Below, in pieces: positions 1-64,000 of a stretch of 64,000 bases of DNA. The stretch spans positions 248,001 through 312,000 of the forward strand of contig NZ_KB899090.1 of assembly GCF_000378045.1 (NCBI RefSeq). The letters are read 5' to 3'. The notes beneath the pieces were generated by a model that was given only the letters and a program-made list of their open reading frames with translations, had not been told where the DNA came from and searched no databases. The stretch is from Marinobacterium rhizophilum DSM 18822. GTDB taxonomy: Bacteria; Pseudomonadota; Gammaproteobacteria; Pseudomonadales; Balneatricaceae. Made by a program: the position numbers and the translations under genes. Position 1 is the first letter of the stretch. Each line of letters opens with the position of its first letter.

Positions 1-20
1 AACCTAATTACCAGGATTTT

Positions 21-46
21 AAGTGGCTCCCCGCGGGGAGCCACTT
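21..46. repeat. 26-bp perfect palindrome downstream of pyrD
   Basis: Two 12-base arms (AAGTGGCTCCCC and its complement) flank a GC centre, so the whole 26 bases are self-complementary. It lies about 20 bases past the pyrD stop. There is no T-tract on either side, so it is not a classical intrinsic terminator, but it would form a stable hairpin at the 3' end of the pyrD message. Confidence 0.6.
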
Positions 47-67
47 GCAATTAAACAGCCGGAAAAA

Positions 68-1102
68 TTACTTTGACCGTACCTGTGCAGCCCTGATCGC
101 CTCAACCGAGTCACTCACCAGACGGGGCCCCTGGTAAATAAAACCGGTGTAAATCTGCACCAGACTGGCGCCCGCTTCAATCTTCTCAGCAGCATCAAAG
201 CCTTCTGTAATCCCCCCCACACCAATGATCGGCAACGCTCCATCCAATTCGGCCGCCAGCTGTCGTATGGTGCGGGTCGACCGATTGCGCACCGGCGCGC
301 CACTGAGCCCACCTTCTTCGTTGCGCAGCGGAGAATCCTCAACACCGTCACGAGACAGGGTCGTATTGGTTGCGACAACACCGTCCAGCTCATAGGTTTT
401 AAGCGCCTTGGCGACCATAACGACCTCCTCATGGGTCATGTCCGGCGCAATTTTCACCGCTATAGGCACATAGCGGTCATGCAGCCTGGCCTGACGCGCC
501 TGTTCCAGCTTAAGACGATTCAACAGGCTGTTGAGCGACTCGCCAAACTGCAACGAGCGCAGCCCGGGCGTGTTGGGTGACGAGATATTTACCGTGATAT
601 AGCTTGCCCGCGCATACACCTTGCGCAAGCAATAGATGTAATCCTCGTCGGCACGCTCGTTCGGTGTATCCTTGTTCTTGCCGATATTGATCCCCAGCAC
701 ACCGTCAAAACGACTGCGTTCAATATTTTTCAGCAACTGGTCCACGCCCAGGTTGTTAAAACCCATGCGGTTAATGATGGCCATGTGCTCGGGAATGCGA
801 AACAGGCGAGGACGCGGATTGCCGGGCTGGGGTCGCGGCGTTACTGTTCCCACCTCAAGAAAACCAAACCCCATGGCGGCCAGGCCATCGAGGGCCACGC
901 CGTTTTTATCCAGTCCTGCAGCCAGCCCAACGGGATTGGGAAAGCGAATGCCCATGACCTCTACCGGACAACTCTCCTCCCGGGCACCCAGTAATCGGTG
1001 CATACCCAGATTCGCCATCAGGTTCATGCCCGCCAGCGCCAGATCATGGGACAACTCGGGCTCCAGTTTGAACATCGAATAACGCGCAAGCTGATACAAC
1101 AT
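68..1102 (-). CDS. pyrD: Dihydroorotate dehydrogenase (quinone), class 2
   Basis: This enzyme oxidises dihydroorotate to orotate in de novo pyrimidine synthesis and passes electrons to the quinone pool at the inner membrane. The 344-residue product has the family's usual length. The N-terminal helix (residues 1-40) typical of membrane-associated class 2 enzymes is present, followed by an FMN-binding barrel. The NISSPNTPG motif at 172-180 carries the catalytic-base serine characteristic of class 2, and [10 protein letters not shown] at 110-119 is a class signature. The ATG start is unambiguous. The gene stands alone, with DUF2835 upstream on the same strand. Confidence 0.97.
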
Positions 1103-1186
1103 GGATTATCCAAGTAGGGTTTTTGGAAAATAAGGCGGCATTATAGGCGACGCGGGGGGTCCTGAACACCCGCCAGGCTGACCGCC

Positions 1187-1411
1187 TCATCGCAAGCGCT
1201 CAATGGAACTCAGCCGACCCTGCACATCGAAATGAATCACAAAGCGCCCCCGCACGCCATCGCTCAGCACAAAAGGTTGCAGAATACCGGCGGGGAAGCG
1301 CACCCGCCGCCCGTCCAGTGCCATCACCGTGACCTGAACTCGCCCCTGCGCCTGATAGTACCTCAAGTACTCTTCCCGACTTATTGAGAGATCAAACTCG
1401 ACCTGCGCCAT
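1187..1411 (-). CDS. DUF2835 family small protein
   Basis: This 74-residue protein matches the DUF2835 pattern: an N-terminal SREEYLRYYQ segment, a central RVRFPAGILQPFV strand and a C-terminal GRFVIHFD block. The family is widespread in gammaproteobacteria and I know of no assigned function. No signal peptide or membrane segment is visible. The size suggests a small beta-rich cytoplasmic protein. It is 84 bases upstream of pyrD on the same strand and could be co-transcribed with it. Confidence 0.8.
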   Translation of the reverse strand: MAQVEFDLSISREEYLRYYQAQGRVQVTVMALDGRRVRFPAGILQPFVLSDGVRGRFVIHFDVQGRLSSIERLR

Positions 1412-1831
1412 GTGCTGCCCTGCATGCTACGGTTCAAAACCATGTGATAGGCCATCCGCTTCAGATAATGCCCCATCAAGTGGCCGATTTCGATCCCCCG
1501 CACAGCATGCTTCAAGCACGGTTTGGCGCCCCAAATGCCACCCGGCCCGGCAAGCTCTGCTATTGTTCCGGGATAACTGCTTCTTTTCGCTCTCTGTATC
1601 AAAGCACCGGGAGCAAAGACGCGTCGAGATCTGCCAGCCCTGCCCGCGGTAACATAAAGCTTCAGACTGGCCAGGACTTCCAACAAGTCATTGATATACG
1701 AGGGGGGTTACCTGATAATGACGCAGGACGCGGATCTGAAACTTGGGCCATTTCAAGCTTGCACCCCGCTTGACGGCATGCCTCGGAGTGGCCCTGACGG
1801 GTCTTTCATAGCCAGCTGAATTAAAGGCACT
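1412..1831. other. 420-bp intergenic region between DUF2835 and batD
   Basis: This divergent gap should hold the promoters of DUF2835 (minus) and batD (plus), but I see no clear -35/-10 pair. A 33-codon open frame at 1718-1819 (plus) follows a purine-rich GAGGGGGG stretch and ends 12 bases before batD; it could be a leader peptide but has no recognisable features. I looked for remnants of batA/batB (von Willebrand A genes), which normally precede batD, and found none. Confidence 0.5.
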
Positions 1832-3538
1832 ATGCGCAAGCTGCCGTTAGTACTGAACCTCATCTGCCTGCCCGTCTTTGCTGACGTGTCGGCTTACCTT
1901 GATCGAAATACGATCACGGCGCAGGACACGGTTCGTCTGACGCTTGAGGCAGACTCGCGCATTCAGCAGGAAATCGACTTCTCCCCGCTTTATCGCAACT
2001 TTCAGTTTCTGGGCAGCAAGCAACTGACCCTGTCGAGCCACGCCGGCGGTGACAGCCAGTATCGCACCCGCTGGGAAGTACTGTTACGCCCCAAGTCAAC
2101 CGGCGAAATCAATATCCCCCCCCTGCTGCTTGGCCTCGAATCCAGCAACAGTCTGCAACTCAAGGTCCTGAGCGGCGCCGCCCGCGAAAGCGGCCTGCAG
2201 GGCGAACCGGTTTTCATTGAGGCCAGCCTCGATACCAACGAGGTCTACCAGAACAGTCAGCTGCTGTACCGTGTGCGTCTATACCATGCCATCGACCTGA
2301 TGCCCGACACCCAGTTGACAGATCCTTACCTGCCCGGCGCACTGGTCAAGCCTCTGGGCGAGCAGGTACGCACCACTGAACAGGTACGTGGCCGCACCTA
2401 TAATGTCATCGAACAGCGCTATGCGCTGTTCCCCAGCCAGACCGGCACCCTGGCGCTCGACGGTCCCATCTTTGAAGGGCGGGCCAGGCATGACAACAGT
2501 CAGATTCAGCTGCAGGCCCGCCCGCTCGAAGTCGCCGTTATCGCGCCCGCATACCAGAGCGCCCGCGGCTACTGGCTACCGGCAACGGCACTGACACTGG
2601 AAGACAACTGGCAGGCCAGTCAGACATCCAGCCTCGGCGACAGCCTGAGCTACAGCATCAGCATGACGGCAATTGGCTTACCGGCGTCACGCCTGCCGTC
2701 GCTGGCACCTCCGGCGGGCACCACATTCGATCTCAGCGTCGATAGTGTCGAACTGGTTGAAGATGTCTCCGACCAGGGCCTGACCAGCCGGCGCACCGAA
2801 CACATCGTACTGCGGCCGCATACCGCGGGCGCACTGACACTGCCGCCCATCGATATTACCTGGTGGGATCTCAACACCGACAGCGCGCGCAATGTGACCC
2901 TGCCTGCCCACCCGCTGCAGATTCAGCCTCGTATACAACCGGCCACAGCGGCTCTGGCCGCCACACCGTCGAACGCGGCTCCTGCTCCCCCGAGCAACAT
3001 CGATAGCACAGCTGCCGCGACTGCAGCGTCGGTCTTGCGACTGCAACGCGCCCTGAACGAGAGCCGGTTACTCATCGGCCTGCTCACTGTCATCAGTCTG
3101 ATTTCGTCACTGGGCTGGCTCTACACCTTCAATCATCTGCGCCAGCTGCGCCTGGAAGAACGGCAGCAGGCGCAACAGGAAGAAATGCGGCGCCGGCGCA
3201 AGCTGCTGATGGCTCACCAGATGGCCGAGAAGAATACGTTCCAGGCCCTGGCCATGGCCTGCCAGCAAAATAATCCGGCCGTTGCCAAAATGCGACTGGT
3301 GGAATGGGCACAGAATTTCTGGCCCGATCAGCACATATTTAACAGTGAAGACATCAGTGATGCAGCCCGAAGCCAGACTCTCGATTTCCTGATTCTGGAC
3401 CTCGAACAGAACGTCCATCAGGATGACAAAGCGCTCTGGCAGGGAGACCTGCTGCTCGAAGCCATTGAGAAACTGCGCGACCGCCGCCCCGAAGGCTACG
3501 AAGAAGCACCACTGCCCGAGCTGCACTTCGCATCCTGA
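1832..3538 (+). CDS. BatD-like (Bacteroides aerotolerance) protein
   Basis: The 568-residue product has a short N-terminal hydrophobic signal, a long beta-rich extracytoplasmic region and one C-terminal membrane helix at about 411-432, followed by a charged Gln/Arg-rich cytoplasmic tail. This is the BatD layout. The N-terminal block with TAQDTVRLTLEA and LLYRVRLYH is typical. BatD usually acts with the von Willebrand A proteins BatA and BatB and a MoxR ATPase, thought to serve envelope stress tolerance. None of those partners is adjacent here, so this is an orphan copy. It converges with yfcH. Confidence 0.75.
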   Translation: MRKLPLVLNLICLPVFADVSAYLDRNTITAQDTVRLTLEADSRIQQEIDFSPLYRNFQFLGSKQLTLSSHAGGDSQYRTRWEVLLRPKSTGEINIPPLLLGLESSNSLQLKVLSGAARESGLQGEPVFIEASLDTNEVYQNSQLLYRVRLYHAIDLMPDTQLTDPYLPGALVKPLGEQVRTTEQVRGRTYNVIEQRYALFPSQTGTLALDGPIFEGRARHDNSQIQLQARPLEVAVIAPAYQSARGYWLPATALTLEDNWQASQTSSLGDSLSYSISMTAIGLPASRLPSLAPPAGTTFDLSVDSVELVEDVSDQGLTSRRTEHIVLRPHTAGALTLPPIDITWWDLNTDSARNVTLPAHPLQIQPRIQPATAALAATPSNAAPAPPSNIDSTAAATAASVLRLQRALNESRLLIGLLTVISLISSLGWLYTFNHLRQLRLEERQQAQQEEMRRRRKLLMAHQMAEKNTFQALAMACQQNNPAVAKMRLVEWAQNFWPDQHIFNSEDISDAARSQTLDFLILDLEQNVHQDDKALWQGDLLLEAIEKLRDRRPEGYEEAPLPELHFAS

Positions 3539-3620
3539 GGCGACAGCCTTCTATTTGCCGGTTTACGCCAGCGGAATGACTCCCGACTCAATCCTCAACA
3601 AGCGCCCTGTTCAGTGGTGA

Positions 3621-4517
3621 TCAGCCAGATATGGCTGCCTTTAGGGCATCATCAAGCGACGTGTAGCGGAATGTATAACCCGCATCAAGCAAGCGCCTGG
3701 GATAAACCCGCTGCCCCGATACCAGCAATTCGCTGGCCTCCCCCAGCAACAGCTCCAGCACGCGGGCAGGCACCCTCAAACGGGCAGGACGGTGCAGTAC
3801 AGCGCCCAGCGTTTGGCTGAAACGGGCATTGGTAACCGCTTCCGGCGCGCAGGCGTTAAAGGGCCCGCGCAGCGTACGCTGCTCCAGCAGGAAACGAATG
3901 ATCGCCACTTCGTCTTCCAGCGCAACCCAGGACATCCACTGTCGACCATTGCCGATCGGACCGCCAAGCCCGAAGCGGAACGCCGGCAACATCTTGCTGA
4001 GTGCCCCACCGTGCCCGAGCACAATACCCGTGCGTAGCAGACAAACGCGAACCCCCAGCGTCTCGGCTTGCAATGCGCAGGCTTCCCAGTCAGCGCACAG
4101 CTGATGTGAAAAGCCGGGCCTGAAGTCATCCGCGGCTTCCGTCAACGTCACATCATCGCTGTGACTGCCATAATAACCGACCGCAGAACCACTCACCATA
4201 ACCTCGGGAGGCCTGTCCAGGCGACGAATCAGTGCCAACAGGGCCTCTGTTGTTTTCAGGCGGCTGTCGCGCAACAACTTCTTACGCGCCTCGCTCCAGC
4301 GTCGATCGACAATGGGTGCGCCTGCCAGATTCACGATGGCATCGATGTTGTCGCTGCTGGGAATCTGATCCAGCTGATCGAGCACCGGCACACCCAGCAA
4401 GCGGGCAGTTCGCTGTACCGAACGCGAGAGCACCAGCACCTCGTGTCCCGCCGCCACCAGATTATGCACCAGTGCCGTTCCTATAAAACCACTCCCGCCG
4501 GTGATCAGCACCTTCAT
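3621..4517 (-). CDS. yfcH: TIGR01777-type NAD(P)-binding epimerase-like protein YfcH
   Basis: The product (about 298 residues from MKVLITGG) is a short-chain-dehydrogenase-fold protein of the YfcH/TIGR01777 group. The dinucleotide-binding GGSGFIG is near the N terminus, NLAGAPI lies in the middle and the SGSAVGYYG motif is diagnostic. The C-terminal DUF1731-like block contains PARVLELLLGE. The substrate is unknown. An in-frame ATG four codons upstream (4529) is possible, but the start at 4517 puts the Rossmann strand at the very N terminus as in the family. It is divergent from the riboflavin synthase gene. Confidence 0.88.
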   Translation of the reverse strand: MKVLITGGSGFIGTALVHNLVAAGHEVLVLSRSVQRTARLLGVPVLDQLDQIPSSDNIDAIVNLAGAPIVDRRWSEARKKLLRDSRLKTTEALLALIRRLDRPPEVMVSGSAVGYYGSHSDDVTLTEAADDFRPGFSHQLCADWEACALQAETLGVRVCLLRTGIVLGHGGALSKMLPAFRFGLGGPIGNGRQWMSWVALEDEVAIIRFLLEQRTLRGPFNACAPEAVTNARFSQTLGAVLHRPARLRVPARVLELLLGEASELLVSGQRVYPRRLLDAGYTFRYTSLDDALKAAISG

Positions 4518-4596
4518 TCGTGTTCCCATCCATTTCGTATCTGCTCAACTTTTCGGTTAAGCTTCGGTCTCTTAAAACCAGCTACACGAGACAGCC

Positions 4597-5211
4597 ATGT
4601 TTACCGGTATCGTTCAGGGCAAAGCCCGTGTCGTCGCAGTGCAACGACATCCCCAGTTTATGCAACTCAGCCTGGAATTGCCGCCCGAGCGCGCCAATCA
4701 GCTAGAACAGGGCGCCAGCATCGCGGTGAACGGCACCTGTCTTACGGTGACGGGCTTCAAAGGCACGCGGGTAGACTTTGACCTGATCGTCGAAACACTG
4801 CATGCAACCAACCTCGGCGAGCTTGAGCCGGGTGACGAGGTCAATTTTGAGCGGGCGGCACGCTTTGGTGATGAAATAGGCGGCCATATGCTGTCTGGGC
4901 ATGTCCATGCCACGGCCGAGATCGTCAGCATTGAAACCTCAGAGCACAACTGCATCATCAGCTTTGCAGTGCCACAGCCTCTGCAAAAGTACATCCTTCC
5001 CAAAGGCTTTGTGGCACTTAATGGTTGCAGCCTCACCATCGGCGAAGTGCATAACGGTCAGTTCAATGTATACCTGATTCCCGAAACCCTGGCGGTAACA
5101 CGTTTTGGGACGGCTCGCGTGGGCGAGCGCGTCAACCTGGAAGTCGACCCACACACCCAGGCCGTGGTGGATACCGTGGAACGCTACCTGAATGCCCAGT
5201 CCGGGGCCTGA
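4597..5211 (+). CDS. ribE: Riboflavin synthase, alpha subunit
   Basis: This enzyme dismutates two 6,7-dimethyl-8-ribityllumazine molecules to riboflavin. The 204-residue product has the two tandem lumazine-binding domains (about 1-97 and 98-195). The N-terminal MFTGIVQG matches the enterobacterial form. GGHMLSGHVH closes repeat 1, and NGCSLTIGEV with LIPETLAVT marks repeat 2. No other riboflavin genes are nearby, and the short 5' region (4518-4596) shows no FMN riboswitch. Many pseudomonads keep a second riboflavin synthase in a rib operon, so this may be the standalone paralogue. Confidence 0.93.
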   Translation: MFTGIVQGKARVVAVQRHPQFMQLSLELPPERANQLEQGASIAVNGTCLTVTGFKGTRVDFDLIVETLHATNLGELEPGDEVNFERAARFGDEIGGHMLSGHVHATAEIVSIETSEHNCIISFAVPQPLQKYILPKGFVALNGCSLTIGEVHNGQFNVYLIPETLAVTRFGTARVGERVNLEVDPHTQAVVDTVERYLNAQSGA

Positions 5212-5239
5212 TAGGACATACCCCGCTCAAAAGCAGCGA

Positions 5240-5788
5240 TTAACGCGCCATATCCCGCAACAGATCCCGGTAGAGCTCGACATACTGTTCGGACTGGTGT
5301 TCGCCGAACAGAGGATCGTCATTGCGCGGCAACTGTTCACGCAGCGTCTGCCAGTCCGATGCCTGGGCCACACTTTCCAGGCACGGAAAAAGCTGCTTCT
5401 CTTCAAACTCCATATGGTTCTTGTATTCAACCACATAGGCTTCCAGCTGATCGATCAACAGCTCCATCGGCATCAGCGTATCGTTTAGAACACTTTCTAT
5501 GGACTCGTACAAATGATGCGACAAGGTATTCAGCTTCTGATGCTGGGCTTCACACTGCCGCGTGAGTTCATCAAGCTTTGTATCCCGGCCCTGAAAATAA
5601 GCCAGCATCCGATCTTCGCGCAAATGGTGATCCTGAGCGGCATAGTCGCCGATGTAGCTTATGGCATCGGCCATTAGCTGGTAATTCGGCCGGGTACCGG
5701 CGCGCAGCTTGGCGACCTTGGCACTGAGAATCTCCAGCAGCCTCCCAAGATTGACGTGGTCGCTGTGCAGTTCCGCCAGAATTGTCAT
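5240..5788 (-). CDS. Hemerythrin-domain protein
   Basis: The 182-residue protein is all-helical and carries the histidine/acidic pattern of hemerythrin-like di-iron sites: LHSDH near residue 8, DHHLRED near 54, HMEFEE around 122 and FGEHQSE near the C terminus. Such proteins bind O2, NO or iron, or protect against oxidative and nitrosative stress; which applies here cannot be read from sequence. A clear GGAGG precedes the ATG. An NO-sensing regulator (nsrR) is present 58 kb away, but no link is visible. Confidence 0.85.
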   Translation of the reverse strand: MTILAELHSDHVNLGRLLEILSAKVAKLRAGTRPNYQLMADAISYIGDYAAQDHHLREDRMLAYFQGRDTKLDELTRQCEAQHQKLNTLSHHLYESIESVLNDTLMPMELLIDQLEAYVVEYKNHMEFEEKQLFPCLESVAQASDWQTLREQLPRNDDPLFGEHQSEQYVELYRDLLRDMAR

Positions 5789-5861
5789 ATCGAACCTCCA
5801 CGGTAAATTGATACATGTACTATAGACAAGCCAAAGGCTGCGGAGTTGGATACTCGGTCGT

Positions 5862-6488
5862 TTAATGGCCCGCCGGCACCGTTCGCTGCAGCAAGGCGTG
5901 CAACTCGCAAAGATCCTGCACCCTCAGGTCCGTCAGTTCAGGCCAGTGACGATCCTCGCGACTGTCCACATGCACAGTCATCAGGCCGGCATTGCGTCCG
6001 GCCTCAAGATCATAGCGAAAATCCCCCACCATCAGCGCATCACCGGGCCCAATACACCAGGACGCCAACAAATGCTGCAGCCCGCCGGGATCGGGCTTTG
6101 GTTGCGCTTCGTCACGCCCGAGTACGAAAGCAGGGTCAAAATAGGGTGCCACGCCGATGGCCTGGAGTGACAGCAAGGCCAGCTCGCGGCTGTTGCGCGT
6201 CAGAATGCCAAAGCAGCAGTTACGCGAGCTGAGCCACTGAAACAGTGGTAGCAGCCCCGGTGCCGGTTCCGCCCTGATCGCATAGTGCCGCTCGAGTTCA
6301 TCGAGCTGCGCGTAAAGCCGACTGCGTTGCGGCTCGGGCCGCTGCGCCAGCGTGGCCAGAATATCTGCCTCCGGCGCCAGCCCAAGCTCATGGCGGATGT
6401 GCGCGAAATCATGTACCGGTCGGGTCAGGGTGCCGTCCAGATCAAACACCCAATGGCGGCGCTGATGCAATGACTCCATGTCAGCCAT
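5862..6488 (-). CDS. HAD-superfamily phosphatase
   Basis: The 208-residue protein has the HAD motifs in order: FDLDGT (nucleophile Asp16, acid/base Asp18), a Thr/Asn-rich motif II (ILTRNS), a Lys in QPKPDPGG and motif IV VGDFRYD. The helical cap between motifs I and II makes it a C1-cap enzyme like phosphoglycolate phosphatase or GMHB-type hydrolases. The substrate is not predictable. Its first codons overlap the end of the upstream AlbA_2-domain gene by 8 bases, implying translational coupling. Confidence 0.88.
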   Translation of the reverse strand: MADMESLHQRRHWVFDLDGTLTRPVHDFAHIRHELGLAPEADILATLAQRPEPQRSRLYAQLDELERHYAIRAEPAPGLLPLFQWLSSRNCCFGILTRNSRELALLSLQAIGVAPYFDPAFVLGRDEAQPKPDPGGLQHLLASWCIGPGDALMVGDFRYDLEAGRNAGLMTVHVDSREDRHWPELTDLRVQDLCELHALLQRTVPAGH

Positions 6489-7296
6489 CCGCCGCGTTGT
6501 CGCCAGTCATGTTGTCCAGCAGGCCGCCGAGCTTGTCCTCGACCTCCCTGAGCATGACCTGATAGCGGTGCTGATTGCCGCTGCCCTCGCTCAACAATCG
6601 CTCCAGGTTGCCAATGCTTTCCTGGCTGTCCCGCAGGGTCTGCAACATGTTGCGCGAACGCTTCTTGCTACTGTCGGTCATCTGGTCGATACGGCTGAAG
6701 GTACGCTTGAGCTGGTCATCCAGGTCATGAATATGCTGGCTGACCTGCAGCAGACCATCGTTGATCGAGCGGCTGATCCCGCCCACCTGATCCTCTAGGC
6801 GGAACACCGCATTGCGAAAACGCGACAGGAACTGCTCACCCTCGCGATCCATGAAGATCGACAGCAGCTCCTCGGGATAGATTGCCCGATTGCGGCCATC
6901 GGCACGCATGGCGTACTGGCCACTGGGCGTACAGTAGGGCTTGGAAGGGCCGGAGGGAATTTCGACCCGAAGAATGGGTTTAGCGCCGAGGTTCTCGATA
7001 AAGAGCTCGACATCGATATTGGGATAGCAGCCGGTGGCCTTGTTGATCAGACTCAGGCGGGCGCCATCGTCCACATCACAGCCCACCACTTGGCCGCGCT
7101 GCACGCCATCATCGCTGGTGTACTCGTCGATACCAATCAGGAGAGTACCGCCGCTGGCAGCGTTGGCGAAGGCAACCAAGTCACTGGCGTGAACCGCGGA
7201 TGCCTCGCGCTTGAAGTCAACGTTGACGCCCTCGGGCATCTGCAGCAGACGGCGCGTGCGCCCGGTAATGCCACGATACTCTTTTCTCATGGGCAT
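6481..7296 (-). CDS. AlbA_2 (Schlafen-type) domain protein with C-terminal coiled coil
   Basis: Residues about 15-150 form an AlbA_2/Schlafen-like domain: the EGVNVDFKRE start, the ASGGTLLIGIDE core and the PYCTPSGQYAMRADG block are characteristic. The C-terminal 110 residues are helical and heptad-like, rich in Gln, Asp and Leu, so probably a coiled coil. AlbA_2 proteins are often putative transcription regulators or nucleic-acid-linked ATP-binding proteins, and some occur in defence loci. There is no HTH tail here. The HAD gene overlaps its end, and a small membrane-protein gene lies 30 bases upstream, so the three probably form one transcription unit. Confidence 0.75.
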   Translation of the reverse strand: MPMRKEYRGITGRTRRLLQMPEGVNVDFKREASAVHASDLVAFANAASGGTLLIGIDEYTSDDGVQRGQVVGCDVDDGARLSLINKATGCYPNIDVELFIENLGAKPILRVEIPSGPSKPYCTPSGQYAMRADGRNRAIYPEELLSIFMDREGEQFLSRFRNAVFRLEDQVGGISRSINDGLLQVSQHIHDLDDQLKRTFSRIDQMTDSSKKRSRNMLQTLRDSQESIGNLERLLSEGSGNQHRYQVMLREVEDKLGGLLDNMTGDNAADG

Positions 7297-7326
7297 CGTC
7301 TCATGCAGATCACCGGAGCAAGCGGC

Positions 7327-7713
7327 TTACTTGTAGATGCCGTCGTCAAACGGATCCAGCGGATGCTCAAGCATCTTGTCATCACGAAAGTAAAGAATTC
7401 GGCCTTCAAACTTGAGTCCCTTGGACGCAAACCAGCGATCCGTATCCTCACAGCCTTCGTCCGCCTGACTGGTCTTCATGCGCGCCATCAGCAGGCGGTA
7501 GAAATAGAGACCGAAGAGGGCTGCAGACGCGCCCAGAAAAAAGTCAGACGCCAGCGCGAATAACAACGTCACCACACCTGCGACCCAAACACGGCTCGCC
7601 TTGGCAGTTTGCATGGCCCGATTGGCGTCTTCGCGCTGATCCCGGAACTTGAGGTAGCGACGATAGTTCTGTTGCAGATCGAACTTGTCGTGGCTTGAAA
7701 GCAATCTTTCCAT
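7327..7713 (-). CDS. Small membrane protein of unknown function
   Basis: I do not recognise a family. The 128-residue product has a charged N-terminal helix (about 10-40), then two closely spaced hydrophobic segments at about 45-75 (VWVAGVVTLLFALASDFFLG, then a second including ALFGLYFYRLLMA). A soluble C-terminal part with WFASKGLKFEGRILYFRDD follows. It sits just upstream of the AlbA_2 gene on the same strand and downstream of pepN with an 84-base gap. Confidence 0.7.
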   Translation of the reverse strand: MERLLSSHDKFDLQQNYRRYLKFRDQREDANRAMQTAKASRVWVAGVVTLLFALASDFFLGASAALFGLYFYRLLMARMKTSQADEGCEDTDRWFASKGLKFEGRILYFRDDKMLEHPLDPFDDGIYK

Positions 7714-7797
7714 CTAATGCATCCCTGAGTATTTCTTGGATATTTGCAGCCAAACGTCGCTTGGCAGTATAACCAACCCTGTCACCAGGGTCTTGTT

Positions 7798-10425
7798 TCA
7801 GCTCAGACTCTTGCTGACGACTTCGTACACGTCTCGGGACAACTCACCGCTGTCCAGAATGCGCTGCAACTGTGCCTGCATCAGCCCCTGGCGCGCCACG
7901 TCATATTTGCGCCAGCGGGTCAGCGGCGTCAACAGGCGCGAGGCCATCTGCGGATTCAGCCGATTCATCTCGATAATCCGATCCGCCAGGAAAGCATACC
8001 CTTCCCCGCCGGCATCATGGAAGTTCACGGCGTTCATGGCACAGAATGTCGAGATCAGCGAGCGTACCTTGTTGGGGTTACGCAGATCAAAGGCCGCGTG
8101 CGCCATCAGCGCCTTGATACGCGTCAGAGCGCCGGGCTTGGGATCGCAGGCCTGTACCGCCAGCCACTGATTCACCACCAGGGTTTCGCCCTGGTAGCGC
8201 TGATAGAAATCATCCAGTACGGCGTCAGCGTCAGCCTCAAAGCTTGAGTGGGCAATAAGGCTGAGTGCCGCCTGGCGTTCGGTCATGTTGTCACAGGCGT
8301 CATACTGTGACCGGGCCCGGGCAATATGCGCCGGTGTCTCAAGCGCCACCAGGTAGGACAAACACAGATTGCGCAGGCTGCGCCGTGCCACCTGATCGGC
8401 CGTCGGCGAAAAGACGCCAACCGGCGCCAGCGCCTCGTAGCGCCGCTGCAGAGGCGCCTCCAGCGCCCGCGCCAATGCGGTGCGGGCAAACTGACGAGCC
8501 GCGTGGATAGCCTCCACATCGATACATTCGGACAGTTCGCTCAGATAAGCCTCGGAGGGCAACGACAACACCTTGGCCACCATCGCAGGGTCCAGGCTTT
8601 CATCATCCAGCACCGCAGCATAAGCATCCACCAGCGCAGGCTCCATCTGCAGACTTTCACCCTGGCGATACTGTGCCATCAGCCCCTGAATGACCTCGAC
8701 CGCCAGCTGCTGGCCGGCGTCCCAGCGATTGAAACCGTCGCTGTCGTGGCTCATCAGAAAGACCAGCGCCTCGCGGCTATAGGGATACTGCAGCCGTACC
8801 GGCGCTGAAAAGCCGCGCAACAGCGACGGGACCGGACGGGCCGCAATTCGCTCGAACACGAAGGCCTGGCGCAGCTCGGTCAGTTCCAGCACTCGAGTGG
8901 TGACCCCATCGGCCAGCGCAAGATCGGCACCGCTGGCGTCCAGCAGCCCCACCGACAGCGGTATATGCAACGGCAGCTTGTCAACCTGGTCAGGTGTTTG
9001 CGGCAGCTGCTGCTCAACGTGCAGGCGGTACTGCTGCGTGTCGGCGTCATAGTCGTCCGTCACCCGCAGCGTCGGCGTACCTGCCTGACTGTACCAGCGC
9101 CGGAACTGCGTCAGATCACGGCCCGACGCATCTTCCATGGCACGCACAAAATCATCGGTGGTCACGGCCTGGCCATCGTGGCGTTCGAAATACAGGTCCG
9201 AACCCCGGCGAAACAACTCGGCTCCCAGCAGAGTGTGCAGCATGCGCACGACTTCGGCCCCCTTCTCGTACACCGTGAGGGTGTAAAAGTTGGAAATCTC
9301 GATATAGGACGCCGGACGTACCGGGTGCGCCATGGGACCGGCATCCTCGGCAAACTGGGCGGTGCGCAGCAGGGTGACGTCTTCCACCCGCTTGACGGTG
9401 CGCGAGTTGGTGTCGGCGGAGAACTCTGCATCGCGAAACACCGTGAAGCCTTCTTTCAGACTGAGCTGAAACCAGTCCCGACAGGTGACGCGGTTGCCCG
9501 ACCAGTTATGGAAATATTCATGCGCCACCACACCCTCAACACGCTGATAGGCTGCATCAGTTGTGGTTTGCGGGCTGGCCAGTACGCAGGAAGTATTGAA
9601 AATATTGAGCCCCTTGTTTTCCATGGCGCCCATATTGAAAAAATCCACCGCCACGATCATGTAGATATCCAGATCGTACTCGCGGCCATAGACCTTCTCA
9701 TCCCAGCGCATGGCATGGACCAGGGAATCCATCGCGTGATCGAGCTTGTCCAGATCCTTGGATTCGGCAAAGATGCGCAGCGATACGTCACGCCCGGACG
9801 CCGTCTTGTAGGGGCGTTCAATGTGCTGCAGATCACCGGCCACCAGTGCGAACAGGTAAGCAGGCTTGGGGAAGGGATCCTGCCAGGTAACCCAGTGACG
9901 TCCATCCTGCTCACCCGATGCCACCGGGTTGCCGTTGGACAGCAGTACCGGAAAACGGACCTGATCCGCCGCGACGGTCGTCGTGAAGACCGACATCACA
10001 TCAGGTCTGTCCATATAAAAAGTGATACGCCGAAAGCCTTCGGCCTCACACTGGGTACAGTACATCCCACCGGACAGGTACAGTCCTTCCAGCGCAGTAT
10101 TGTCCTGCGGATGGATGCGTGTTGTGCACTCCAGCACAAAGGCTTCGGGCACCTGCATAATCGTCAGCAGTTCGTCTTCGCGGCGGTAGTCGCCCGCTGC
10201 CAGCTCCTGTCCATCGATGGACAGCCTGCACAGCTCCAGGCTTTCGTGCCCGTGCAGTTCCAGCGCCGCCTGTGCTGGCGAAGCCTCGGGGTTGCGCCGT
10301 ACTCTGAGCACCGAGTGCACCAGCGTCTGCTCATCCTCCAGCTCAAAACGCAAATCGGTTGTATCAATCAGGTACGCCGGAACCTGATAATCCTTCAGAT
10401 AAATTGCCTGCGGTTGTTCTGCCAT
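7798..10425 (-). CDS. pepN: Aminopeptidase N (M1 family)
   Basis: This zinc metallopeptidase removes N-terminal amino acids from peptides in the cytoplasm. At 875 residues it has the length of the bacterial PepN group. The substrate-anchoring GAMEN motif is near residue 267 and the zinc-binding HEYFHNW is near 301, with the third ligand Glu in the downstream [10 protein letters not shown] segment. The four-domain layout is complete through the C-terminal helical domain. A DUF2797 gene ends 12 bases upstream on the same strand, an order I recall from pseudomonads. Confidence 0.97.
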
Positions 10426-10437
10426 ACCTGCCTTATC

Positions 10438-11268
10438 CTATTCGGAACAAAATTCCACCTCGTAGGAGGTGTATTTGCGTAAGTTGATCACGCCGGTGTC
10501 CAGTATCAGATACTGCCCCTTGATACCCAAGAGCTGCCCGCTGATTTCAGGTGTTTTATCCAGGTTAAGAGAGCTGACCTTGAGCGGATAGTTCAATACG
10601 GGATACTCGATCGACACTTCGTCGGCGTTCAGGCGCTGCAGAGCCTGCAGCCCGAAGCGCTGCTCCAGCTCCGCCAGACCCCGGGCACTGCCTTCAAACA
10701 GCCGATCGCGCTCGACCTTCAGGTCCAGCGGCGCAATGCCACCCTTGAGCATCGTGCGCCAGTTGGTTTTGTCCGCCACCTGATCCTTGAACAAATGCTC
10801 AACCACACCCGATTGCAGACGCGAGTCGACCCGCAGAATCGGCAGCGCCTGCACTGCGCCCTGATCAATCCAGCGCGTGGGCACCTGAGTCGCGCGGGTT
10901 ATGCCGACCTTGATACCGGATGAATTGGCCAGATAGACGATATGAGTCTGGAAACAGAACTGCTCGCCCCAGGCGGGGTCGCGACAGGTGCCCAGGTGAA
11001 AGTGACACTTTTCCGGGCTCATGATGCAGCTGTCACACTCGGGCAGCTTGGTAAAGCAGGGGTAGCAATACCCCTGAGCGAAACTTTTCTTGGTTTTTCT
11101 GCCGCAATGCAGACATTTAATCGCGCCGCTGTAGCGAATGCCGATTCGCTGCCCAAGAAGCGCATTGAGCGGTAGTTGCTGCTCGCCACAGACCAGTTGA
11201 TAGTGCGCCTTGCCGTCGGTCAGCTCGGTACGCATTTTGCGCAGCTCGCCCTGTGCCAGTACTTGCAT
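10438..11268 (-). CDS. DUF2797 domain protein with Cys clusters
   Basis: The 276-residue product belongs to the DUF2797 family found next to pepN. Four Cys-containing clusters (CLHC, YCYPC, CDSC and a Cys/His group around KCHFHLGTC) at about 57-100 suggest zinc or iron-sulfur binding. The next segment, HIVYLANSSGIKVGIT followed by an Arg-containing helix, resembles the GIY-YIG nuclease core, and the C terminus looks like an OB-type beta domain. Function is unknown. It is 13 bases downstream of yeaC and 12 bases upstream of pepN, so probably one operon. Confidence 0.8.
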   Translation of the reverse strand: MQVLAQGELRKMRTELTDGKAHYQLVCGEQQLPLNALLGQRIGIRYSGAIKCLHCGRKTKKSFAQGYCYPCFTKLPECDSCIMSPEKCHFHLGTCRDPAWGEQFCFQTHIVYLANSSGIKVGITRATQVPTRWIDQGAVQALPILRVDSRLQSGVVEHLFKDQVADKTNWRTMLKGGIAPLDLKVERDRLFEGSARGLAELEQRFGLQALQRLNADEVSIEYPVLNYPLKVSSLNLDKTPEISGQLLGIKGQYLILDTGVINLRKYTSYEVEFCSE

Positions 11269-11281
11269 GAAAAATTAGAGC

Positions 11282-11542
11282 CTAGTTGAGAATTTTGAGG
11301 GGCTGAGGCTGCAGCGGATCGCTGCCATGCTGCGTGCCATCGGGCTTTGAGCGATCAATATATCCGGTGCGCTGTGACTCGGGCAGCCGACTCTGGTCAT
11401 AGGCGATAACAGCGCGCAGGCACAGGGTACGCTGCTCGTCGCTCAGGCGCTCACCGTTGGGCCACTTTCCGATTTCCACCGCCAGTTTGAGCGAGCGATG
11501 CATTTCGGGGGTCATGGATTCAATTAGCTGTTCGTAATTCAT
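11282..11542 (-). CDS. yeaC: YeaC family (DUF1315) small protein
   Basis: The 86-residue protein matches the DUF1315/YeaC pattern: MNYEQLIESMTPEMHRSLK at the N terminus, a central VEIGKWPNGERLS and the ESQRTGYIDR stretch. Function is unknown in the family. It is the first gene of a probable yeaC - DUF2797 - pepN unit. Upstream, at 11603-11620, two identical AGTGTACC octamers are spaced exactly 10 bases start to start, which might be an operator. Confidence 0.85.
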   Translation of the reverse strand: MNYEQLIESMTPEMHRSLKLAVEIGKWPNGERLSDEQRTLCLRAVIAYDQSRLPESQRTGYIDRSKPDGTQHGSDPLQPQPLKILN

Positions 11543-11602
11543 TCACTACACTCCACACTCTCTGACCATCAGCCAGATGGCCTGCGCACTTGATTCGCAC
11601 GC

Positions 11603-11620
11603 AGTGTACCAGAGTGTACC
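11603..11620. promoter_or_regulatory. Direct octamer repeat upstream of yeaC
   Basis: AGTGTACC occurs twice with a 2-base spacer, so the copies lie on the same DNA face. On the yeaC strand each copy reads GGTACACT and contains a -10-like TACACT. It could be an activator site or doubled promoter element 60-80 bases before the yeaC start. Confidence 0.3.
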
Positions 11621-11699
11621 GCCGGGGCTGAACCGTCTAGACACCGTGGAGCGCAAGAAAAGCCCCACATCGCGCAACAGGATCGCCACCTATTGAGTC

Positions 11700-12551
11700 T
11701 CAGTGCCTGACGGCAAACAGGCTGCGCCACCAGGCCCACAGCAGCCCCGCTACCAGCCCAGCCAGATGAGCCGTATTGGCGATGGCACCCACACCGATAT
11801 ATTCAAGTACACCGGTAAACCCCAGTACCAGCCACAGCACCATCAGCCCCATCAGCGCAGGCGGCAGTCCGATAGCAGGCCGGCCTGCTCGCTTGTCCCA
11901 CAACCAGGCATAGCCCAGTAACGCAAAGACCACGCCCGACATGCCACCGAACATCGGGCCACTGACCCAGAACTGGGCCAGATTTGACACAAGCGCCGAA
12001 AACATGACCAGCCCCAGCAGCACCCAGCGGCCATGCAGATACTCGATACCACGCCCAGCCACCCACACCCAGAGCAGATTGAACAGAATATGTGGCAAGC
12101 TGAAATGCATCAGCGCCGGTGTAAACAGGCGCCAAAACTGCCCCGCTGCCAGGGTGGCTTCAAGGCCTGCGTAATAAACACTGTCGCCACGCACCTGGAA
12201 ATCCACCAGGGCGAAACGGCGCATCCAGTCGATATTGTCGCCAAAACCCACCAGCAGCGACACCAGCACACTGCCGATGATCAGCAGTACAGTGAGCCAG
12301 GCCTGACGAAGCGCGGTCACATTCAAGAGCCCGGCGGAACGCGCCCGTGGCGCCTTGAGCACACTCAAGTCGGCCCCCTCTCGCCACAACTGGTAAAGCG
12401 CCAGCACCTGCTGAGCATCCACCTGACTGGATATCCACAACTCCTGCACCGCTCCCCGCTCCACCACCCGATGGGGCACACGCTGCTGCCAAAGACACTC
12501 GGTAAAGCCCCTCAAATCCTGGGCCAGAGGCACTTCCAGCACCTTGATCAC
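11700..12551 (-). CDS. Rhomboid-family intramembrane serine protease (GlpG-like)
   Basis: The 283-residue protein starts with a soluble domain of about 90 residues, as in GlpG, and continues with six predicted membrane helices. The catalytic serine lies in GGMSGVVFALLG (near residue 204) and the catalytic histidine in NTAHLAGLVAG (near 258). The HFSLPHILFNLLW stretch holds the oxyanion-site residues typical of rhomboids. The start is a GTG that overlaps the stop of the upstream metallophosphatase gene (GTGA), so translation is probably coupled. Confidence 0.93.
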   Translation of the reverse strand: MIKVLEVPLAQDLRGFTECLWQQRVPHRVVERGAVQELWISSQVDAQQVLALYQLWREGADLSVLKAPRARSAGLLNVTALRQAWLTVLLIIGSVLVSLLVGFGDNIDWMRRFALVDFQVRGDSVYYAGLEATLAAGQFWRLFTPALMHFSLPHILFNLLWVWVAGRGIEYLHGRWVLLGLVMFSALVSNLAQFWVSGPMFGGMSGVVFALLGYAWLWDKRAGRPAIGLPPALMGLMVLWLVLGFTGVLEYIGVGAIANTAHLAGLVAGLLWAWWRSLFAVRH

Positions 12552-13534
12552 TGTGATTTATCCTCTGTCGGCTCACGTAATTCACGCCCAACATCGACCC
12601 AGACAAACTTGGCAGGATCAATACGGGGTTCATGGTCATAACGGTAAGCGACCAGCTTGCCAAACTTGACCGCGCTGTAGTCAATGCAGGCAATATTGGG
12701 GGTAATGGGGGCAGGCTCGCCATCGCGCCAATAATGCCCCACGAACAGCGGTTTCTCATCCTCACCATAATGCAGCAGCTGCGTACGGTCTTGCGCAGTC
12801 AGCTTCATACGGGCGATCGACTCCGGCAGCGGGTCGGGCTGAAACACAATATCACCGTAATACTTGGCCGACTCGACCCAGAACTTGGTACGAAAATAGC
12901 GTCGCTGATAGCCATCCTTGCTGGTGATAACCGCCCCGTCTGGCAACTTCATCTGGGTACCACGCAGCGCACGATCCATCAATTCACACTCGAACCGGCC
13001 CGGCTCGACCGAGCGATGCAAAAACGCCTCGCTGATACGGTTTCCTCCGTACTCACGCGAAAAGCGTTCGAGCAAGGCATGGGGCCAGCAGGCGTGAATC
13101 ATTCGAAAATGCTCGAACTCCAGAAAGATCGGCATATCCCGAATCCAGACAAGAAAATCATGCAGCTCCTGCGGGTGGCGCTCAAAGGCCTCCAGGGTTT
13201 CCTTCAGCACTCGATGATGGCGCGGCGTATGGGAACGCAAATACTCGAGACCGGAACCCGGACGCCCCGGCGTGCTATAGCAGAGAAAGTTATACTCATG
13301 ATTCCCCATCACCACCTGAGCGCTGTCTGCCTCGACCATATCACGCACCAGGTGAAGCGACTCACGGATGCGCGGCCCCCGGTCGATAATATCGCCAACA
13401 AACAGTGCCTGACGATCAGGATGGCGATAAATGCCCCGCTGGAGACGATAACCGAGGCGCTCCAGCAGCAGAGCCAAACTGGCCGCACAGCCGTGCACAT
13501 CGCCAATGAGGTCAAAGCCCTTTACATTTTGCAC
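12548..13534 (-). CDS. Metallophosphoesterase (calcineurin-like)
   Basis: The product (about 328 residues) carries the two-metal phosphoesterase motifs in order: GDVHGC, GDIIDRGP and GNHEYN, with later metal-binding His residues. It resembles bacterial Ser/Thr-phosphatase-like or Ap4A-hydrolase-like enzymes; the substrate is unknown. The open frame extends upstream, but the best start is the GTG at 13534, one base after the nadK stop, because a GGGAGG ribosome binding site precedes it inside the end of nadK. The rhomboid gene overlaps its stop. Confidence 0.85.
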   Translation of the reverse strand: MQNVKGFDLIGDVHGCAASLALLLERLGYRLQRGIYRHPDRQALFVGDIIDRGPRIRESLHLVRDMVEADSAQVVMGNHEYNFLCYSTPGRPGSGLEYLRSHTPRHHRVLKETLEAFERHPQELHDFLVWIRDMPIFLEFEHFRMIHACWPHALLERFSREYGGNRISEAFLHRSVEPGRFECELMDRALRGTQMKLPDGAVITSKDGYQRRYFRTKFWVESAKYYGDIVFQPDPLPESIARMKLTAQDRTQLLHYGEDEKPLFVGHYWRDGEPAPITPNIACIDYSAVKFGKLVAYRYDHEPRIDPAKFVWVDVGRELREPTEDKSQ

Positions 13535-13535
13535 A

Positions 13536-14417
13536 TCAACCTCCCAACCTTGTCCCCCACCCGAGCTTTTCGCGACAGGTACGGTAAAAATCATAATTGA
13601 GCGGATGCAGCAACTTGAGCTTGTGCGGCTTCTTGTGAATGGTGATCACATCGCCTGGTGCCAGGCTGAAACTTAGCTGACCGTCACAGGATACAGTAGG
13701 GTACGTTTTGTTATTCTCACTGATCACCAATTTGAGTTCACTGTTGCCATCCACCACGATTGGACGGCTGGACAACGTGTGAGGGAACATGGGCACCAGC
13801 ACCACCGCATCCAGCTTGGGCGACATGATCGGGCCTCCACCGGACAGCGAATAGGCAGTAGATCCGGTGGGCGTCGCCACAATCAGACCATCGGAACGCT
13901 GCGTGTAAACAAACTGCCCCTCGATGAACAACTCGAATTGAATCATGCGCGTCGCCTTACCGGGGTGCAGCACTATATCGTTCAGGGCCGTCCCCTCCCC
14001 GATCGGCTCCCCCTCGCGCTTAACGACCATGTCGAGCAGAAAGCGACTCTCTACCGTGTACTTGCCATCCAGCACCTCGGCGACCTTCGCCTCTATATCG
14101 GCCGGCGATATATCGGTGAGAAATCCCAGATTACCGCGGTTAACGCCCAGAACCGGCACATGGGAAGGCGACAATGCCCGCGCCGCGCCCAACAGGCTGC
14201 CATCACCACCAACAACAATGACCAGGTCGCAGATCTCGCCCATCATTTTCTGTTTGCAGGTCTGCTGGCCGTGCCCCGGTATCGTATCGGAAATACGCTC
14301 ATCCAATACCGTATTGAGACCGCGGTCATTCAGAAAGCGAATCAGCTGCTTAAGCGTATCAATTACCGACTTGCTGCCAAGGCGCCCGATCAAGCCTACA
14401 TTTCGAAAATCGTCCAT
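13536..14417 (-). CDS. nadK: NAD kinase
   Basis: This enzyme phosphorylates NAD+ to NADP+ in the cytoplasm. At 293 residues it matches the family. The nucleotide-binding VVGGDGSLLG (GGDG at 70-73), the GVNRGNLGFLTD block and the glycine-rich TPTGSTAYSLSGGGP motif are intact. It begins a compact minus-strand unit nadK - metallophosphatase - rhomboid with gaps of one base or less. Confidence 0.97.
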   Translation of the reverse strand: MDDFRNVGLIGRLGSKSVIDTLKQLIRFLNDRGLNTVLDERISDTIPGHGQQTCKQKMMGEICDLVIVVGGDGSLLGAARALSPSHVPVLGVNRGNLGFLTDISPADIEAKVAEVLDGKYTVESRFLLDMVVKREGEPIGEGTALNDIVLHPGKATRMIQFELFIEGQFVYTQRSDGLIVATPTGSTAYSLSGGGPIMSPKLDAVVLVPMFPHTLSSRPIVVDGNSELKLVISENNKTYPTVSCDGQLSFSLAPGDVITIHKKPHKLKLLHPLNYDFYRTCREKLGWGTRLGG

Positions 14418-14445
14418 CTAACCATCCTGTTGTTAACCTGATCGT

Positions 14446-15414
14446 TCAAAGCGGCAGCCCGCCACGGTGAGCATGCTCTTGATCGTACAATGTTTTTTCC
14501 ATTCCTCTAAGCCCTTGCAGCCCACCGCTATGGATTAACAGCACTCGGGAACCCGGGACAACCTCCCCGTCAGCCACCATCTGATTGAAGCGCAGCAGCA
14601 TCTTGCCCGTGTACACAGGATCCAGCGTCACACCGGTCTTCTGCCGAAAAGCCGCCATGAACGCCGCCAGCAGGGGTGTTGTGCGAGCATAGCCGCCACA
14701 GTGGGCATCCAGCTGCAGTGTCCAGCCACCGGGATCCGCCTCACCGGCCTGCTGCAGCAAGGTGATGATATCCTGACTAAGAAAGTCACCGCCCTTAAGC
14801 GCCGAAAAACCCAGCAGACGACTCGAAACAGGTTTGGCCGCAAGCAGCCCGGCCAGGGTCCCCCCGGTACCAGCCGCCACACAGATCAAGTCAAACCCAG
14901 CAACCCCATCAAGGCCTGCAATAATTTCACGACAACCCAACAGCCCCAGCGGACCGAAGCCCCCTTCGGCAACAAGCCCAAAATCACCAAAACGCCTGTG
15001 CAATTGCAGCTCAAAATCAGGATCGCGTCTGCTCCGGTAGGTTGCCCGATCAACGAATTCGAGCTTCATACCCCAGCTTCTGGCATCCGTCAGGGTCGGA
15101 TTTGCAGCATAGGCGGGCTCACCTCGAATGACACCGATCGTCTCGATGCCCATCGCTTGGCCGGCAAATGCAAGCGCATGCACATGATTTGAATAGGCTC
15201 CGCCAAAGGTGAGCACGCGCTTCTCTCCCCGCCTCACCAGATCCTGCAGCGTATATTTAAGCTTGTACCACTTGTTGCCACTGATAAGGGGATGCACCTT
15301 GTCGAGGCGCAGTATCCAGACCTCTATACCCGCACGACGATACAGATCCAGCTGCAACAGTTGCAACGCAGGCCTGGCAGTACTTTCAAAGGGATTAAAA
15401 CGACGATTGCTCAT
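14446..15414 (-). CDS. PLP-dependent D-cysteine desulfhydrase / ACC deaminase-like enzyme
   Basis: The 322-residue protein is a fold-type II PLP enzyme. The PLP lysine is Lys48 in SGNKWYKL, the FGGAYSNHVHALA block binds the substrate carboxylate, and AAGTGGTLAGL is the phosphate-binding loop. Members include D-cysteine desulfhydrase and 1-aminocyclopropane-1-carboxylate deaminase; I cannot separate these by eye, and the Pseudomonas-order family is often just called deaminase-like. The gene is 28 bases upstream of nadK on the same strand. Confidence 0.85.
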   Translation of the reverse strand: MSNRRFNPFESTARPALQLLQLDLYRRAGIEVWILRLDKVHPLISGNKWYKLKYTLQDLVRRGEKRVLTFGGAYSNHVHALAFAGQAMGIETIGVIRGEPAYAANPTLTDARSWGMKLEFVDRATYRSRRDPDFELQLHRRFGDFGLVAEGGFGPLGLLGCREIIAGLDGVAGFDLICVAAGTGGTLAGLLAAKPVSSRLLGFSALKGGDFLSQDIITLLQQAGEADPGGWTLQLDAHCGGYARTTPLLAAFMAAFRQKTGVTLDPVYTGKMLLRFNQMVADGEVVPGSRVLLIHSGGLQGLRGMEKTLYDQEHAHRGGLPL

Positions 15415-15591
15415 GGGCGCTCACGCTAACAGATCAGATACTTCCTGCCTATTCATACAGGACGGCACAAGCGCAGAGCACGCCAAAGACGCGTCCAGAC
15501 GGACAACGACGGGAATGTGGATAGCGGGAAAGACACACGCCGCGCAGACAGGAAAAGCACCCGCCGCCAGCGAGCACATCAAAAAACAGGC

Positions 15592-15618
15592 AAAAAAAAG
15601 CCACTTCAAAGAAGTGGC
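15592..15618 (-). terminator. Intrinsic terminator of the tRNA array
   Basis: On the minus strand an 8-bp stem (GCCACTTC with GAAGTGGC, 3-base loop) is followed by eight T residues. The 5' arm of the stem contains the CCA end of the last tRNA-Asp, so the terminator hairpin and the tRNA 3' end overlap. Confidence 0.9.
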
Positions 15619-15691
15619 GGAACGGACGGGACTCGAACCCGCGACCCCCTGCGTGACAGGCAGGTATTCTAACCAACTGAACTACCGCTCC
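15615..15691 (-). tRNA. tRNA-Asp (GTC), copy 1
   Basis: A 77-base cloverleaf with the CCA encoded. The anticodon loop reads CTGTCAC (anticodon GTC), and the T-arm GGGTTCGAGTCCC is canonical. It is almost identical to the E. coli tRNA-Asp sequence as I recall it. It is the last gene of the array before the terminator. Confidence 0.97.
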
Positions 15692-15695
15692 GTTA

Positions 15696-15771
15696 TGGTG
15701 GGCGAAGAGGGGTTCGAACCCCCGACCCTCTGCTTGTAAGGCAGACGCTCTCCCAACTGAGCTATTCGCCC
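15696..15771 (-). tRNA. tRNA-Val (TAC), copy 1
   Basis: A 76-base tRNA with encoded CCA. The anticodon loop CTTACAA gives TAC. The acceptor stem starts GGGCGAA and pairs with TTCGCCC. Four bases separate it from tRNA-Asp copy 1. Confidence 0.97.
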
Positions 15772-15817
15772 ATAACGCTGGCTGTTAATACGACGTTTCA
15801 GCACTTTGAAACGAAGT
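15772..15817. repeat. tRNA-array spacer repeat, copy 1
   Basis: This 46-base spacer follows a tRNA-Val gene and recurs nearly unchanged at 16100-16145 and 16325-16370. It contains an imperfect inverted repeat (CGTTTCA ... TGAAACG) that is best preserved in this copy. The three copies show that the array grew by duplication of a Val-Asp-spacer unit. Confidence 0.85.
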
Positions 15818-15829
15818 CCACTTAAAAAG

Positions 15830-15930
15830 TGGTGGAATGGACGGGACTGAATCCCCGACCGCACCTGTGATAAGCTGACAGGCAGATTTCCAACCTGTGA
15901 CCCCAACACCAATTTTCTAGCTATCCACTC
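15830..15930 (-). pseudogene. Decayed tRNA-Asp copy
   Basis: On the minus strand the 3' half still looks like tRNA-Asp: the acceptor end CCATTCCACCA, a damaged T-arm (GGGGATTCAGTCCC in place of GGGTTCGAGTCCC) and a CTGCCTGTCA remnant of the anticodon arm. The 5' half is rearranged and lengthened (about 101 bases against 77) and cannot pair with the acceptor end except for GAGTGG. No cloverleaf forms, so it is a pseudo-tRNA between two intact units. Confidence 0.8.
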
Positions 15931-15942
15931 ACACAAAGCAAG

Positions 15943-16019
15943 TGGCGGAACGGACGGGACTCGAACCCGCGACCCCCTGCGTGACAGGCAGGTATTCTAA
16001 CCAACTGAACTACCGCTCC
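15943..16019 (-). tRNA. tRNA-Asp (GTC), copy 2
   Basis: Sequence identical to copy 1 over its 77 bases as far as I can compare, with encoded CCA. The decayed copy lies directly downstream on the transcribed strand, with no tRNA-Val between. Confidence 0.97.
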
Positions 16020-16023
16020 GTTA

Positions 16024-16099
16024 TGGTGGGCGAAGAGGGGTTCGAACCCCCGACCCTCTGCTTGTAAGGCAGACGCTCTCCCAACTGAGCTATTCGCCC
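16024..16099 (-). tRNA. tRNA-Val (TAC), copy 2
   Basis: Same 76-base sequence as copy 1, four bases from tRNA-Asp copy 2. Confidence 0.97.
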
Positions 16100-16145
16100 A
16101 TAACGCTGGCTGCTAATACGACGCTTCAGCACTTTGAAACGAAGT
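16100..16145. repeat. tRNA-array spacer repeat, copy 2
   Basis: Second copy of the post-Val spacer. It has a few base changes relative to 15772-15817, including one inside the inverted repeat. Confidence 0.85.
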
Positions 16146-16167
16146 CTTACCTTTCCACTTAAAAAAG

Positions 16168-16244
16168 TGGCGGAATGGACGGGACTCGAACCCGCGACCC
16201 CCTGCGTGACAGGCAGGTATTCTAACCAACTGAACTACCACTCC
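16168..16244 (-). tRNA. tRNA-Asp (GTC), copy 3
   Basis: 77 bases with encoded CCA. It differs from copies 1 and 2 by a compensated pair change in the acceptor stem (GGAGTGG with CCATTCC), so the stem still pairs. Its CCA end is part of a small CCACTT/AAGTGG hairpin like the other copies. Confidence 0.97.
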
Positions 16245-16248
16245 GTTA

Positions 16249-16324
16249 TGGTGGGCGAAGAGGGGTTCGAACCCCCGACCCTCTGCTTGTAAGGCAGACG
16301 CTCTCCCAACTGAGCTATTCGCCC
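16249..16324 (-). tRNA. tRNA-Val (TAC), copy 3
   Basis: Same 76-base sequence as the other Val copies, four bases from tRNA-Asp copy 3. Confidence 0.97.
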
Positions 16325-16370
16325 ATAACGCTGGCTGTTAATACGACGCCTCAGCACTTTGAAACGAAGT
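16325..16370. repeat. tRNA-array spacer repeat, copy 3
   Basis: Third copy of the post-Val spacer, closest in sequence to copy 2. Confidence 0.85.
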
Positions 16371-16401
16371 CTTACCTTCATACTTTACCACTTCAGAAAA
16401 G

Positions 16402-16478
16402 TGGCGGAATGGACGGGACTCGAACCCGCGACCCCCTGCGTGACAGGCAGGTATTCTAACCAACTGAACTACCACTCC
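16402..16478 (-). tRNA. tRNA-Asp (GTC), copy 4
   Basis: 77 bases with encoded CCA and the same acceptor variant as copy 3 (GGAGTGG). It is the first gene of the array after the promoter. Confidence 0.97.
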
Positions 16479-16563
16479 GCAGCCTGACCGAGGGAAGATT
16501 ACACATCAACCACCCCTCAAATCAACCGTTCCAAACAAGCTGTTGCCTCAGAACGGAGTGCGA

Positions 16564-16591
16564 ATTCTAATGATTTTTCGAGTGCTGTCAA
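16564..16591 (-). promoter_or_regulatory. Sigma70 promoter of the tRNA array
   Basis: On the minus strand a perfect -35 TTGACA is followed after 16 bases by -10 TAGAAT and a GC-rich discriminator (GCACTCCG). An A8 tract about 20 bases upstream of the -35 resembles an UP element. This layout is typical of growth-rate and stringently controlled stable-RNA promoters. The leader to the first tRNA is about 80 bases. Confidence 0.85.
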
Positions 16592-16874
16592 ACGTTTAGC
16601 GGCATTTTTTTTAAGTCATTTTCATGCTGAACACTTTTCATACAAAAAAGCATATCCAGGCATCAGCTTTAATTTACGTCCGCCAGACTGAGACTCAGCC
16701 CCAGGCCATTCCGCACTCCATCAATGAACACTCTGGCCCTGGCATGCTAACCTCGCATTCAGCTGACCTTCCTGCCCTTGCACAATCAAATCTGATACAG
16801 ATAGAGTAAGCCGCACTTTAGAGGAGTGCGCACTGCACTCAAGACCCACATTTCATCCGGATCCGAGTGACGCA
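16592..16874. other. Intergenic region between tRNA promoter and syd
   Basis: Beyond the A-rich tract belonging to the tRNA promoter, this stretch shows only a small GCACT/AGTGC hairpin near 16813-16828. No convincing syd promoter or coding frame was found. Confidence 0.4.
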
Positions 16875-17450
16875 ATGACTCACAGCGCCAGCACCGCCCA
16901 GGCACTTGATCGCTACATTGATCGCGCGCTTGAATACCAGCTAGAACACGCCGGCAGATTACCCCTCACCCCCTTCGACGAAAATTGGTACTCGGCCTGC
17001 TACGTCGACGATGCCGCAGCAGGCGAACCGACACAGTGGCGCCCCGTGCGCCAGTCAAGCCCCAGCGACCTTTTCGAGCGAATCGGGCAGGCGCTGGAAC
17101 TGCCGATTCATCCGGACATCATCACATACTACAGCCGCTATTGGTCCGACCCGCTACCTGCCCACCACCAGTGCGGCCGACTTTCCCTGCTGCAATTATG
17201 GAACCCTGAAGATGGCGAGCGGTTGCGCAGCAACCTGCTCGGGCACGCCCTGATGAAAGCCCGCAGCAAGCAGCCGCTCACGCTATTCTTTGCCTGCACC
17301 GAACCTGACGACATGTTCATCAGCCTGGACAACAGTGATGGCACCATCTGGCTCGAAGCGCCCGGCAAGAAACCACTTCGCAAGATCGCAGACAATCTGG
17401 CAGCGTTCATCGACGGCCTGCAGCCAGACACTATTCAGGATCAGGAGTAA
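16875..17450 (+). CDS. syd: SecY-interacting protein Syd
   Basis: Syd is a peripheral cytoplasmic protein that binds SecY and is thought to check translocon assembly. The 191-residue product follows the family closely: LPLTPFDENWYSACYV near residue 30, HPDIITYYSRYWSDPLPA near 78, the LLQLWNPEDGERLRSNLLGH segment and the LDNSDGTIWLEAPG strand near the C terminus. yajG starts three bases after its stop, so the two are probably co-transcribed. Confidence 0.92.
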   Translation: MTHSASTAQALDRYIDRALEYQLEHAGRLPLTPFDENWYSACYVDDAAAGEPTQWRPVRQSSPSDLFERIGQALELPIHPDIITYYSRYWSDPLPAHHQCGRLSLLQLWNPEDGERLRSNLLGHALMKARSKQPLTLFFACTEPDDMFISLDNSDGTIWLEAPGKKPLRKIADNLAAFIDGLQPDTIQDQE

Positions 17451-17453
17451 ATA

Positions 17454-18044
17454 ATGCCCCGCTGCAAACAGCTTTTTTTCTGCCTGCTTGTCATTCTCGT
17501 GACCGGCTGCACCAGTCTGAGCCCACAACAGATTGAACTGCAGCCCCAGATCGATGCGCAGCAGCGCCTGCCCGGCGGCATTCAGGTCGAACTGGACGCA
17601 AAAGACCTGCGCAAATCCCCAATCATTGGCCATCGCATATCGCGTTTTGAACAGAATGCGTTTATCACGCTGGCGCGGGACGCGCGCTACACCCTGCTAA
17701 ACAGCGCACAGCAGGGCCTGCGCCAGATGGGCGTATATCGGTTTGGTGCTGGCACCGGCCAGCGTGACACACTCAAGCTCACGCTGCTGCTCGACGACCT
17801 GACCTACAAGGCCAGCCATCAGGGCACTCAACAACAGGTACGCCTGCGGATGAAGTTGCGGCTTGTCGCGCAAATGAACGGCCGCACGTTCACTGGGAAA
17901 TACCAGTCCGAACAACGCTACCAGTCTCCACTTGCGCCCTCGGAGGCCAAGAATCAGACTCTGTTCAACCTGCTGGCAAGCGACACCCTCAGCCGTGCAT
18001 TCAACGATCCCAGGCTGCTGAATTTCATAAACCAGCAGCGTTAA
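17454..18044 (+). CDS. yajG: YajG-family lipoprotein
   Basis: The 196-residue product has a lipoprotein signal with the lipobox VTGC (Cys19). The mature part has the YajG pattern (PIIGHRISRF near 60, then a region with LTLLLDDLTYKA). YajG is an outer-membrane-lipoprotein family without a clear function. It lies three bases after syd and converges with the glycosylase gene. Confidence 0.8.
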   Translation: MPRCKQLFFCLLVILVTGCTSLSPQQIELQPQIDAQQRLPGGIQVELDAKDLRKSPIIGHRISRFEQNAFITLARDARYTLLNSAQQGLRQMGVYRFGAGTGQRDTLKLTLLLDDLTYKASHQGTQQQVRLRMKLRLVAQMNGRTFTGKYQSEQRYQSPLAPSEAKNQTLFNLLASDTLSRAFNDPRLLNFINQQR

Positions 18045-18055
18045 GCGCCAGCGCC

Positions 18056-18724
18056 TTACCAGCCGACGGTCATGGCTAGCAGTCGGCTGATCTGACAGAG
18101 CGGTCGCCCCGACTCTTCATGCCACTGATTAAAGGCCTGCTGCACCAGGCGCAGATCGCGCTGGGCCGTCGGTCTTTTGTCCACCACCCCCTGAGCAATC
18201 AGGGCGGCAACCACATCGTCAGTCAGCATGAAGGTGTCCTTGCCCACCATACGGAGAAATGCTGGGCCCGAATTGCCGCCGAGTTGCGCGCCCTGCTTTT
18301 TCAGCAACAGCCAGAGCCCGACAATATCATCCTGCGGCCAGTCCGCCAGGAAACGCGCAAAGCTGCCGTGCATTGCTGCCAGCTCCGTCACCATAAAGGC
18401 ATTGGCACGGACCGACTTGAGCTTCCCCCAATGCCGGATCAGCTTGTCATTGTGCATCAACCGCTCAAGCTGCTCGTCCGACATCAGCGCCACCTTGTGC
18501 GCATCAAAGCCCCAGAATGCCTCTTCGAACGCCGGCCAGCGCGCATCCACCAGCGAGTGCTTTAAGCCTGCGCGAAACACCCGCCGGCACAGGTCCGAGA
18601 ACAGCCGGTCATCGGCTACAGCTGCCAGCTGCGAGGTACTCAGTGGCTGCGGCAACAGCGCCTCGATATTTTCCCCGGCGCGATGCTCAACCACATGTTC
18701 GTACAGCCACTGAAAAGACTTCAT
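18056..18724 (-). CDS. DNA-3-methyladenine glycosylase I-like protein
   Basis: The 222-residue product belongs to the Tag/adenine glycosylase family: FSDLCRRVFRAGLKHSLVDA and the following AFWGFD block match the helix-hairpin-helix core. Unlike classical Tag it begins directly at MKSFQWLYEH and lacks the N-terminal Cys and the C-terminal His/Cys that bind zinc, so it is a zinc-less variant. The expected role is excision of alkylated adenine, but activity is uncertain. It is divergent from alaA. Confidence 0.8.
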   Translation of the reverse strand: MKSFQWLYEHVVEHRAGENIEALLPQPLSTSQLAAVADDRLFSDLCRRVFRAGLKHSLVDARWPAFEEAFWGFDAHKVALMSDEQLERLMHNDKLIRHWGKLKSVRANAFMVTELAAMHGSFARFLADWPQDDIVGLWLLLKKQGAQLGGNSGPAFLRMVGKDTFMLTDDVVAALIAQGVVDKRPTAQRDLRLVQQAFNQWHEESGRPLCQISRLLAMTVGW

Positions 18725-18804
18725 CGTCGCTTGTTACACTCCTGATCTTGCATGCCTGTCTGCAATGCACGGATAGCCCGGCGCTATTCTGTGGCCGCAT
18801 ATTC

Positions 18805-18819
18805 TTTTGCATTGCAAAA
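18805..18819. promoter_or_regulatory. Palindrome upstream of alaA
   Basis: TTTTGCA and TGCAAAA flank a single T, making a near-perfect operator-like palindrome. A -10-like TATGAT follows at 18825-18830. Its position, about 115 bases before the alaA start, suits a repressor or activator site. The cognate regulator is not known. Confidence 0.4.
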
Positions 18820-18935
18820 AGACGTATGATTTATCCCTTTTTCGCCAATGGACACAGGCACTTCGCCAAATAGAGTCCAGCCAGTCGCAGTGCCTCGAAT
18901 CAATCGCAACTGCAATGGAGTTTAGGGTTGCAACC

Positions 18936-20150
18936 ATGCCAGTAATCAGAAAATCGAACAAGCTGATCAACGTCTGCTACGACATCCGCGGCCCTGTCCT
19001 GCAAGAGGCCAAGCGACTTGAAGAAGAAGGCCACCGCATCTTAAAGCTGAATATCGGCAACCCTGCCCCCTGGGGCTTTGAAGCCCCGGAAGAAATCGTG
19101 CAGGACGTCATTCACAACCTGCCAACGGCACAGGGCTACTGCGACTCCAAGGGGCTCTTTTCGGCGCGCAAGGCCGTCATGCAGGAAACCCAGCGCAAGG
19201 GCATTCGCCACGTCACCATTGAGGACATCTACATCGGCAATGGCGTATCCGAGCTGATTGTCATGGCCATGCAGGGGCTGCTCAACGATAACGATGAAAT
19301 GCTGATCCCTTCGCCCGATTATCCTCTGTGGACTGCAGCGGTGAGCCTGTCCGGCGGCAATCCGGTCCACTACGTCTGTGACGAGCAGGCCGACTGGTTC
19401 CCGGATATCGACGACATGCGCAGCAAGATTACCGAGCGTACCAAGGGTATTGTGGTGATAAACCCCAACAACCCCACCGGCGCGCTCTACCCGCTGGAGC
19501 TGCTGCAACAGATCATCGACCTGGCCCGCGAGCACGACCTGATCCTCTTTGCCGATGAGATATACGACAAAATCCTGTACGACGGTCACGAACACACATC
19601 CCTCGCCTCCCTGGCCGACGACGTGCTGTGCATTACCTTCAACGGTCTGTCCAAGACCTACCGTGCGGCTGGCTTTCGCTCCGGCTGGCTGATTGTCAGC
19701 GGACCCAAGCACCTGGCACGGGATTACATTGAAGGCCTGGACATGCTGGCCAGCATGCGCCTGTGCGCAAATGTGCCCGCGCAACATGCGATTCAGACAG
19801 CGCTGGGCGGCTACCAAAGCATCAACGAGCTGACGGTCCCGGGCGGACGCCTGTATGACCAGATGGATAGCGCCTGGCGCCTGATCAACGATATCCCCGG
19901 GGTTTCCTGCGTTCGCCCCAAGGCCGCCATGTACCTGTTCCCGAAACTGGATCCGCAAATGTATCCGATCCACAACGACGAGAAGATGGTGCTGGACCTG
20001 CTGCAGCAGCAGAAAGTACTGGTGGTCCAGGGCAGCGGCTTTAACATGACCGACACACAACACTTCCGTGTGGTATTCCTGCCGCGCCAGGATGAGCTTG
20101 AAGACGCCATCCACCGCCTGGCGGACTTCCTGCGCCTTTATCGACAATAA
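18936..20150 (+). CDS. alaA: Alanine-synthesizing transaminase AlaA (YfbQ)
   Basis: A fold-type I aminotransferase that makes alanine from pyruvate and glutamate. From the ATG at 18936 the protein is 404 residues and aligns along its length with E. coli AlaA as I recall it: KLINVCYDIRGPVL at the start, LNIGNPAPWGF, NPNNPTGA and the PLP lysine near 240 in NGLSKTYRAAGFR. The frame is open further upstream, but that extension has no family similarity. A GGAG lies 13-16 bases before this ATG. Confidence 0.95.
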   Translation: MPVIRKSNKLINVCYDIRGPVLQEAKRLEEEGHRILKLNIGNPAPWGFEAPEEIVQDVIHNLPTAQGYCDSKGLFSARKAVMQETQRKGIRHVTIEDIYIGNGVSELIVMAMQGLLNDNDEMLIPSPDYPLWTAAVSLSGGNPVHYVCDEQADWFPDIDDMRSKITERTKGIVVINPNNPTGALYPLELLQQIIDLAREHDLILFADEIYDKILYDGHEHTSLASLADDVLCITFNGLSKTYRAAGFRSGWLIVSGPKHLARDYIEGLDMLASMRLCANVPAQHAIQTALGGYQSINELTVPGGRLYDQMDSAWRLINDIPGVSCVRPKAAMYLFPKLDPQMYPIHNDEKMVLDLLQQQKVLVVQGSGFNMTDTQHFRVVFLPRQDELEDAIHRLADFLRLYRQ

Positions 20151-20289
20151 ACAGGCACGGCCCAAACGACGCTGCCGGCACCAAAAACGCCGTGATCCCC
20201 GCGCCAGAGACTGACCCGCGCCCCATTCTCTGGCATGCTTGCAATACCCCGAGTGTCGACTCTTCAGAACAATAAGGCTGGAACCCACC

Positions 20290-22563
20290 ATGACCCGACT
20301 TCTCTGGCGCAACCTGCTACTCACGTCCCTGCTGCTGGCGTTCAGCGCCCTGGGCCTGGCGGCGACGGCGACTGAAGAACAGGCGCGGCTCAGCAGTACC
20401 GGCAAAGTTGCGCAGATGAGCGACGGCGAAGTGCGCCAGATGCTGATTGACCAGCTCGAGCAGCAAAGCATTGCCCGCAGACCCAACCCCTACGACGTGC
20501 TGCAAAGCATGCCGGCGCCGACCAACGATTTCGAAAGCCGTCTTACGCTGCTGCAACAAAGCCTGCACCGCTGGCCACAGCAGCAACAGCATTTCTGGGA
20601 TTCGCTGACCGATCAGCGCGGCTGGGACGGCTTCAGCGACCTGATGATAGCCTTTGCGCTGATGCTCCTGTCGGGGCTGGCAGCCGAAGGCCTGCTGGGC
20701 TGGAAGCTCAGGCGCATGTCCGCCGACATTTCATGCCAGGTGTGCCAGGACCTGTCCACCAGCGTGGGCTATCTGCTGCTGCAGTCCGCACTGAACCTGG
20801 TGCGCCTTGGCGCCTTTGTGCTCGGCGCACTCGCGCTGCCGGTGCTGGCCTACGACCCCGGCACCGGCTTGCGTCCGACACTGATGGCCCTGCTGATTGC
20901 AGTCAGCATCATCCGCCTGGTCAGTATCCTGTCGCGCTCGCTGTTTGCACCCTATGCCCGCGGTATCCGCCCATTTCGAATGGAGTGCGAAAAGGCCCAG
21001 GACATGCACCACTGGGTCATTGGTTTCGCCATCACCTATGTCATCGTTCAAAATGGCCTGGCGCTGGTCTACCATCACGGCATTGAACCCATTCTGTCGG
21101 CCATTACCGTCCCGCTGGGCGGGCTGCTGCTGAATTTAATCGCCATCGCCTTCGTCTGGTATCACCGCCACACCATCACCCGACTGTTTGCCGATCCCGA
21201 AGCAGATCAGGCCTCTTCCATGCGCCAGACACTGCGCCAGAACTGGCCAATGCTCGCCACGATCTGGCTGATGCTGCTCTGGTGTATCTGGAGCTACCAC
21301 GTTTTTATCGGCAATTATGAAACCGCCCACAGCGTAGAGCCTGTATGGTGGCTGACACTGGGCTTTATCCTCATCGACCGGCTGCTGCATGCCCTGCTCT
21401 CCCGCATGTGCCAGTTTTCATGGCTCCAAAGCCATACCTTCGAACAGCGCTCGCGCAGCTTTATTCGCATCATTCAGAACGGCAGCCGCCTGATCCTGCT
21501 GGGCGTAACCCTGTTCTTCCTCAGTGAAACCTTTGGCTTTTCATCCATGTCGATGCTGGAGGAAACCCTGGTACAACGCAGCCTCAGCGTTGCCATCGAC
21601 ATCATGGTAATCCTGTTGCTGGCCTACACCTGCTGGCAGGTGATTCAGTCCGCCATTGAACGGCGCCTGCCCGAACCCCAGGAGAATGACGCCATCGCCA
21701 ATCTTGAAGGCGAAGGTGGCGCCGAGGGCGCTTCCAGAGCTGAAACCCTGCTGCCACTGGTGCGCAGCTTCACCTCCGTGATTCTGGTCATCGTGGTGGC
21801 ATTGATGGCACTGAGCGTCACCGGCATTGAGATCGGCCCCCTGCTCGCCGGGGCCGGCGTAGTAGGTATCGCCATCGGGTTCGGTGCCCAGAAGCTGGTG
21901 CAGGACATACTGTCCGGCATCTTCTTCCTGCTGGATGATGCCTTTCGCCGCGGCGAGTACATCGAGGCCGCAGGCCTGCGCGGCACCGTCGAGCAGATCT
22001 CACTGCGCTCCATGCGCCTGCGTCACCACCTCGGCGCAGTCCAGACCATCCCCTACAGCGAGATCGCCACGGTCAAGAACCTGTCACGGGACTGGGTCAC
22101 CATGAAGCTCGAGTTCCGCCTGCCCTACGACACTGATATCGAGCAGGTACGCAAGATCATTAAAAAAGTGGGTCAGGAAATGCTCAACGACGCCGAAATG
22201 GGCCCACAGATACTGCTGCCACTCAAGTCCCAGGGTGTCATGCGGGTCGAGGAATCAGCACTGATCTTTCGCATGAAATTCACCTGCAAACCCGGCGAGC
22301 AGTGGATCATTCGCCGCGAAGCCTACCGTCGGGTGAAAGACGCACTGGAAGCCAACGGCATTCGCTTCGCCCACCGTTCGGTTCATGTCCTGCTGCCCGA
22401 CAACCTGCCCCCCGCGCAGACATCCGACCAGGAAGATGCCACACACCTGAGTATCGTCGGCGCCGCAGCCGCCCAGGCGGCCACGCATCCTGACCTGTTG
22501 CGCAGTAATCGGATCGACGACGACCACGGCAAAAATCCCTATGAAGATGATGGATCTGCCTGA
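20290..22563 (+). CDS. Large MscS-family mechanosensitive channel (YbiO-like)
   Basis: The 757-residue protein has an N-terminal signal (LLLTSLLLAFSALGLA), a periplasmic region of about 90 residues, roughly ten membrane helices and a C-terminal MscS core. The pore-lining helix GVVGIAIGFGAQKLVQDIL is near residue 525, and the beta domain with a TIPYSEI segment follows. Architecture and size match YbiO-type channels, which open on osmotic downshock. The C-terminal tail is acidic. The ATG at 20290 gives the best signal peptide. It lies 96 bases upstream of the glycan cluster. Confidence 0.88.
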   Translation: MTRLLWRNLLLTSLLLAFSALGLAATATEEQARLSSTGKVAQMSDGEVRQMLIDQLEQQSIARRPNPYDVLQSMPAPTNDFESRLTLLQQSLHRWPQQQQHFWDSLTDQRGWDGFSDLMIAFALMLLSGLAAEGLLGWKLRRMSADISCQVCQDLSTSVGYLLLQSALNLVRLGAFVLGALALPVLAYDPGTGLRPTLMALLIAVSIIRLVSILSRSLFAPYARGIRPFRMECEKAQDMHHWVIGFAITYVIVQNGLALVYHHGIEPILSAITVPLGGLLLNLIAIAFVWYHRHTITRLFADPEADQASSMRQTLRQNWPMLATIWLMLLWCIWSYHVFIGNYETAHSVEPVWWLTLGFILIDRLLHALLSRMCQFSWLQSHTFEQRSRSFIRIIQNGSRLILLGVTLFFLSETFGFSSMSMLEETLVQRSLSVAIDIMVILLLAYTCWQVIQSAIERRLPEPQENDAIANLEGEGGAEGASRAETLLPLVRSFTSVILVIVVALMALSVTGIEIGPLLAGAGVVGIAIGFGAQKLVQDILSGIFFLLDDAFRRGEYIEAAGLRGTVEQISLRSMRLRHHLGAVQTIPYSEIATVKNLSRDWVTMKLEFRLPYDTDIEQVRKIIKKVGQEMLNDAEMGPQILLPLKSQGVMRVEESALIFRMKFTCKPGEQWIIRREAYRRVKDALEANGIRFAHRSVHVLLPDNLPPAQTSDQEDATHLSIVGAAAAQAATHPDLLRSNRIDDDHGKNPYEDDGSA

Positions 22564-22659
22564 GCCAGGTCATAGCCGCGCCGGTCATGGCTATACAAGC
22601 CCTGAGCCGGTGCATTACTATGGCCGCCAGAAATGGACGCAGTTGCATAAGGCAATAGT

Positions 22660-23838
22660 TTGAAAAACCGTCGCTTGCTGATCTACAGCCACGATTCCTT
22701 CGGTCTCGGCCACCTGCGCCGCTGCCGTGCACTGGCCCATGCCATGGTGGATGCCTACAAGGGGCTCTCGGTGCTGATCATGACCGGATCGCCCATCATC
22801 GGCCGCTTCGACTTCAAGGCCCGGGTTGATTTTGTCCGCATCCCCGGCGTGATCAAACTCCACAATGGCGACTATACCTCCCTGGCGCTGCATATCGACC
22901 TGGCCGATACCCTGGCGCTGCGCGAAAGCATTATCCTGAACACGACCAAGGCCTTCGCCCCGGACATATTCCTGGTCGACAAGGAACCGTTGGGGCTGAA
23001 GGGCGAAGTGCATGCCACGCTGGAAATGCTCAAGGACACGCCGACCCGGACCATTCTGGGCCTGCGCGACGTCATGGACGCGCCAGACCTGCTGGCCGCC
23101 GAGTGGCACACCAAGGGCGTTTTTGGCGAACTGGAGCGCCTGTATGACGAACTCTGGGTATATGGCCCCCGCGCCATGGGCAACCCGCTGCGCGGCCTGC
23201 CAATCGATGCGGACACCCTGGCGGGGATGCGCTACACCGGCTATCTGCGCCGCGAAATCCCCGAGTTCGCCAACACCGTCGACTATACAGCCCCCGAACC
23301 GCCCTACATCCTGGTGACACCCGGCGGCGGAGGCGACGGTATCGAGATGACTGACTGGGTACTGCGGGCCTACGAATCCGGTGCGCAACTGCCCTGGCGG
23401 GCGCTGTTTGTGCTTGGCCCCTTTATGCCCCAGGCGGAACGCCAGCAGTTTCTGCAGCGCGCCGAGACACTGAAAAACGTGGACATGATCACCTTCGATG
23501 CGCAGCTGGAGCGGCTCATGGCCAACGCCAGTGCCGTCGTCGCCATGGGCGGTTATAACACCTTCTGCGAAATCCTCTCCCTCAATCGCCCGGCGCTGAT
23601 CCTGCCCCGCAGCTTTCCTCGCAAGGAGCAGCTGATCCGGGCACAGAATGCCGCCGCCCTGAACCTGATCAGCATGGTGGATGCCGACGGCGATCGCACC
23701 ACCGCCGAGATGGTGCAAGCCCTGCAGCAGCTACCGTTGCAGCCACCCCCAAACGTCGTCGACAAGGCCGAGTGGCTTGGTGGGCTTGATAGCGTCACTG
23801 AACGCATAGGCGAGCTGTTCGGCCAGGTGCCGCAATGA
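22660..23838 (+). CDS. Glycosyltransferase, COG4671/MurG-like (cluster gene 1)
   Basis: The 392-residue protein is a GT-B fold transferase of the COG4671 type. The N-terminal SFGLGHLRRCRAL loop, the LRDVMD strand and the C-terminal nucleotide-binding segment VAMGGYNTFCEILSLNRP are diagnostic. The start is a TTG at 22660 with only a weak ribosome site. It overlaps the next gene by four bases (ATGA). That neighbour is a distant paralogue with the same GHLRR, LRD and YTGY landmarks, so the pair arose by tandem duplication. Donor and acceptor are unknown. Confidence 0.85.
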   Translation: MKNRRLLIYSHDSFGLGHLRRCRALAHAMVDAYKGLSVLIMTGSPIIGRFDFKARVDFVRIPGVIKLHNGDYTSLALHIDLADTLALRESIILNTTKAFAPDIFLVDKEPLGLKGEVHATLEMLKDTPTRTILGLRDVMDAPDLLAAEWHTKGVFGELERLYDELWVYGPRAMGNPLRGLPIDADTLAGMRYTGYLRREIPEFANTVDYTAPEPPYILVTPGGGGDGIEMTDWVLRAYESGAQLPWRALFVLGPFMPQAERQQFLQRAETLKNVDMITFDAQLERLMANASAVVAMGGYNTFCEILSLNRPALILPRSFPRKEQLIRAQNAAALNLISMVDADGDRTTAEMVQALQQLPLQPPPNVVDKAEWLGGLDSVTERIGELFGQVPQ

Positions 23839-25001
23839 GCCCGCCGAACACCACACCCGCGCGCGTACTGTTTTATGTGCAGCATCTTCTGGGTGTCGGC
23901 CATTTGCGCCGCGCAGCCCTGCTCTGCGAAGGCCTGGTCGAGGCGGGCCTTGACGTGCAGATGGTGCTTGGTGGCGACCCAGTCCCCTCGATCACCTTTC
24001 CGGGCGCCCGGTGCCACTACCTGAGCGCCATACGAGCACAGGATGCGAACTTTAACACCCTGGTGGACGCGTCAGGCAACCCGCTCAGCGATACGATGCG
24101 CCACAGCCGCCGGGACCAGCTGCTGGCGCTGGCGGCCCAGATTCGGCCCGATGCCATTATTACCGAGCTGTATCCCTTCGGTCGGCGCCAGATGCGGTTC
24201 GAACTGCGCCCGCTACTCGACTGGGCACGACAGCAAACGCCGCGCCCGCAGCTCGTGTGCTCGCTGCGCGATATCGTGCAACAGCGCAGCCCGGAGCGGG
24301 AGCTGGAAACACTGCAGCTGATCGAGACATATTACAGCCGGGTCTGGGCCCATGGCGATCCGCGCTTCGCACCCCTGGATGCCAGCTACCGGCTGACGCC
24401 CCGGCTCGCTCAGCGGTTGCACTACACCGGCTACATTGCCCCTGCGGCGCCCGGGCCAAAACCACGGCACGGCGTCATCGTCTCGGCCGGTGGCGGGGCC
24501 GTCGGCCTGCGCCTGCTGGAGGCCGCCATTGAGGCACAGCGTACCGGCCTGCTGCCGAAGCGCCCCTGGACCCTGATCGCGGGCCCCAACCTGCCCCAGA
24601 CGGATTTCGACCGGCTGCAGCACTCATTGCACGGGCCCGAGCTGCAGCTGATTCGTTTTTGTGACGACTTCGTCAGCCGCCTGGCAGGCGCCGAGCTGTC
24701 CATCTCCCAGGCCGGCTACAACACGGTCATGGACCTGCTGGTCAGCCAGGTGCCGGCGGTCGTTGTACCTTACATTGGCAGTGGCGAAACCGAACAAATC
24801 AGCCGCGCAGAGCAGCTGGCCGGCGCCGGGCGCGTCAGCATCGCCAACGAAACGGACCTCTGCGCACAGAGCCTCAGCCGTGCCGCACTCAAGGCACTGC
24901 AGCAGAGCAACAGCACACAGGAGCCACCCAGGCTGCGCCTTGATGGCGCTCGCGACGCCGCCGCCGACCTGCTCGGACTGCTGCAAGGTCCGCGCGCATG
25001 A
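23835..25001 (+). CDS. Glycosyltransferase, COG4671/MurG-like (cluster gene 2)
   Basis: The 388-residue paralogue of the preceding gene has LLGVGHLRRAALL near the N terminus, SLRDIVQQR in the middle and SQAGYNTVMDLLVSQVPAV in the donor-binding half. No signal peptide or membrane helix is seen, so it probably acts on the cytoplasmic face. It starts inside the stop of gene 1 and ends overlapping the deacetylase start by four bases. Confidence 0.85.
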   Translation: MSPPNTTPARVLFYVQHLLGVGHLRRAALLCEGLVEAGLDVQMVLGGDPVPSITFPGARCHYLSAIRAQDANFNTLVDASGNPLSDTMRHSRRDQLLALAAQIRPDAIITELYPFGRRQMRFELRPLLDWARQQTPRPQLVCSLRDIVQQRSPERELETLQLIETYYSRVWAHGDPRFAPLDASYRLTPRLAQRLHYTGYIAPAAPGPKPRHGVIVSAGGGAVGLRLLEAAIEAQRTGLLPKRPWTLIAGPNLPQTDFDRLQHSLHGPELQLIRFCDDFVSRLAGAELSISQAGYNTVMDLLVSQVPAVVVPYIGSGETEQISRAEQLAGAGRVSIANETDLCAQSLSRAALKALQQSNSTQEPPRLRLDGARDAAADLLGLLQGPRA

Positions 25002-25741
25002 CACCCTGGCAACGACTTCAGCAGGAACTGGAACGCTGGCCTGAGCCCGCGACCTTCTGGTGGCGCGACGACGATGCAGTCGCGCCCAGCGCCGCCCTCG
25101 ATCAGCTCATCGACATCACCCAGCGTCAGGATATCGACCTGTGTCTTGCCGTGATTCCAGCCCTGTGCACATCGGCACTCGCCCAACGCCTGGCGGCGGA
25201 GCCCCGTATCTGGGTACTGCAGCACGGCTACGACCACCGGCCCTACGCCGCCCCTGGAGAGCGCAAGCGTGAGCTGGGCGGCCCACGGCCACGGGCTGAA
25301 ATCCTGCACCAGCTGCAGCTCGGCCGGGCGCGCCTGACACAGCAATTTGGCGCCCAGGCACTGGATATACTGGTCCCGCCCTGGAACCGCATCGATACCG
25401 ACCTGCTCCCCCTGCTGCCAGCGCTGGGCTATCGGCGCCTGTCCGTACTGGGGCCTCGGGAGACTGAACCTGTGGGCCCTGCGCAGATCAATGTACATAT
25501 CGACATTATCGACTGGCGCGCACGCCGCTTCGCCGGTACCGAGCAGGTGCTGAACCGCATTATCGCCAACCTGGAAGCGCGCAGGCTCGGCCAGGTCGAT
25601 GCGAGCGAACCCTGCGGCCTGATGACGCATCACCTGGATCATGACCAGGAATGCTGGGCGTTCCTTGAGCAACTGACCCGCACATTATCGGCAACGCAAC
25701 TGGTCAGCTGGATCGAAGGACCCCGCCTGCTGACGGTCTGA
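24998..25741 (+). CDS. Polysaccharide deacetylase-like protein (cluster gene 3)
   Basis: The 247-residue product resembles the NodB/DUF2334-type deacetylases: an FWWRDDDAV motif (metal-binding Asp), HGYDH (the metal-binding His pair) and VPPWNRID. There is no signal peptide, which points to a cytoplasmic substrate, unlike most secreted deacetylases. Its start overlaps gene 2 by four bases. The likely role is removing an acetyl group from a sugar or glycoconjugate made by the neighbouring transferases. Confidence 0.75.
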   Translation: MTPWQRLQQELERWPEPATFWWRDDDAVAPSAALDQLIDITQRQDIDLCLAVIPALCTSALAQRLAAEPRIWVLQHGYDHRPYAAPGERKRELGGPRPRAEILHQLQLGRARLTQQFGAQALDILVPPWNRIDTDLLPLLPALGYRRLSVLGPRETEPVGPAQINVHIDIIDWRARRFAGTEQVLNRIIANLEARRLGQVDASEPCGLMTHHLDHDQECWAFLEQLTRTLSATQLVSWIEGPRLLTV

Positions 25742-25771
25742 CCCCTGATCACGGCCCTGAAGGAGTACAAT

Positions 25772-27058
25772 TTGAGCCGACAGATTACCCTCGTGCTGAA
25801 AGGCTACCCACGCCTGTCGGAAACCTTTATCGCCCAGGAAATACGCGCACTGGAGCAGCGGGGCCTGCATATTACCCTGGCATCACTGCGCCACCCGACC
25901 GACAAGGCCACTCACCCGATACACGACGAGATCCAGGCGCCGGTGCTCTACCTTCCCGAATACCTGCACCAGGAACCCTTGCGCGTACTCAAGGGGTGGT
26001 GGAAAGCCCGCCGCCTGCCTGGATACCGCACCTGCCTGCAGCACTGGTGGCAGGACCTCAAGCGCGATTGCAGCCGCAACCGCGTGCGCCGGCTGGGCCA
26101 GGCCATGGTGCTGGCGGCAGAACTGCCACCGGGCACCGAGCAGCTCTACGCCCATTTTCTGCATACACCCGCCTCGGTAACGCGCTATTGCGCCCTGCTG
26201 ACCGGACTGCCCTGGAGCGCATCGGCCCACGCCAAGGACATCTGGACCAGCGAACCCTGGGAGCTGCGCGAAAAACTCGCCGAGCTCTCCTGGCTCGCCA
26301 CCTGCACCGGCGCCAATCACGACTACCTGCAGAGCCTTGCCGCTGACCCTTCCAGGGTACACCTGGTCTATCACGGGCTGGATTTTCGGCGCTTTTCGGC
26401 CCCGCCCAGCATGCCCCAGTCGCGTGACGCCCGCCAGGCACAGGACCCGGTACGGCTGATATCGGTGGGTCGCGCCGTCGCCAAGAAAGGCTACGACGAC
26501 CTGCTCAACGCACTGGCAGCACTGCCGGCTGAATGCGCCTGGCAGCTGACCCATATCGGTGGCGGTCCCCTGCTCGGCGGACTCAAGCAGCAGGCACAGG
26601 CACTGGGCATAGACCAGCGTATCCAGTGGCTCGGCGCCCTGCCGCAAAAACAGGTACTGGAAAGCTACCGCACCTCGGATCTCTTCGTACTGGCCAGCAA
26701 GATCGTCGATGATGGCGATCGCGACGGCCTGCCCAACGTGTTGATGGAAGCCCAGAGTCAGGGATTGTGCTGCCTGAGCACCAGCATTTCCGGCATCCCC
26801 GAGCTGATTGAGCACCAGCGCACCGGCTGGCTGGTGGAGCCCGGCGATGCAACGGGGCTGACAGCGGCACTGCAACGCCTTCTGCACGACCCTGCGCTGC
26901 GCACCACCCTGGGCCAGGCCGGCCAGCAGCGCGTACAGCGGGTCTTCGATGTTGAACGCGGCATTGATCAGCTGGCCGAACTGTTTGACCTGCCGGCGCC
27001 GGCCGGCGAAACAGCAGTCAACTCCACCGCCGCCCGGCACTGTCACTGCGAGCACTGA
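25772..27058 (+). CDS. GT4-family glycosyltransferase (cluster gene 4)
   Basis: The 428-residue protein has the GT4 landmarks: N-terminal GYPRLSETFIAQEI, HAKDIW in the acceptor half, SVGRAVAKKGYDDLL opening the donor half and the E-x7-E region around DGLPNVLMEAQSQGL. The start is TTG, supported by GGAG (in AAGGAGTA) just upstream. It resembles colanic-acid type transferases. It is separated by 30 bases from the deacetylase and followed after 7 bases by another GT4 gene. Confidence 0.88.
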   Translation: MSRQITLVLKGYPRLSETFIAQEIRALEQRGLHITLASLRHPTDKATHPIHDEIQAPVLYLPEYLHQEPLRVLKGWWKARRLPGYRTCLQHWWQDLKRDCSRNRVRRLGQAMVLAAELPPGTEQLYAHFLHTPASVTRYCALLTGLPWSASAHAKDIWTSEPWELREKLAELSWLATCTGANHDYLQSLAADPSRVHLVYHGLDFRRFSAPPSMPQSRDARQAQDPVRLISVGRAVAKKGYDDLLNALAALPAECAWQLTHIGGGPLLGGLKQQAQALGIDQRIQWLGALPQKQVLESYRTSDLFVLASKIVDDGDRDGLPNVLMEAQSQGLCCLSTSISGIPELIEHQRTGWLVEPGDATGLTAALQRLLHDPALRTTLGQAGQQRVQRVFDVERGIDQLAELFDLPAPAGETAVNSTAARHCHCEH

Positions 27059-27065
27059 ACGCCTC

Positions 27066-28190
27066 ATGTCCGCGCCTGTCGCCTTCTATGCCCCCCTCAA
27101 GGCCCCGAGCCACCCCAACCCGTCGGGTGACCGACTGCTGGCCCGGTTACTGATGGACGCACTGAGCGAGGCGGGTTTTGATGTGCGCCTGGCCAGCACA
27201 CTGCGCAGCCGTGATGCCCGCGGCGATGCCGCGCGCCAGGCGCGCATGGCGCAACTCGGCGAGCGGCTGGCAACACGGCTGATCCGCCATTGGCAACGCC
27301 TGCAATGGCAGCCCAGACTCTGGTTTACCTATCACCTGTACTACAAGGCACCCGACTGGGTTGGCCCCGTCGTGTGCCGCCGGCTCGGTATTCCCTATGT
27401 CTGTGCCGAAGCCTCCTGGGCCGCAAGCCGCGCCAGCGGCCCCTGGGCTCTGTCGCACCGCAGCGTCGGCGACGCGCTGCACCTGGCACAGCGCATCTTT
27501 ACCTTTAACCCCACCGATATCGAGGGTGTCAGGTCCTGCCTTGGTCCGGGCGCGCCCATTGTCAGCCTGGCACCCTTTATTGATCTCGCCACCCAGCCCG
27601 CGACGGGCGCAGACAAACCTTCTCTCGCCCGACGCTGGCGCCTGACTGCCAACAAGCCCTGGCTGATCAGCGTCGCCATGATGCGCCCCGGCGACAAGCT
27701 GGCGTCGTACCGCGTACTGGCGGCCAGTCTTGAACAGCTGCGCAGCGACTGCCAACTGCTGATTATCGGTGACGGTAGCGCCCGGGAGGAAATCAGGGCC
27801 GCCTTTGGACAGGATCCGCGTGTGCGGTTTTTGGGCCAGCTCGCGCCGATCGAACTGACACCCCTGTTGCAGGCAGCAGACCTGATGGTCTGGCCGGCGG
27901 TCAACGAAGCCTTCGGCATGGCACTGCTGGAAGCCCAGGCCCAGGGCCTGCCGGTCATTGCCGGCAACGAACGGGGGGTTGCCGCCGTCGTGCATCACAA
28001 CCAGACCGGCCAGCTGGTACCCGCCCGGGACCCGGACGCTCTCGCCCACGCCGTGGACCAGGCGCTGGCACGGCCGGTACAGCGCCAGCAGTGGCGCGAG
28101 GCGAGCCTGGTACAGGTTTACCAGCAGCATTCACTCCAGGCCGCAGCCTCGGTATTACGCAATCAACTGGAACCCTTAATCCATGCCTGA
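27066..28190 (+). CDS. GT4-family glycosyltransferase (cluster gene 5)
   Basis: The 374-residue protein starts at the ATG 27066 (the frame is open further upstream into gene 4, but that part is not family-like). HPNPSGDRLLARLL at the N terminus, LIIGDGSARE in the donor half and the NEAFGMALLEAQAQGLPVI motif identify a GT4 retaining transferase. It has no membrane helix. Genes 4 and 5 are different GT4 subtypes, so they probably add different sugars. Confidence 0.87.
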   Translation: MSAPVAFYAPLKAPSHPNPSGDRLLARLLMDALSEAGFDVRLASTLRSRDARGDAARQARMAQLGERLATRLIRHWQRLQWQPRLWFTYHLYYKAPDWVGPVVCRRLGIPYVCAEASWAASRASGPWALSHRSVGDALHLAQRIFTFNPTDIEGVRSCLGPGAPIVSLAPFIDLATQPATGADKPSLARRWRLTANKPWLISVAMMRPGDKLASYRVLAASLEQLRSDCQLLIIGDGSAREEIRAAFGQDPRVRFLGQLAPIELTPLLQAADLMVWPAVNEAFGMALLEAQAQGLPVIAGNERGVAAVVHHNQTGQLVPARDPDALAHAVDQALARPVQRQQWREASLVQVYQQHSLQAAASVLRNQLEPLIHA

Positions 28191-28258
28191 GGTGCCAACC
28201 CCATGCAGACGGCGCAAGCGCCAGAGACACCTGCGCGCGCACAGGGAGTTTCTGCCCC

Positions 28259-28864
28259 ATGCTTGAACTGATTTGCCTGCGCCACGGCCCCACCGAATGG
28301 AACCGACAGAAACGGATCCAGGGGCAGCATGATGAGCCGCTACGGCCAGAAAGCCGGCATCAACTGCTGACCCTCGAGGTGCCCGAGAGCCTTGCGGACA
28401 TCAACTGGTATAGCAGCCCACTTGTCCGCGCACTGGAAACAGCACAGCTGCTGGGGCTGGACGCACGCCAGGCGCCTGCGCTGATCGAAATGGACTGGGG
28501 CGACTGGGAAGGTCAACGCATAACGGATCTGCGACGGAGTGACCCGAATGGCATGAATGCGATGGAATCAATGGGGCTGGACCTGTGCCCGCCAGGCGGA
28601 GAGTCGCCGCGCCAGGTACAACAACGTCTCAGCGACTGGGCAGAATCACTGCGACTACAGGGAATCAAGCGCGCCGGCGCCGTGTGCCACAAGGGTGTGA
28701 TACGGGCACTGCTCGCCAACGCCTGCCAATGGGACATGCGCGCCAAGGCGCCGGTCAAGCTGGATTACAGCTGCCTGCAGTGCTTTGCATGGGATGGGCG
28801 GCGCTGGCACCTGCGACAGGCAAACGTGCCACTGGAACCACGCCAATGCCGCAGAAATAGCTGA
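28259..28864 (+). CDS. Histidine phosphatase-family protein (cluster gene 6)
   Basis: The 201-residue product is a phosphoglycerate-mutase-type phosphatase: LRHGPTEWN carries the catalytic His, an Arg follows in KRIQGQHDEPL, the acidic EMDWGDWEGQ segment is typical, and the second His is in AVCHKGVIRALL. It resembles CobC-like phosphatases, but no cobalamin genes are near. In this cluster it may dephosphorylate a sugar phosphate. The start at 28259 is chosen because it places LRHG at the N terminus. Confidence 0.85.
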   Translation: MLELICLRHGPTEWNRQKRIQGQHDEPLRPESRHQLLTLEVPESLADINWYSSPLVRALETAQLLGLDARQAPALIEMDWGDWEGQRITDLRRSDPNGMNAMESMGLDLCPPGGESPRQVQQRLSDWAESLRLQGIKRAGAVCHKGVIRALLANACQWDMRAKAPVKLDYSCLQCFAWDGRRWHLRQANVPLEPRQCRRNS

Positions 28865-28902
28865 CTTGTTGCAAAAAAACCAATTCTTTCAACAACCTGC
28901 TA

Positions 28903-28922
28903 AGCTGTCACACAGCTATAAT
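28903..28922 (+). promoter_or_regulatory. Operator-like palindrome with -10 box before the 122-aa gene
   Basis: AGCTGT and ACAGCT are separated by three bases (28903-28917), and a perfect -10 TATAAT (28917-28922) abuts the palindrome. No strong -35 is visible, so the promoter may need an activator, or the palindrome may bind a repressor. It lies about 55 bases before the coding start at 28976. Confidence 0.45.
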
Positions 28923-28975
28923 CAAATTGTCTTATTGTCGTTCACAGTCGAAAAACACGCAGAGGTTCGTCAGTC

Positions 28976-29344
28976 ATGTTTATCAAGATCAACAAGAACA
29001 GCGGCATCTACATGGAACACAATGGGCTGGAAAAGCAGCGCCTAGTTCCCGTCAGCTCCAACTTCCTGATCAACCTGAATCACGTCGCTGAAGTATCGTT
29101 TTACTCCATCAAGGAATCCAAGACCCGTTACGACCTGGAAAACCACCCCTTTACGGTGCAGCCAAATACCCGGGTTATTCATTTGCAGATGAGTTACCTG
29201 TATGCCACATACAAGGAAACAATCCAGGGCAGCAAGGGTCGCCTGGTGGATCGCGGCTACTACAAGCTGTACTTCATGCCAGAGGAAACCGGTCAGTACG
29301 ATGCTATCCGCAGCCAGATCGAAGCGCTGACGCTAAACACCTGA
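28976..29344 (+). CDS. Hypothetical protein, 122 aa
   Basis: I do not recognise a family. The protein is soluble, without signal or membrane segments, with a probable beta-rich first half (SSNFLINLNHVAEVSFYSI) and a Tyr-rich centre (LQMSYLYATYKET). The gene has its own promoter-like region with a palindrome over the -10. It lies alone between the glycan cluster and a convergent exonuclease gene. Confidence 0.7.
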   Translation: MFIKINKNSGIYMEHNGLEKQRLVPVSSNFLINLNHVAEVSFYSIKESKTRYDLENHPFTVQPNTRVIHLQMSYLYATYKETIQGSKGRLVDRGYYKLYFMPEETGQYDAIRSQIEALTLNT

Positions 29345-29362
29345 GGCGACGGAAACACCCAT

Positions 29363-29395
29363 CAGCACTGGCGGGCCTTAACCCCGCCAATGCTG
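29363..29395. terminator. Hairpin between convergent genes
   Basis: A two-part stem: outer CAGCA/TGCTG and inner TGGCGGG/CCCGCCA, with single-base mismatches between. It lies between two convergent genes and could stop transcription both ways, but no T-tract follows on either strand. Confidence 0.4.
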
Positions 29396-29415
29396 TGCTA
29401 TCCCAGGGTAATGAC

Positions 29416-29895
29416 TCAGGAAGCCTGAAAGGCGTAATCAAGCGCCTTGATCAAATCTGCCACATCATCCAGCGCGCGGTGGTTACGCTCCTGAGACTCC
29501 ATGGCACTGACAAATCGCTTACGCTGATGGGCGTCTAGCAGCACCTCCAGCCCCTCAATGAGGAATAAGCGGCGCATCTGCGCCGCATCATACAGTCGCC
29601 GCAACCAGAAATAATCGAACTCCAGCGCATCGCAATAAACGGTCTTGCCTTCCAGCGCCTTGTTCAGCCGCCAGCAGGCCGCCGCGGCACTGATGCCCTT
29701 AGCATGCAACTCTTCGCGAGAGAGGCCATGTACGCCCTGCGCAACCTCATCCCAGTGCGTCCAGTTGGGCACGGTCTGCGGATCAATCAGAAAACTATCC
29801 TGCGCACCGCTCCCCGCATCACGCCAGGCCACTTCAATCGGGTACGAACGCGGACTCAGCCCGCTGGCCTCAAAATCAAGGCAGATAATGTCCAT
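29416..29895 (-). CDS. DEDDh-type 3'-5' exonuclease-like protein
   Basis: The 159-residue protein has the DEDD exonuclease motifs: LDFEASGL (Asp7, Glu9), an Asp near 90-95 in YCDALEFD and a C-terminal HRALDDVADL with the His-Asp pair. Length fits the minimal RNase T/DnaQ-like fold. Substrate (RNA or DNA ends) is unknown. Its start overlaps the upstream methyltransferase stop by one base (TGATG), so the two are probably translated together. Confidence 0.82.
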   Translation of the reverse strand: MDIICLDFEASGLSPRSYPIEVAWRDAGSGAQDSFLIDPQTVPNWTHWDEVAQGVHGLSREELHAKGISAAAACWRLNKALEGKTVYCDALEFDYFWLRRLYDAAQMRRLFLIEGLEVLLDAHQRKRFVSAMESQERNHRALDDVADLIKALDYAFQAS

Positions 29896-30800
29896 CAGGC
29901 CTCACGCTCAAATAGCAATACCTTGAGAGCCCGTTCAGGCTCCTGCTCGGGAAAGTCGTCGGGGTTAGCCAGCCGCTCACGCAAGGCGAACTGCGGGCAC
30001 TCTTCGGCCATGAGCGCACGGATAAAACCGGTGTCATGCAGGGGATCATTATGGCACGCCAGTATGCGACTGCCGGTCTGTGTCAGTTCAGGCAATCGAC
30101 GCACCACCTTGCGATAGTCCCGCTCGGCGATAAAACTCCCCGGCTGAAAGCTCGGCGGATCCACCAACACCAGGTCATAGGGGCCAAGCTTGCGCAGCTT
30201 ACCCCAGGACTTGAGCAGGTCATGACCCAGATAGCGCACATCGCGCTGATCCTGCTCATTGAGCTGATGATTTTCGCGCCCCCGCGCCAGCGCACCGCGG
30301 CTCATGTCCAGATTCACCACCGAGGCCGCACCGCCCGCCATGGCGGCTACCGAAAACGCACAGCTATAGGCAAACAGGTTGAGCACCCGGGCATCCCTTG
30401 CATGCTCGCGAACCCAGCGGCGCCCCTCGCGCATATCCAGAAATAACCCGCTGTTCTGATTCTGCAGTGGCGATACCCAGTATTTCAGGCCCAGCTCGAT
30501 GGCCGCCAGGCGCTCCGGTACCTCGCCCCAGACGATCTCGTTATGCGTTTCACGGCCACGACCGCGGGACTGTACCACCAGAGCCTCGATCGCGGGCACT
30601 GTACGCAAAGCCGTACAAAGACGCTCACACCAGGCAGCGTCCACCTCTGCATAGAGCCGCACCACGGCAACCGGGGCGAACCAGTCAATCACCAGGTGCT
30701 CCAGGCCAGGGTAACAGTGACCACGACCATGAAACAGCCGGCGCGTTTCGCCCGCCGCCAACTGCAGTTGTTGCGTGACCGTCTCGATCAGCGCTTCCAT
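29895..30800 (-). CDS. Class I SAM-dependent methyltransferase, RlmI/COG1092-like
   Basis: The 301-residue protein has NQNSGLFLDMREGR followed by the SAM-binding VLNLFAYSCAFSVAA and the catalytic DPPSFQPG motif (NPPY-like), as in the 23S rRNA cytosine methyltransferases of the RlmI/RlmK type. It lacks an N-terminal PUA domain, so it is a shorter relative. The target is unknown but probably RNA. It is the first gene of a pair with the exonuclease and divergent from htpX. Confidence 0.82.
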   Translation of the reverse strand: MEALIETVTQQLQLAAGETRRLFHGRGHCYPGLEHLVIDWFAPVAVVRLYAEVDAAWCERLCTALRTVPAIEALVVQSRGRGRETHNEIVWGEVPERLAAIELGLKYWVSPLQNQNSGLFLDMREGRRWVREHARDARVLNLFAYSCAFSVAAMAGGAASVVNLDMSRGALARGRENHQLNEQDQRDVRYLGHDLLKSWGKLRKLGPYDLVLVDPPSFQPGSFIAERDYRKVVRRLPELTQTGSRILACHNDPLHDTGFIRALMAEECPQFALRERLANPDDFPEQEPERALKVLLFEREA

Positions 30801-30892
30801 CCCCTACCCCGGCCGCTTCGGCTACTGTAAAAGCGCGGCATTATAGCCGCCGTGGCGCATCACAACCAGACGATTATTTATTACCTAAGGCA

Positions 30893-30918
30893 TTGAAACT
30901 TTTGCGGCCAGACCACAT
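30893..30918 (+). promoter_or_regulatory. Candidate sigma32 (heat shock) promoter of htpX
   Basis: A TTGAAA -35 is followed after 14 bases by CCACAT (then CT), close to the sigma32 pattern CTTGAAA-N13-15-CCCCATnT. It lies 37 bases before the htpX start. Heat-shock induction of htpX is known in E. coli. Confidence 0.5.
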
Positions 30919-30954
30919 CTTATCGACTACCACCCAACCAGGTAGACATACAAC

Positions 30955-31842
30955 ATGATGCGGATTGTCCTGTTTCTAGCCACCAACATCGCTGTGCTGA
31001 TCGTTGCCAGCATTACGCTAAACCTGCTGGGGGTCGAGCACTACCTCAGCGGCACCGGACTTGATCTCGGTTCGCTGCTGGCATTCTGCGCCGTGTTTGG
31101 TTTCGCCGGATCCCTGATATCACTGCTGCTGTCCAAGACCATGGCCAAGATGTCCACCGGCACCCAGATCATTACCCAGCCACGCACCGAGGCAGAACGC
31201 TGGCTGCTGGACACCGTTGCAGAACTGTCGGACAAGGCCGGCATCAAGATGCCAGAGGTCGGCATTTTCCCCGCCCAGCAGGCAAACGCCTTTGCCACCG
31301 GATGGAACCGAAATGCCGCCCTGGTGGCCGTCAGCCAGGGTCTGCTGGAGCGCTTTCGCAAAGAAGAAACGCGCGCCGTACTGGCCCACGAGATCGGTCA
31401 TGTCGCCAACGGCGACATGGTGACACTGGCCCTGATACAGGGCGTGGTAAACACCTTCGTCATGTTCTTTGCCCGTATTGCAGCCTATGCAGTGGATTCG
31501 TTCCTGCGTCGTGATGGCGATGACTCGCGCCCGGGAATTGGCTTCTACATCACGACCTTTGTATTCGAAATCCTGTTTGGCATAGTTGCATCGATAATCG
31601 TGGCCTGGTTCTCGCGCCGACGCGAATACCGTGCCGACGAATCAGGAGCATCGCTGGCAAGCCCCCATGCCATGATCGGCGCGCTGCAGCGGTTGAAGGC
31701 TGAATATGGCATGCCCGACCAGCTCCAGGGCCAGCTCACCGCCTTCGGCATCAGCAGCCACATCAAACAGGGATTCATGGAACTGTTTTCTTCCCACCCT
31801 CCGCTGGACGATCGTATCGCCGCATTACAGAACCAGCGCTGA
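30955..31842 (+). CDS. htpX: Heat shock membrane protease HtpX
   Basis: HtpX is an M48 zinc protease in the inner membrane that degrades misfolded membrane proteins. The 295-residue protein has two N-terminal helices, HEIGH at 145-149 (zinc ligands and catalytic Glu), two more hydrophobic helices and the third ligand Glu in [10 protein letters not shown] near 225. The ATG at 30955 is directly followed by a second ATG. A terminator follows 34 bases after the stop. Confidence 0.96.
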
Positions 31843-31875
31843 TTTAATTCGGCGCAACTGACAACTTCCAGATAC

Positions 31876-31904
31876 AAAAACGGGCGCCCAGGGCGCCCGT
31901 TTTT
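31876..31904. terminator. Bidirectional terminator, htpX / small membrane protein
   Basis: A GC stem (CGGGCG with CGCCCG) is flanked by five A residues on the left and five T residues on the right, so it works on both strands. Its presence downstream of the minus-strand small gene supports that gene being transcribed. Confidence 0.85.
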
Positions 31905-31919
31905 CGTTCAACAATACGA

Positions 31920-32120
31920 TCAGCTACTCTCGTCAAGCACACAAAAAGACAGACAAGTGCTGAACAGCGCCACCGCCATGATAAGTGGTGGCTGCGCCAG
32001 CCAGAGCATAAAGAACCCTGACAATATCCAGATATTGCGCACCAGCCCCAGGCGCGAGCGTACTTTGTATCCATCCAGCCCAAGACATTGCAATACAAAT
32101 CCGAACAGACCGGGAAACAT
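31920..32120 (-). CDS. Small membrane protein, 66 aa
   Basis: From the ATG at 32120 the product is 66 residues with a short amphipathic start (MFPGLFGFVLQCLGLDGYK) and two hydrophobic helices (around IWILSGFFMLWLA and PPLIMAVALFSTCLSF). A GGAGG five bases before the ATG and the terminator at 31876-31904 downstream suggest a real gene. I do not know the family. A GTG two codons upstream is less likely because it overlaps the ribosome site. Confidence 0.6.
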   Translation of the reverse strand: MFPGLFGFVLQCLGLDGYKVRSRLGLVRNIWILSGFFMLWLAQPPLIMAVALFSTCLSFCVLDESS

Positions 32121-32222
32121 GAGCACCTCCAGAGCAATAGAACGATGGCCGCCGACTCACCGGCACACGCACGGCATGCCCGACAACCGCTCTTTCACAT
32201 TCCCTTCAGGTTAGAAGCCTGC

Positions 32223-33335
32223 TCAGTAATCCGCCACCCTATAAAGCACCGCATCATGATAACCGGTGGTGATACGTACCAGTCCGGCGAAGTCGCGATC
32301 CAGCTCGGGGTCCCCGCTATCGACAATCAGGGGCCTTCCGTCCAATGCCTTGAGCTTGGTTTTGGATGCCAGCAGATGAATATTTTCCCGCCCGATACGA
32401 CGCAGCAACGCAGGACTCAACTGCTGGTTGCCGCGTCCGATGATATGTCCCTGACCGCCAATGACCGTAATCACCAGGCGACTCGCATGGCCCTCAGTCA
32501 ACGCCAGCAGCTGATCGGCCGTACAGTCACTGGCAATCAGTCTGCCATCCTCGATGACATCCACACCCAGCAGGGTATTGGGTAACCCAAGTTCATCCAT
32601 CACCGCCTGCACTGTCGTGCCTGAGCCCATCACATAACGAACTCCCGGCAACATGGCTTCGACCATATCGGCAGCGATATCCGCCAACACCAGCTCCTCA
32701 ACCTCGCGCGCACCATTTTTCACATGCTGCAAATAACGGTGTTCCTGTGGCACCAGCAGCTCGCCGTAATACTTGGCACGCACCCGCCCCTGTCGAAAAG
32801 CTTCTTCGTCGATATCCCGCACTTCCTGATCTGCCAGCGTTACCAGCTCACCACGCACCAGCATGGCAACAATTTCACCGGCAGCACGGGGCGTAACGGC
32901 ATAGACACCGGAATGAATTTTTACCCCGGCGGGCACCCCCAAAACCGGTACCCGATCAGACAATACATTGCAGATATTGCGTGCCGTGCCATCTCCACCG
33001 GCAAACAGAATCAGATCAACCCCAGCCGATGCCAGCTCCCGCGCTGCACGTTCAGTATCCTCGGGCCCCGTATGGCCGCTGTCGATCTGCCCCAGAACCC
33101 GGGGTTCAAAACCTGCGCGGCGCGCCACATCTGCACCCATTTCGGCCGGCCAGGTCAGGATCTCGACATCCAGCCCCTGCAGCGGCAATAACGCCTGCAG
33201 CGCGCGCTCCCCGGCACGCGGCTGCGCACCCATCTCCAGCGCAAGGCGCGCAGTTTCAGCGCCATCGCTGCCCTTGAGCGCCACACTGCCTCCCAGGCCC
33301 GCCAACGGATTGACGATCAGTCCAAGTCGAAACAC
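32223..33335 (-). CDS. ATP-NAD kinase-like protein (COG3199)
   Basis: The product (about 370 residues) belongs to the family of predicted ATP-NAD or polyphosphate kinases: LGLIVNPLAGLGG at the start, LFAGGDGTARNI (GGDG motif) near 115, and ILASKTKLKALDG-like sequence near the end. It is longer than NadK and distinct from the nadK at 13.5 kb, so the window carries two NAD-kinase-fold genes. The GTG at 33335 is preferred because GGAGG lies four bases before it. Substrate is unproven. Confidence 0.85.
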   Translation of the reverse strand: MFRLGLIVNPLAGLGGSVALKGSDGAETARLALEMGAQPRAGERALQALLPLQGLDVEILTWPAEMGADVARRAGFEPRVLGQIDSGHTGPEDTERAARELASAGVDLILFAGGDGTARNICNVLSDRVPVLGVPAGVKIHSGVYAVTPRAAGEIVAMLVRGELVTLADQEVRDIDEEAFRQGRVRAKYYGELLVPQEHRYLQHVKNGAREVEELVLADIAADMVEAMLPGVRYVMGSGTTVQAVMDELGLPNTLLGVDVIEDGRLIASDCTADQLLALTEGHASRLVITVIGGQGHIIGRGNQQLSPALLRRIGRENIHLLASKTKLKALDGRPLIVDSGDPELDRDFAGLVRITTGYHDAVLYRVADY

Positions 33336-33506
33336 GCGACCTCCAGCATTCGATAAAAGATACGGCACGCAGTGCCCAAGCCATTAATCCGACAACCAGA
33401 CAGCCTGCCTGTACGTTATGGGCAGGAATTTTCTCCCTGCTGGCACGGTCATCACCACTTGCCCCTGCAGCAACATACTCCCGGCACTATAACGGCCAGC
33501 CTCAGG

Positions 33507-34208
33507 CTACAGCACCGCCTCGATATGGCCGGTTTCGAGCAGCATTTGCTGATAGACGAAGCCTGCAAGCATTACCCGACTGTCCTCTTCCAACTCCAGA
33601 AACTCCACCCCATAGCGAAAGCCCGCCGCCAGCGCCTGCTGATTCCTGATCTGCACAGGTACCAACAGGACCTGATCGATACCGGCCAGCGCCAGACGCA
33701 TGGTCACAAACAGCCGGTCGCCGGGCTGACCGATCAGGCCCAGGGTCTCCACGCAGGCTCCCTGAAGGCTGATATCGGTACACAGGGCAGAACAGGGCAA
33801 CCCTGCTTGCACCGCCGAACTGTCTTCCTGAGCATCCAGCGCAATTTTCAGCCGTACCGGCACCCGGGTACAGTTGCGGATGCGGCGCACCTCGACAGCC
33901 TTCGGATACTCAAGATGCCAGTACGCAAAGGGCTGCGCCTGTACCCGCAGCAGCCGGCTGGTAAAGGCACAGATGCGATTGCCCGCCATCAATCTCACGG
34001 TGACGGACGAGCCCGCATTGACACTGGCCGCCAAAGCACCGGCACTCGGCGCTGCAATCAGCACGCTGCCACCGACCCTGTAACCAATGAGCTCGGACAC
34101 AAAGCGGCTGCGCGGCGCACGACTTTCAACCCTAAGGCGCTCGCCTGGCAACGGGTTTAATTGCGCCAGATCGAGAGCTTCAGCCCCCTGTTCCAATGAG
34201 TTCTGCAT
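33507..34208 (-). CDS. PilZ-domain protein, YcgR-like
   Basis: The 233-residue protein has an N-terminal YcgR-type beta domain (about 1-100) and a C-terminal PilZ domain. The cyclic-di-GMP binding signature is present: an Arg-rich RRIRNCTRVPV loop at about 108 and DISLQGACVE (the D-x-S-x-x-G motif) near 145. Such proteins slow flagellar motors or alter surface behaviour when cyclic di-GMP rises. No flagellar genes are nearby. It is downstream of pdxB by 42 bases on the same strand. Confidence 0.87.
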   Translation of the reverse strand: MQNSLEQGAEALDLAQLNPLPGERLRVESRAPRSRFVSELIGYRVGGSVLIAAPSAGALAASVNAGSSVTVRLMAGNRICAFTSRLLRVQAQPFAYWHLEYPKAVEVRRIRNCTRVPVRLKIALDAQEDSSAVQAGLPCSALCTDISLQGACVETLGLIGQPGDRLFVTMRLALAGIDQVLLVPVQIRNQQALAAGFRYGVEFLELEEDSRVMLAGFVYQQMLLETGHIEAVL

Positions 34209-34250
34209 TAAGGTTCCGGCATGGTCATGACGTGTTAAAAGCGCGACAGC

Positions 34251-35420
34251 TTACGACAATTCGACCCTGAAGCCGAGTGCCGTGAGTTCCTCTGCCAGGG
34301 CGGGCTCAAGACGGCCTGCCACAGTCAGGGTGTCAAACTCACGTCGTACCGGATATTCCTTGCGCAGGCGGTCAAACGCGATGCCGCGCTCGACCTTCTC
34401 CAGCCCCAGGGTCGCCCGTAGCGCCCGGTCATCCCGATAGGGGTCATACAAGAGGCGCATCAGCTCAAGCGGAACCAGCCCTTCACCCGCCTCCACCCGG
34501 GTCACCGACGGCGCAGGCAGATATTCCCGCAACGGCGCCGGCTCGGACAAATGCAGGTGTTGGCATAGCGCCTGATAGAGCATGTAGGTGCCACGAATCT
34601 TGCCATCCAGGCTATAGCCTGCAATGTGGGGCGAGCCAATACGTACATAAGGCGCCAGGGCGGGATCGATACAGGGTTCAGCTTCCCAGACATCCAGCAC
34701 CAGAGTGAGATCCGGGCGCTGCCGCGCCACGCTTAACAATGCGGCACCATCGATGGCCCCCCCGCGACCGGCATTCAGCAAAATAGCCCCCGGGCGCAGC
34801 CGGCCCAGCTGCTCAGCCGCCAGCAAGTGCTGTGTGGGGTATGGGCCCGCGAACACCAGCGGTGTATGCAGACAGAGGATATCGGCTTCGTCCAGCACCG
34901 TATCCAGACTCACAAATGCTTCCGCTGTTGCCGCCGCTTTATCCCTTTGTTCAGCAGCCCGCGGCGGATCGTTCAGCAACAGCCGGATACCAAGGCCCTG
35001 CAGTCGACGCTGCAGGCGGGATCCGACATTGCCGACCCCTATGATTCCGACGGTTTTGTCCCGCAGCACAAAACCCTGCTCGGCCGCGAGGCTGTAAAGC
35101 ACCGTCAATACATATTCCACCACAGCGTCGGCATTGCAGCCCGGAGCACTGCAAAACTCAATCCCCTGCTCACGCAGATAATCCTGATCGACATGGTCCA
35201 TGCCGATGGTGGCGGTACCGACAAAACGAACCGGCGTGTCTTTCAGCAGCGTCTGATCCACCTGGGTGATAGAGCGCACCAGCAACACGTCGGCCTCGGC
35301 CAGGTCAGCAGCTTTCATGCTGCGCCCAGGCAGGGTCCTGATAGTGCCAAGCGACCCCAACAGGGCCTGCAATGCGGGTATGTTTTCATCGGCAACTATA
35401 TGCAGGGGACGGGGCTTCAA
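34251..35420 (-). CDS. pdxB: Erythronate-4-phosphate dehydrogenase
   Basis: PdxB oxidises 4-phosphoerythronate in the pyridoxal phosphate pathway. The 389-residue length matches, with a 2-hydroxyacid dehydrogenase core (GIIGVGNVGSRL for NAD, NAGRGGAIDG, and HIAGYSLDGK with the catalytic His) followed by the PdxB-specific C-terminal dimerisation domain. The start IVADENIPA is typical. The downstream PilZ gene may be in the same unit. Confidence 0.95.
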   Translation of the reverse strand: MKPRPLHIVADENIPALQALLGSLGTIRTLPGRSMKAADLAEADVLLVRSITQVDQTLLKDTPVRFVGTATIGMDHVDQDYLREQGIEFCSAPGCNADAVVEYVLTVLYSLAAEQGFVLRDKTVGIIGVGNVGSRLQRRLQGLGIRLLLNDPPRAAEQRDKAAATAEAFVSLDTVLDEADILCLHTPLVFAGPYPTQHLLAAEQLGRLRPGAILLNAGRGGAIDGAALLSVARQRPDLTLVLDVWEAEPCIDPALAPYVRIGSPHIAGYSLDGKIRGTYMLYQALCQHLHLSEPAPLREYLPAPSVTRVEAGEGLVPLELMRLLYDPYRDDRALRATLGLEKVERGIAFDRLRKEYPVRREFDTLTVAGRLEPALAEELTALGFRVELS

Positions 35421-35585
35421 TCTGTACTCCGGATCTTTACAAATGCTGTGGTTTCGGGCTCAATGCGCCGTTACGCCTGATGCGCCTTGCATCGGGGTCT
35501 GGCGCGGCGGGCCTGGGTTCGTCGCATAAACGGGTATGCATTCACTGCAACATTCTCCCCCCGATTGAGTTACGGTAAAAGCCCC

Positions 35586-35834
35586 TTGATAGTACGCTGG
35601 CAAAAAGAGCAGGAATACTTCATCGTCCGCCTGTATCAGGACCTTGTCGGTGACTGGATTCTGAGCCAGAGCTGGGGAGATCGAGCCGCCAACGAAGCGA
35701 CGGTGACGTATACCGTACTGCACTCCTACAAGGACGCCAGGCGACTGCTCAGCAGCATTGCGCGCCAGCAGCGCAAACGGGGCTATCGCCATACCGGCCG
35801 CAGTGAAGAACAGCTGGGATTCGATTTCAGCTAA
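35586..35834 (+). CDS. Small WGR-domain-like protein
   Basis: The core IVRWQKEQEYFIVRLYQDL, followed by the WGDR motif and SYKDARRLLSSIARQQRKRGY, matches the WGR domain, which in larger proteins binds nucleic acids. The frame has no ATG close to the domain; the start here is the TTG at 35586 directly before IVRW, while a TTG at 35565 is an alternative. Product length would be about 82-89 residues. It is oriented away from pdxB. Confidence 0.65.
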   Translation: MIVRWQKEQEYFIVRLYQDLVGDWILSQSWGDRAANEATVTYTVLHSYKDARRLLSSIARQQRKRGYRHTGRSEEQLGFDFS

Positions 35835-35927
35835 CACCTGAGGCCCCCGCGGCCTCCCGCTGCAGCCCCTTCAGTACGACCGCCTACCCTTGTCGACACG
35901 CACAATTCCGATACGCTCAATTCCAGC

Positions 35928-35962
35928 AAAAAAAAAGCCGGCTCCATGACAGAACCGGCTTT
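35928..35962 (-). terminator. Intrinsic terminator of candidate small RNA
   Basis: An 8-bp stem (AAAGCCGG with CCGGCTTT) is followed on the minus strand by nine T residues. No coding gene ends upstream of it on this strand, which is the main argument for a small RNA. Confidence 0.85.
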
Positions 35963-36086
35963 CACGATATGCGTGATAAGAGCCTTGAACATAAAGCAAA
36001 TGGCAGAACCGGCCCCGCCAAAGGCGACTTCTGCCGGACCAACAGCGCATCAGAACAACCCTTGATGCCTGTCAGGTCTTACTGAC
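35928..36086 (-). ncRNA. Candidate Fur-repressed small RNA, about 159 nt
   Basis: On the minus strand a promoter (-35 TTGCAA, 17 bases, -10 TATCGT at 36093-36121) points toward a strong intrinsic terminator at 35928-35962, with no gene between. The predicted RNA can form GTCAG/CTGAC, GCATCA/TGATGC and GGCAGAA/TTCTGCC stems before the terminator stem. The 14-base element GCCGGTTCTG[CT]CAT occurs twice, once after the third stem and once in the terminator loop. The overlapping Fur-like box suggests iron control, as in RyhB or PrrF, but I see no clear sequence likeness to those RNAs. Confidence 0.55.
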
Positions 36087-36092
36087 AAACAA

Positions 36093-36121
36093 ACGATAAT
36101 CTTAGTGATAATGATTTGCAA
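36093..36121 (-). promoter_or_regulatory. Promoter with overlapping Fur-box-like site
   Basis: Read on the plus strand the site is GATAAT-CTTAGT-GATAAT-GATTTG: two exact GATAAT hexamers in register plus a partial third, matching the repeated-hexamer view of Fur sites. On the minus strand it lies within the -35/-10 spacer of a TTGCAA-N17-TATCGT promoter, an ideal place for repression. Confidence 0.5.
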
Positions 36122-36220
36122 CAACTAAAAATAGACAAATTAAGCGCCCACAAACAGGCCGTTTTGTATACAGCACAACTTTTGTCGCCGGATGGACTTT
36201 TTCTGATCGCCCAGTTGCAC

Positions 36221-36226
36221 TACAAT
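36221..36226 (+). promoter_or_regulatory. Possible -10 element for speD leader
   Basis: TACAAT at 36221-36226 is a good -10 match. The -35 position (TTTTTC) is poor. If used, the leader would be about 75-80 bases and include both hairpins before speD. Confidence 0.3.
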
Positions 36227-36268
36227 CACGACACATTACCGGGGCAAGCCCCTTAGCTATTCGTCCAT

Positions 36269-36295
36269 CGCGCCCGAGAGGCGCGTTATTTTTTT
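36269..36295 (+). terminator. Terminator-like hairpin (attenuator) in the speD leader
   Basis: CGCGCC and GGCGCG with a 5-base loop are followed by TTATTTTTTT, the form of an intrinsic terminator. The T-tract ends directly at the GGAGG ribosome site of speD. A second small hairpin (GGGG-CAAG-CCCC, 36240-36251) lies upstream. The arrangement suggests attenuation or control of ribosome access. Confidence 0.6.
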
Positions 36296-36308
36296 GGAGG
36301 CCTGATCG

Positions 36309-37133
36309 TTGACACCCAGTGGCAAGATCAAACTGCAGGGCTTTAACAACCTCACCAAAAGCCTGAGCTTCTGTATCTACGATGTCTGCTACACCCGGAC
36401 GCCGGAACAGAAGGCGGAGTACATCGAATACATTGATGAGCAATATAATGCTGATCGTCTGACCGAGATCCTGACCGAGGTATGCGACATCATTGGCGCC
36501 AACGTCCTGAATGTTGCACGCCAGGACTACGACCCCCAGGGCGCGAGCGTCACAATCCTGGTGTCCGAAGAGCCGCTGAAAGATTCGCTCAAGGTCGACA
36601 CGTCAGAAAAGCCGGGCCCCTTGCAGCCGGACTCTGTCGTCGCCCACCTCGACAAGAGTCATATCTGCGTACACACCTACCCGGAGAGCCACCCGGACAA
36701 TGGGATCTGTACCTTTCGAGCCGATATTGAAGTGTCCACCTGCGGTGTCATTTCACCGCTGAAAGCGCTGAACTACCTGATTCACAAGCTTGAGTCAGAT
36801 ATCGTGACGATCGACTATCGCGTTCGCGGCTTCACCCGCGACGTTCACGGCATCAAGCACTATATCGACCATGACATTCATTCGATCCAGAATTTCATGA
36901 GCGATGACATCCGCGACCTGTACCAGATGGTGGATGTAAACGTTTATCAGGAAAACATCTTCCATACCAAGATGATGCTGAACAATTTCGACCTCAATCA
37001 ATACCTGTTTGGCACCACCACACAGGGCATGAGCGAAGAAGAAATCAACACCATTACCGACAATCTGTTTCGTGAGATGCGTGAAATCTTCTACGCGCGC
37101 AATTTGCCGGAATTGCCGTTCAGCCAAAGCTGA
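36309..37133 (+). CDS. speD: S-adenosylmethionine decarboxylase proenzyme
   Basis: SpeD supplies decarboxylated SAM for spermidine synthesis. The 274-residue protein matches the long E. coli-type enzyme. The self-cleavage that makes the pyruvoyl group should occur between Lys116 and Ser117 in [13 protein letters not shown]. The start is TTG, supported by GGAGG eight bases upstream. A spermidine synthase gene is not adjacent. The leader contains a terminator-like hairpin, suggesting control before translation. Confidence 0.95.
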
Positions 37134-37139
37134 CAAGCC

Positions 37140-37171
37140 CGGCAGGAGCAGACACAGCTCTGTTCCTGCCG
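37140..37171. terminator. Hairpin between convergent speD and dgkA
   Basis: Thirteen paired positions (CGGCAGGAGCAGA with TCTGTTCCTGCCG, including one G-T pair) and a 6-base loop lie just after the speD stop. No T-tract follows, but the stem is very stable and serves both convergent genes. Confidence 0.5.
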
Positions 37172-37207
37172 CCTTCCCCGCTCAGCAGCAAATGACAACA
37201 TCGGGCA

Positions 37208-37588
37208 TCAGCCTGCGATGAAATTGTCCCACAGCACACCACTCCAGATAGACGCCACGATCAGCAGCGTAAAAAACACACCCGCCGACCCCAGATCCTT
37301 GGCGCGTCCGGCCAGCTCATGCATCTCAAGCCCGGCCCGATCCACCACGGCCTCTATCGCACTGTTAAACATTTCAGCCATCAGCACCAGCAGACAGCTG
37401 GCGACCAGCAGCCCCAGCTGAAGTCCCGTCTGGGCGACCCAGAACGATGCCGGTACAAGTACCAGCACCGCATAGACCTCGTAGCGAAATGCCGGTTCAT
37501 GAGCATAGGCCGCTCGAATGCCCTTCATCGAATAGCAGGTTGCATAGTAGAAGCGCGCCAGCCCAGTTACCTTCTCGTCGGGCATCAT
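37208..37588 (-). CDS. dgkA: Diacylglycerol kinase
   Basis: DgkA phosphorylates diacylglycerol to phosphatidic acid in the inner membrane. The 126-residue protein has three membrane helices and the catalytic EMFNSAIEAVVDR with the following AGRAKDLGSAGVF. It overlaps the stop of the phosphoethanolamine transferase gene by four bases (ATGA). Because transfer of phosphoethanolamine from phosphatidylethanolamine leaves diacylglycerol, the pairing makes metabolic sense. Confidence 0.95.
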   Translation of the reverse strand: MMPDEKVTGLARFYYATCYSMKGIRAAYAHEPAFRYEVYAVLVLVPASFWVAQTGLQLGLLVASCLLVLMAEMFNSAIEAVVDRAGLEMHELAGRAKDLGSAGVFFTLLIVASIWSGVLWDNFIAG

Positions 37589-39402
37589 CCCTCTCCAGAA
37601 AAATTAAGTCGCGGCTCGAACAAGCCTCTGTACTTCGTTTCCAGCTCATCGTAGCGAATCAGTGTTTCACCATCACTTAATTTCACGCTTTTGCGCTTGA
37701 AATCAATGTCGTAAATTGACTGATCAGGAAAGACCAGCGCGGCACGCGGGTCATTGTGCAATGTAATCATGTAGGCCGTTACAATACGCATGCGCTGCGG
37801 ATCAATAGGATGCAGCAAACTGACACCACCGAGTTCAGTGACCGGCTTCACCCCCATCAGCTCCAGCGCGCTGGGCACAATATCAGCGGCACTGACCGGC
37901 GCATCCAGCGCGGCTTTCACGGCATCCAGCTGCCCCAGGGGAGGGAACACCAACAGGGGATTACGGATTACCTCGGGAATAAAGTCAGCATGAAACCGGC
38001 TACCCTTGTCATCGACATGCTCACCATGGTCACTGGCATAGAATACCCAGGTATTGGGATCCAGCCGCCGCGCCTCCTCGACCAGCCTCGACAAATAAAG
38101 ATCCATGTAGCGCACGGTATTGTCATACGCATTCACACTGTTGGGACCGTTCTCCGGCAGGTAGATCTTGTAGACGTGCGGCACCTGGGCACTGAATGGC
38201 GTATGACTGCCACTCATCTGGGCAACCAGCATAAAGGGCTCAGCCTGCGCAGAGGCCTGTTTCATGTAGGGTAAAATACCCCGCTGCAGCACCTGCAAGT
38301 CATCGGCACCAACCGAAACCGATACGTCCGAACTAAAATTCACGCCCTGCTCGTAGTGATCCAGGTCTGCGTCCACAAACAGCTGATCCAGGTTGCGCCA
38401 CTGAAAATCCTGGGCGGTAATCAATGCCGTCTGATAACCGCCGCTCTTGGCGTAGTTAAACAGCGTGGGTACGGTATAGATTACGCCCCTGGGATCCACC
38501 CCCTGCAAGCCGGTCAGCATGTAGGGTACGGATGTCAGCGTACGGGGGGAAATCCCCACGGCATTCTGCATGGCCAGCACTTCGCCACGCGCGAGCATGG
38601 CGCTGAGATGCGGTGTCGTGTCACGTTCATAGCCATACAGGCCCAGATGATCACGGTTAAGCGACTCACCGACAACCACAACTATATTCGGTACGCCGGG
38701 CTTGGCTGCATGGCGCCTGAGTTGCGGCTTTACGGGTTTGTCCAGCGTCTGAGCATGAACTTCCAGCATACTGACGAGACTGCCGAAATATGCCACAGGC
38801 GCCAGCTGGAAGCTGGAGGTACCGTACCAGTTCAACGCAATAAGCAAGAACAGCGGCAATGCCAAACACCCGCTGAGCCAGCGCCGCAGCAATGAAGGAC
38901 GGGCTTCAATCGACATGACCACTGCCAGAATCAGCAGACCAAAGACCGTACCCCAGAACGAATGCCATAGCGAAACACTCTGCACACCCAACTGCAGCGA
39001 CAACAAGGGATCCGCGACAAAAAAACGAAAATCAAAAGCTGTAACGAATTTGTTATAGACATTGAAGTAGGATATCTGGGCAACGTAGGCAATCCCCAAC
39101 AGCAATAGCACACTGAAACCAAGACAGGGCCTGCGCACCATCAGACCTAGCATGCAATACAGCAGCAACCAGGCAATCAGGGCACTGAGGGCAAAATTAA
39201 CGATGAAGCGCTTGCCAAACAGATGCTCCACCAGCCAGCCACTGTTACGCACCACAAACAGATCAAGCGCGATTAACAGTACCCAGGCTAGCAGCAGCGT
39301 CGTGCGGGGAATGCGCGAACAGTGTCGACACAGTGCACGCCAGGGCGACACAGGGTAATGTGAGAAATACGAGGCAAGCATGATCGATTTGAACCTGACC
39401 AC
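37585..39402 (-). CDS. Phosphoethanolamine transferase (sulfatase family, EptA/OpgE-like)
   Basis: The 605-residue protein has five N-terminal membrane helices (about 35-210) and a periplasmic alkaline-phosphatase-fold domain. VVVVGESLNRDHLGLYGY opens the domain (metal Glu), the Thr nucleophile is expected in GISPRTLTSVPYMLTG, and SDHGEHVDDKG supplies metal ligands. The Cys residues that form disulfides in EptA are absent here, so it may be closer to OpgE or CptA. The acceptor could be lipid A, core sugar or periplasmic glucan. It is translationally coupled to dgkA. Confidence 0.85.
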   Translation of the reverse strand: MVRFKSIMLASYFSHYPVSPWRALCRHCSRIPRTTLLLAWVLLIALDLFVVRNSGWLVEHLFGKRFIVNFALSALIAWLLLYCMLGLMVRRPCLGFSVLLLLGIAYVAQISYFNVYNKFVTAFDFRFFVADPLLSLQLGVQSVSLWHSFWGTVFGLLILAVVMSIEARPSLLRRWLSGCLALPLFLLIALNWYGTSSFQLAPVAYFGSLVSMLEVHAQTLDKPVKPQLRRHAAKPGVPNIVVVVGESLNRDHLGLYGYERDTTPHLSAMLARGEVLAMQNAVGISPRTLTSVPYMLTGLQGVDPRGVIYTVPTLFNYAKSGGYQTALITAQDFQWRNLDQLFVDADLDHYEQGVNFSSDVSVSVGADDLQVLQRGILPYMKQASAQAEPFMLVAQMSGSHTPFSAQVPHVYKIYLPENGPNSVNAYDNTVRYMDLYLSRLVEEARRLDPNTWVFYASDHGEHVDDKGSRFHADFIPEVIRNPLLVFPPLGQLDAVKAALDAPVSAADIVPSALELMGVKPVTELGGVSLLHPIDPQRMRIVTAYMITLHNDPRAALVFPDQSIYDIDFKRKSVKLSDGETLIRYDELETKYRGLFEPRLNFSGEG

Positions 39403-39618
39403 TTTATGTTAGGCCGGACACCCTGACCGGTGCCTGTAAAACACCCCAATGGATACCGCAGACAATTGAATAAAAGCAGCCACCAATGATAGCGATTATC
39501 GCCTCAGCCCGCACCCACCCCGGCGACGAACGATGCATGTCGCTCGAACTTGCCCTATTGGTATATAATCTCGTCCGCGTTACCCTATCACCGACTCCAT
39601 AGACTCCAGTTGTACAGC

Positions 39619-40641
39619 ATGCCCAGCAGCCTTCAGCAAAGCCCCCAGCCAGCCGCAGTTAATCACAGCGCGGAACCCAATCGACGCTTCTCGGTTGCGC
39701 CGATGATGGACTGGACAGATCGCCATTGCCGTTATTTTCACCGTCTGCTGAGCCGCAATGCCCTGCTGTACACCGAAATGGTGACCACCGGGGCCCTGAT
39801 TCACGGCGATGCAGAGCGTTTTTTACGCTACCAGAGCGCAGAGCACCCCATCGCCCTGCAACTCGGCGGTAGCGATCCGGATGCGCTGGCGCAATGCAGT
39901 CGCATGGCGCAAGACCATGGCTACGATGAAGTAAACCTCAATGTTGGCTGCCCCAGCGACCGGGTTCAGAACAACATGATCGGCGCCTGCCTGATGGCTC
40001 ACCCCCAACTAGTGGCTGAGTGCCTGGAGCGCATGCAAAGCGCGGTCTCGATACCCGTTACCGTCAAGCATCGCCTGGGTATCGATGACATGGACAGCTA
40101 TGAAGAGCTGCACCAGTTTGTCGACACGGTACGCCGCTCTGGCTGCAGAACGTTCATTCTCCATGCTCGCAAGGCGATCCTGAAAGGCCTGAGCCCGAAG
40201 GAAAATCGCGATATTCCGCCCCTTAAGTACGATTGGGTTTATCGAATCAAGCAGGCCTTTCCCGAACTTGAGATCATCATTAATGGCGGCATCAAGTCAC
40301 TTGAAGAATGTGAAACACACCTGGAGCATGTTGACGGCGTTATGGTCGGGCGCGAAGCCTACCAAAATCCCTATAGCCTGCTGGCTGAAGTGGACAGCCG
40401 ACTCTACGGTGACGCCATCGGCGCCATCAGTCGCACCGATGCGTTGCAGCGCATGATCGCATATACCGAGCAAGAACTCGGCGACAGGGTCAGCCTGGGG
40501 CACATTTCACGCCACATTCTGGGCCTTTTCCACGCCCAGCGCGGCGGCAAACAGTTCCGACGCTATCTGAGCGAGAATGCTCACAAGCCAGGTGCTGACG
40601 CCGACGTGCTAAGAGAAGCAATGGAACGGATACCGGTCTAA
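39619..40641 (+). CDS. dusA: tRNA-dihydrouridine(20/20a) synthase
   Basis: DusA reduces uridines 20 and 20a of tRNAs with FMN and NADPH. The start at 39619 gives 340 residues. [21 protein letters not shown] near the N terminus, the catalytic Cys111 in [14 protein letters not shown] and [16 protein letters not shown] are diagnostic of the DusA subgroup. A -10 box TATAAT at 39564-39569 is 50 bases upstream, although the -35 is weak. tal follows after 23 bases. Confidence 0.95.
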
Positions 40642-40664
40642 TAATTTCTACAGGGACACATAGC

Positions 40665-41618
40665 ATGCAAAACCAGCTGGAACAGTTAAAAGCCATTACC
40701 AGTGTTGTGGCAGATACCGGTGATATAGAGGCCATACGCCAGTTCAGGCCCGTCGATGCCACAACCAATCCATCGCTGCTGCTCAAGGCCGGGCAAAATC
40801 CCGCTTATCGCCCCCTGCTGGAACAGGCCCGGACCTGGGCACAGGACCTGGGTGGTGACAATCAGCACCAGCTCGGCAACATGACCGATAAGCTGGCCGT
40901 ACTTATAGGACTGGAAATTCTTAAGCTGGTACCGGGACGAGTCTCAACCGAAGTCGATGCGCGCCTGTCGTTTGACACTGACGCCACAGTCGCCCGGGCC
41001 AAAAAGCTCATGGACATGTACCAGCAGGCGGGGATCGACAGAGACCGCATTTTGATTAAGATCGCGTCCACCTGGGAAGGCATTCGCGCCGCCGAAATTC
41101 TGGAACGCGAAGGTATCAACTGCAACCTGACCCTGCTTTTCGGTTTCGCCCAGGCCCAGGCATGCGCAGATGCAGGCGCCTTCCTGATCTCGCCTTTCGT
41201 CGGCCGCATCCTCGACTGGCATCGCACCCGGCAACCCGACACCGATTTCGCCGGCGAACTCGATCCCGGCGTGATTTCGGTAACACGCATCTACAACCAC
41301 TACAAGAAGCATGACTATGGCACCGTTGTCATGGGCGCAAGCTTTCGCAACATTGGCGAGATTCAGGCCCTGGCCGGATGCGACCGCCTGACCATAAGCC
41401 CGGCACTGATGCAGGAGCTGGAAGCCACCCAGGCCCCGCTGGCACAACGCCTCAGCCCACTGACTGCCGACAGCCAGGACCCACGCACAGCACTGCTGGA
41501 ACGCAACTTCCGCTGGAACATGAACGATGATGCCATGGCGACCGAGAAACTGGCGGAAGGTATTCGTAACTTCGCCGCCGACCAGGTGAAACTGGAACAG
41601 CTACTGCTAGCACTGTAA
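40665..41618 (+). CDS. tal: Transaldolase
   Basis: Transaldolase links the pentose phosphate pathway and glycolysis by moving a dihydroxyacetone unit from sedoheptulose-7-phosphate. The 317-residue protein matches TalB in length, with [12 protein letters not shown] near residue 31 and the Schiff-base Lys132 in [11 protein letters not shown]. It follows dusA as in pseudomonads and converges with rssC. Confidence 0.97.
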
Positions 41619-41807
41619 AAGGCACCGCAGAGCCGTCAGGGGTGCAGCCACTGGAAACACAGCCGCAGGCAACCGATAAGCCAGGCGAATAGAATATTCG
41701 CCGCATGGAAAAACAGGTAGAGTAAAGCACCAGGTCCGCAATCGGCCTTCGGGCCTGTTGCGCACAATGAAGTCACCCCTGCTGCAAGCATAAAAAGCTT
41801 CGAGCAC

Positions 41808-41844
41808 AAAAAAGGGCTCTCTGGCATCTTGCCATTGAGAGCCC
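41808..41844 (-). terminator. Intrinsic terminator of candidate Rsm-type RNA
   Basis: An 8-bp stem (GGGCTCTC with GAGAGCCC) with a nested GGC/GCC pair is followed on the minus strand by six T residues. It could also terminate rssBC read-through. Confidence 0.85.
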
Positions 41845-41945
41845 CATGCCCAGCATCCTTGCCGGTCACCTCTCAAATCCGTGAGAAGTGAGTAGCTGAG
41901 TTCGCATCCTATCGTTAGGCCACATCCCTGTGATCTCAACCAGCA
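41808..41945 (-). ncRNA. Candidate CsrB/RsmY/RsmZ-type small RNA, about 138 nt
   Basis: Four GGA motifs lie 18-30 bases apart. Two are in clear hairpin loops: CACA-GGGA-TGTG (41921-41932), which matches ACAGGGAUGU of the CsrA consensus as I recall it, and TCTCA-CGGATT-TGAGA (41871-41886). A third sits in CCGGC-AAGGAT-GCTGG (41850-41865, with G-U pairing). The fourth (ATAGGATG, 41907-41909) is probably single-stranded. A promoter lies upstream and a strong terminator downstream. Size and layout match the RNAs that titrate RsmA/CsrA. No csrA/rsmA gene is in the window. Confidence 0.7.
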
Positions 41946-41951
41946 AGATCT

Positions 41952-41979
41952 ATTCTAGAGAGTTCGATTACAAAACCAA
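41952..41979 (-). promoter_or_regulatory. Promoter of candidate Rsm-type RNA
   Basis: -35 TTGGTT, 16-base spacer and -10 TAGAAT on the minus strand place the start near 41945. The -35 is imperfect, which fits an activated promoter. I found no exact GacA-type palindrome (TGTAAG...CTTACA) upstream. Confidence 0.5.
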
Positions 41980-42029
41980 TAGGACAAAGGCCTAAAATCG
42001 ACCAACCTCCTACCGGCTGACGACCCGAC

Positions 42030-42515
42030 TCAGGGATGGCACTCCAGGGTATGAACCAGATCCACGAATGCATCCCGATTCGCCTCATTCAAGCTCATGA
42101 GAACCTTGTGAGCCTCGATGATGCGATCTCGTACCGCTTCGTCGGACTCTTGCACAAACGGCAGTCGCTTGAGATCAACCAGGCTGGTTGGCATTGTTTC
42201 CAATAACAGAAATATACGCTCGAACCCCATGGTAAAGAGAATGCGCGTTATGTCTTCATTGGTCGACACGAGGGTTGGCGCCTCCAGGGACAAGCGGCTC
42301 GCACCCACTGCGAGCTTTGCTATCAATCCCAGGGAAGTGCTGTCAATGGTATCGGTTTCAGTCAAATCAACCAAAATATGTCTGACGTTCCCGGCCGCCA
42401 ACACCTGCTCAAGATGACGATCGAGTGTCGTACAGAGCGTGAGTCGCACTTCGCCCACGAATTTCAACACATAGCTATCGCCCTCTCGGGCAAAAAATAT
42501 CGAGCCTTCACGCAT
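42030..42515 (-). CDS. rssC: STAS-domain anti-sigma-factor antagonist, RssC-like
   Basis: The 161-residue protein begins with a STAS domain: GEVRLTLCTTLDRHLE, the HILVDLTETDTIDSTSLGL strand-loop with the phospho-acceptor Ser in DSTSLG, and a C-terminal helical extension of about 50 residues (RDRIIEAHKVL...). In pseudomonads the equivalent gene pairs with an RssB-type phosphatase that should dephosphorylate the STAS Ser. It overlaps the rssB-like gene by eight bases. Confidence 0.85.
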   Translation of the reverse strand: MREGSIFFAREGDSYVLKFVGEVRLTLCTTLDRHLEQVLAAGNVRHILVDLTETDTIDSTSLGLIAKLAVGASRLSLEAPTLVSTNEDITRILFTMGFERIFLLLETMPTSLVDLKRLPFVQESDEAVRDRIIEAHKVLMSLNEANRDAFVDLVHTLECHP

Positions 42516-43683
42516 CAGGGACGTCCCGGTACAAGGTCAAAATCGCAATATCATCCGGACAGCTGGCAGTACCCAGCACAGACTCCAGCAAATCATCAGG
42601 CATCACCACACCTGCCGCTACCAGCTCGCGCAAGCGCTCTTCACGCCGCTCCAGCGAACCCTCTTTAACCATGACCTCCAACACACCGTCCGAAAATAGC
42701 GTGAGTGTAAACGCCTCTTTCAAGTGTAGCTCGTGCTCATCAAAGAACGGCTCATCGAACAATCCCACCGGCATGCCCCGCCCGGACAAAAAGCGCGTAT
42801 CGCCCCCCTGACTCAGAATCGGCATGGGGTGATGACCGCCCACGGCATATCGGAGGGTTGAATTGCGCGCATCCAATATTCCGGCAAAAATCGTAAAATG
42901 CTTCCCAAGCCCCGTGTCGAGCAGTTCACGGTTTAGCGTATAGAGTGTGGAAGCCGGCGACAACTCAGACAATGGCGTATCGCGCCGATGCGCACGCAAC
43001 ACGCGATTCGTCATATTTTTTAGCAGTACCGTTACCAGCGCCGAAGACGCACCGTGCCCGGAGACATCGGCCAGATAAAACAGCGTAAGGTGGTCATCCA
43101 GCGGCGCCACATCGACAAAGTCACCGCTCAGCACCAAAGATGGCGTCAGGTCATAGGCAAAGCTAACACCGCCAATTGTCTGCCGCTTTGCCGGTAACAG
43201 GTTCTGCTGTACCTGCTGCGCAGCCATCTGATCCGAACGCAGCTCATCCAGACTACGCTCCAGGCTCTCACGATAACGATGAGCGGCTTCAAGCTGCGCT
43301 GCCCGACTTAAAAGCCGCGAAAGCGTCGCCACGAAAGCCTGCGCCTCGTAACTTAAACAGCGGTAGCTATATATATCACTGGCACCGGCACGAAGCCCAC
43401 TGAGCAGGTGAGCAGCATCCAGCTCCGGCACCAATGCCAGCACAGGCTTGGGATGAAAACGAATACAGAGATCACTCAGCGAGAATTCCAACGGCAACCG
43501 CTGCACATTAATCACCGCCAGCGAAAACTCATAGTGATCGAGCAGACTTTCAAGCGTTGAAGCGTCTGCTGCTTTCAGAATCTGCAGACGAAAAGGTTCG
43601 ACCTGCTCGCTTAGCTCAAATATTTGATCAATAAGCTGGGTGTCAGACTCTACCAAAAGAATCCGATGGCAGGGGTGACTCAT
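42508..43683 (-). CDS. rssB: RssB-like response regulator with PP2C phosphatase domain
   Basis: From MSHPCHRILLVESD the protein is 391 residues: a receiver-like domain (about 1-125), a helical linker and a PP2C/SpoIIE phosphatase (about 170-390) with GDFVDVAPL, LADVSGHGASSAL, FSDGVLE and a final CPDDIAIL. The receiver looks degenerate: the phospho-acceptor Asp is replaced by Asn59 in AVINVQR, and the conserved Thr and Lys are not evident. The phosphatase residues are intact. It overlaps rssC, and mlaA is upstream, as in the pseudomonad order. A start nine codons earlier (43710) is possible. Confidence 0.85.
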   Translation of the reverse strand: MSHPCHRILLVESDTQLIDQIFELSEQVEPFRLQILKAADASTLESLLDHYEFSLAVINVQRLPLEFSLSDLCIRFHPKPVLALVPELDAAHLLSGLRAGASDIYSYRCLSYEAQAFVATLSRLLSRAAQLEAAHRYRESLERSLDELRSDQMAAQQVQQNLLPAKRQTIGGVSFAYDLTPSLVLSGDFVDVAPLDDHLTLFYLADVSGHGASSALVTVLLKNMTNRVLRAHRRDTPLSELSPASTLYTLNRELLDTGLGKHFTIFAGILDARNSTLRYAVGGHHPMPILSQGGDTRFLSGRGMPVGLFDEPFFDEHELHLKEAFTLTLFSDGVLEVMVKEGSLERREERLRELVAAGVVMPDDLLESVLGTASCPDDIAILTLYRDVPDA

Positions 43684-43762
43684 AGAGCAGCCTGCGGTAG
43701 AAAAAGCCACATATTCATGAGCCGCACACTACGCCCATTACCCTTAAGTTGCAACGCAAAGA

Positions 43763-44467
43763 TCAGAAGTCCTCAGCATCAAAAGGCGCGTTAATCTGGC
43801 CATCATTAACCTGATATTCTCTGCGCTGCAGATAGGCATCACGAATGAACAAGTAGCGATCGCCACTGATCAAACCCTCCGACTTCAGCAGCTCGGCACG
43901 GGTATCGATCAGACGCAGGGCATATAGACTGTTGCGCGTCGGAACATACTCCACGTCACCGACCGGATCAATGTAGCTGTCCGGAACCAGTGCCACGCCA
44001 TCACGTACGGAACTTGGCCCAAACAGCGGCAGAACCAGGTAGTTACCGCTGGGAACACCCCAGTACCCCAGCGTCTGCCCGAAGTCTTCATGGTGCTTTT
44101 CGAGCCCCAGCGGTGTTGCCAGATCCAGCACACCCGCAAGACCAAAGGTACTGTTCAGAGTAATACGGGCCACATCACTGGCCGCATCATGTAACTTGAA
44201 CTGCAGCGCATTGTTCGCCAGCGTGCGCACATCACCCAGGTTGCCGAAAAAATTGGTCACACCCCGCTCAATCAAGTCCGGGGTAACGTACTGATAGCCC
44301 CGGGCAGCCGGCTTGAGGGCATAGCGATCCAGCACATCGTTAAACTCGAACACGGCCCGGTTAAAGCCCTCCCACGGATCCGCAGATGCACCCTCGCCTT
44401 GCTCGGCTGCAATCAAGGGCGTACAGACCAGTGCCGCACTTAGCATCGCAACCCTGCTGTAGTTCAT
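43763..44467 (-). CDS. mlaA: MlaA (VacJ) phospholipid-transport protein
   Basis: MlaA removes misplaced phospholipids from the outer leaflet of the outer membrane and passes them to MlaC. From the ATG at 44467 (GGAAG upstream) the protein is 234 residues with a signal peptide, then DPWEGFNRAVFEFNDVLDRY, ARITLNSTFGLAGVLDLA and GYWGVPSGNYLVLPLFGPS, all family hallmarks. The signal ends LVCTPLIAAEQ; the Cys context (LVC) is not a good lipobox, so lipid attachment is doubtful. The mlaBCDEF genes are not in the window. Confidence 0.93.
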   Translation of the reverse strand: MNYSRVAMLSAALVCTPLIAAEQGEGASADPWEGFNRAVFEFNDVLDRYALKPAARGYQYVTPDLIERGVTNFFGNLGDVRTLANNALQFKLHDAASDVARITLNSTFGLAGVLDLATPLGLEKHHEDFGQTLGYWGVPSGNYLVLPLFGPSSVRDGVALVPDSYIDPVGDVEYVPTRNSLYALRLIDTRAELLKSEGLISGDRYLFIRDAYLQRREYQVNDGQINAPFDAEDF

Positions 44468-44601
44468 CGTCAATGCTTCCTTCACCAAACTCGACACCTT
44501 CCAATCATCTTGACCTTTATAGCACTTCACACCCACGCAGACCAGATTCCGCACGGTCACTGAGCAGAATACACACCCACACCAATCCAACACCCAAACG
44601 C

Positions 44602-44627
44602 AAAAAAGGGCCCCCATGCGGGGGCCC
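44602..44627 (-). terminator. Intrinsic terminator of the porin gene
   Basis: An 8-bp GC stem (GGGCCCCC with GGGGGCCC, 4-base loop) is followed on the minus strand by six T residues, 30 bases after the porin stop. Confidence 0.92.
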
Positions 44628-44657
44628 TTCTATAACCACAAATCGTTTTAAAGACGA

Positions 44658-45653
44658 TTAGAAGGCTACAGCGTAGCTCAGAGTAACAGTATCTGTGTCT
44701 TCGAAACGGTCGCCGTCGTAGTCCTGAGTGTTCCACTCAGCCTTTACAGTGGCTTTCTTGCCCAGCGCATAAGCAGCCTGCACGGTGTAACCTGCGTAGT
44801 CGTTGTCGCCCGTATTGGACAGGCCATCAGAACCTTCATGGCTGTTATCCACCCAAGTCTCGGCATAACCGGCTTTCAGCGTGGTGTTTCCGATGGTGTA
44901 GAGTGCAGCAAGTACCGCAGTCTCGTCTTCTACATCACCCACTTCCTGATTCTCGTAGGTCGCGGCCAAGGTAAAGTCGCCGATGGCGTAGGCAGCACCT
45001 ACACCCCAAAGCTCAGCATCGTCGGCACCATCCAGGTAGTTGCTATCAACTTCGGTATAGGCAGCAGACAGGTCCAGACCCATCAGGCCGTAGTTGAAAC
45101 CCAACTGCCAGGCGTCGACATCTTCTTCGTTGTCATCCTGCTGGCCATCGAGAATCAGGCCGGCATAAGCTTCGAAGCCAGCCATTTTCGGCGTAACGTA
45201 GTATACGGCGTTGCCGAAACGGTCATTAGCCAGGTAGCCCGCAGACTGGCTCATGAAGACGTCAGCTTTCTTGACAGCGTTACCCAGATTGTTCTGACGG
45301 CCGATCTGTACGATACCGAAATCGCCCACCAGACCAACATTGGCCTTACGCATCTGCACGCCGCTGCTATTGCTATTGTTAATCGTGTTTGCAAGAGCTG
45401 AGTCGTCGTTGCCATTGGCATCGATACGGAATTCGATCTGGTAAGTGGCTTTCACGCCATCCAGGTTTTCCAGGTCGGAAGAGCCCTTAACACCCATCTC
45501 AGCCTTGTCGACGAACAGGTCGGCATCATGGTCTTCAATAAACTTCAGGCGGGTTTCAACGCCACCGTACAGCGTCGCATCAGCCTGAGCGACGATCGGA
45601 GCAGTCATGGCACCAGCGATAGCCAGAGCGATCAGTGACTTTTTCATCAACAT
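44658..45653 (-). CDS. Gram-negative general porin (Porin_4 type)
   Basis: The 331-residue protein has a signal peptide (MKKSLIALAIAGAMTAPIVA, cleavage after AQA), then alternating beta strands, abundant acidic loops, DATLYGGVETRLKF at the mature start and a C-terminal Phe (LSYAVAF) needed for BAM recognition. It forms a trimeric outer-membrane channel. The loop acidity suggests a cation-preferring pore. The upstream region is long and AT-rich, suggesting strong, regulated expression. A GGGGAA precedes the start. Confidence 0.92.
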   Translation of the reverse strand: MLMKKSLIALAIAGAMTAPIVAQADATLYGGVETRLKFIEDHDADLFVDKAEMGVKGSSDLENLDGVKATYQIEFRIDANGNDDSALANTINNSNSSGVQMRKANVGLVGDFGIVQIGRQNNLGNAVKKADVFMSQSAGYLANDRFGNAVYYVTPKMAGFEAYAGLILDGQQDDNEEDVDAWQLGFNYGLMGLDLSAAYTEVDSNYLDGADDAELWGVGAAYAIGDFTLAATYENQEVGDVEDETAVLAALYTIGNTTLKAGYAETWVDNSHEGSDGLSNTGDNDYAGYTVQAAYALGKKATVKAEWNTQDYDGDRFEDTDTVTLSYAVAF

Positions 45654-46224
45654 TCCCCTTCAATGATTCAACTTGCTAGTTGCATACTCTAGTTTTTCTT
45701 AGTGCACCGAAGTGCTTCTAGGAAAGTACTATAAAACCTAAATATTTCAAACCAGTGAAAGAACTTTTTTCCTTTCTGACTGGCTACTTTTTATAGCTAC
45801 ACACAAACTGCAACTAAAGGTTAAGCGTTCCTGTACATTTCTTCAGCTTTGCCAGACTCTTTTCCCGTTATCCATAACCGGTACCGACAGCCTACTTACA
45901 ACCACAATACAATAGCCAAATCGCAAGCATTACAGCATACCCGACTGCAGCGCGCAAGCCCGCCAACTGCGCTCCACCCGCGATTAGCAAACAAGCGAAG
46001 AATCGCGCTATTAATATAGACTCACAGGCTTAAGCTGCACTTAACTCAATATAGATCGCACCCACGAGCCATACAGACCGACCGCTATAAGCGACGGAAA
46101 CACTGAGCTGTAAAGCTGGCTGCTTCTCGATTGATGACAGTTTAACTTACGCTCAACTCTTGCCAGAGCCCGCCCGCATAACATGCACAATAAAGGCACC
46201 TATACCAATCTTGAATTTTCTGCA
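45654..46224. other. 571-bp AT-rich intergenic region between porin and hrpA
   Basis: The part nearest the porin must hold its promoter; TATAGT on the minus strand at about 45727-45732 is a possible -10, but I see no matching -35. No terminator is obvious after hrpA, and no gene or clear hairpin RNA was found in the rest. Confidence 0.45.
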
Positions 46225-49200
46225 TCACTTCTGTAACTGGCGCCAGTGCTGCTGCAGCCTTTTGTCCGACACTGCGACCTGAGTACCCAATGTCTGAGCA
46301 AACAGGGAGACGCGGTATTCCTCCAACATCCAGCGAAACTCGTCAAGCGCCGGATCAAACAGGCCCTGCGCCTGATTTTTATCACGCAGGTTTTTATAGC
46401 GCTGCCAATACTGCTGCAACTGTTCAGATAATAACCGTTCGCGATTAAGGTCCCGCTGATATTTTTCCAGCCGCTTTAGAATAGCCTGCAGATAGCGCGG
46501 AAAATGCTGCAGCTGCGTCCAGCGGGTAGTCAGCAAATATTCAGCATTAATCAGTTCTGACAACTGGCTTTTTATATCATTAAGTACCGTTACAGCCTGC
46601 AGGGGTATGTTTCCACCGAGCTGTTTGCGTACCTGGTGATAATCCCGGTGACAGTCGCGTACAAACTCACCAAGCTGCACCACCTTTTCCCACAACCCGG
46701 CGCGCGCCTGCTCCAAGCGAGCTTTGTAGTCCTCTTCAGAGCGCGGCAGAGACTCATCCAGCCGCATTAACTGCATCAAGGCCTGCATCAGGATTGCATC
46801 CGTCAGCCGCGCCTTGTCGAACAAAGCGCCTCCATACAGCAACGCTTCGTTCAAATGCGGCATCTCACGTCGCGCATAGCGTACTGCAGCTGCAAGCTCC
46901 AACATGGCCAGACGTGCCACACCCAGGCGCGATTCGGCCAGCGCCTGATCGAGCGATGCACAAATGTGCAATTCGACACTACTGCCACAATCGCGCAATG
47001 CGGGATAAGCTGCCAGCCGAATCCCCCCGGCCTGGCGCAGCTCCACGGACTCCGGCAGATCGCCGAAATCCCAGCTCGCCAGGCCAGTTCGCCCCCAGCT
47101 ATCCCCCGACCCCTCGCGCAACGCGGCCTCGGCCTGCTTGCCAAACTGGCTCGACAGCGCCTCCAGGTCACGCCCGACCCCCAGCTGCTTACCTTGTGCA
47201 TCCAGCAGGCGGATATTCATGCAGTGGTGCTTGTCCAGCTCCACCGCCCGCAATTCGGCGGGATCCACCCGCACACCGGTTTTGCGACGCAGAAACAGGC
47301 TCAGCGCTTCGTAAAGGTCGCCGTCCGCAAAGACCACCTGCTCCGTGAAGGCACGCACATGATCCGGAATGGGCACGAAGTGCTTGCGCAGCTGTTTGGG
47401 CAACCCTTTCAGGATGGCGATACATTTGTCTTCCAGCATGCCCGGCACCAGCCAGTCGGGACGACGCGGCGTAACGCTGTGCAGCAGTGCCAGGGGCAGG
47501 TCAAGCGTAACGCCATCGTTCTCAGCGCCGGGCTCGAACTGGTAGTTCAGCGGCAGGTCGACACCCTCAAGCCTCATGCGCGGCGGGTAGTCCCGTGCTG
47601 TGACATGCGCGGCCGAGCGCTGCAGCACATCCGCCTCGGTAAAAAACAGTATTTTGGGGTTCTGCTTCTCTGCCGCCTTGCGCCAATGCTCGAATCCGGC
47701 ACCGTTGACAATATCCGCGCCACCATGCTCCGCCAGGCGTCCGGCGTAAAACTCGTACAGACTGTCCTCATCCACCAGCAGGTCACGGCGACGACTTTTG
47801 GCCTCCAGCGCCTCAACCCCCTCCAGCAACTGGCGATTATGGCTAAAGTACGGCGCCCGGGTCTGGTACTCGCCTTCCACCAACGCACTGCGAATGAAAA
47901 TTTCGTGGCAAACCTGTGGGTCGATACTGCCGTAATGGACCTTGCGTCGCGGCACGATGATCAGTCCAAACAGTGTCACCTGCTCACTTGCGACCACCTG
48001 GGCCCGCTTCTTCTCCCAGTGCGGCTCAAGGTAACTGCGTTTTACCAGGTGGCCAGCCAGCGGCTCGACCCATTCAGGCTTTATCGCTGCATTCATGCGG
48101 GCGAACAACCGCGAGGTCTCGACCATTTCAGCGGACATGACCCACTTGGGCGCCTTCTTGAATACCGTCGACGCCGGAAACAGATGAAAGCGACGATTGC
48201 GCGCGCCCAGGTATTCTCGATTCTCCTGGCGCATGCCGATCTGACTCAGCAAGCCTGCCAACAGAGACTTGTGGAACGGCTCGTACTCCGACGGCGTTGA
48301 GTTCTCTCGCAATCCAAGCTGCCGACTGATGAGGTGTAGCTGACGATGCACGTCGCGCCATTCGCGCATGCGCATGAAAGACAGGAAGTGCTTCTGACAG
48401 TATTTTCGCAGCTGATTCTGACTCAGTTCCTGACGCTGCTCTTCGTACAGGTTCCAAAGATTAAGCAGGGTGACAAAATCCGACTCGTCATCTGCGTACT
48501 CCCGGTGCATCTGGTCAGCCGCCTGCTGCTTGTCCAGCGGGCGCTCACGCGGATCCTGGCAGCTCAGCGCACTGGCAACCACCAGCACCTCACGCAAGGC
48601 ACTCTGCTTTGCACCCTCCAGCACCATACGACCGATACGTGGATCCACCGGCAACTGCGCCAACTGGCGCCCAAGGGCGGTCATGCCGCGGGCCTCATTG
48701 ACGGCGCCGAGCTCTTCGAGCAACTTGAAACCGTCATTGATGAAGCGGCTGTCCGGCGGATCAATAAAGGGAAAGTCGGCAATATCACCGAGTCGCAGGC
48801 TAAGCATCTGCAAAATAACCGCCGCCAGGTTGGTACGCCGAATCTCAGCATCGGTAAAACGCGGCCGCGCCTCGAAGTCCTCTTCGGAATAAAGCCGAAT
48901 GCAGACACCTTCCGAGATACGGCCACAACGCCCCATTCGCTGATTTGCACTGGCCTGGGACACCGCTTCAATCGGCAGACGCTGCACCTTGGCACGATAG
49001 CTGTAGCGCGAAATACGTGCCTGCCCAGGATCGATCACATAACCAATACCCGGCACCGTAACCGAGGTTTCCGCTACGTTGGTCGCCAGCACGATACGCC
49101 GACCCGCACCTCGTTCGGCCTGAAACACGCGATTCTGCTCCGCCACACTCAGGCGCGCATAGAGCGGCATGACTTCGGTATCACGCAGTTGCGCCCGGCG

Positions 49201-50142
49201 CAGCACCTCGGCGGTTTCGCGGATCTCTCGCTCGCCGCTGAGAAAAATCAGAATATCCCGCGCACTGTTACTGCGCCGACTGCGGCCAAGATCAGTGATT
49301 TCTTCCACTGCCTCCAATATGGCCTGCTGCTGATCCACATCGGGCTGATCCTCCCCGCGGTCATTGAGCGGACGATACAGCACTTCCACCGGATAGGTGC
49401 GCCCCGAGACTTCGATAATCGGTGCATCATCGAAATGACGGGAAAAGCGTTCGAGGTCGATCGTCGCCGAGGTGATGATGACCTTCAGGTCCGGGCGCTG
49501 CGGCAGAATTCGTTTCAGGTAGCCGAGCAGGAAATCGATATTGAGACTGCGCTCGTGCGCTTCGTCGATAATGATGACGTCATAGCGCTCCAGCAATCGG
49601 TCGTGCTGCGTTTCCGCCAGCAGGATACCGTCGGTCATCAGCTTGATCAGGGTATGATCGGAGACCTGTTCGGTGAAGCGCACCTGATACCCCACCTGGT
49701 CACTCAGGCGGCAGTTCAGCTCGTCGGCAATACGCGTCGCAACCGTACGCGCGGCAAGGCGTCGCGGCTGCGTATGGCCGATCAGCCCACGTACACCCAA
49801 ACCCAGTTCCAGGCAGATCTTGGGCAACTGCGTGGTTTTACCAGAGCCGGTTTCACCAGCGATGACCACAACCTGGTTCTCGATGATCGCCTTGCCAATT
49901 TCCTCCCGCCGCGCGGACACCGGCAGGTCGGGGTAGTTGATGGTTCCGACCCGTTCGGCGCGCCCCTTTACCTCGGCGACTGACCGTTCAAGCGCCGGTG
50001 CCAGTTGCGCGGCCAGGCGGTCCGCCGGCAGCCCCCTGCCAAGGCGCTGCTCCAGCTGCTGAAACTTTCTGAGAAGGCCAAGGCGATCCTTGCACTGGCA
50101 GCCCGCGAGCTGCTGACGGAGGTGTTCAATATCGATAGTCAC
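46225..50142 (-). CDS. hrpA: ATP-dependent RNA helicase HrpA
   Basis: A DEAH-box helicase involved in RNA processing and rescue of stalled ribosomes. From the GTG at 50142 the protein is 1305 residues, the E. coli size. GETGSGKTTQ (Walker A), DEAHERS, ITSATID, ATNVAETSVT and QRMGRCGR appear in order, followed by the HA2, OB-fold and the long DUF3418 C-terminal part. The frame is open 91 codons further upstream, but that stretch overlaps the amidotransferase gene and is not family-like. No strong ribosome site is seen at the GTG. Confidence 0.93.
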   Translation of the reverse strand: MTIDIEHLRQQLAGCQCKDRLGLLRKFQQLEQRLGRGLPADRLAAQLAPALERSVAEVKGRAERVGTINYPDLPVSARREEIGKAIIENQVVVIAGETGSGKTTQLPKICLELGLGVRGLIGHTQPRRLAARTVATRIADELNCRLSDQVGYQVRFTEQVSDHTLIKLMTDGILLAETQHDRLLERYDVIIIDEAHERSLNIDFLLGYLKRILPQRPDLKVIITSATIDLERFSRHFDDAPIIEVSGRTYPVEVLYRPLNDRGEDQPDVDQQQAILEAVEEITDLGRSRRSNSARDILIFLSGEREIRETAEVLRRAQLRDTEVMPLYARLSVAEQNRVFQAERGAGRRIVLATNVAETSVTVPGIGYVIDPGQARISRYSYRAKVQRLPIEAVSQASANQRMGRCGRISEGVCIRLYSEEDFEARPRFTDAEIRRTNLAAVILQMLSLRLGDIADFPFIDPPDSRFINDGFKLLEELGAVNEARGMTALGRQLAQLPVDPRIGRMVLEGAKQSALREVLVVASALSCQDPRERPLDKQQAADQMHREYADDESDFVTLLNLWNLYEEQRQELSQNQLRKYCQKHFLSFMRMREWRDVHRQLHLISRQLGLRENSTPSEYEPFHKSLLAGLLSQIGMRQENREYLGARNRRFHLFPASTVFKKAPKWVMSAEMVETSRLFARMNAAIKPEWVEPLAGHLVKRSYLEPHWEKKRAQVVASEQVTLFGLIIVPRRKVHYGSIDPQVCHEIFIRSALVEGEYQTRAPYFSHNRQLLEGVEALEAKSRRRDLLVDEDSLYEFYAGRLAEHGGADIVNGAGFEHWRKAAEKQNPKILFFTEADVLQRSAAHVTARDYPPRMRLEGVDLPLNYQFEPGAENDGVTLDLPLALLHSVTPRRPDWLVPGMLEDKCIAILKGLPKQLRKHFVPIPDHVRAFTEQVVFADGDLYEALSLFLRRKTGVRVDPAELRAVELDKHHCMNIRLLDAQGKQLGVGRDLEALSSQFGKQAEAALREGSGDSWGRTGLASWDFGDLPESVELRQAGGIRLAAYPALRDCGSSVELHICASLDQALAESRLGVARLAMLELAAAVRYARREMPHLNEALLYGGALFDKARLTDAILMQALMQLMRLDESLPRSEEDYKARLEQARAGLWEKVVQLGEFVRDCHRDYHQVRKQLGGNIPLQAVTVLNDIKSQLSELINAEYLLTTRWTQLQHFPRYLQAILKRLEKYQRDLNRERLLSEQLQQYWQRYKNLRDKNQAQGLFDPALDEFRWMLEEYRVSLFAQTLGTQVAVSDKRLQQHWRQLQK

Positions 50143-50257
50143 GAATGGGCTGCAGTCGTTCAGTCTGAAATGAGGGTGGATATTATAAAGGAGACACTCG
50201 GCGGATACACGGGTACGGCGCAGCCCGAGCCTGCTGCGCCAAAACGGTGCCTCCCGG

Positions 50258-51118
50258 CTAACCCTGCCCCAGCGTGTCCGGCTTTGCGCCAGACGGTGCA
50301 CCCCGCGGAGCATCTGCCCGCGTCTCGGCCATTGCGGGAGCCACACGCTGCGCCACCACCAGACCATCTTTAAATACGCAGAGCTCCCCGGTGTGCAGTG
50401 GCTGCCAGCGTTCATTATTAGTCAGAGGATCTGTGGCAATCACGGTAACAACGTCCAGCGGCGTCGTCTCATGGCAAAAATCAACCGTCAGTTCGCAATC
50501 CTTGAGCCTCGCCTCACCGAACGGTGCCCGGCGCGTTATCCAGGATAGCTTGGTCGTGCAGTAACAGAACAGATAATGGGATTCGGTCAGCAGCATATTG
50601 AACACGCCAAAGCCACGCAGACGGTCGCAAAGCGCGGCGATAAAATCGCTTAATTGCGAAATGTCCTCTGGCTGTTCGGGAAAGCGATTGCGAATCTGCC
50701 CCAGTAGCCAACAAAATGCATACTCACTGTCGGTGGTGCCGATGGGACGATAGAACTCCAGTGGCAGTTCATACAGCCGCGCATCCAGTTGTCCATTATG
50801 GGCATAGGACCAGCTGCGCCCCCAGAGCTCACGGGAAAACGGATGGGTGTTTTCCAGGCAGATCTGACCCACGTTGGCCTGGCGGATATGACTGATCACT
50901 ATATGACTCTTGATCGGATGACTGCGCACCAGACGCGCGATCGCCGATTCAACACTTGGCGCCGGGTCATGGAAAAAACGCACACCCCGCCCCTCATAAA
51001 AGGCAATGCCCCAGCCATCGCGATGCGGGCCTGTTGCTCCACCGCGCTGCATCAGCCCGGAAAAGCTGAAACAGATATCGGTGGGTACATTGGCACTCAT
51101 GCCCAAGAGTTCACACAT
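50258..51118 (-). CDS. Class II glutamine amidotransferase, YafJ-like
   Basis: From the ATG at 51118 the protein is 286 residues and starts [14 protein letters not shown], with Cys2 as the N-terminal nucleophile after Met removal. [23 protein letters not shown] and YAHNGQL are conserved amidotransferase blocks. The family is related to Gn-AT-II hydrolases such as YafJ; substrate unknown. It is followed by hrpA (115-base gap) and preceded by the bactofilin gene on the same strand. Confidence 0.9.
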
Positions 51119-51213
51119 CCGTAAAACCCCGTCTGCTCGATCATTAACTTGGCGGACAAACTGGCTTCCTAGCCTGCACTCGCGCACTCGTCCCGCGGCA
51201 CTGCGCAGCCGTC

Positions 51214-51687
51214 TTATTTGCCACCGTACTTGCCACGCCCCGACCCGAGCACGATGCGATCCGGCAGACTGTCTATCGCCTCGACACCAAATTCAAACGC
51301 TTTTTCCGGTGCCTCCTGCAAGGCCAGCACCTGCTGTATCTGCTCGCGGCGCTCGCCCTGAAAACACCCCCTGGGGTCCACCGACATCTTGCGACTGAGC
51401 ACCCTGGCCCGCACCTGGCCGCCAGCCTCCACAAATAACACATCGCAGATTACCTCGCCTTCAAGACAACCGCTGACATGTACATGCCTGGCCTTTACAA
51501 GCCCCGTGACCTGGCCATGCTTGCCTATCGATATATCGTCGTTGGCGTCGATCTTGCCTTCAATCACACCATCGACATGCACCTTGCCGTGCACTGTCAT
51601 GTCTCCGGTGAATCGGTTTCCTTCAGCGATGATGGTAACTGCACCGCGGCCTGATTTAACGGATACATTTCTTTTAAAGATGCCCAT
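51214..51687 (-). CDS. Bactofilin
   Basis: Bactofilins polymerise into filaments that scaffold cell-wall enzymes. The 157-residue protein has the short MGIFKRN lead, [13 protein letters not shown] and repeated beta turns such as [13 protein letters not shown] and [16 protein letters not shown], which make the beta-helix core (about 17-110). Its first 91 bases overlap, in another frame, the end of the upstream M23 peptidase gene. The pairing recalls CcmA with Csd1 in Helicobacter pylori. Confidence 0.92.
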
Positions 51688-52595
51688 TTCACGCTCGTTA
51701 CGTCTGTAAAGATGGTGTCAAAATTCGCAATATTCCACTTCAGAAAAGGTGCCGGATCAATCGCCGTATACAAGCGCCTTATTTCATAGTGCAAATGCGG
51801 CCCGGTCGACCGACCACTGTTACCACTGTGTGCAATCAGCTGGCCCTTGGCCACCAGATCACCTGCTTTGACATTCAGTTTATCCAGATGCGCGAAGTAA
51901 GTCTTGAAACCAAAGCTGTGCTGCATAATGACCAGCTTGCCGAAGCCGCTCTGACGGCCACTGAACTCTACGACGCCATCCGCCGTTGCATACACATCGG
52001 TGCCCCGATCGACGGCGAAATCGACACCATTATGCATGCTTTTCTTGCGCGTCACGGGGTGGGTGCGCATGCCAAAGCGATCTGACATGCGGGCTCCCTG
52101 TATCGGCACGCCGTTGGGAATATTGTGCAACAGAAATAGCCGCTGCGTTGCGGTCGCTTTCAGTACTTCCGCCTTTTCAGGAGTATAGGAATCACTGGCC
52201 GGCAGACCCAGCATCGATTCCAGTCCGCCGAGGCTTTCATCCAGCGAGGCATTCAGCTCACCAATGCGATAATTTTCCTGCTGCAGCACCTCAAGCGTAC
52301 TGCTCAACTGATTCAGCTCGGACACATACAGCTGCTGGGTTCCGAGTACGGTTTCGTACTGATCGGCCAGTAACTGATGATCCTCTTCCAGAATGGCCAG
52401 ATCATCGCTGGTCTTGACCAGCAATGCATTGGACACGAAAAAACTGAGTACCGCCATCAGCATAAACGCCGGTACCAGTACCCGGGCAACCTGGTTCAGT
52501 GTGTACTGTCGCGAACCCTTTACCGTCGTGAGGGTAACGATTAGTTTATTTTTCAAAGCACGTCCCAGACGAACCGACAAGGAGATGAAAGACAA
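51597..52595 (-). CDS. M23 (LytM-type) peptidoglycan peptidase
   Basis: The 332-residue protein has a short cytoplasmic start, a membrane helix at about 37-58, a coiled coil at about 65-125 and a C-terminal M23 domain. Zinc motifs are HNGVDFAVD and GPHLHYEI, with the family GDLVAKGQLIAHSG stretch between. The domain layout suggests cleavage of peptidoglycan cross-links under control of the overlapping bactofilin. The last 30 codons are shared with that gene in a different frame. Confidence 0.92.
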   Translation of the reverse strand: MSFISLSVRLGRALKNKLIVTLTTVKGSRQYTLNQVARVLVPAFMLMAVLSFFVSNALLVKTSDDLAILEEDHQLLADQYETVLGTQQLYVSELNQLSSTLEVLQQENYRIGELNASLDESLGGLESMLGLPASDSYTPEKAEVLKATATQRLFLLHNIPNGVPIQGARMSDRFGMRTHPVTRKKSMHNGVDFAVDRGTDVYATADGVVEFSGRQSGFGKLVIMQHSFGFKTYFAHLDKLNVKAGDLVAKGQLIAHSGNSGRSTGPHLHYEIRRLYTAIDPAPFLKWNIANFDTIFTDVTSVKWASLKEMYPLNQAAVQLPSSLKETDSPET

Positions 52596-52796
52596 CAGCC
52601 GTCAGACTAAAGTTCAGCCAGTGCGGCCAGATGGATAATACCGGACTTGAACAGCGTCCATCCGGAACACAACTGCCTCTACTCGCGCCCAGGGTCACCC
52701 GAGGTCGACACAGTCGGTGTGTCACTATAACGCAGGACGAGCACAGCGCGACAACCTCGGCGGATTACCGCGCTGCGTTTTCACGCAAGGCGGGCC

Positions 52797-54185
52797 TCAA
52801 GCCACGCTGCTGGCCACGCCTGTCAGGCGATAGCAGGGCGTATATTCCTGATAGTCCAGCTTCATGCGCCGTTGCTGTACAAAGGAGCCAAGCAGCTGGT
52901 CCAGCGGATCCATCAATTCAGACTCGCCGCAGAGCTCGAAAGGCCCGAACTCCTCGATCGCCCGCACGCCGGGTTCCTTGACATTGCCCGCCACGATACC
53001 CGAAAGCGCGCGCCGCAAGTTAGACGCCAGATCGCAGGGCGACTGATCTTGAAACAGCTTTAACGTCGCCATGTTTTCATGGGTAGGCTCAAACGGCTGC
53101 TGGAAAATCAGCGGTATGCTGAGCTGCCAGTTGAAGTGGAAGGACTCACTGGTCGCCTTGCGATAGGCCGTTACCGCTCTGAGACCCGCCTGCATCCTCA
53201 GCGCAACTTCTATCGGATCACCGACAATAATTTCATAGCGCTTGGCGGCGGCTTCACCCAGCGTCAAGCGTATAAAACGGTCGATGGTCTCGAAATAGGC
53301 TTCGCTGCCTTCAGGCCCCGTAAAGATCAGCGGGAACGGCAGGTCATTGTTTTTCTCGTGCAGCAGTACGCCAAGAATATAGAGAATTTCCTCAGCGGTG
53401 CCGGCGCCACCCGGAAAGACCACGATGCCATGCCCAAGACGCACAAAGGCTTCGAGCCGCTTTTCGATATCCGGCATGGTCAGCAGTTCATTGACGATGG
53501 GGTTCGGCGACTCTGCAGCAATAATGCCCGGCTCCGAAATACCTACATATCGTGCATCGTGGATACGCTGCTTGGCATGGGCGATGGCGGCCCCCTTCAT
53601 GGGCCCCTTCATTGCCCCCGGACCACAGCCGGTACAGATATTGAGACGCCGCAGGCCGAGCTCGTACCCCACCTTTTTGGTGTATTCGTACTCCTCATGG
53701 CCAATCGAGTGCCCACCCCAGCACACCACCAGATTGGGTTTCACATGCGGGCGGAAGGCATCAGCGTGACGCAATATCTGAAAGACCGTGTGGGTGGTAG
53801 TGCCCCCCTCATCAAGGCCATGGCAATAATCATCCAGCTCATCGCCGATATAAAGCAGATCACGCAGTACCGAAAACAGATGCTCGCGAATACCCTGGAT
53901 GATTTCTCCATCGACAAATGCACTGGCCGGTGCGTTAATCAAATCCAGCTGCAGACCACGGTGTTTCTGGCTGATCCTGATATCAAACTTCTTGTAGCGT
54001 TCCAGCACCATCTTGGTGCTATCCAGTTCACTGCCACAGTTTAATACCGCCAGGCAGCACTGCCTGAACAGTCGATACAAACCACCTTGGCTTGCGTCCT
54101 GCAGCCTGGCAACTTCAACGGGGGAAAGTGACGCCAATCTATCGCTGGGCGTCACACTGGCGGTCACGAAGTCTTCGGTGATCAT
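52797..54185 (-). CDS. ppnN: Nucleotide 5'-monophosphate nucleosidase PpnN
   Basis: PpnN cleaves nucleoside monophosphates to base and ribose-5-phosphate and is stimulated by (p)ppGpp in E. coli. From the ATG at 54185 (preceded by GGAGGTGA) the protein is 462 residues. The LOG-type motifs are present: CTGCGPGAMKGPMKGA and VVFPGGAGTAEEILY, flanked by PpnN-specific N- and C-terminal domains. It is the first gene of the minus-strand run toward hrpA and divergent from phoH. Confidence 0.95.
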   Translation of the reverse strand: MITEDFVTASVTPSDRLASLSPVEVARLQDASQGGLYRLFRQCCLAVLNCGSELDSTKMVLERYKKFDIRISQKHRGLQLDLINAPASAFVDGEIIQGIREHLFSVLRDLLYIGDELDDYCHGLDEGGTTTHTVFQILRHADAFRPHVKPNLVVCWGGHSIGHEEYEYTKKVGYELGLRRLNICTGCGPGAMKGPMKGAAIAHAKQRIHDARYVGISEPGIIAAESPNPIVNELLTMPDIEKRLEAFVRLGHGIVVFPGGAGTAEEILYILGVLLHEKNNDLPFPLIFTGPEGSEAYFETIDRFIRLTLGEAAAKRYEIIVGDPIEVALRMQAGLRAVTAYRKATSESFHFNWQLSIPLIFQQPFEPTHENMATLKLFQDQSPCDLASNLRRALSGIVAGNVKEPGVRAIEEFGPFELCGESELMDPLDQLLGSFVQQRRMKLDYQEYTPCYRLTGVASSVA

Positions 54186-54435
54186 AAATATCACCTCCCT
54201 TGAGCATCGAATTCCTGAAATACCAAGTTCAGCTGCGCAACACACGCAACCGACTTAACCAGTAAAGCCCTGCACCAGCACCGTCTAATCGGTGCCAGCT
54301 CCGACACAGACTGTTGTGAGACAAGAGCACCGCGTCAGAGGTTCACCCTATTCAATATAGGGAATTTCTACGAATCCCACCATAACCCTTTTAAAAACAA
54401 TGCCATCCAGACTATTTTTTGACCAGTTAAGATAT

Positions 54436-54555
54436 TTATCGCACCGGCTCAGCATTTTTATATGCCCACCAAATCGCACTGCTGATACCGAAAACCGCCG
54501 CCAGTACGCGCCATTCCTGAGATACACCCGCCAGGCAAACGGCAGGTGCCGACAT
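54436..54555 (-). CDS. Possible 39-aa membrane peptide
   Basis: An ATG frame of 39 codons preceded by GGGGATGG encodes a peptide with one hydrophobic segment (VLAAVFGISSAIWWAY) and a charged tail (KNAEPVR). The composition resembles small single-pass membrane proteins, but the ribosome site is very close to the ATG and no promoter is evident. It may be chance. Confidence 0.3.
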   Translation of the reverse strand: MSAPAVCLAGVSQEWRVLAAVFGISSAIWWAYKNAEPVR

Positions 54556-54595
54556 CCATCCCCACTCGCGTGAATTTCCTTCCTCTCTTGGGCTA

Positions 54596-54623
54596 TTGAC
54601 GGTCATCTAGGTACTGTTATTGT
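54596..54623 (+). promoter_or_regulatory. Sigma70 promoter of the PhoH-family gene
   Basis: -35 TTGACG, 16-base spacer and -10 TATTGT give a start about 85 bases before the coding region. Confidence 0.6.
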
Positions 54624-54716
54624 GTAGGTGCGGCAGCTGTATTGTGCTTATGCAACCGCAGGATACAGCCGCATGCGTATGCTCATCCAGCAAGCAAGCA
54701 GCTGAAGGAAAAGCCG

Positions 54717-56105
54717 ATGACCGCATCGAAACTCTATATTCTCGATACCAATGTGTTGCTGCATGATCCTAAGTGCCTGTTCGAGTTCAAGGAACAGGAC
54801 ATATCCATCCCCATGACCGTGCTTGAGGAACTTGATGATATCAAGGACCGCAAGAAAACCGTGGCACAAGAAGCCCGCTACGCAATCCGGGCAATCGACA
54901 ATATACTCAGCGGAGCGACGACCCCCACCCAGATCACCAAAGGTGTGCGCATTATGCTGCCGGGGCAGAGCAAGGATACGCCCCTGGGAAAATTGAGCAT
55001 CTTTCCAGACCACGAGCTGGGCGCGCGCCAGGGCTTTCTGCCCGCCGACAAGAACAAGGATAACCAGATTATCAACTGCGCCCTGCACCTGCAGGCGACC
55101 AACCCCCACCGCGATATTGTACTGGTCACCAAAGACATCAACATGCGACTCAAGGCGCTCGGCGCCGGATTGCTCAAAGTCGAAGACTACCGCACCGACC
55201 AGCTGATCTCGGACCTCGAACTGCTGCCCGCCGGACACCAGAAAATCGAGGGTAACTTCTGGGACCGGGTCGAGCAGGTCGACAGCTACCGGGACGGAGA
55301 CCGCACCTACCACCGCGTCAATCGGGAAATGCTGCCCGACACCTATCACAATGAATACGTCTACGACGAAAGCCAGGACTTTGCCGCCCGTACCATTTCC
55401 ATTGAAGACGACAAGGTCGTGCTGCTGGACCTGGGCTACAGCCGGCTGATGCAGCAGAACTGCTGGGGCATAGAACCCATCACGCTGTATCAGGCCTTTG
55501 CCATGCAATCCTTGCTGGACCCCACCATCGACATGTGTCTTCTGAACGGCGCGGCAGGCTCCGGTAAAACATTGATTGCTCTGGCCTGTGCGCTGGAAAT
55601 GGTGATCGAGCAAAAACGCTTTAACAAGATCATCGTGACCCGCTCCACGCCCCCCGTCGCCGAGGATATCGGTTTCCTGCCGGGCACCGAAGAGGAGAAG
55701 ATGACACCCTGGCTCAGTTCCATTCACGACAATCTCGAGGCCATGCACGAACATGACGAGCGTCCCCAGAGCAGCGTCAAGTACGCCATTGAAAAGGCCA
55801 ACATCCAGTTCAAGTCGCTGAACTTTATCCGCGGGCGCAGCATCCAGGATGCCGTAGTCATCGTCGATGAAGCCCAGAACCTGACACCACAGCAGCTCAA
55901 GACCATCATCACCCGCTGCGGCAAAGGCACCAAGATGATCTGCCTGGGCAACCTCGCCCAGATCGATTCCAACTACCTGACCGCCCTGACCTCGGGCCTC
56001 ACGTATATTGTCGAACGCTTCAAGGGTTTCGAAGGTTCCGCCAACATCCACTTCGAAGGCATCTTCCGCTCCCGACTGGCACGCTACGCCGAAGAACACC
56101 TCTAA
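54717..56105 (+). CDS. PhoH-family protein with N-terminal PIN domain (PhoH2/YlaK type)
   Basis: The 462-residue protein joins a PIN-like nuclease domain (LDTNVLLHDP near residue 9, acidic residues at EELDD and KDNQIINC) to a PhoH ATPase domain (Walker A LNGAAGSGKTLIAL near 278, Walker B VVIVDEAQNLTP near 380). Such fusions are proposed RNA helicase-nucleases. The ATG at 54717 with GAAGGAAA upstream is preferred over an upstream ATG in the same frame. It stands alone behind its own promoter. Confidence 0.93.
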   Translation: MTASKLYILDTNVLLHDPKCLFEFKEQDISIPMTVLEELDDIKDRKKTVAQEARYAIRAIDNILSGATTPTQITKGVRIMLPGQSKDTPLGKLSIFPDHELGARQGFLPADKNKDNQIINCALHLQATNPHRDIVLVTKDINMRLKALGAGLLKVEDYRTDQLISDLELLPAGHQKIEGNFWDRVEQVDSYRDGDRTYHRVNREMLPDTYHNEYVYDESQDFAARTISIEDDKVVLLDLGYSRLMQQNCWGIEPITLYQAFAMQSLLDPTIDMCLLNGAAGSGKTLIALACALEMVIEQKRFNKIIVTRSTPPVAEDIGFLPGTEEEKMTPWLSSIHDNLEAMHEHDERPQSSVKYAIEKANIQFKSLNFIRGRSIQDAVVIVDEAQNLTPQQLKTIITRCGKGTKMICLGNLAQIDSNYLTALTSGLTYIVERFKGFEGSANIHFEGIFRSRLARYAEEHL

Positions 56106-56811
56106 TACGGGCGCGACAACCTGTTGCAGCGCCATCCACCGTCCCAACAACGCGCAGCTGGACGATACAGAGATGTATCTGTCCAGCAGCTAGCAGCCTG
56201 TCGGGCCTGGCCAAGCGCGATGACCTGGCCGCCTCCACAACACACAAAAATCCCCATTGCCACTGCGCACATGGCCGTTCTTCCGGCGTGCCGCACAACG
56301 GGCCAGGCGAATTTTCACACTGGGCCCACAGCGCAGTTCTCGCGGCAAATTCCGGGTCCAACATGCCCGAAAGCCTCCTTTTAACGTCGCCCGACCAAAG
56401 TATATAGCCCGCCTGCAGCCCTTACCGCAGCTGCGTTACACAATGATGAAACCGCTGATTTATAGGCACTATAAAAGATTCCAGCGTTTCCTTCTGTCGC
56501 TGCTGACTTATAATGCGTCGCAACTGCGAATGATAATAATAAAACCTTCAGCCAGATCAATCCGAGCATAAACAGACAGAACAGACCCGGATCTGACGGG
56601 CGCTGACATCTGCACATTGATGCAGCTCTGCGCCTTGCTGCCCACCCGCAGACAAACGAAGTTAGGGCTGATGCCATCGCGGCCATATCAGCGCCGAATA
56701 AGCGTACCAGTAGTTTCATAGCGAACGGGACTGACAACGCGAACAGGGCCAAAAGCCCCTTTAACGCGAAGTCTCTACGCCAGGATCAACTATCTAAAAG
56801 GCGGAGTTATC
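56106..56811. other. 706-bp intergenic region upstream of mqo
   Basis: Near the left end is a strong hairpin (56157-56187). At 56509-56514 a TATAAT -10 box points toward mqo, followed at 56527-56545 by an AT-rich GATAATAATAAAA stretch that resembles part of a Fur site. Near the right end a small GGGC/GCCC hairpin with a short T run (about 56745-56763) precedes mqo. A minus-strand open frame with hydrophobic stretches crosses the region but is not supported. Confidence 0.5.
56157..56187. repeat. Strong palindrome downstream of the PhoH gene
   Basis: GCTGGAC-GATACA pairs with TGTATC-(T)-GTCCAGC around a GAGA tetraloop, 13 pairs with a single bulge. No T-tract follows. It may be an mRNA 3' stabiliser or an extragenic palindromic element. 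Confidence 0.6.
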
Positions 56812-58362
56812 ATGACCACAAAATCCGTAGACGTACTACTCGTCGGGGCCGGCGCAATGAGCGCCACCCTGGGCATGCTGCTCAAACAGCTGGATCCGAG
56901 CCTCACCATCAGCATGGTGGAGCGCCTGGACCAGGTCGCCCAGGAAAGCACCGACGGCTGGAATAACGCCGGTACCGGTCACGCAGCATACTGCGAACTG
57001 AATTACGCGCCGCTTATGGCCGATGGCAGTATCGACACCCGCAAAGCCTTCACGATCAACAACGCTTTTGAAATCAGCCTGCAGTTCTGGTCCTACCTGG
57101 TCGAACAGCAGGTATTGCCCTCACCCAAAAAATTCATCAATGCCACGCCGCACCAGAGCTTTGTCTGGGGCGAGGAAAACGTCAGCTTCCTGCGCAAGCG
57201 CTATGCGGCCCTGAGCGCCCATCCGGCATTTGCAGACATGGAATACAGCGAAGACCCCGAGGTCTTGCGTCAATGGATGCCTCTGATAATGCAGGACCGC
57301 AGCCCGGATGAAAAAGTCGCCGGCACCCGCGTACGCTATGGCTCCGATGTCGACTTTGGTTCCCTGACACGCAGCATGACTCAGCACCTGCAATCCCAGA
57401 ACGGTTTCGAACTGCGGCTCGGACGTAGCGTCAATGATCTAAATCAGCAGGCTGATGGCTTGTGGGACGTCGAGCTGAAAAACAGCCAGAGCAATGGCAC
57501 CGAACACATTCGCGCCCGCTTCGTCTTTCTTGGCGCGGGCGGCGGCGCTCTGCCCTTGTTGCAGCAGTCCGGTATTCCCGAAGGGAACGGTTACGGCGGC
57601 TTCCCGGTCAGTGGTCAGTGGCTGGTATGCAAAAAGCCCGAGATTGTCAGCCAGCACCTGGCCAAGGTTTATGGCAAAGCCCCAATAGGTGCTCCCCCCA
57701 TGTCGGTTCCCCACCTGGATACCCGCATTATCGACGGCGAGAAGGCACTGCTGTTTGGCCCCTTTGCAGGCTTTACCACCAAGTTTCTCAAGCGCGGCTC
57801 AAACCTGGATCTGCTCAAGAGCGTACGCCTGAACAATATCAAGCCCATGCTGTCCGTCGGCATGAACAACATGGACCTTACCCGCTACCTGATCAGCGAA
57901 GTCATGCAGTCTCATGACTCGAGGATCGAAGCATTGCGCAAGTTCTACCCTGCTGCACGCGCTGAAGACTGGACCCTCTCCCATGCCGGACAGCGCGTAC
58001 AGATCATCAAGAAAGATGCAGACAAAGGCGGCAAACTGGAGTTTGGCACCGAGGTGATTACCTCGGCTGATGGCAGCCTGTCAGCACTACTGGGTGCATC
58101 CCCGGGTGCTTCCACCGCTGCAAGCGCCATGATCGGCATTATTGAACGCTGCTTTGCAGACCGGCTGGCAAGCCCCGCCTGGCAGGACAAGATCAGAGCA
58201 ATGATCCCGTCCTACCAGCAGGACCTGATGCAAAATACGCCACTGCTCAAGCAGGTACGCAATCGCACGCTGTCGGTGCTGCAACTGGATGAGGAAACCT
58301 CGCCCCCAAAGTCACAGCCAGCGTCTGATGCGCTGGAAAACATCCAGGCGCTGGCGAGTTAA
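56812..58362 (+). CDS. mqo: Malate:quinone oxidoreductase
   Basis: Mqo is a peripheral membrane flavoprotein that oxidises malate to oxaloacetate and reduces quinone, bypassing NAD-dependent malate dehydrogenase in the TCA cycle. The 516-residue protein has the FAD-binding LLVGAGAMSATLG, STDGWNNAGTGHAAYCELNY, and the C-terminal LGASPGASTAASAMI block, all typical. The ribosome site GGCGGAG is seven bases before the ATG. A terminator follows the gene. Confidence 0.96.
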   Translation: MTTKSVDVLLVGAGAMSATLGMLLKQLDPSLTISMVERLDQVAQESTDGWNNAGTGHAAYCELNYAPLMADGSIDTRKAFTINNAFEISLQFWSYLVEQQVLPSPKKFINATPHQSFVWGEENVSFLRKRYAALSAHPAFADMEYSEDPEVLRQWMPLIMQDRSPDEKVAGTRVRYGSDVDFGSLTRSMTQHLQSQNGFELRLGRSVNDLNQQADGLWDVELKNSQSNGTEHIRARFVFLGAGGGALPLLQQSGIPEGNGYGGFPVSGQWLVCKKPEIVSQHLAKVYGKAPIGAPPMSVPHLDTRIIDGEKALLFGPFAGFTTKFLKRGSNLDLLKSVRLNNIKPMLSVGMNNMDLTRYLISEVMQSHDSRIEALRKFYPAARAEDWTLSHAGQRVQIIKKDADKGGKLEFGTEVITSADGSLSALLGASPGASTAASAMIGIIERCFADRLASPAWQDKIRAMIPSYQQDLMQNTPLLKQVRNRTLSVLQLDEETSPPKSQPASDALENIQALAS

Positions 58363-58379
58363 CTGACAGGCTGTAGCGC

Positions 58380-58408
58380 AAAGCGCGCCGGCCTGGTCGG
58401 TGCGCTTT
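58380..58408 (+). terminator. Terminator-like hairpin after mqo
   Basis: AAAGCGC-G-CCG pairs with CGG-T-GCGCTTT; the T run is short (TTT). It lies 17 bases after the mqo stop. Confidence 0.6.
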
Positions 58409-58476
58409 CCCACAACCGCGTTTTTCCCTATGCTGGTACACTAGAGATCTCGTCCAAGGCTTGGGAGTCACTCATT

Positions 58477-58755
58477 ATGCGCTGGCTGCTGATCGGCCCC
58501 ATTCGCGCCTACCAACTGGTCATCAGCCCGCTTATCGGGCCCCGATGCCGGTTTTACCCAACCTGCTCCAGCTACGGCATAGAAGCCATTCAGCGCCATG
58601 GTCCAGTCAAGGGCGGCTGGCTGACACTGAAACGCATTGCCAAATGCCATCCGCTACACCCCGGCGGCATCGACCTGGTGCCAGAATGCAGCTGTGCAGA
58701 ACCCGCGGATAATCATACAACGGCGGCTTCCAGCCCCGCGCGAAAACGCCCCTAA
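58477..58755 (+). CDS. yidD: Membrane protein insertion efficiency factor YidD
   Basis: The 92-residue protein has the N-terminal amphipathic helix, [18 protein letters not shown] and a [20 protein letters not shown] block that define YidD. In most bacteria the gene sits between rnpA and yidC near the replication origin; here it is alone between mqo and the SLC5-STAC gene. The C-terminal tail (about 20 residues) is longer and Ala/Pro-rich. Confidence 0.93.
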
Positions 58756-58824
58756 ACATCCTCTCAGCCCCAAAAACCCAGCCCGTTAGGCAGCCCTTGG
58801 CGCTAAATGACGCAACGGTCCCGA

Positions 58825-58853
58825 TTGACCCTCCCGCCCGCAGCAGCTATTAA
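58825..58853 (+). promoter_or_regulatory. Sigma70 promoter of the SLC5-STAC gene
   Basis: -35 TTGACC and -10 TATTAA are separated by exactly 17 bases. The start would be about 35 bases before the ATG at 58895. Confidence 0.7.
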
Positions 58854-58894
58854 GTAAACACTCTTACAGCGCTGACCACAGGGCACCAGCATCC

Positions 58895-61102
58895 ATGTTT
58901 TCTCCGATCACAGTCACCCTGGTGGTGCTGCTCTATATGGGCGTGCTGTTCAGCATTGCGCAAACGGTGGAAAGCCGCATCGCGCGTAGCGGACAGTCTC
59001 CCCGGGGCCCCTGGATCTATTCTCTGTCACTGGCGGTATATGCCACTTCCTGGACCTTCTACGGCAGCGTTGGCCTGGCGAGCCATTCGGGCCTGCTCTA
59101 TTTGGGGATCTATACCGGCGCACTGATCGCCATTGCGCTCTGGTGGGTTATCCTGCGCCCCATGGTGGCCGCCAAGGAAACCTTTCACATCACAAGCATT
59201 GCCGACTTTATATCCACCCGCTACAACCGATCCCAGAGCATCGCCGCCGTCGCTACCCTGATTGCACTTATCGGCGCCGTGCCCTACATCGCCCTGCAGC
59301 TGAAAGCGATTATCAGTTCCTTTAACCTGATTACATCCGGCAACAACCCCGGCGTAGGCGGCCTCACAGGCCTGATGGTCACGCTGGTCATGATTGTATT
59401 CACGATCGCATTTGGTGCACGAAGGCTGGATCCAACAGAACGTCATCCGGGCATGGTCACGGTGCTGGCCGTGGAGTGCGTGGTCAAGCTGATCGCTTTC
59501 ATTTCCATTGGTGTCTTTGTGACCGTCACGGTATTTGGCGGCCTCTCACCACTGCTCGAACGACTTGTCGATGGCGATTTAAGCCACCTGACCCGCTTTC
59601 GTAGCAACGAGAATAGCGGAACCACCTGGCTGACTTTCATCATCCTGAGCTTTGCAGGCATCCAGCTATTACCGCGCCAGTTTCATGTCGCCGTGGTTGA
59701 AAACTCGGACCAAAAGCACATCAGGACCGCGATGTGGCTGTTTCCGCTCTACCTGGTTCTTATAAACCTCTTTGTACTGCCCATAGCCGGGGCCGGGCTG
59801 ATCAGCGACCTGCCTCTCAGCATGGCTGATTTTTATGTTCTGCTGCTCCCGCAGCAAGCCGGCGAGCAAGCGTTGACGCTACTCGTGTTTATCGGCGGCT
59901 TTTCGGCGGCTACCGCCATGGTACTGGTCACCACCATGACACTGGCGACCATGGCTTCCAACCACCTTTTGCTGCCGCTGTTTGAGCTGACGCCGGGCCT
60001 TGGACGCGCCCGCGGCTCACTGCTGCAGGTACGCTGGGCGCTAATAGCACTGATTCTGGTCTCAGCCTACAGCTTTGCCGTCGAATTCGCCGACGCCTAC
60101 CTGCTGGTCACCATTGGTCTGCTGTCCTTCGCCGCCGTACTGCAATTCGCACCGGCGCTGTTTGGAGGCCTGTTCTGGAAGCGCGGCAACAGCGCAGGTG
60201 CATTGGCAGGCCTTTGCTGCGGCTTTCTGGTCTGGAGCTATACCCTGGCCCTGCCGAGCTTTATTCGACAGGGCTGGTATGAACCCGACCTGCTCACCGA
60301 GGGCCCCTGGGCACTGACAATGCTGCGCCCCGAAGCCCTGTTCGGGCTCGAAGGCCTGCCCCCGCTGACCCACAGCGTTTTCTGGTCACTGCTGATTAAC
60401 ATCGGCGCCTATCTGCTGGGGTCGCTGTTGTTCAGTCCGGGCAAGGGCGAGCGCACCCTGACCACCGACTTTATGTCCGCCATGCTCCCGCAGCACCGGG
60501 AAAGCCGTGCCCGCCATACAGGCTTGCATGCCTATATAGACCTGGCCCCGAAAGTCGCCGAGGCCCGCAGCCTGCTGGCCAAATACCTTAATAGCGACAA
60601 GGCCGAAGCCGCAGTACACACGCTGATGCAAGACCTGGAGGTACTGGACAAGCCCCATATCACCATCATCGAACTGGTGGAATTTCATCGTTCGCTGGAA
60701 CACACCCTGGCCGGTGCCATTGGCGCTGCCAGCGCCCACAATGCCATCGAATCGTCGATACACTACAGCGATCGCGAAGCGGCCGACCTAAAAGCGCTAT
60801 ACAGCCATATTGTCAGTGAGCTCAATACACCGCACCTGAGCGCGACCGCACTTGATAGCCCAAGCGCTGCAGCCCAGGGCTCCGCGGATCATTACGGCAT
60901 GGTGAGCGAACTGCAACGCAATATCGAAAAGCTCGAACAAAAAATCAGGCAGCAGAACAAGGAGATCGCCCAGCTCGAATCCAAACTGGAACAGCGCTAT
61001 GCGGATATATTCCGCTACCGCATGGAAGCGCAAAAGCGCCTGCAGGAAAACGAGTTGCTGCGCAGGGAACTGGGCGGACTGCGCCCCGAGGATACGAAGT
61101 AA
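58895..61102 (+). CDS. SLC5-STAC protein with coiled-coil end, no histidine kinase
   Basis: The 735-residue protein starts with a sodium:solute symporter-like (SLC5) domain of about 13 membrane helices (1-520), with YATSWTFYGSVGLASHSG and FHITSIADFISTRY typical of the CbrA/PutP-sensor group. A STAC domain follows (about 545-635), marked by LAGAIGAASAHNAI. The rest is a coiled coil (about 660-730) rich in Glu, Lys, Gln and Leu. In CbrA-like sensors a PAS and kinase follow STAC; here the chain stops, so any signal must pass to a separate partner. It has its own promoter and terminator. Confidence 0.85.
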   Translation: MFSPITVTLVVLLYMGVLFSIAQTVESRIARSGQSPRGPWIYSLSLAVYATSWTFYGSVGLASHSGLLYLGIYTGALIAIALWWVILRPMVAAKETFHITSIADFISTRYNRSQSIAAVATLIALIGAVPYIALQLKAIISSFNLITSGNNPGVGGLTGLMVTLVMIVFTIAFGARRLDPTERHPGMVTVLAVECVVKLIAFISIGVFVTVTVFGGLSPLLERLVDGDLSHLTRFRSNENSGTTWLTFIILSFAGIQLLPRQFHVAVVENSDQKHIRTAMWLFPLYLVLINLFVLPIAGAGLISDLPLSMADFYVLLLPQQAGEQALTLLVFIGGFSAATAMVLVTTMTLATMASNHLLLPLFELTPGLGRARGSLLQVRWALIALILVSAYSFAVEFADAYLLVTIGLLSFAAVLQFAPALFGGLFWKRGNSAGALAGLCCGFLVWSYTLALPSFIRQGWYEPDLLTEGPWALTMLRPEALFGLEGLPPLTHSVFWSLLINIGAYLLGSLLFSPGKGERTLTTDFMSAMLPQHRESRARHTGLHAYIDLAPKVAEARSLLAKYLNSDKAEAAVHTLMQDLEVLDKPHITIIELVEFHRSLEHTLAGAIGAASAHNAIESSIHYSDREAADLKALYSHIVSELNTPHLSATALDSPSAAAQGSADHYGMVSELQRNIEKLEQKIRQQNKEIAQLESKLEQRYADIFRYRMEAQKRLQENELLRRELGGLRPEDTK

Positions 61103-61141
61103 AGGCCGCATCATCGCCGAGCCCGCAACCGCCTTAACGCA

Positions 61142-61166
61142 AAAAACCGCCACAAGGGCGGTTTTT
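61142..61166. terminator. Bidirectional terminator between SLC5-STAC gene and mscS
   Basis: AAAAACCGCC and GGCGGTTTTT with a 5-base loop form an intrinsic terminator working on both strands between convergent genes. Confidence 0.93.
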
Positions 61167-61209
61167 AGCTGCAGTCGCGTTACTGCAACGCATGGCAGCA
61201 ATGCTGCGA

Positions 61210-62025
61210 TCAGGTATCCTGCTGGTGCAGATGAACATCCATCTGCGGGAACGGAATGCTGATCCCTTCCTCATCCAGTCGCAGTTTGACTTTTTCCGTG
61301 GTATCCCAGAGGACAGGCCAGTAGTCGGCACTGTTGACCCAGGGACGCACATTGAAATTCACACTGCTATCGGCCAGCGCCGCCACTGCAATCACCGGCG
61401 CAGGCTCCGCCAGGACACGCTCATCCTCCGCCAGAATCTCGCCGAAGATACGCTTGGCCTTGAGCAGATCGGCGTCGTAACCAATACCGAACACCATGTC
61501 GATCCGGCGCGTCGCACGCTTGGAGTAGTTAATGATCACACCATCATAGATACCGCCATTGGGCACCACAACCTCACGGTTGTCGCCGGTGCGCATGATG
61601 GTGCTGAAAATGGAGATGTGCTCAACGATACCCGAGACGCCGCCAGCCTCAATAAAGTCCCCTTCCTTGAACGGGCGGAGCACGATCAGCAGCACGCCGG
61701 CAGCAAAGTTTTTCAGCGAACCCTGCAGCGCCAAACCCACGGCCAGGCCTGCAGCACCCACCACAGCGATCAACGAAGTGGTATCCACACCCAGCTGATC
61801 CAGCGCTGCGACGATGACGATCAGCAACAGCAACACGTTGATAATCGAACAGATGAAGTTGACCAGCATCTGATCAACCTTGGCCTTGCGCAGAGCCCTC
61901 CCCAGAAGATTCAGTATCAGCTTTGCCAGCCCTCGACCCACCAGAAAGATGGCCAGTGCGAAGACAATATTGATCGCCCAAGGCACGGCATAGGCGTCAA
62001 CATAGTCAGCGTAAAAGTTATCCAT
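61210..62025 (-). CDS. mscS: Small-conductance mechanosensitive channel MscS
   Basis: The 271-residue protein has three N-terminal membrane helices; the pore helix TM3 reads GAAGLAVGLALQGSLKNFAAG, rich in Gly and Ala as in MscS. The beta domain PFKEGDFIEAGGVSG and the C-terminal alpha/beta domain follow. It releases osmolytes on osmotic downshock. The start at 62025 is chosen because AGGGA lies seven bases upstream; a GTG two codons earlier is less likely. Confidence 0.95.
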   Translation of the reverse strand: MDNFYADYVDAYAVPWAINIVFALAIFLVGRGLAKLILNLLGRALRKAKVDQMLVNFICSIINVLLLLIVIVAALDQLGVDTTSLIAVVGAAGLAVGLALQGSLKNFAAGVLLIVLRPFKEGDFIEAGGVSGIVEHISIFSTIMRTGDNREVVVPNGGIYDGVIINYSKRATRRIDMVFGIGYDADLLKAKRIFGEILAEDERVLAEPAPVIAVAALADSSVNFNVRPWVNSADYWPVLWDTTEKVKLRLDEEGISIPFPQMDVHLHQQDT

Positions 62026-62206
62026 ACACACATCCCTTTAAATGAAACAAAAACTGCAACTGTTCCAGTCGCCTCTGGTACTCGAACAGGCTCCCTACTG
62101 TCGGGTTCGCGCGACAACACTCAGAAGCTGCGCTGCAAAATGACACCCGATAGCGACATAGGATAATAAAATCCGGCACGATCTCAACAGTTATGATGCT
62201 ATAGGG

Positions 62207-62234
62207 TTTCACGATTTTTTTTCGGAACTATAAT
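62207..62234 (+). promoter_or_regulatory. Sigma70 promoter of ygiM
   Basis: -35 TTTCAC, a 16-base spacer containing a T8 tract and a perfect -10 TATAAT. The leader would be about 120 bases. Confidence 0.6.
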
Positions 62235-62359
62235 CAGGAACCTTGGACAATGGTTATACATCAGATACCCAGATGCTATGCCCAACAGGGAGCGTCATTT
62301 TCAAGCCCGCTCCATTGGCAGGCAACCCGGCAACCAAGGACAACGACTTTCAAAACTCA

Positions 62360-62965
62360 ATGATTAAATTTCCGGACTCACGCACCCCGAAACGACTCGC
62401 CACTGGCCTCATTCTGCTAGCTTCCTTTTCCCTGCAACCGGCTTTCGCCCAGCCAGGCCATGTCGCCGATGACGTTTATACCTTTTACCACAGCGGCCCC
62501 AGCAACAAGTACCGTATTGCCGGCCGCGTTCGCAGCGGCGAAGCCGTTGAAATTCTCAAGCGCGATGCAAATACCGACTATGTCCAGGTCAAGCTCGAAA
62601 GCGGTCGCACCGGCTGGCTGCCAGGCGACCAGATCACCGAAGGACAAAGCACCCTGGCACGCCTGCCAGGGCTGCAGGCTGCACTGAACGAAAAAAGCGC
62701 GACCACCTTGAAACAAGCCGATGAAATCGAAAGGTTACGTTCAGAGCTGACGGAACTCAAAACCCGCGACCAGACATACGCCGGAGAGCGCGATGCGCTT
62801 AATCGCCAGATCAAGGATTTGAACTATCAGATCGAAAACATGGATGAAAGCAACCTGATGCGCTGGCTAACGCACGGTGGTCTGGTGGCACTTGGTGGCG
62901 TATTACTGGGCCTGCTGATTCCGTATTTTCCGAAACGGCGCAAGCGCAGCAACGACTGGTTCTAA
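62360..62965 (+). CDS. ygiM: SH3-domain protein YgiM (TIGR04211)
   Basis: The 201-residue protein has a signal peptide (about 1-30), a bacterial SH3 domain (YTFYHSGPSNKYRIAGRV through SGRTGWLPGDQI), a coiled coil (about 105-170) and a C-terminal membrane helix with a positively charged tail (PKRRKRSND). This is the YgiM architecture. The ATG at 62360 gives a proper signal peptide; the frame is open upstream to 62243. Function is probably envelope-related but unproven. Confidence 0.87.
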   Translation: MIKFPDSRTPKRLATGLILLASFSLQPAFAQPGHVADDVYTFYHSGPSNKYRIAGRVRSGEAVEILKRDANTDYVQVKLESGRTGWLPGDQITEGQSTLARLPGLQAALNEKSATTLKQADEIERLRSELTELKTRDQTYAGERDALNRQIKDLNYQIENMDESNLMRWLTHGGLVALGGVLLGLLIPYFPKRRKRSNDWF

Positions 62966-62990
62966 TCGAAACAATCAGCACAAACGACTA

Positions 62991-63030
62991 CTCAATAGCG
63001 ACGGTGCGCAAGGATACCGTCGCTACTGAG
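62991..63030. repeat. Long inverted repeat upstream of nsrR
   Basis: CTCA-A-TAGCGACGGT pairs with ACCGTCGCTA-C-TGAG around a 10-base loop, 14 pairs with one mismatch. It lies 26 bases after the ygiM stop and could be a terminator-like structure for ygiM, although the T-rich stretch is 25 bases away. Confidence 0.6.
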
Positions 63031-63044
63031 CGTCACCTGTATCT

Positions 63045-63055
63045 TGTACGTTACA
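63045..63055. promoter_or_regulatory. TGTA-N3-TACA palindrome upstream of nsrR
   Basis: TGTACGTTACA lies in ATCTTGTACGTTACATTT, which shares the AT-rich, TGTA/TACA character of NsrR sites. It is about 80 bases before the nsrR start and may be an autoregulatory site. The match is weak. Confidence 0.3.
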
Positions 63056-63133
63056 TTTTTGATTGAATAATCATCGAATGGCATAGATAATTTCACGTCT
63101 GACCAATTTGTGATCAGCCGAAAGCCAGACTCT

Positions 63134-63589
63134 ATGCAACTCAACAAGCAGACTGACTACGCTATCCGCGTACTTATCTATCTTGCGACCGCCCCGCGGA
63201 GCAAGCTCTGCACCATCGCACAGATGGCGTCGGCACTGAACATTTCACCCAACAACCTGGCAAAAATTGTCAACCGCTTTGCCGCAGACGGCTTGATCAC
63301 CACACTGCGCGGACGCAACGGCGGCATGATGCTCAACAGCGAAACCCTGAATTTTCGCATGGGCGACCTGGTGGCCTCTTTTGAATCCGATACGGAACTG
63401 GCGCACTGTGAACAGCCCGGATGTGTTCTGGCAATGCAGTGCCGCTGGCGCCAGATTCTCGCCGACTCCTTGCAGCACATGCTCGAACACATGAACCAGT
63501 ACCGCCTGCGTGACCTGCTGCACGACACCGACTGGCTTGAGCAGGTGCTGCAGATTGCCCCCCTCCCATCCGGCGATAGCCTGACATAA
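63134..63589 (+). CDS. nsrR: Rrf2-family regulator NsrR
   Basis: NsrR is an iron-sulfur repressor that senses nitric oxide. From MQLNKQTDYAIR the protein is 151 residues: a winged helix (about 1-75) and the cluster-binding cysteines CEQPGCVLAMQC, spaced C-x4-C-x5-C as in NsrR. That spacing and LNKQTDYAIRVLIYLA favour NsrR over IscR. Known targets (hmp, norVW) are not in the window. Confidence 0.88.
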   Translation: MQLNKQTDYAIRVLIYLATAPRSKLCTIAQMASALNISPNNLAKIVNRFAADGLITTLRGRNGGMMLNSETLNFRMGDLVASFESDTELAHCEQPGCVLAMQCRWRQILADSLQHMLEHMNQYRLRDLLHDTDWLEQVLQIAPLPSGDSLT

Positions 63590-63670
63590 TCAGCGCCATT
63601 GCGAGCCCCAATTGGCAACACACCGAGGCGCCGTGTTCAACTTGTCAGCATTGACTGACAGGAGGAACAC

Positions 63671-63913
63671 ATGGAACGCATTACCATTTTTGGACGTGAA
63701 GGTTGTGGTTACTGCCGCCGGGCAAAAGAACTGTGCGACATAAAATCCCTCAATTACCGTTACATCGATATCCAGGCCGAGGGGATCAGCAAGGCGGATC
63801 TCGAAAAGACGATTGGCAAGCCGGTACTCACGGTGCCACAGATTTTTCACGGGCAACAGCACATTGGGGGCTACACTGAATTTGCCCACCTGCTGAAGCA
63901 GACTTTCGCCTGA
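63671..63913 (+). CDS. Glutaredoxin (GrxA-like)
   Basis: The 80-residue protein has the dithiol active site Cys12-Gly-Tyr-Cys15, the cis-Pro motif TVPQIF and GGYTEFAHLL for glutathione binding. It reduces disulfides or mixed glutathione disulfides in the cytoplasm. AGGAGG lies eight bases before the ATG. It is 81 bases after nsrR and may be co-regulated, though no shared operator is clear. Confidence 0.93.
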   Translation: MERITIFGREGCGYCRRAKELCDIKSLNYRYIDIQAEGISKADLEKTIGKPVLTVPQIFHGQQHIGGYTEFAHLLKQTFA

Positions 63914-64000
63914 GCAGGCGCGCACCAAGTCAGCCAGGGCTGTTATCCTGGCTGTATTACTGTTACAAAGGTAGACTGCTGTTCAGGTAAACGACCTGAA

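Follow-up and report, generated by a model that had tools for sequence, protein, structure and literature searches.

Several marine genera very probably keep a gene for a predicted CsrA-titrating small RNA behind their rssBC stress-regulation genes

RsmX, RsmY and RsmZ of Pseudomonas are RsmA-titrating RNAs controlled by GacA, and CsrB, RsmY and PrrB_RsmZ are Rfam families of this CsrA-titrating kind. The literature places a UvrY repeat centred at -183/-182 of E. coli csrB (PMC4682653) and reports the CsrB and CsrC RNAs of Marinomonas mediterranea with the GacA box TGTAAGN6CTTACA (PMC8523701). Two putative RNAs of this kind are mentioned for Alcanivorax (PMC9788540), and positions in PAO1 are listed for RsmV, RsmW, RsmY and RsmZ (PMC9308961). 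For Azotobacter and P. aeruginosa it has been proposed that RpoS degradation requires RssB and RssC, and Gac-Rsm is described as acting on RpoS stability in Azotobacter (PMC12923157). Our literature search found nothing on CsrA in Marinobacterium or Neptunomonas, gave no match for the literal box TAGGAATTTTTCCTA, and did not have Neptuniibacter among the matches listed.

The window is a 64,000-nucleotide stretch of the Marinobacterium rhizophilum DSM 18822 genome (5.36 Mb). Behind rssC it holds a stretch that, as judged from its sequence features, is in all likelihood the gene for a CsrA/RsmA-titrating small RNA (Table 1). A first-pass annotation, made from the letters of the window, had described here the promoter TTGGTT-N16-TAGAAT, four GGA motifs, GGA in the loops of the CACA-GGGA-TGTG, CGGATT and CCGGC-AAGGAT-GCTGG hairpins, and a six-T terminator. 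Each of these elements was located directly in the window sequence, on the minus strand and at agreeing coordinates, and the four numbers given for the GGA motifs (41925, 41907, 41878 and 41856) are the last base of each. The palindrome TAGGCCTTTGTCCTA is a fifth element that had been overlooked. Its family consensus is TAGGAA-N3-TTCCTA, and its centre lies at about -42, assuming a transcript start 7 nt downstream of the -10. An own promoter and an intrinsic terminator are thus present at the level of sequence; a simple promoter and terminator scan of 41600-42100 returned none of either and overlooked both elements.

Table 1. Positions of the predicted small RNA gene, its elements, its neighbours and the candidate regulator gene.
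Feature	Position	Strand	Remarks
rssB, response regulator with SpoIIE-type phosphatase domain	42508..43710	-	best NCBIfam NF045505 RssB, 254 bits, cut-off 700
rssC, STAS-domain anti-sigma factor antagonist	42030..42515	-	best NCBIfam NF045506 RssC, 185 bits, cut-off 250
Palindromic upstream box TAGGCCTTTGTCCTA	41980..41994	-	adjoins -35 on its upstream side
Promoter TTGGTT-N16-TAGAAT	41979-41952	-	
-35-like TTGGTT	41974..41979	-	located in sequence
-10 TAGAAT	41952..41957	-	22 nt from palindromic box
Predicted small RNA, ~138 nt	41808..41945	-	5' end inferred from -10
Hairpin CACAGGGATGTG (CACA-GGGA-TGTG)	41921..41932	-	GGA in loop
Weak hairpin or single-stranded site CGATAGGATGCG	41903..41914	-	contains GGA
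Hairpin TCTCACGGATTTGAGA	41871..41886	-	CGGATT loop, covarying stem
Hairpin CCGGCAAGGATGCTGG (CCGGC-AAGGAT-GCTGG)	41850..41865	-	covarying stem
Intrinsic terminator	41808..41844	-	stem 41844-41814, TTTTTT 41813-41808
tal, transaldolase	40665..41618	+	convergent neighbour
mlaA		-	also among neighbours
Diverged regulator, nearest UvrY relative in window genome	G000:C8:131218-131865		

The 140 nt from 41947 to 41808 (minus strand) fold with -59.7 kcal/mol (z = -4.96), and none of 200 shuffles was as stable. The GGA content of the window copy taken alone is not above chance: it contains four GGA, where shuffled sequences average 4.8, and 14 of 100 shuffles placed as many GGA in predicted hairpin loops as the two found here. 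Conservation is what sets the stretch above chance; several GGA in hairpin loops were found conserved across relatives.

The Rfam scan proposed with the first-pass annotation returned, at the gathering threshold and over the whole window, seven tRNAs and no small-RNA family. The RNA had been called a member of the CsrB/RsmY/RsmZ family, which holds for the kind of RNA but not for membership in an Rfam family, none being over threshold. When hits up to E = 10 were admitted in 41600-42150, three appeared, and the only Csr-type one was the hairpin of RsmV (8.1 bits, threshold 100), at 41921-41932. Five sister-RNA loci, the one on contig C7 not included, and 20 loci holding relatives were scanned as well, and a 5S rRNA was all that was detected. 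The seven tRNA genes form a repeated pattern at 15618-16478 of the window, minus strand. The host is a Marinobacterium relative and no pseudomonad. An origin from pseudomonads was rejected because the rssC-tal gap of P. aeruginosa PA7 (L117) has no such RNA and a plasmid search gave no match.

Seven genomes were compared within the genus of the window. The box was 83.5% identical, the -10 79.4% and the RNA 74.6%, against 50.0% for the stretch between the box and the -10. The flanks drift: identity is 33.6% from rssC to the box, and beyond the terminator it falls to values of 35.9% and 30.9%. Conservation in the genus is therefore confined to the box, the -10 and the RNA. The condition named as refuting the first-pass annotation, hairpins and GGA motifs lost in relatives while the DNA around them drifts, came out in favour of the annotation. 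By blastn, 5 of 57 genomes were matched, namely the window genome and four relatives within the genus. In three of these relatives the match stops with the final T of the terminator, and in one it goes 27 bases further.

The DNA behind rssC was read in 73 stretches, two of which are repeats of others (L089 of L037, L098 of L045). A locus was counted when the palindrome was followed 19-25 nt later by a -10 and there were a terminator-like end and at least four GGA, an arrangement found in 28 of the 73, so that these loci are partly selected for GGA, box and -10. The distance from box to -10 was 22 nt in 23 of them (the window locus included), 23 nt in one and 24 nt in four. For the alignment 25 loci were used; L089 and L062 were left out because they duplicate, or nearly duplicate, other loci, and L053 because it has diverged too far. 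RNAalifold returned two GGA-loop hairpins and the terminator from these 25 sequences, with changes on both sides in 16 of 21 pairs and 89.3% of cells pairing. The covariation score was 0.528 compared with 0.307 for shuffled alignments, none of 500 shuffles was as high, and each slid version of the structure was lower on every covariation measure.

The claim that the GGA loops are conserved was borne out by the same alignment, in which the stems covary and GGA occurs at five places in 25, 25, 25, 24 and 22 of the 25 sequences, these places being 7 to 13 columns wide and the loci having been selected for at least four GGA. The CGATAGGATGCG region (13 columns) has GGA in all 25, and the top loop of the terminator has it in 22, with AAGA in the window copy. 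Over the 28 RNAs, the mean number of GGA in loops was 3.82 versus 0.67 in shuffled sequences. A protein-coding reading of the overlapping 110-aa and 77-aa ORFs on the minus strand is not supported. Among the 28 relatives, the maximal open stretch per frame ran from 13 to 47 codons and lay in different frames, though some copies are open throughout one frame.

A covariance model, R1, was built from the 25-sequence alignment. It scored the window RNA, one of its 25 building sequences, at 113.7 bits (E 1.6e-25). At E <= 0.1, R1 matched 102 places in 60 of 99 genomes of the family, for which we use the name Nitrincolaceae on the assumption that this is GTDB usage, and in 11 of its 16 genera. Genera with few or no matches were g2, g3, g5, g9, g10, g14 and g15. 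In the order, 7 of 293 genomes were matched, all of the same family, under strict filters (E <= 0.001) that weak relatives may escape. The sister RNAs of the window genome, described below, are not detected by R1.

The location behind rssC is shared by several genera. In five genera, 28 genomes have an R1 match at a distance of 54-286 nt from the end of rssC, downstream and on the same strand, with seven in the genus of the window and five, three, seven and six in the four others, and in one further genome it lies 1,344 nt behind; this tally was drawn from 30 R1 rows and 29 rssC rows chosen as near each other on one contig. The rssC gene was found in 81 of the 99 family genomes, and in many of them, including genomes of other genera, it is present without the RNA behind it. 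In genus g16, three of nine genomes have neither the RNA behind rssC nor any R1 match. At one locus (L212, G030) the RNA is present twice in tandem behind rssC, and both copies have a box of their own. In the window copy the box starts 35 nt behind the rssC stop, and in 12 of the 28 loci the box begins with the stop codon TAG itself. The phosphatase/STAS neighbours of the first-pass annotation were confirmed as the adjoining genes rssB and rssC, whose products have the Pseudomonas RssB and RssC models as their best in NCBIfam, both below cut-off. In PAO1, rssC presumably lies away from the positions listed for RsmV, RsmW, RsmY and RsmZ. The suggestion that this place is new for rsmX/Y/Z agrees with its absence from those PAO1 positions as listed in PMC9308961 and with the empty gap in PA7.

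In six genomes of the genus, a pattern of box plus -10 fitted to the window RNA occurred a single time, at this RNA; the seventh genome had two occurrences, and the extra site leads into another GGA-hairpin RNA. By DNA similarity, this other RNA had matches in six of the seven genomes, including two in the window genome (the second weak, E 0.007) that both carry the box. Of two more weak matches, L280 is without the box and the other was outside the fetched set. A wider search of the seven genomes for the box gave 33 sites versus 5 for the reversed control, and 30 of the 33 were inspected. All but one of the 16 exact sites are followed by 150 nt holding 4 to 9 GGA, in most cases, by eye, with a GC-rich hairpin and a T-run at the end; sister RNAs L279 and L284 have a poor T-run after their last hairpin. 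Of 14 sites with one mismatch, four were judged to lead to such RNAs and ten not, two of the ten holding 4 and 6 GGA. The window genome has four box-linked RNAs, which are the window RNA and those at C15:861, C5:724 and C7:53118. At the start of contig C5 (L281, L284), the sister RNA lies between a 5S rRNA gene and an ORF that by eye resembles moaA.

Of the 102 R1 matches, 57 were fetched, and 56 of these are copies other than the one immediately behind rssC. A loosely written box was present 40-60 nt upstream in 38 of the 57, as against 0.26 of 57 in shuffled upstream sequences, and 19 were without a box at the expected distance. Five g11 genomes (L193, L198, L199, L202 and L205, from G085, G074, G062, G094 and G029) have three to four tandem GGA RNAs within ~1 kb, some of the copies without their own box, and rssC was not found in these genomes. 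The palindrome also precedes or adjoins genes for proteins of ~370 aa (L299:1673-2785, L306:232-1362 and G002:C1:992828), and the box regulon may for this reason include protein genes.

The GacA box TGTAAGN6CTTACA was not found upstream of the 28 RNAs (133-260 nt). The best sites had 4-6 mismatches, with a mean of 4.9 compared with 4.5 in shuffled sequences, which is no better than chance, and the best sites upstream of three sister RNAs had 3 to 4 mismatches. With E. coli UvrY as query against five genomes, GacA of PA7 was 60% identical and the best proteins in the window genome and in Neptuniibacter 41% and 42%. This diverged regulator has one match each in 87 of the 99 family genomes (E <= 1e-40), some just 40-43% identical. 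It has an insert in the receiver domain and reads SPKTVHAHR where UvrY and GacA have SPKTVN(S/T)YR. In an NCBIfam scan of two proteins, its best model was UvrY/SirA/GacA at 175.6 bits (cut-off 280), compared with 329 bits for PA7 GacA. A GacA adjoining uvrC was looked for and rejected, as the 8 kb surrounding uvrC in the window genome contain no response-regulator ORF of at least 150 aa; the best UvrY relative is ~11 kb from the uvrC match. In both genera examined, the regulator gene is preceded by one encoding 157 or 149 aa (L270:3213-4385; L271:2735-3952), and the 157-aa protein had no Pfam or NCBIfam match. That the diverged regulator binds the box is a guess. The box may have a likeness to the LetA box of Legionella.

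We propose that transcription of the ~138-nt RNA would be switched on by a response regulator binding TAGGAA-N3-TTCCTA beside the -35; this regulator is probably a GacA/UvrY relative that has diverged strongly. GGA in the hairpin loops of the RNA would then bind CsrA dimers, by which CsrA-repressed mRNAs would be freed; CsrA is encoded in all seven genomes of the genus, and the canonical one scores above its NCBIfam cut-off. Because at least three other RNAs stand under the same box in the genome, the window RNA would be one of a redundant set, paralleling RsmX/Y/Z of the pseudomonads. Read-through from rssBC may also produce it, since the box is so close behind the rssC stop and no terminator was seen between the two in the window copy. 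The linkage of the RNA to rssBC further suggests that CsrA titration may be coupled to RpoS turnover. More broadly, Csr of the Nitrincolaceae may have been rewired, so that a diverged GacA-like regulator and a palindrome of its own drive several titrating RNAs per genome (four in the window genome), one of them built into the end of rssC, in some genera into its stop codon, which would tie CsrA titration to genes for RpoS degradation. We put this reading forward tentatively, with slightly less than even confidence.

Several other explanations were weighed. The stretch could be only a terminator region between rssBC and tal in which GGA motifs occur by chance, as the unremarkable GGA count of the window copy would allow; conservation, covariation and GGA in loops across genera speak against this, the first two leading us to reject it, and we hold it to be extremely improbable. 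It is unlikely, if less remote, that the RNA is chiefly the 3' UTR of the rssBC message, processed into a CsrA sponge without a regulated promoter of its own. RsmW behind PA4570 is a precedent for such an RNA (PMC9308961), little lies between rssC and the RNA, and the box overlaps the stop codon in the 12 loci noted above. However, the nearly fixed distance of box and -10 points to an own promoter, and the same box stands before many relatives away from rssC and before the sister RNAs.

A quite plausible alternative, toward which we lean somewhat less than we lean away, accepts the CsrA-titrating RNA but sees the box as the site of some unrelated protein, such as a BvgA-like or LuxR-type regulator, and not of a GacA relative. 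The half site of the box resembles the BvgA heptad, given as TTTCCTA in PMC4314077, and of the ~370-aa proteins encoded near box sites one has a LuxR-type GerE domain and one is without a Pfam match. Against this stands the regulator found in most of the family genomes, whose best NCBIfam model is UvrY/SirA/GacA, if far below cut-off.

With these RNAs, the marine group would gain Csr/Rsm RNAs that Rfam does not detect, and the succession of box, 22 nt, -10 and GGA hairpins is usable as a search signal. If the diverged regulator does bind the box, a global regulator and its binding site would have changed together while the RNA output was kept, which makes a testable case. As far as our literature search reaches, the kind of RNA is known, and the set of RNAs, its box and its place behind rssC are new.

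The window RNA resembles RsmX, RsmY and RsmZ in its size, several GGA hairpins, intrinsic terminator, multiple copies per genome and palindromic upstream box. It differs from them in matching no Rfam family, in having TAGGAA-N3-TTCCTA and not TGTAAG-N6-CTTACA, and in its locus behind rssC. With RsmV of P. aeruginosa (RF04320) it shares the hairpin CACAGGGAUGUG, which agrees with the model consensus at 12 of 12 positions, although the score is far below threshold and RsmV is listed at 1011621-1011812 of PAO1 (PMC9308961). M. mediterranea is likewise a marine gammaproteobacterium, with CsrA-type RNAs described as being under a UvrY-like regulator (PMC8523701); unlike the window RNA, its CsrB and CsrC are reported with the GacA box. 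RsmW, from the PA4570 3' UTR (PMC9308961), is also a GGA-rich RNA directly behind a coding sequence, whereas the RNAs of the window type have a conserved box and -10 between them and rssC.
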